Shown piece by piece: positions 1 to 17,402 of a stretch of DNA of 17,402 nt (within the stretch, counting starts at the first letter, position 1; each line of letters opens with the position of its first letter). Location of the stretch: the NCBI GenBank assembly GCA_030431355.1, contig JAUIJG010000053.1:1-17402 (forward strand), given 5' to 3'. The position numbers and the translations under genes are program-made. This DNA comes from a bacterium (GTDB lineage Bacteria; Cyanobacteriota; Vampirovibrionia; Obscuribacterales; Obscuribacteraceae). The notes under the pieces are model-generated. The model was not told the origin of the DNA. It saw only the letters and a program-made list of their open reading frames with translations, and ran no database searches.

Positions 1-1007
1 GTTACATCGGCTGCTCCCCTGTCCACCGAGGCGGCTGCCTGATAGGTGAGCACCCGGGCAGTCTCCACAGTAATGGCTAGATCACCAACGGTGACGGCAG
101 CTCCGTTTAAACTCTCATCGATTAAATGTTCTTGATAGCGACGTTTTAATACCTTTACAAGGGCATCCAGGCTGCCTTGGGCCCACCCAGTGGCCTGGGC
201 GGCGATGGTTATTCTTCCTTTGGCCAGGGCGGAAAGGGCTACCTTTCTGCCTTCACCCGGTTCCCCCAACATATTTTCCACGGGAACTACACAGTCATCG
301 AATACAAGTTCGCAGGTTGAATAGCCGCGCATGCCCAGCATGTCGAACTTCTGCCCGATCTGAAATCCGGGGAAATCACGCTCTACGATAAATGAGGTAA
401 TGCCATGATCTCTTTTGGCCGGGTCTCCGGGCATCGGTTTATGGGCATCTCCAATGATCCTCGCCATGACTATGTAATAGTCTGCGGAAGCGCCGCTGGT
501 AATCCAGGTTTTCGCCCCATTGAGGATATACTTCTCTCCGTCGAACTTAGCGGAAGTCTTCAATGCTGCAGTGTCGGAGCCTGCGTCCGGTTCGGTAAGT
601 CCGAAAGCAGCCAGATACTTACCGGAAGAAGACGCCGGCAGATACTTGTCTTTCTGCGCATCGGTACCGAATCGATAAACCGGTTCTTGACATAGTTGAT
701 GAACACCCAGGGAGCTCATAACCGGCATGCAACGCCTGGCGAATACTTCGTTGACCAGGCAGGAGCTTATGTAGTCGGCGCCGGAGCCGCCATAAGTATC
801 CGGGAAGGGGATGGCACCAAAACCTTCTTGGCAGGCCGCTTCGAATAAATCTCTTCTGAATTGATTGTCTCTGTCGGATGCTATGACATCCTCCAGGCTC
901 AGGCGGTCGGCAAACTCCTGCGCTTTGTCGCGCCAGGCTACCTGAGCTTCCGTATATCTATCTTTCAAGGTATCGTCCGGGGATGAAACAGACTCAGTTT
1001 TAAGCAT
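1..1007 (-). CDS. Acyl-CoA dehydrogenase, C-terminus cut off by window edge
   Basis: The gene starts at ATG 1005-1007 and reads open for 335 codons to base 1. The family uses FAD to introduce a 2,3-double bond in acyl-CoA and passes electrons to ETF. Visible motifs are the flavin/substrate-binding FGLTEPDAGSD (residues 135-145), KTWITSGA (166-173), a GITSFIVE strand (202-209), LGMRGYSTCELVFDD in the middle domain, and the start of the C-terminal helical domain (GRITIAAQATGWAQGSLDA, 264-282). The catalytic Glu lies in the missing part. Odd point: where the family usually has R-x-Q-F-G the protein reads RRYQEHLIDE (289-298), so a flavin-contact motif is degenerate. Also, residues 189-200 form a short insertion (HKPMPGDPAKRD) common in butyryl-CoA-type members. 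No strong ribosome site precedes the ATG. The gene diverges from the S66 pair. Substrate chain length cannot be told. Confidence 0.92.
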   Translation of the reverse strand, partial: MLKTESVSSPDDTLKDRYTEAQVAWRDKAQEFADRLSLEDVIASDRDNQFRRDLFEAACQEGFGAIPFPDTYGGSGADYISSCLVNEVFARRCMPVMSSLGVHQLCQEPVYRFGTDAQKDKYLPASSSGKYLAAFGLTEPDAGSDTAALKTSAKFDGEKYILNGAKTWITSGASADYYIVMARIIGDAHKPMPGDPAKRDHGITSFIVERDFPGFQIGQKFDMLGMRGYSTCELVFDDCVVPVENMLGEPGEGRKVALSALAKGRITIAAQATGWAQGSLDALVKVLKRRYQEHLIDESLNGAAVTVGDLAITVETARVLTYQAAASVDRGAADV

Positions 1008-1111
1008 GGGAACTCGCTGGTAAATTTCTCAATCAGGCCAAGTTGAGAATTATAGACGGTTTTCAATCATATATGTAGATCTATAAGAGGAAATTCCTCA
1101 GCGACAGGCTT

Positions 1112-1138
1112 TTGACTAATCGGGCTTTTTGCTATCCT
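1112..1138 (+). promoter_or_regulatory. Possible promoter of the S66 pair
   Basis: TTGACT (1112-1117) lies 15 bases before an extended -10 element, TGC-TATCCT (1130-1138), about 50 bases upstream of the S66 start at 1190. The spacer is short by two bases, so the call is tentative. A 13-base palindrome (GAGGAAATTCCTC, 1087-1099) lies just upstream and could be an operator between the divergent genes. Confidence 0.3.
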
Positions 1139-1189
1139 GTTAAAAATATTAATTGTGAGCAATACTTTTTGCAGGCGTCTGAATCCTAA

Positions 1190-2185
1190 ATGTCAAAGGC
1201 ATTTAATTTGATCCTACCGGAGAAGTTATCCCCTGGTGACACGGTCGGTATAGTGGCACCATCCTCTCCGATGTTTGAAGATGGACAGATTGAGTTCACC
1301 TTTCGCTGGCTTAAAAAGCTTGGTTTGAAGTGGAAGCTGGGCGAGCATCTCAATGAGCACCATGGCGATCTGGCCGGAGTGGATGCGGCTCGCCTAGAGG
1401 ACTTTCACCGGATGTGGGCGGACGAAGAGGTGAAAGCCGTATTCCCGGTTCGTGGTGGTAATGGTAGTGTCAGATTGTTATCGGATTTAAATTTTGATCT
1501 GATAAGAAAGAATCCCAAAATTTTGATCGGCTTCAGCGACATCACCGGCTTGTTGATACCGATTCATCAAGAGACTGGAATGGTGACTTTTCACGGTCCC
1601 ACTGCCGGATCATTTTTTGACAGCGAGTATACATTCGAAAACTTCAAGAGAGCGCTCTTCGACAAGACTCCGATCGGCACCATAAAAGATCCGGATAAAC
1701 AGGATGATTACGCGCCCTCATACCCGCCTTACAGAATGGTGTTCAGTCCGGGTGAGGCTGAAGCCCCTCTTACTGGTGGCTGTCTTACTCTAATCCGGCA
1801 GCTGATGGGCACTCCCTGGGAGATTAATACCGATGGCAAGATTTTCTTCTTCGAAGACGTGGGGGAAGAGCCCCATGCCGTGGATATGATGGTCACCCAG
1901 TTATTGCTCGCCGGTAAGTTCGACAAAGTCGCGGGTGTGATTGTCGGCGAATGTGTTGAGTGCAGACCGGGTAAGAGTCGCCGCAGTCGGATGAATATCA
2001 ATTTCAGCATGGAGCGAATGTTGAAAGAGAGGCTTTCCCATCTTAAGGTGCCAGTGGTTTACGGCATGCGATTCGGTCACTCCAAGGTCAAATTTACGAT
2101 CCCGATCGGAGCGAAAGCTAGACTGAAAGCGGGAGATGATGGATTCAGTTTCGATATTTTTGAGCCCTGCGTAAGAGGCGATTGA
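1190..2185 (+). CDS. S66-family LD-carboxypeptidase / MccF-like serine peptidase, triad intact
   Basis: Peptidase family S66 contains LdcA, which trims the terminal D-Ala from cytoplasmic muropeptide tetrapeptides during murein recycling, and MccF, which hydrolyses microcin C-type conjugates. The 331-aa length is normal. The N-terminal motif GDTVGIVAPSSP (16-27) and the RGGNG loop (88-92) are typical. The catalytic triad is visible as Ser116 in IGFSDIT, Glu222 in FFFEDVGE, and His297 in RFGHSK. No signal peptide is present, which fits a cytoplasmic enzyme. The ATG at 1190 has only a weak upstream ribosome site. Five bases after its stop a second S66 gene begins, so the two should be cotranscribed. 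The residues around the triad do not let me choose LdcA over MccF, so no symbol is given. Confidence 0.9.
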   Translation: MSKAFNLILPEKLSPGDTVGIVAPSSPMFEDGQIEFTFRWLKKLGLKWKLGEHLNEHHGDLAGVDAARLEDFHRMWADEEVKAVFPVRGGNGSVRLLSDLNFDLIRKNPKILIGFSDITGLLIPIHQETGMVTFHGPTAGSFFDSEYTFENFKRALFDKTPIGTIKDPDKQDDYAPSYPPYRMVFSPGEAEAPLTGGCLTLIRQLMGTPWEINTDGKIFFFEDVGEEPHAVDMMVTQLLLAGKFDKVAGVIVGECVECRPGKSRRSRMNINFSMERMLKERLSHLKVPVVYGMRFGHSKVKFTIPIGAKARLKAGDDGFSFDIFEPCVRGD

Positions 2186-2190
2186 TTTAA

Positions 2191-3183
2191 GTGGTGGCAA
2201 CTAAAAATTCCGAGTCAAAGGATGAGGTTCTGAAGCCTCCAGCCCTTAAGAAAGGCGACAAAGTGGCTTTGTTGGCACCATCTTCGAGACCATCCAGCCA
2301 TGTGGAGGTAAGCAGAGCAGCCGCTCTGGTAAAAGAGATGGGCTTCAAGCCGATTATCGGTAAACATGTACTCGATTCCCATGGGTACATGGCGGGTTCG
2401 GATAGAGATCGTCTGGCTGATTTAAACGATGCCATACGTAATCCTCAGATAAAAGGTGTTTTCATGCTTTGCGGAGGCTACGGTGCCCTGCCGCTGCTTC
2501 CCCATATCGATTATGACCGGGTGAAAAAGGATCCTAAAGTCTTTGTCGGCTCCGGTGATACCACTTCGATACTTCTCGCCTTGCATAAAGTAACCGGCTT
2601 AGTGGTTTTTCACGGACCAAATCTTATAGATATCAGAGACAAACAAAGTTTCAGGAAATATGCTCGTGGTATCAAAAGAAGAGCCGCTCTTCCTTTTATC
2701 GCACCGAATGAAGGATTCAATGAGAGGAAAGGAGAGTTCCATCGCTATTGTTATTCCGGTCTGGAGAGTAACTCCACCCCGAAGGGTCGATTGATCGGTG
2801 GTAATCTGACAGCCATGACCTCTCTTCTGGGAACAGAGTTCGAAGTCGATTGCAAGGACCGCATACTTTTTCTAAATGACTCCCAGGAGCGTAACGACAT
2901 TCTCGACCGCTGGCTTACCTCTCTCACCATAAATGGTGCTCTTGATGATGCTAAGGCTTTAGTCTTTGGTGAATTTATAGACTGCTACCAGAGGGGCTCT
3001 TACAGTATGCACTCCATTTTTGAATTGATTCTGGAGAGAATGCACCGTTTGAAACAACCACACTTGCTCGGCTTCCCTCTTGGCGAAGGAGGCGTGACCT
3101 CTGTTTTACCGATAGGTGTTCGAGTAAAGCTCGACAGTGAATGTCGAATGTACTTTCAGGAAAGGGCACTGGCTTTGCCTTAA
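2191..3183 (+). CDS. S66-family pseudoenzyme (LdcA/MccF-like fold, all three catalytic residues replaced)
   Basis: This is a full-length (330 aa) S66 homologue beginning at tandem GTG codons (2191/2194), with AGAGG at 2174-2178 as the probable ribosome site inside the end of the preceding gene. It aligns with its upstream neighbour over the whole length: GDKVALLAPSSR (22-33), CGGYGALPLL (94-103), VVFHGP (138-143), GRLIGGNLTAM (199-209), LPIGVRVKL (306-314). At the catalytic positions it differs. The nucleophile motif reads GSGDTT with Gly122 where the paralogue has Ser116, Asn229 in FLNDSQ replaces Glu222, and Glu299 in PLGEGG replaces His297. The scaffold is well conserved with no frameshift or stop, so it is not a decaying pseudogene. 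I infer a binding or regulatory role, perhaps as partner of the active upstream enzyme. Ser121 sits one residue before the usual nucleophile position, so a shifted active site cannot be excluded from sequence alone. Confidence 0.85.
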   Translation: MVATKNSESKDEVLKPPALKKGDKVALLAPSSRPSSHVEVSRAAALVKEMGFKPIIGKHVLDSHGYMAGSDRDRLADLNDAIRNPQIKGVFMLCGGYGALPLLPHIDYDRVKKDPKVFVGSGDTTSILLALHKVTGLVVFHGPNLIDIRDKQSFRKYARGIKRRAALPFIAPNEGFNERKGEFHRYCYSGLESNSTPKGRLIGGNLTAMTSLLGTEFEVDCKDRILFLNDSQERNDILDRWLTSLTINGALDDAKALVFGEFIDCYQRGSYSMHSIFELILERMHRLKQPHLLGFPLGEGGVTSVLPIGVRVKLDSECRMYFQERALALP

Positions 3184-3184
3184 G

Positions 3185-4897
3185 TCAGTGGCTGCTCTCC
3201 TCAAGAAGATTCGATTCTAGCGAGCTCCTCTCGCCTTCTTTCACACTCCTGAGCGCAAGCGGAATGATCCGTTGAATATCTCCGGCGAGAATGCCTGCTT
3301 CTCCCAGCTCCTCGGCCAAAATGTCCCCGGCCCTTCCGTGCAGGTAAGCGCCTGCCACCGCCGCTTGAAACGGGTCAACTTTCTGAGCTAAGAGTCCACC
3401 GATAACTCCCGACAAGACATCTCCACAGCCCGCGGTCGCCATTCCAGGATTCCCTGTGGGATTTATGAATATGGTCTGGTCCGGGCTTGCCACCACAGTC
3501 ATTGCTCCTTTGAGTAAGACTGTGCAACCGTACTTCTGGGAAGCCATCTGGGCTGATTTGATCCTGTCTTTCTGTATGTCGCCGACGCTCACCTGCATCA
3601 GGCGGGCCAGCTCTTTTGGATGGGGAGTAAGAACAAATCTCTCCGGAGAACGGCCCAGGTCTTCCTGTTTTTTGGCCAGGGCATTGAGGGCATCGGCATC
3701 CACTATGCAGGGACAGTTGATCTCTTTAATCAGTTCGCAGACAAGTTCCACCGTTTCTTGATCCGTACCGACTCCAGGACCAAGAACCACGGCATCTACT
3801 TTTTCTACCAGTTCTCGTAATCTTTCCAGGGATGAACGGGCCAGGGAGCCGCTTTCCGTGGATGGTAGCGAATGGCAAATCAATTCCAGGGCCATCGGCT
3901 CGGAGAGCATAGAGGCGGGAACCGCCAGATAACAGAGTCCAGCACCCGATTTCATCGCGCTCAGTCCGGCCAGGGTGGCTGCTCCCATCATGCCTTTAGA
4001 GCCGGCCACGGTCAAAAGATGTCCGAAGGTTCCCTTGTGGGCGTCCACCGGGCGCATCGGCAGCATCTCGCGCACAATCTCCACCGTGGACAAGTTTATA
4101 TCCGGTTGAATCTCCGGCAACTCCGGCAGGCCAATGTCCACAATAGACAGATCGCCTTTGAGAGTATTTCCGGGATAGTTCAGGAGGCCTGTCTTCAGGT
4201 AGCCGAAGGTGACTGTTTCATCTGCTCTGACTGCCGCTCCAAGAATCTGCCCGGTATCAGAATTGATACCAGAGGGAATGTCGATGCTGAGGACGGGTTT
4301 GCCGCTCCTGTTTATGCTTTCTATTACTCTTCTGTGAATCCCCTCAACCTCACGATCAAGACCGGTTCCGAAGATGGCATCGACGATTAAAGATGCGTCA
4401 AGAAAGAGGCTATCCGCCTCAGGATCAAGATGATCTTCTTCGTTCTCTTCATCGACTCCGGTCTCTCTGAGCGAATTGATGACGGTTATCTCTACTTCTA
4501 GATTCTCCAGAATCGTCTTATTCACGTTCGCTTCGTTAGAAGAGAATTGCAAGTCCTGTCTCTCTATGGTGGCAACGGAACTTCCTCTTTCGGAGCTCTT
4601 CCTACTCCCCTTGGAGCTTGCCCCTTCGCCTGATTTAGAGTCTCTTTCCAGGACAACAACTTGCACAGGAATGCCCCAGAGCTTCAAGTAGCGTGCCACT
4701 ACTAATCCGTCACCGCCATTATTGCCTTTTCCGCAGACAACAGTTACCGAGCCGGGTCTCTCTTGCCAGATTCTTAGAGAGCGAATAGCCGCAGCCCTCC
4801 CGGCGATCTCCATCAAGACCTGTCCCCAGTTTTCTCCACAATCAGAGATCCATTTAGCTTCCAGCTCTCTGATTTGGGCTGTAGTCGGTATTCTCAT
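3185..4897 (-). CDS. nnr: Bifunctional NAD(P)H-hydrate epimerase / ADP-dependent NAD(P)H-hydrate dehydratase
   Basis: This repairs hydrated NADH and NADPH: the N-terminal domain (about 1-270) epimerises R- and S-hydrates, and the C-terminal ribokinase-like domain (about 280-555) dehydrates the S form using ADP. In the epimerase half, GNNGGDGLVVA (58-68), Asp173 in VDAIFGTG and SIDIPSGINSDTG (204-216) are seen. In the dehydratase half, HKGTFGHLLTVAGS (287-300), GPGVG (373-377), TPHPKE (424-429) and NPGMATAGCGDVLSG (483-497, Asp493 the likely base) are seen. The 570-aa length exceeds the usual 490-520 because of a Ser/Glu/Asp-rich insertion within about residues 86-167, between two core elements of the epimerase domain. 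The ATG at 4895-4897 is preceded by GGGGAAG. The gene converges on the S66 pair with only one base between stops, so 3' transcripts overlap. Confidence 0.94.
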   Translation of the reverse strand: MRIPTTAQIRELEAKWISDCGENWGQVLMEIAGRAAAIRSLRIWQERPGSVTVVCGKGNNGGDGLVVARYLKLWGIPVQVVVLERDSKSGEGASSKGSRKSSERGSSVATIERQDLQFSSNEANVNKTILENLEVEITVINSLRETGVDEENEEDHLDPEADSLFLDASLIVDAIFGTGLDREVEGIHRRVIESINRSGKPVLSIDIPSGINSDTGQILGAAVRADETVTFGYLKTGLLNYPGNTLKGDLSIVDIGLPELPEIQPDINLSTVEIVREMLPMRPVDAHKGTFGHLLTVAGSKGMMGAATLAGLSAMKSGAGLCYLAVPASMLSEPMALELICHSLPSTESGSLARSSLERLRELVEKVDAVVLGPGVGTDQETVELVCELIKEINCPCIVDADALNALAKKQEDLGRSPERFVLTPHPKELARLMQVSVGDIQKDRIKSAQMASQKYGCTVLLKGAMTVVASPDQTIFINPTGNPGMATAGCGDVLSGVIGGLLAQKVDPFQAAVAGAYLHGRAGDILAEELGEAGILAGDIQRIIPLALRSVKEGERSSLESNLLEESSH

Positions 4898-4990
4898 CGC
4901 TTCCCCGAGATAGGCAGTAAAACAAAAAATAGAGTGCTTAGATTAGCAGATGTAAAATCCTTTTTCTTCTACTTGTCTTGATAAAATCCA

Positions 4991-5005
4991 GAAGGTTTCA
5001 CCTTC
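4991..5005 (-). terminator. Possible weak intrinsic terminator overlapping the PDZ gene stop
   Basis: On the minus strand GAAGGT-GAA-ACCTTC forms a six-base-pair hairpin containing the TGA stop of the PDZ gene, followed by TGGATTTTATC. The stem is short and the T-run is brief, so termination is likely weak if real. Confidence 0.3.
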
Positions 5006-5873
5006 CGCGTTTTAACTCATTCAGGGGAATTCTGGTTCTCGGTTCCTCGAAGTAAATGAAGGGTCGCACCAGGCGATGATATTGACCGAGGGTTATCGCT
5101 TTGTGATAGAGGAGATACCAGTAATATTCAATATATTGACTTCTTCGATCGCGAATATCATATACGGACCATAGTGGAATCTTGATTCTCATAGGTCTTC
5201 CCAGACGACGGATATTGAAGATTTTCTGTTGTCCTCTTCTTCCGGTTATCCTGAAATAGACTCTCTCGATGGACATGCCTCTGATCGACTCTCCATCCAC
5301 CGCATCGATTATATCTCCAGATCTCAGTCCATAGCGGGCTGCAGCGGTGCCCTTCAGGACTGTGTGAATGGTCCACCCTCCACCCAGGTAAGAGACCAAC
5401 AGAATCCCGGTGGTGCCATGGTTCCTTACACCTCTCAAAACAAGCAGTCGGCGTTTCTCCATGGCGCTCATGGCCCTTCTTCTTTTAAGATGGATCTCTT
5501 CTGTTTTGATTTTGCCTTCCAGGGGTTTCAGGTCTTCTTCGTGGGTTTTTGGAATCCGGGCTTTCAGATTTGGTATCTTCCCTGCCGCCGAAGAGTCCAC
5601 GTAGCCCTGGAGCATAGTCTCTTCCGGCTTCTCTTTCGACACCTCTTCTCTCTTTTCGGATCTCTCCTCAATCACCGGTTTCCAGCGGGGAGAGGGAAAG
5701 TCGAAAAGTACCCCCCTTGGCTCAGCGGGCGCTAATAGGTAGTTGCCGTCACAGGGGATCTCGCCCTCTTCTGTGGCACCGGCTTTTTCCAGGGCATCGA
5801 CCTGATGTCCAAATAGCAATGAGGCTAGTAAAAGTGGAACTATGTTTTTTGCGGTGGTCATCATGCCGACCAT
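4998..5873 (-). CDS. Secreted/periplasmic PDZ-domain protein
   Basis: I place the start at ATG 5871-5873 because GAGG (5879-5882) sits five bases upstream and because this start gives a clean signal peptide. A longer reading from 5927 adds 18 residues with no such support. Residues 6-27 (TTAKNIVPLLLASLL then HQVDA) look like a Sec signal with signal peptidase I cleavage after VDA. Residues 28-150 are charged and probably disordered. A PDZ domain spans about 155-235, with the carboxylate-loop region near GILLVSYLGGG and the diagnostic AAARYGLRSGDIIDAVDG (177-194). The last 55 residues are basic and Tyr-rich (EYYWYLLYHK at 249-258) and match nothing I recognise. There is no protease domain, so it may be an adaptor that binds C-termini of envelope proteins. 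It lies downstream of the ABC ATPase gene in the same direction, 102 bases apart. Confidence 0.8.
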   Translation of the reverse strand: MVGMMTTAKNIVPLLLASLLFGHQVDALEKAGATEEGEIPCDGNYLLAPAEPRGVLFDFPSPRWKPVIEERSEKREEVSKEKPEETMLQGYVDSSAAGKIPNLKARIPKTHEEDLKPLEGKIKTEEIHLKRRRAMSAMEKRRLLVLRGVRNHGTTGILLVSYLGGGWTIHTVLKGTAAARYGLRSGDIIDAVDGESIRGMSIERVYFRITGRRGQQKIFNIRRLGRPMRIKIPLWSVYDIRDRRSQYIEYYWYLLYHKAITLGQYHRLVRPFIYFEEPRTRIPLNELKRGR

Positions 5874-5975
5874 TTCAACCTCAAAAACAGCGAAAGAAAA
5901 ACACTCTGGTATCGAGAGCAGTATCATAAGTCCTTTGTCTGACCGGACGGAAAAGATCTTCCGGCAACGCCCGAC

Positions 5976-6926
5976 CTACACCTTAATACAGCGTACCAGA
6001 TGGGCTTCGCTTTTTATCTCCAGGGGAGGAATCTCATTAAGGCAGTCATCTTCTTTCAGGGGGCATCGCTCGGCAAAACGGCATCCCCGGTCCAGATCCA
6101 CCAGGCTGGGTGGCTGCCCTTCAATGGGGGTGAGGCGCTCTGAACCAGGTCTTGGTATTGAATCCATCAGCCCCTTAGTATAAGGATGACTGGGGTTTGC
6201 AAATATCTCTTCTACGGAGGCGGTTTCGACCACCGCTCCAGCATACATAACCGCCACCTGGTCGCACATCTCAGCCACAACCCCAAGGTCATGGGTGATC
6301 AACAAGATGGACATATTTCGGTCTTTCTGAATCTCCCGCATAAGGTCGAGAATCTGGGCTTGCACGGTGACATCCAGGGCTGTAGTCGGTTCATCTGCTA
6401 TGAGCAATCTCGGATTGCAGGAGAGGGCCATGGCTATCATCACCCGCTGGCGCATGCCGCCGGAGAACTGATGGGGATATTCATCTATTCTCTGGGCAGC
6501 CTGGGGGATTTTTACCCTCTCCAGGGCTTCCACCGCCCGCTTTCGTGCTTCTTTGCGGTCTACTTTTTGATGGAGTTCGATGGCCTCCATTATCTGAGCT
6601 CCTATCGTATAGACAGGGTTCAGAGAAGTCATAGGATCCTGGGGAATGAGACCTATCTGGTTGCCTCTAATCGAGCGCATCTCCTTTTCGCTCAATTTAA
6701 GAAGATCTCGACCGTCAAAAATAATCTCCCCGGCTTGTATCAATCCCGGGGGTGGGACCAGGCGAAGAGTGGAGAGAGATGTCACGGACTTTCCGCAACC
6801 TGATTCACCGACTACGCCCAGAACCTGGCCTTCTTCTATGCTGAGATCTACTCCATCCACAGCGCGTGCTTCGCCGTGCTCGGTGCGAAATATGGTCCGC
6901 AGCTGCTTTATCTCTAATAATGGCAT
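5976..6926 (-). CDS. Dipeptide/oligopeptide ABC transporter ATP-binding protein (DppD/OppD type)
   Basis: This is the ATPase subunit of a peptide or nickel-type importer, working at the inner face of the membrane with two permeases, a second ATPase and a binding protein. Walker A GESGCGKS (40-47), Q-loop Gln96, signature FSGGMRQR (154-161), Walker B LLIADEP (174-180) and His212 in ITHDLG are all intact. The C-terminal oligopeptide-family extension follows (HPYTKGLM, 247-254). It has four cysteines, Cys282, Cys288, Cys295 and Cys313, matching the arrangement that binds a [4Fe-4S] cluster in characterised DppD proteins. The 316-aa length is usual. No permease, binding protein or DppF partner lies on either side within this window, so it is an orphan here. 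The ATG at 6924-6926 has no clear ribosome site. Substrate is unknown. Confidence 0.93.
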
Positions 6927-7079
6927 TTAAAAATCTAATTTACTAAAAACTTAGCCGGGGTAAAAATACCGGATATCATGTCAGAAAGGAATTTCAAGGT
7001 CAATTATATGTCTCCCGTTTAACTTCAGATTCCCATATCGACCTCTACCTGATTAAATAGAGTATAGGGATTAATTAGT

Positions 7080-7430
7080 ATGTCATCTGATTCAGAAAAA
7101 ACCAAAGATATCCATGTTCTTCAGCTTCTGACCAAATTGGTCAAGGAGACTGATAGGCTGGTTCGTCTGGCAGACGACATAGATACCCATGCGACCACTC
7201 CCCAGGCTAAGGCAGCTTTTAATCTTATCGGCTCCGAAGTTGAGACTATCCTCTCCGCCATCAATTCCTCCCTTGACCCCCTTTTTCGACTCTATGAATT
7301 GGATCCGGGCATGAGAGAATTGGCTGCCAAGCGCAAAGAGAGCGCTGAAGACAGTTTTGATGGAGCCAAGGTCACCGATGAGAGCTATGATGAAGAAGCT
7401 CTATGGGCAGACGTCAAAGAGAATTCTTAG
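7080..7430 (+). CDS. Small acidic helical protein, unknown function
   Basis: The 116-aa product is not recognised. It starts at ATG 7080 with AGGGA at 7066-7070, nine bases upstream, which supports translation. It has no signal peptide or membrane segment, so it should be cytoplasmic. Residues 10-80 have a heptad-like spacing of Leu/Ile/Val (LLTKLVKETDRLVRLADDI) suggesting a helical bundle or coiled coil. The tail from about 88 is acidic with several Asp/Glu and probably disordered. It stands alone, divergent from the ABC ATPase (153-base gap) and convergent with the phosphatase, whose stop is one base away. No function is proposed. Confidence 0.7.
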   Translation: MSSDSEKTKDIHVLQLLTKLVKETDRLVRLADDIDTHATTPQAKAAFNLIGSEVETILSAINSSLDPLFRLYELDPGMRELAAKRKESAEDSFDGAKVTDESYDEEALWADVKENS

Positions 7431-7431
7431 T

Positions 7432-8121
7432 TTATAAAGATAAGTCAGAGAAGTTAGAGCTGCTCGCGATTCCACTACTGCGCGCCTGATTGACCTTTTT
7501 CTCTTCTATGATTTCATCTCTGGCCGCTACCAGCGGCTTACTTTCGGCGCAATGCTTGACCTTGCTACGGAAGCGGCCGAACCAGGGCTTGAAGTGGTGG
7601 GAGCGCATTTCGCTGTAGGTCTTGTTGAAGCTCCAATCTTGAATCAGGGAACGATAGACACCGATAATCATTCCGGTTCGGTCGGCTCCCTGGAGGCAAT
7701 GAATATAGACCGGCTGGTTCTCTCTTTTCGTCATAATAGAGAGGGCTTCTTCAATCTTTTTGTCGGAAGTTTTGAAGTAGCCGAAGGGGATATGAAAGTG
7801 TTTGATTCCGAGCCGTGCTGAGATCGCCTTCTCGTGCTCTACCCCTGGCCCGGACATACGGAGATTGATAATAGACTTCACTCCCATAAGTTGAAGCATC
7901 TCAAGCTCGTCATCGTCGGGGTTTGACCCCCTCCATATATCAGGGGTGACACGACTGAAATTGGAGATAGAAATGTCTTCCAGGCTATTTCGCAGATTCT
8001 CTTCTGCAAATGCAGCGCCATTTGATATCGGAACCGGAGAGGTCGCAAGTACCAGCCAGAGGATGGCAGCAGTGGCGGCTATCTTTTTCTGTCCGGTCTT
8101 CAAATCGAACCTTACTTCCAA
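7432..8121 (-). CDS. Secreted protein-tyrosine / dual-specificity-type phosphatase
   Basis: The active-site signature HCxxGxxR is present as HCLQGADRTG (141-150), with nucleophile Cys142 and phosphate-binding Arg148. The preceding segment PDIWRGSNPDDDELEMLQLMG (60-80) and IINLRM (84-89) match the atypical dual-specificity (Siw14/PFA-DSP-like) layout. Its substrate could be phosphotyrosine, inositol phosphate or another phosphoester. Residues 11-39 (QKKIAATAAILWLVLATSPV, then up to AAFA) form a signal peptide with a likely cut at AFA-EE, so the enzyme acts outside the cytoplasm. The start is TTG at 8119-8121, preceded by GGAAG (on the minus strand, about six bases away). No in-frame ATG exists upstream before a stop. 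A TTG six codons later is an alternative start. The gene ends one base from the small convergent gene's stop. Confidence 0.85.
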   Translation of the reverse strand: MEVRFDLKTGQKKIAATAAILWLVLATSPVPISNGAAFAEENLRNSLEDISISNFSRVTPDIWRGSNPDDDELEMLQLMGVKSIINLRMSGPGVEHEKAISARLGIKHFHIPFGYFKTSDKKIEEALSIMTKRENQPVYIHCLQGADRTGMIIGVYRSLIQDWSFNKTYSEMRSHHFKPWFGRFRSKVKHCAESKPLVAARDEIIEEKKVNQARSSGIASSSNFSDLSL

Positions 8122-8218
8122 TCTTCTTCCAAACTTGTTCGAACTTTTTTCAAATCTTTGGCGTTTGATGATAACACGGTGATCTCTTTACAATCAACTG
8201 AAGCCTCTGGAAAACATG

Positions 8219-8244
8219 TTTATCTGTAGACCTGAACAGATAAA
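8219..8244. promoter_or_regulatory. Perfect inverted repeat, operator or leader hairpin candidate
   Basis: TTTATCTGT (8219-8227) and ACAGATAAA (8236-8244) are exact reverse complements separated by eight bases. No T-run follows on either strand, so a terminator is unlikely. The dyad spacing of 17 bases centre to centre fits a dimeric repressor site. It sits 98 bases from the phosphatase start and 272 from the sigma start. Confidence 0.45.
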
Positions 8245-8450
8245 TGACACTGTAGATAGTGGCTCTGATTACGATATCCGGACTTCGGAGAGTCTATTTT
8301 GTGCTATTTCAATTCTGAGCAATGTTTAAGAAAAGATTGAGATCTCTGGTTTTCAGGAACCTTTGAAACGCCCATAGGTCTTAGTATCTGGTCGAATTAA
8401 TCATCCGGAGTGAGACTCCCCTGCGCGCGAATTTTATAGCGCGAGAGTGC

Positions 8451-8486
8451 ATGAAGAAAAACTCTATTGCCCTCTATCGATTTTAA
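8451..8486 (+). CDS. Possible 11-aa leader peptide upstream of the sigma factor
   Basis: ATG at 8451 opens a short frame reading MKKNSIALYRF followed by TAA, 29 bases before the sigma start. A purine-rich GCGAGAG precedes it. The length and position fit an upstream leader peptide, but frames this short occur by chance, so this is a candidate only. Confidence 0.2.
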   Translation: MKKNSIALYRF

Positions 8487-8515
8487 AAACCTTAGTACTT
8501 CACCTGGAGGGACTC

Positions 8516-9571
8516 ATGAAGAATACAGCACATAAAAGAAAAGATGATTTTGAATTTGAATCGTCTTATGAGGACCCGACCTCGTTAGCGGAGTCCGGCG
8601 AAGATCTCTTCGATGACTTGGATACTGATGAGGAAGACTTTGAAGATGAGGATGTTAGATTCGTCACGAACGAATTTGAAATATTCGACTCTTCCAAGCG
8701 CAAGTCTAAAGTAGGAAACTACAAATTCAAGAAGGTTAAACCAAAAGATACCGACTCTCTAAAAGTCTATTTGAAGGAGATAGGCAGGTCTGACTTGCTC
8801 ACTTTCGAAGAGGAGGTTGAATATGCTCGTGCCGCCCGCAAGGGGGATCCCATCGGCAGACAAAAGCTTGTGAAAGCTAATCTGCGTCTGGTGGTCTCCA
8901 TTGCAAAAAAATACCTCAACAAAGGCATGAGCATGCAGGATCTTATCCAAGAAGGTAATCTCGGTCTTTTGAAAGCGGTGGATCGTTACGACCCGGAGCT
9001 GGGATATCGATTTTCGACCTATGCTACCTGGTGGATAAAGCAAGCAATCACAAGAGCGCTAGCCGATAAATCCAGAATGATCCGTTTGCCGGTTCATATG
9101 AATGAGCTTTTGATAAAGGCAAAAAGAGTGATTCGCAAGCTGAGTCTTGAATTAGGCAGACCTCCCAGCCCTGAGGAGATCGCCAAACAACTCAATGTCA
9201 AGCCGGAGAAGATCAAACTGGTACTAAACACTTCCAGAAAACTCTACTCCCTTGATGCGACAGTAGGCACCGATTATGATAGCACTTTTGGTGACTTGCT
9301 CCAAGATAACGTTCAGCCCTTACCGAATGAGGCGACAGCCAGGGACCTGATGAAAGAGGATGTTCGAGCATTGATCGAAAACCTCAATGAGCAGGAAAAG
9401 GCAGTTATCACTCTGAGATATGGACTTAACGGAGAAGCTCCCCTGAGCTTAACCAAGATTGGTGACGTTATCGGCGTCAGCAAAGAGAGGGCCAGGCAGA
9501 TTGAGCTGAAGTCTTTGCGCAAATTGAGAAACAACAAGAACACCAACGCGATGAAGTCGTACATCGTCTAG
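8516..9571 (+). CDS. RNA polymerase sigma-70 factor, RpoD/SigA-like (group 1 or 2)
   Basis: The start is set at ATG 8516, five bases after a near-perfect GGAGG (8506-8510). A frame extension back to a GTG at 8447 lacks such a site. The 351-aa protein directs core RNA polymerase to -10/-35 promoters. Residues 1-60 are unusually acidic (runs of Asp/Glu), replacing a typical region 1.1. Region 1.2 is DSLKVYLKEIGRSDLLTFEEE (80-100). Region 2 is 114-190, including QDLIQEGNLGLLKAVDRYDP (141-160) and the -10 recognition stretch FSTYATWWIKQAITRALADK (166-185). Region 3 covers about 195-265. Region 4 ends in SLTKIGDVIGVSKERARQIE (311-330), the -35-reading helix-turn-helix, followed by LKSLRKLR. The regions match primary and group 2 sigma factors, and sequence alone does not separate them. 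The length is shorter than most primary factors, which favours group 2. Confidence 0.93.
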   Translation: MKNTAHKRKDDFEFESSYEDPTSLAESGEDLFDDLDTDEEDFEDEDVRFVTNEFEIFDSSKRKSKVGNYKFKKVKPKDTDSLKVYLKEIGRSDLLTFEEEVEYARAARKGDPIGRQKLVKANLRLVVSIAKKYLNKGMSMQDLIQEGNLGLLKAVDRYDPELGYRFSTYATWWIKQAITRALADKSRMIRLPVHMNELLIKAKRVIRKLSLELGRPPSPEEIAKQLNVKPEKIKLVLNTSRKLYSLDATVGTDYDSTFGDLLQDNVQPLPNEATARDLMKEDVRALIENLNEQEKAVITLRYGLNGEAPLSLTKIGDVIGVSKERARQIELKSLRKLRNNKNTNAMKSYIV

Positions 9572-9880
9572 TTCTGACTCGGTCAAAGGTTTAATCGACC
9601 AGGCAAGCGGTCGAGGCGTTTTCAAAATGTCTCGACCGTTTGCTATTCTGAATTTGAACCTGTCGCTAAAGTTTCAAGAACTTGGAGCCTGTCTTAATAT
9701 TCGCAATGTTCTTAATGAATTTCCTTGGGTTTGAATTCTCTGGAAATCCTTATCAACAGTCGGCTTTGGCAGTGGAATGATTTCTATTGTCCGGGAAGGT
9801 TTTGAAGGTATTCCTCAATTCACTTTTGTTTGAGGCTAAAAACAATTATTGTAGAAGCTGACTTGGAGGGGTATTTTAAA
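9572..9880. other. 309-base gap between sigma factor and hypD
   Basis: No gene is seen. The first 70 bases hold three arms of one complementary sequence and a long hairpin (see the terminator entry at 9603-9643). The rest shows no convincing promoter. The longer reading of hypD from a TTG at 9830 would fall in its last 51 bases. Confidence 0.5.
9603..9643 (+). terminator. Long hairpin after the sigma gene, probable terminator or attenuator
   Basis: GCAAGCGGTCGAG (9603-9615) pairs with CTCGACCGTTTGC (9631-9643) over 13 positions, one a G-T wobble, and the intervening bases continue the pairing almost to the tip (TTTT-C-AAAA). The stem is strong but only TATTCTG follows instead of a T-run, so it may terminate poorly or act as an RNA 3' end stabiliser. 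A third arm TCGACC at 9595-9600 can pair with GGTCGA at 9609-9614 instead. Confidence 0.5.
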
Positions 9881-10987
9881 TTGTTTGCCAGGCAAGAACT
9901 CGGTTTCCCGGCTCAGAAAATCGACAGCAAGAAACTTGAGAAGTTGGCAAAGAAACTGGACTCAGTGTCTTCTCGCCCCTGGACAATCATGGAAGTATGC
10001 GCCGGCCAGACCAGAACTATGCTGGAGAACAATCTGGACCAGCTCATTCCATCCAATATCAACCTGGTCCATGGCCCGGGATGCGCTATTTGTGCCACTC
10101 CTCTCAACAAAATTGACAAGGCGATTGAGATTGCTCAGCAGGAAGACGTTATTTTCTGTTGCTCGGGAGAACTCTTAAGATTAAAGGGAAGTCGGCTTGA
10201 TCTGTTGGAGATAAAGGCCGGTGGCGCCGATGTTCGAGTTGTGCCATCTCCTCTGGACTCTCTGGCTCTTGCTCGAAAGCACCCCGATAAGAAAGTTGTC
10301 TTCTTTACCATCGGATTTGAAACTAAGGCGGAGTTAAACGCTCTTTCTGTCTGGCAAGCGAAACGTCTGGGTTTGAAAAACTTCTTCCTCTTACCTTCCC
10401 ATCCCCTGGTGGTATCAGTTTGCTCTAAAGTTTTGAAATCACTGGAAAGCCAGGTTCAGGGAATTCTTTCTCCCGGAGAGGTCTGTGCCGTCACCGGTTT
10501 TTCGAATTATGAAAGAGTGGCTAAGAAGCACAATGTTCCCATCGTCGTCTCCGGATATGAGCCGGTGGACTTGCTTGAGGGGTTGTTGGAGTGTGTAAAA
10601 ATGCTGGAGTCAGGCAAAGCCAGCATCAAAAACATGTTCCGACGTGATGTTTCAAGGGACGGCAACAAACAAGCAAAAGCGCTTATCGGCGATGTTTTCG
10701 AGATGGTCGATAGTGAATGGAGAGGTATCGGTCTGGTTGAAAACGGTGCTTATGCACTGAGACCGGAGTATGCCCAGTTTGATGCCGACAAAGCTTTTCC
10801 TCTCGAGGTCTCATCGCGACCAGACGCGGATTTTTGTATTAGCAATCAAATTTTATTGGGATTCAAGAAGCCTACTGATTGTCCTGCTTTCGGTAAGAGT
10901 TGCCGACCCAGTGATCCCCAGGGTTCAACCATGGTATCAAATCAAGGTACCTGCTTTACTTACTACAAGTTTTTGCATGACCACTAA
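9881..10987 (+). CDS. hypD: HypD-family [NiFe]-hydrogenase maturation protein, divergent and orphan
   Basis: HypD carries a [4Fe-4S] cluster and, with HypC, assembles the Fe(CN)2CO unit of [NiFe] hydrogenases in the cytoplasm. I choose TTG 9881 because GGAGGGG (9865-9871) lies nine bases upstream and because it places the conserved cysteines at 40, 68 and 71, nearly as in E. coli HypD (41, 69, 72). A reading from TTG 9830 adds 17 residues. Motifs are IMEVCAGQTR, VHGPGCAICATP, SPLDSLALARKHPDKKVVFF, IGFETK, VSGYEPVDLL, and the C-terminal DCPAFGKSCRPSDPQG then MVSNQGTCFTYYKF. Odd points: the usual C-G-G-H-T-H reads C-A-G-Q-T-R, GPGCPVC reads GPGCAIC, and the usual P-G-H-V-S reads P-G-E-V-C. No other hyp gene or hydrogenase lies in the window. 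The family assignment is firm, but the classical function is less so. Confidence 0.88.
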   Translation: MFARQELGFPAQKIDSKKLEKLAKKLDSVSSRPWTIMEVCAGQTRTMLENNLDQLIPSNINLVHGPGCAICATPLNKIDKAIEIAQQEDVIFCCSGELLRLKGSRLDLLEIKAGGADVRVVPSPLDSLALARKHPDKKVVFFTIGFETKAELNALSVWQAKRLGLKNFFLLPSHPLVVSVCSKVLKSLESQVQGILSPGEVCAVTGFSNYERVAKKHNVPIVVSGYEPVDLLEGLLECVKMLESGKASIKNMFRRDVSRDGNKQAKALIGDVFEMVDSEWRGIGLVENGAYALRPEYAQFDADKAFPLEVSSRPDADFCISNQILLGFKKPTDCPAFGKSCRPSDPQGSTMVSNQGTCFTYYKFLHDH

Positions 10988-11016
10988 GAAGTGATCTCTT
11001 TCGCCATCAGAACCAA

Positions 11017-12963
11017 TCAGGGTTTCATCGGCAATGAGTTGCCCACCACAGCGAAGAAAAATGCCACCCCACCCAGTATCACCAGTACTTTATTCTTCGG
11101 CATCTCGTGTAGCTTTTCCATACCTATGAATTGCAGGTAGAGGCTGAAGCCGAATGCACCGATACCGAATATGACTCCGATCATTCCGGACTGCAATCCG
11201 CCTATCAAGAGCGCTAACTGACTATATGCCATCACTCGAAAGTTTTCCAGGAATGATTTTTCGCTTCCATAAAGCGTAAATAGCTTCCAGACCATGAATG
11301 TGGCAACTCCGGTAAATACCAGAGAGACAAACATGAATCTGAGGGTATAGAAAAGATTGATATGGCTCAGTCCCTGCAAGATACCGCCTATAGTGGCGCA
11401 GGCAATTAAAAACAATGCGGGCTCGACGATATTGCCTGGCTCTGAGGGCTTTGAGAAGAATTCTTTCGGGGTTAGGGCAAGCTCTTTAGCCTGCAAGATC
11501 AGAAGCTGAACAAGGGCATGGGTATCAGGATCCTGTACTATTTTTTCGAACTTCTTCAAATCAACCTTGTCTTTTATAGAGCCGCCTTTCTCTTTCTGAG
11601 ACCTGGGATTCGCAGAATCATCCGGATCAAAATCTTCCTGGTTAATCTCCTGGCCAGCCCCCTGTTGTTCGCCGGGCATCATATTGTTCGTCGGCGGTGC
11701 GCTCTGTCTCCTTCCTGGCTCCTGGTAGACATTTAGGTTGGGTTTACCGACCAGCGGAGGACGGCTGGCCTGGTTGTTTCCTGCCAGATTGCTGAAAGGT
11801 CCGGCCTGACCGAGTGGTTGATTAGGGTTTTGAGGCTGCTGCTGTTGAGGATATTGTCCCTGTTGCGGGTATTGTCCGTGAGGTGGTAGCTGCTGTTGAG
11901 GATATTGCCCCTGCTGCGGATACTGCCCTTGCGGCAGTTGCTGCTGTTGAGGGTACTGCCCCTGCTGCGGGTACTGCCCTTGCGGCAGTTGCTGCTGTTG
12001 AGGATATTGCCCCTGCTGCGGGTACTGTCCTTGCGGTAGTTGCTGCTGTTGAGGGTATTGCCCCTGCTGCGGATACTGTCCTTGCGGCAGTTGTTGCTGT
12101 TGAGGATATTGCCCCTGTTGCGGATGCTGTCCTTGCGGAAGTTGCTGCTGTTGAGGATATTGCCCCTGCTGCGGGTACTGTCCTTGCGGTAGCTGTTGCT
12201 GTTGAGGATATTGCCCCTGATGCGGATGCTGTCCTTGAGGCTGCTGCTGAGGATTTGGAATCTGAGCGCCATCATTGAAGAAGGCTTGTTGGGCATTATT
12301 CACAGGACCCTGGTTTCGGTTTTGCGCTCTGCCATCTTCAAAGAACGGCTGGGCTTTTGCATCGGCTCTCGATGCATAAGGATCCACGGCATTTGCCAGG
12401 GGCGCTTGACCAGGTTGTGTTTGCTCCGGAGGAAAGTTATTAACGGAGCCAGGATCTTGCATCGGTGCTCCTTGATGTGCCTGATTTTGTGGTCCACCCT
12501 GGGGCATATTCTGAACATTCCCTGCTCCGTGAGCAGGAATTGACGTGAAGCTTTCAAAGCCGGTTTGTCCGCGATTCTGTCCCTGGACCGCCGGACCAGC
12601 GGCATTGGGTAGATGCGCCTGGCTTTGAACATTAGCGGGTTGATGTCCTTGCATTTGCCCCTGACCCTGACTATGAGCCGTGTTCGGTTGACCTTGAGCG
12701 TGTGGCATATGCGGCTGCATCTGCGGCTGCATCTGGGCCCGGTTTGCTGAGACCTCCGGCGAAGGAGCCAGCTCTCCGATGTTAACGTTGATGGCTTCCG
12801 ATTGATAATGGGGTTGCCAGTCTGTCTCCGATGTATCGAAGCCCTGGGGCAATTTACGCGCTTCGACTACATCGGGATGATGATGCTGGAAAAAATCTTC
12901 CGGGTCGGTACTGAGATCATCACTCTGATCTGTCTGATTTTCGTTCTTCTCGTCTTGAGGCAT
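11017..12963 (-). CDS. Gln/Pro-repeat protein with C-terminal Yip1-type membrane domain
   Basis: The 648-aa protein begins at ATG 12961-12963 with a weak ribosome site. Residues 1-450 are hydrophilic, rich in Gln, Pro, Gly, Asn and His, and surely disordered. Residues 244-378 are eight tandem units of 17 residues with consensus GQYPQQGQYPQQQQLPQ. Shorter Gln-Met/His repeats occur at 78-110. Residues about 505-648 form a membrane domain with around five hydrophobic spans (513-531, 541-563, 578-594, 596-613, 625-643) resembling Yip1-family domains, preceded by a conserved-looking stretch with LLILQAKELALTPKEFF (487-503). There is no signal peptide, so the long tail is probably cytoplasmic. Yip1-domain proteins in bacteria have no settled role. 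The gene converges on hypD with 29 bases between stops and lies downstream of the DUF2934 gene, separated by a terminator. Confidence 0.85.
   Translation of the reverse strand: MPQDEKNENQTDQSDDLSTDPEDFFQHHHPDVVEARKLPQGFDTSETDWQPHYQSEAINVNIGELAPSPEVSANRAQMQPQMQPHMPHAQGQPNTAHSQGQGQMQGHQPANVQSQAHLPNAAGPAVQGQNRGQTGFESFTSIPAHGAGNVQNMPQGGPQNQAHQGAPMQDPGSVNNFPPEQTQPGQAPLANAVDPYASRADAKAQPFFEDGRAQNRNQGPVNNAQQAFFNDGAQIPNPQQQPQGQHPHQGQYPQQQQLPQGQYPQQGQYPQQQQLPQGQHPQQGQYPQQQQLPQGQYPQQGQYPQQQQLPQGQYPQQGQYPQQQQLPQGQYPQQGQYPQQQQLPQGQYPQQGQYPQQQLPPHGQYPQQGQYPQQQQPQNPNQPLGQAGPFSNLAGNNQASRPPLVGKPNLNVYQEPGRRQSAPPTNNMMPGEQQGAGQEINQEDFDPDDSANPRSQKEKGGSIKDKVDLKKFEKIVQDPDTHALVQLLILQAKELALTPKEFFSKPSEPGNIVEPALFLIACATIGGILQGLSHINLFYTLRFMFVSLVFTGVATFMVWKLFTLYGSEKSFLENFRVMAYSQLALLIGGLQSGMIGVIFGIGAFGFSLYLQFIGMEKLHEMPKNKVLVILGGVAFFFAVVGNSLPMKP
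11830..12234 (-). repeat. Eight in-frame 51-bp tandem repeats
   Basis: The repeat encodes residues 244-378 of the Yip1-domain protein. Units begin at residues 244, 261, 278, 295, 312, 329, 346 and 363. The last is one residue short, the seventh has LPPH in place of QLPQ, and the first and third carry His for Tyr. Copies differ mainly at third codon positions (for example cgg/cgc, tat/tac), so selection or old divergence preserves the protein while DNA drifts. Each unit is itself a near-duplication of GQYPQQ. Such arrays change copy number by slippage or recombination. Confidence 0.95.
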
Positions 12964-13070
12964 CTAAACGCTCTAATTGCTACTCTTTGGTCCGGCCCGT
13001 GGTATCCAAATATTCCCGTTCTCCCTACCCACAGATACTTGAGCCGATAGTTGCTTCTATTGTAGAACAG

Positions 13071-13107
13071 ATAAAAAATAATGGGCTCCTCTTTTGAAGG
13101 AACCCAT
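13071..13107 (-). terminator. Intrinsic terminator of the DUF2934 gene
   Basis: On the minus strand ATGGGTTCCT (complement of 13098-13107) pairs with AGGAGCCCAT (complement of 13081-13090) across a seven-base loop, with one T-G wobble, and is followed by TATTTTTTAT. This is a classical Rho-independent terminator about 25 bases beyond the stop codon. Confidence 0.85.
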
Positions 13108-13131
13108 CAGATTATCAGCTAAAAAACCGAA

Positions 13132-13476
13132 TTAAACAGCTGTGTTGAGCTCTTGCTCTGCCTTCAGCCAATCTTCGACGTCTTGACCGTGGCTTTCGCC
13201 GCGCTCAAGCCAGATGAAGTAAGCTCTCTCTGCCACTTGCTCAGGACTGAGAAGAACCGTGCCAATTGTTTTCTTGGCTGGCTCTTTAGCCGGTGCTTTA
13301 GCTTTGGGAGCTGCTTTGGTCTCAGGCTTGCTGGCTGTTTTTGCAGCCGGCGCCGGAGATTTCGCCGCTACTTTTGTGCTGGCTGTTTTTGCAGCCGTGC
13401 TTTTAGCAGCGGTGGTTTTGGTTGTTTTAGCTGTAGTGGATTTTTTAGTTGTTGTTGTTTTCTTCTTTGTAGTCAT
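13132..13476 (-). CDS. DUF2934-domain protein with histone H1-like Lys/Ala/Thr tail
   Basis: The start at ATG 13474-13476 has a strong GGAGGG (13481-13486) four bases upstream, indicating high translation. Residues 1-70 are almost entirely Lys, Thr, Ala, Pro and Ser (for example KKKTTTTKKSTTAKTTK), like the C-terminal tails of histone H1 and bacterial H1-like proteins, and are very basic and disordered. Residues 76-112 (SPEQVAERAYFIWLERGESH then GQDVEDWLKAEQEL) match the short DUF2934 domain, whose function is unknown to me. I infer non-specific nucleic-acid binding from the tail, and the C-terminal domain may mediate contacts. It has its own terminator, so it is probably a single abundant transcript. 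The low-complexity tail could vary in length between strains. Confidence 0.85.
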   Translation of the reverse strand: MTTKKKTTTTKKSTTAKTTKTTAAKSTAAKTASTKVAAKSPAPAAKTASKPETKAAPKAKAPAKEPAKKTIGTVLLSPEQVAERAYFIWLERGESHGQDVEDWLKAEQELNTAV

Positions 13477-13602
13477 AATTCCCTCCTGGATATTTAAATT
13501 AGATGGCGGTTCTACCCAGATTTTGGTAGTTTAGCCCGCTTGATGGATTCCTGTGATTGCTTGTAAAACTTAATCAAGAGATCTTGGTGAATCTTCACCT
13601 TC

Positions 13603-14784
13603 CTAAATATCAACACCTGCGTCGCGTAGACATTTCTTGATCTCCGGAAGCTTTTCCTGTGCTGCTTTTTCTCCAGCGGCAATACCATTAGTGGCATCAT
13701 CTCGGTCTGTTGACAACAGACCGATACCGGTAACATCCGGATGGATAGTGACACACGCTTGATCTGCCATTGGTTTGTCCAGATTGCGTAGCTGGAGAGT
13801 CACTATCCTTTTGCTGACCGACCCGACATGGCGGAAATGTTCCAACGGTAATTCTTTAAAGTACTCGTCGATATTCACCGCTATGACTACGTCTGCGCCA
13901 AGCTTTTTGGCCTGGGCGACCGGGACATTCTCTGATATGCCACCATCAACATAAAGGCGGTTATCAATCTCAACAGGTTTTCTCAGTCCCGGAACGGCGG
14001 AACTGGCCTGCATGGCATATCCGATGTTTCCTTTGGTCAGGGGGGTTACCTCCCCGCTCATCAGATCCACCGCTATAGCCGCGTACTTTTTCGGGAGATT
14101 TTCAATCTTCCGTTTGTCTGCGGGTAACTGTCTCAGTAAATACTTGCGGAATTTATTCCCGTAATAAAGTCCGTCATAGGGATGTCTGCCCAAGAGTCTC
14201 GGCGTGATCATAATTGGTGCGGCCACCATCCGCGTCTTCAAGGACACGGTCATGAATGACTTCATCAAAGAGCAGTCAGTGAACATTTCCTCGATTTTCT
14301 CGATGGGAACACCGGCTGCGTAAAAGCCACCGACTATAGAGCCGATACTGGTACCAACTACCATATCAAAGGGGATCTTCTCTTTGATCAGAACTTTCAG
14401 TACTCCTACATGGGCGGAGCCACGACCACCACCACCTCCCAGGGCAAGGGCGACTACCGGTTTACCGTCATCTTTTTTGAAGACAGTGGTATCCGATGAG
14501 ACATTACTGTCTTCACCCTCTTCTTCTTCAGCCCTGCTGAATTCCTCGTTACCTACATCCTCAGAATCTTCTTCTTCGGACTCTTTTGCTTCAGATTCAG
14601 CACTCTCTGGGGCACAATCTCTATCCTGTTTCTTCGCTACATTGAGAGCAGTCTCCGAAACCTGGACGGCCTGTTGTGATCCTTCACTGGCAAAGGAAGG
14701 CAGGCAGAGGCACTGGCATAGAAACAAAGCAGCCAGAGCCAGAGATAGAGAATTTAACTTGGATGAACGATTGAAATTACGCAT
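13603..14784 (-). CDS. Secreted patatin-like phospholipase (RssA-type)
   Basis: The start is set at ATG 14782-14784, giving 393 aa and a clear signal peptide. A reading from 14880 would bury the signal behind 32 residues and is less likely. Residues 9-33 (SKLNSLSLALAALFLCQCLC then LPSFAS) are the signal, with likely cleavage near SFA-S. Cysteines there do not fit a lipobox well. An acidic linker (about 55-105, runs of Glu/Ser/Asp) follows. The patatin domain has the oxyanion loop LGGGGGRGSAHVG (115-127), nucleophile Ser146 in VGTSIG, and catalytic Asp280 in YVDGGISENVP. The Ser-Asp dyad is intact, so it is expected to hydrolyse lipid acyl esters outside the cytoplasm. It has no outer-membrane barrel domain as in PlpD. 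A TATAAT-like box occurs on the minus strand at 15028-15033, but no good -35 was found. Confidence 0.88.
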   Translation of the reverse strand: MRNFNRSSKLNSLSLALAALFLCQCLCLPSFASEGSQQAVQVSETALNVAKKQDRDCAPESAESEAKESEEEDSEDVGNEEFSRAEEEEGEDSNVSSDTTVFKKDDGKPVVALALGGGGGRGSAHVGVLKVLIKEKIPFDMVVGTSIGSIVGGFYAAGVPIEKIEEMFTDCSLMKSFMTVSLKTRMVAAPIMITPRLLGRHPYDGLYYGNKFRKYLLRQLPADKRKIENLPKKYAAIAVDLMSGEVTPLTKGNIGYAMQASSAVPGLRKPVEIDNRLYVDGGISENVPVAQAKKLGADVVIAVNIDEYFKELPLEHFRHVGSVSKRIVTLQLRNLDKPMADQACVTIHPDVTGIGLLSTDRDDATNGIAAGEKAAQEKLPEIKKCLRDAGVDI

Positions 14785-15341
14785 TTTCAGTAGGTTTACC
14801 TTGTAATGCAGTTGCGGTGGACGATGTAATCTCTTTTGAGAAGGGCATATTTTACCCCAGGAGGCAGGGCTTTTTAACATTCCGCCGGAATATGCTTAAT
14901 GAATGAGGACGTTTACAATTTCAGGGAGCAAGGAAAGTAGAAGGATCACTGTGGCAGATGTCTATATTGACTCGATATGTTATGGCTTGGCTAAGGGTAT
15001 CGAATATGGTTCTATTGTGCCGGTAATATTATACTGATCAGTTGCAGTAACCATGCAGGTTTAGAGTGTATGGATGTCTTTCGCTGTTGCTGTGATGAAT
15101 GGTGCGATAAACGAATATTGTCAAGCGACTGAATTTAGTACCATGATCTTTTTGTCATTGGCGAAGAGTGTTGCTATTAGAGCGTTTCAACGTTGTGACA
15201 ATTTTGCGGGTTGGATGTTATACAGAATTTGTCCTTGTCAGTGTATGGTTTCTGCTGCATAATAAAACTTGAAAAGTTCCATCAATTGTAGGTTTCCGCA
15301 TTAAGCTCCCCGCAATCTAGAATATATATCGAGGTGATCTT
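14785..15341. other. 557-base gene-poor region
   Basis: No convincing gene is seen on either strand. A 62-codon frame at 15074-15262 (+) lacks a ribosome site and recognisable content. The right half contains the promoter of the 15342 gene. The left side should hold the patatin promoter and leader. No repeats, tRNA or mobile-element remnants were recognised. Confidence 0.5.
15235..15263 (+). promoter_or_regulatory. Sigma-70-type promoter of the 132-aa gene
   Basis: TTGTCA (15235-15240) and CATAAT (15258-15263) each match five of six consensus bases, with an optimal 17-base spacer. Transcription would start near 15270, leaving a leader of about 70 bases that ends in the strong ribosome site GAGGTGAT (15331-15338). 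Confidence 0.6.
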
Positions 15342-15740
15342 ATGGGGCTAAAAGGCATAGTCCTTGGACGTCAAAGCAAACCCCTACCTGATTTCACAGA
15401 TTCCCCTATCCGCGGTGCAGCCACTACTGCTGGCACCACGGCGGTTTTAGTTAATACTGGCGGCAGTATCTCCAGTGGTTATCGTGAACTTTGGAAGAAT
15501 ACTACCCTGGCTGGCAGATCCGCTGCCAGAGGCCTCACCGGTGAGCCGGAGTTAAACATGCAAGCAAGTCGCTTACGCATGGTTTCACGCTTGCGTAAAA
15601 AAGAGCGCTTTATGATCTGGCGAAGTGTCTGGACTGATCTCGTGCGTTATTTCATGACGGGCCTGACCAGATTGAGTTATGGCTCTCTCTTCTGGCATGA
15701 TGACCTGGCTACCAATGCGGTCAGATTCAGAAACAGATAG
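15342..15740 (+). CDS. Basic 132-aa protein of unknown family
   Basis: I do not recognise this protein. The ATG at 15342 follows GAGGTGAT (15331-15338) at the ideal distance and a good promoter, so it is very likely expressed. It is basic, with many Arg (for example SRLRMVSRLRKKERFMIWR, about residues 76-94). Residues 24-50 are rich in Gly, Thr, Ala and Ser. The part from about 85 to 125 has spaced aromatics and Leu (FMIWRSVWTDLVRYFMTGL) and could form an amphipathic helix. There is no signal peptide or clear transmembrane span. It stands alone between the patatin gene and the minus-strand metal cluster. A 7-bp hairpin lies 64 bases after its stop. Confidence 0.7.
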   Translation: MGLKGIVLGRQSKPLPDFTDSPIRGAATTAGTTAVLVNTGGSISSGYRELWKNTTLAGRSAARGLTGEPELNMQASRLRMVSRLRKKERFMIWRSVWTDLVRYFMTGLTRLSYGSLFWHDDLATNAVRFRNR

Positions 15741-15803
15741 ATCCTTATCTCTCTGCTTTAACTATTCGAAAATTAGATTCTGGTTGAGATATTGATTTGA
15801 AAA

Positions 15804-15825
15804 GAACTGCTATCTCCTGCAGTTC
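15804..15825 (+). terminator. Hairpin downstream of the 132-aa gene
   Basis: GAACTGC (15804-15810) and GCAGTTC (15819-15825) are exact reverse complements around an eight-base loop. The following bases (GACCAGGTCTTTATCTT) are only mildly T-rich, so it may be a weak terminator. It also lies just beyond the stop of the 42-aa minus-strand frame, so it could serve either gene. Confidence 0.4.
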
Positions 15826-15835
15826 GACCAGGTCT

Positions 15836-15964
15836 TTATCTTAAGTTACCTGTGAGAACATCCAGAATGAAATAGCGGATTGTTCTTACCTCTTCGTACA
15901 TGAAAGTGACGATAAAGGATATAGCAAGCACGACAAGCAACGTGTAAAACACGACTGTATACAT
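15836..15964 (-). CDS. Probable 42-aa single-span membrane protein
   Basis: ATG at 15962-15964 (minus) opens a 42-codon frame ending in TAA at 15836-15838. The product starts MYTVVFYTLLVVLAISF, a continuous hydrophobic helix over about residues 3-22, followed by the charged segment MYEEVRTIR (22-30) and the hydrophobic tail YFILDVLTGNLR. This is the layout of bacterial small membrane proteins. An in-frame TAG lies nine codons upstream, and ATG is the only sensible start. AAGAAG and a more distant AGAGG precede it, so the ribosome site is moderate. It follows the MerC gene on the same strand by 115 bases. A 60-codon frame covering the same bases in another register has no such organised content. 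The family is unknown and the call rests on composition alone. Confidence 0.5.
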   Translation of the reverse strand: MYTVVFYTLLVVLAISFIVTFMYEEVRTIRYFILDVLTGNLR

Positions 15965-16079
15965 TGTCTTCTTTTGCCTCTTGCGATGAAACTAGTCTGC
16001 GTACTGGGTACGACATATAGAATCTCATCGGCCAGGTTAATCACCGGTTAAGGACAGAGGCACTTTATATGAAATCCTT

Positions 16080-16616
16080 TTAGTGATCGCAGCAGCTCTT
16101 AACGCGGCGCATATTAAGCAGGTGGGTAGCCACCAGGGTCAGGTTGCCACCCACCAAAAATGGCATTTCGTAGGCTTCCAGTCCAAAGCTATGGCTGAAG
16201 AACGAGCCCACAAGAACGGCTCCGACCCCAACTATCATACCGGTGAGAATTCTCCGACTCTTATGTTTTAGATAACCCGGAACTATGGCGAAAAGCGCGA
16301 AAGCGATGATGACAGTGCCTAAAAGCAAGTGGGACTCGTGACTCTCTAAGAACTGCAATCCTATAAAAGGAAGAAGGGCGATTAAAAAAGGCATGGCCAT
16401 GCAATGAATCAGGCACAGAATGGATGCGATTATGCCCAGGTTGTCCATGGATAAAATCGCTTTGGACATGGCCGGCGGCACATGATCATGGGTCTCTTGT
16501 ATCCGCTCCAGATCATTGTGTTCATGGGGGATACTCTTTGAGCTTTCTGCTGCGTTCGGCTGACAGCAGGAAGATCCTGCTTCTTTGATTTGAGTCTTTT
16601 CAGATTCATTTAGCAC
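16080..16616 (-). CDS. MerC-family heavy-metal membrane protein with His/Cys-rich tails
   Basis: The start is GTG 16614-16616, supported by GAGGA (16624-16628) seven bases upstream. The 178-aa protein has a soluble N-terminal tail with Cys17-Cys18 and a His-rich stretch (HEHNDLERIQETHDH, 31-45). Four membrane spans follow (about 58-85, 96-114, 124-141, 150-168). The first contains the MerC-type pair in SILCLIHCMAMP (Cys68, Cys72), and the C-terminus ends in SCCDH. MerC proteins move or bind Hg(II), and related proteins occur in zinc-responsive regulons. With a Fur/Zur-type gene 79 bases upstream and the His-rich tail, I infer zinc or another divalent metal rather than mercury. No mer operon genes are present. 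Confidence 0.85.
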   Translation of the reverse strand: MLNESEKTQIKEAGSSCCQPNAAESSKSIPHEHNDLERIQETHDHVPPAMSKAILSMDNLGIIASILCLIHCMAMPFLIALLPFIGLQFLESHESHLLLGTVIIAFALFAIVPGYLKHKSRRILTGMIVGVGAVLVGSFFSHSFGLEAYEMPFLVGGNLTLVATHLLNMRRVKSCCDH

Positions 16617-16695
16617 GAACTTTTCCTCGGTTACTCAGATAAATAGTTACTTTGGATTTAACGGAAGTATATCTATTGTAGCTGGATACTGGGGG

Positions 16696-17169
16696 TTAAT
16701 TATGACAGTCTTTGCATATGCCGAATATTTCCAGGATATGCCCTCTCACTTCAAAGCCGTACCGAGCTTTGATTCCGCCCTCCAGCTCCTCTATCAGGCA
16801 TTGATCCAGGTGGACAGAATTCTTACAGGAGTCGCAAACCAGGTGGTGGTGATGTTCACCGGGTTTGATCATCTCATAGCGGCGTTCTCCGTCACCTAAG
16901 TCCACGGCTTGGACAAGACCCATATTGACCAGGGATTCAAGGGAGCGGTACACAGTGGTCAAGCCGGGTGGTTTATCCTCGGTGGAACGCATTTTACTGT
17001 GGATATCCTGGGCGCTGGACAGATCGTCAACTGTCTCCAGAACCGATAGAACTTTCTTACAACCCTTAGTGAGTCTCACTTTACCATCCTTAGAATCGTT
17101 TCTTATAACGGCGCGGCTTATATTTGATTCTATAAGCATAACAGGCAACATAAGGATCCATGATCCCAT
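16696..17169 (-). CDS. Fur-family metal-responsive repressor, Zur-like
   Basis: Fur proteins are dimeric winged-helix repressors activated by metal. The protein (157 aa) shows RLTKGCKKVLSVLE (32-45), the recognition-helix motif GLTTVYRSLESLVNMGLV (69-86), the wing GDGERRYEM (92-100), the regulatory metal motif HHHHLVCDSC (106-115) and a second CKDC (152-155). The two CxxC pairs form the structural zinc site common in Zur and PerR-like members. Zur is favoured by the MerC neighbour, but Fur or PerR cannot be ruled out. The ATG at 17167-17169 directly follows the kinase stop (TAAATG), and a second in-frame ATG at 17151 has a GGA upstream and could be the true start. The N-terminal 20 residues are otherwise unusual for the family. 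I could not identify a Zur box with confidence. Confidence 0.9.
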   Translation of the reverse strand: MGSWILMLPVMLIESNISRAVIRNDSKDGKVRLTKGCKKVLSVLETVDDLSSAQDIHSKMRSTEDKPPGLTTVYRSLESLVNMGLVQAVDLGDGERRYEMIKPGEHHHHLVCDSCKNSVHLDQCLIEELEGGIKARYGFEVRGHILEIFGICKDCHN

Positions 17170-17402
17170 TTAGAAACGATTTTTATTTTGTTCTCGCCTG
17201 ACCCGGGCCACAATCTTTTGCCAGATGCTGTTACCGGAAGTATTCCTCTCACCAAGCAGTTCGGCGATGGCGTGCTCGACCTCTTTTGCCGAGGGGTAGC
17301 GCTTTTCAGGCTCTTTCTCCAGCATCTTCAAAATGACCTTCTGGACATCTTCTTTTATCTCGTACTGACGGCGAAACCTGGCAGCGCAGCCATCTGTGTG
17401 CT
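17170..17402 (-). CDS. Ser/Thr protein kinase, C-terminal fragment (start beyond window)
   Basis: The last 76 or so codons of a minus-strand gene end at TAA 17170-17172. The segment VILKMLEKEPEKRYPSAKEV then EHAIAEL matches the end of subdomain XI of eukaryotic-type (Hanks) kinases, with the invariant Arg in the EKRYPSA stretch. A basic tail follows (WQKIVARVRREQNKNRF) with no extracellular or PASTA domain, so if the kinase has extra domains they lie N-terminal. The stop abuts the Fur-family ATG, so the two are probably cotranscribed and may be translationally coupled. The substrate is unknown. Confidence 0.8.
   Translation of the reverse strand, partial: HTDGCAARFRRQYEIKEDVQKVILKMLEKEPEKRYPSAKEVEHAIAELLGERNTSGNSIWQKIVARVRREQNKNRF

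Follow-up and report, generated by a model that had tools for sequence, protein, structure and literature searches.

An S66 peptidase gene (hereafter A) and a second gene of the same family that directly follows it (B) form a conserved two-gene unit, in which the B protein has the whole S66 scaffold without a working catalytic triad. Selection maintains B, which accompanies A from genome to genome. We lean towards a reading in which B does no catalysis itself but partners the A peptidase, binding A and modulating its cutting. The window, that is, the whole stretch of 17,402 nucleotides analysed here (contig JAUIJG010000053.1), contains the pair with the following features:

1190..2185, + strand: gene A, S66 peptidase (LdcA/MccF fold), 331 aa, with an intact Ser-Glu-His triad
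1535..1537, + strand: codon of A Ser116, the nucleophile (Ser in 162/162 A proteins)
1781..1783, + strand: codon of A Cys198, where residue counts in the A alignment give Cys or Ser in place of the family GGN Asn
1853..1855, + strand: codon of A Glu222, triad (Glu in 162/162 A proteins)
1961..1984, + strand: A residues 258-265 (CRPGKSRR), the A-type PGxSxR loop, of low confidence in the monomer model
2078..2080, + strand: codon of A His297, triad (His in 161/162 A proteins, the remaining one being truncated)
2186..2190, + strand: gap of 5 bases between the A stop and the B start
2191..3183, + strand: gene B, full-length S66 pseudoenzyme by domains, fold and triad loss, 330 aa, GTG start
2287..2289, + strand: codon of B Arg33 (94/94 B proteins, 1/162 A, 0/74 outgroup)
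2554..2556, + strand: codon of B Gly122, aligned with the nucleophile site
2803..2805, + strand: codon of B Asn205, the GGN Asn retained in B (93/94 B proteins)
2875..2877, + strand: codon of B Asn229, aligned with the triad Glu site
2911..2913, + strand: codon of B Trp241, typical of B (88/94 B proteins, 0/162 A, 1/74 outgroup)
3085..3087, + strand: codon of B Glu299, aligned with the triad His site

Both proteins score above the cut-offs for PF02016 and PF17676 and have the S66 fold, which places both in the family. By its domains, fold and triad, A is an S66 peptidase with predicted peptidase activity. B, whose structure model reaches a pLDDT of 94, keeps the Gly-Gly-x-Gly motif (residues 95-98) and the GGN motif, but has Gly-Asn-Glu at the triad sites in the window, and the triad is complete in none of the 94 B proteins aligned. 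The first-pass annotation had described a tandem of an S66 enzyme and a full-length partner, five bases downstream, that had lost all three catalytic residues on an otherwise intact scaffold; the residues, the spacing and the scaffold are all confirmed.

Residue counts were taken from an alignment of 162 A proteins (the window, 41 loci and 120 proteins from a protein search), 94 B proteins (the window, 41 loci and the top 52 protein-search matches) and an outgroup of 74 S66 proteins. The 52 B matches were chosen by rank, and their end coincides with the start of Ser-Glu-His matches (P0053), so that an unbiased B count comes from the 42 proteins taken from genomes or the window. Although they too lack the triad, P0060 and the fragment P0061 were excluded from the B set, and some of the proteins and loci are conspecific. 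Ser, invariant at the nucleophile site of A, is found there in 74/74 outgroup proteins and in a single B protein of 94 (L161), which has, however, Asp and Gln at the Glu and His sites. Glu is present at its site in 53/94 B proteins and His in 3/94; one B protein (P0038) has two triad residues and none has all three. The Ser site of B is occupied by Asp in 55/94 proteins and by other residues in 39/94, the His site by Gln in 59/94 and by others in 35/94, and the commonest trio is Asp-Glu-Gln (46/94, or 25/42 among genome and window proteins). Eight residue types occur at the Ser site within the 42 B proteins from genomes and the window. Triad sites that vary so freely are more in line with disuse than with the refinement of a new site. 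Ser121, which the first-pass annotation had named as a possible substitute nucleophile, was rejected, as it is Ser in just 22/42 proteins. The 'LD-carboxypeptidase' annotation carried by B-type proteins (e.g., P0013, so named by its source) would be wrong as to activity.

The change between the two proteins is reciprocal: the triad is confined to A, and the GGN Asn, kept in B, is replaced in 160/162 A proteins (Cys in 135, Ser in 25 and Asn in 2, with Asn in 71/74 outgroup proteins). We considered equating this Asn with Asn220 of MccF, named in the title of entry 3tly, and rejected it, because in the alignment with Bacillus anthracis MccF Asn220 sits two residues later; we consequently claim no contact for the GGN Asn. 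The PGxSxR loop also distinguishes A: Pro260 is found in 162/162 A, 45/74 outgroup and 13/94 B proteins, Gly261 in 162/162, 12/74 and 4/94, respectively, and Arg265 in 161/162 A and 1/74 outgroup proteins, in a column that is gapped in B. In the monomer model of A, residues 262-268 have a pLDDT below 50, which may reflect flexibility or merely the small depth of the alignment (29 rows).

Searching genome contigs with A as query returned at least 80 loci. The first six of these come from records of Obscuribacterales/Melainabacteria type and have B after A; in the remaining 74, a second S66 open reading frame was not found in the DNA examined around A. A first genome scan using B as sole query returned no relative. 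One of the loci, L002, is labelled Proteobacteria, yet its A and B fall among proteins of Obscuribacterales type, and the public label looks wrong. In six of six genomes searched with PF02016, A and B are the sole S66 genes. We then surveyed 53 genomes in the order of G001 (Candidatus Obscuribacterales bacterium), an order whose name we infer. A adjoins B in 42 of them, on the same strand in 41 and convergently in one (G094), this count including pairs in which a contig end cuts one gene (B in G005, A in G130 and G018). Among the 11 unpaired genomes, two have a piece of A at a contig end (G141 and G085), two have only a piece of the B C-terminus (G147 and G082), and G127 has a short S66 fragment whose visible residues are not B-like; G112, G035, G024, G110, G145 and G116 gave neither a B-profile nor a PF17676 match. 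Wherever contig extent allowed, none of the 53 genomes had A without B. Additional S66 sequences were seen in G138 (L157, a Ser-Glu-His gene of another subfamily) and in G018 (a piece). The pairing and the triad loss thus recur through the order, the point on which the first-pass annotation had made support for its proposal depend.

Full-length B matches in the order (n = 41) score 340-477 bits. B was not seen in a partial draw of 244 genomes of the phylum (G001 included), where the best match outside G001 reached 287 bits and the nine loci read were all Ser-Glu-His, nor in 49 genomes of other organisms, where the best match reached 304 bits and 30/30 loci read from the top matches were Ser-Glu-His. 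P0060, Chloroflexota by its source label, has Gly-Glu-Gln at the triad sites and forms a long branch next to B; it is possibly a second S66 pseudoenzyme lineage, or a mis-binned contig. Among the matches listed, the largest open frame has 454 aa, and no A-B fusion was seen.

Selection acts on both genes. NG86 dN/dS ranges from 0.026 to 0.109 for B in 6/8 close pairs with measurable dS, the other two being saturated, and from 0.023 to 0.161 for A in 8/8 pairs, some pairs sharing genomes. With the exception of one gene cut by a contig end, none of the 42 adjacent B genes is interrupted. In a tree with 31 rows of each, the A proteins make up a single clade and so do the B proteins (SH-aLRT 99), as they do in a second tree (13 rows each; supports of 100/99 and 100/100), and B branches are longer than A branches. 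In free trees A groups with S66 enzymes of other phyla and B stands apart, which would argue against a recent duplication of A as the source of B; however, a joint A+B clade was not rejected by the AU test (p-AU 0.127). Judged from their sequences, A and B would make an enzyme-pseudoenzyme pair, with paralogous folds, one of them catalytically dead, held by selection.

In same-strand pairs, the distance from the A stop to the B domain start ranges from -41 to +218 bases, with overlaps or near-contacts at the junction such as ATGA (L143 and L154) and TAAATG (L159-L161). Of 21 loci, some too short to show their neighbours, 20 have an acyl-CoA dehydrogenase gene upstream and 14 an NnrD/NnrE-type gene downstream, both on the opposite strand, while 13 have an oligopeptide ABC-transporter ATPase gene nearby. 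Because the flanking genes lie on the opposite strand, the operon consists of A and B alone, and the convergent arrangement in G094 indicates that a single transcript is not essential. Between window positions 1000 and 3400, promoter-like sites show no excess (two, against a shuffle mean of 3.2), and four terminators were counted (2.4 in shuffles). Elsewhere in the window, we observed a hypD-like gene (9830-10987, + strand; HypD, 406 bits), other hydrogenase-maturation genes not being found among the window open reading frames scanned, a gene for a Yip1-domain protein (11017-12963, - strand) that has an extended repeat region rich in Gln and Pro, with a 51-base tandem repeat running for 8.1 copies (11837-12249), and a gene for a small protein (13132-13476, - strand) that combines a DUF2934 domain with an N-terminal part rich in Lys, Thr and Ala and resembling histone H1.

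In 8 of the 42 genomes (G003, G118, G041, G134, G106, G114, G098 and G140; loci L003, L133, L134, L135, L137, L138, L142 and L145), both A and B begin with twin-arginine-like N-termini, which differ in sequence between the two proteins (of the type PRRDLLSGIATALMVGITG in A and SRRSLIQSGTKALISA in B). In domain-only trees of 40 rows each, a single change per tree accounts for the signal label, in A as in B, and the two gain branches hold the same eight genomes (supports of 100 and 99); the paired gain is one evolutionary event, not several. The Tat pattern (twin arginine, hydrophobic stretch, A-x-A-like end) was recognized on visual inspection and with a simple scan. NCBIfam models gave no match above cut-off on four of the N-termini, the formate-dehydrogenase TAT model matching weakly (E 0.034). 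TatC is present in 12/12 genomes checked, including the eight, whose A and B proteins are putative Tat substrates. The window A and B have no twin-arginine-like export signal. Among the other pairs scanned, RR precedes a moderately hydrophobic stretch just once, upstream of A in G094; that stretch is broken by proline, and we did not take it for an export signal.

Among known S66 enzymes, LdcA is a murein tetrapeptide LD-carboxypeptidase (in Escherichia coli, Pseudomonas and Neisseria) and a homodimer that is not known to have a pseudoenzyme partner. A falls below the cut-off of the NCBIfam model PRK11253 (151.5 vs. 378 bits) and so, by that model, is not an LdcA equivalog of the E. coli type; B differs from LdcA by its missing triad. 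MccF and the MccF-like S66 peptidases act in microcin C resistance. The closest solved structures are of this kind both for A (4h1h, 4inj and 4e5s) and for B (MccF 3tyx and others), but microcin genes were not recognized among the window open reading frames scanned, and B again lacks the triad. Dead partners are known from other folds. CspC:CspA of Clostridioides difficile belong to the subtilisin-like proteases, a different family, and both of these partners are dead, whereas one is intact here. Excerpts of PMC12880746 describe them as bacterial pseudoproteases forming a heterodimer that acts in signalling. In Trypanosoma brucei, according to excerpts of PMC5201418, AdoMetDC and prozyme are an active enzyme and its catalytically dead paralogue, and their heterodimer is the active form. 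A and B would resemble that system in pairing an active enzyme with a dead paralogue, and differ from it in their unrelated fold, in the eukaryotic host of that system and in the status of the complex, proven there and inferred here. Like the first-pass annotation, which knew of no described S66 enzyme-pseudoenzyme operon, we found none in the literature searched, mostly outside subscription journals, which is not to claim that such a pair is absent from print. Enzyme-pseudoenzyme pairs as such are already a known kind.

Synteny, translational coupling and the joint gain of export signals support a working partnership between A and B. Most simply, B would bind A by taking the place of one subunit in the usual S66 dimer, because S66 enzymes are dimeric, as work on LdcA and MccF established, and because signals acquired separately by the two proteins would have relocated them jointly. 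Binding is also suggested by the frequency with which dead paralogues act through heterodimers, as stated in excerpts of PMC10211241 and PMC5201418. Within such a heterodimer, B might stabilize, activate or re-aim A, which would itself do the cutting, its substrates probably being muropeptides or peptides like them; the A-type loop, near the active-site region and poorly ordered in the monomer model, might serve for contact or gating. A more elaborate version, which we regard as unlikely in its entirety, makes the LD-carboxypeptidase-like enzyme of the order a heterodimer that needs both A and B and splits the work between them: A would provide the Ser-Glu-His chemistry after giving up the GGN Asn, B would provide a surviving pocket that includes it, the PGxSxR loop of A would become ordered against B, and the whole heterodimer would have left the cytoplasm in one lineage.

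Alternatively, B could act alone as a binder of peptides or muropeptides (a sensor, carrier or competitor) that holds the substrate or product of A uncut. We consider this rather doubtful. The Gly-Gly-x-Gly and GGN motifs retained in B surround the S66 active site, and with Arg74, Asp77, Lys116, Glu233, Arg240 and Cys265 near-invariant (99-100% conserved, as are Gly96 and Gly98) the pocket may survive; the transporter ATPase gene found near the pair would also suit such a role. Strict pairing with A and the putative joint export are, however, more simply explained by an action on A. The first-pass annotation had offered a heterodimer subunit, a substrate binder and a muropeptide or peptide-conjugate sensor as possible roles; partnership is supported, but a sensor controlling transcription in the cytoplasm is hard to reconcile with the eight-genome clade, where A and B alike bear export-type signals.

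It is improbable that B is a different enzyme with a rebuilt site. The frequent Asp-Glu-Gln trio could form one, as could Cys265, Ser211 and Ser275 (94, 92 and 89 of 94 B proteins), but the three triad sites are not conserved, Cys265 is common to active A (160/162) and outgroup proteins (67/74) and so is no novelty of B, and the sole column with His in at least 60% of B proteins (His141, 65/94) often has His in A and the outgroup too. We give still less credit to the idea that A and B have unrelated jobs and are linked just by an inherited, neutral tandem arrangement: the entire neighbourhood is syntenic, and vertical inheritance alone would maintain adjacency, but this leaves aside the export signals gained jointly on the same branch, the gene overlaps and the lack of any uncut A without B in the 53 genomes. 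Finally, that B is a functionless, decaying duplicate or an assembly artefact is highly improbable and already contradicted, for in spite of its faster evolution and variable triad B is full-length in many genomes, with low dN/dS, uninterrupted adjacent copies, a confident structure model and invariant residues of its own.

If B is, as we favour, a subunit of A, the S66 cell-wall peptidases, known as single-gene enzymes, would gain a two-subunit form, one partner being dead, that extends across an order. The pair would then offer a natural system for how a catalytic duplicate becomes a regulator, and a way into peptidoglycan turnover in non-photosynthetic cyanobacteria, a group that has received little study.
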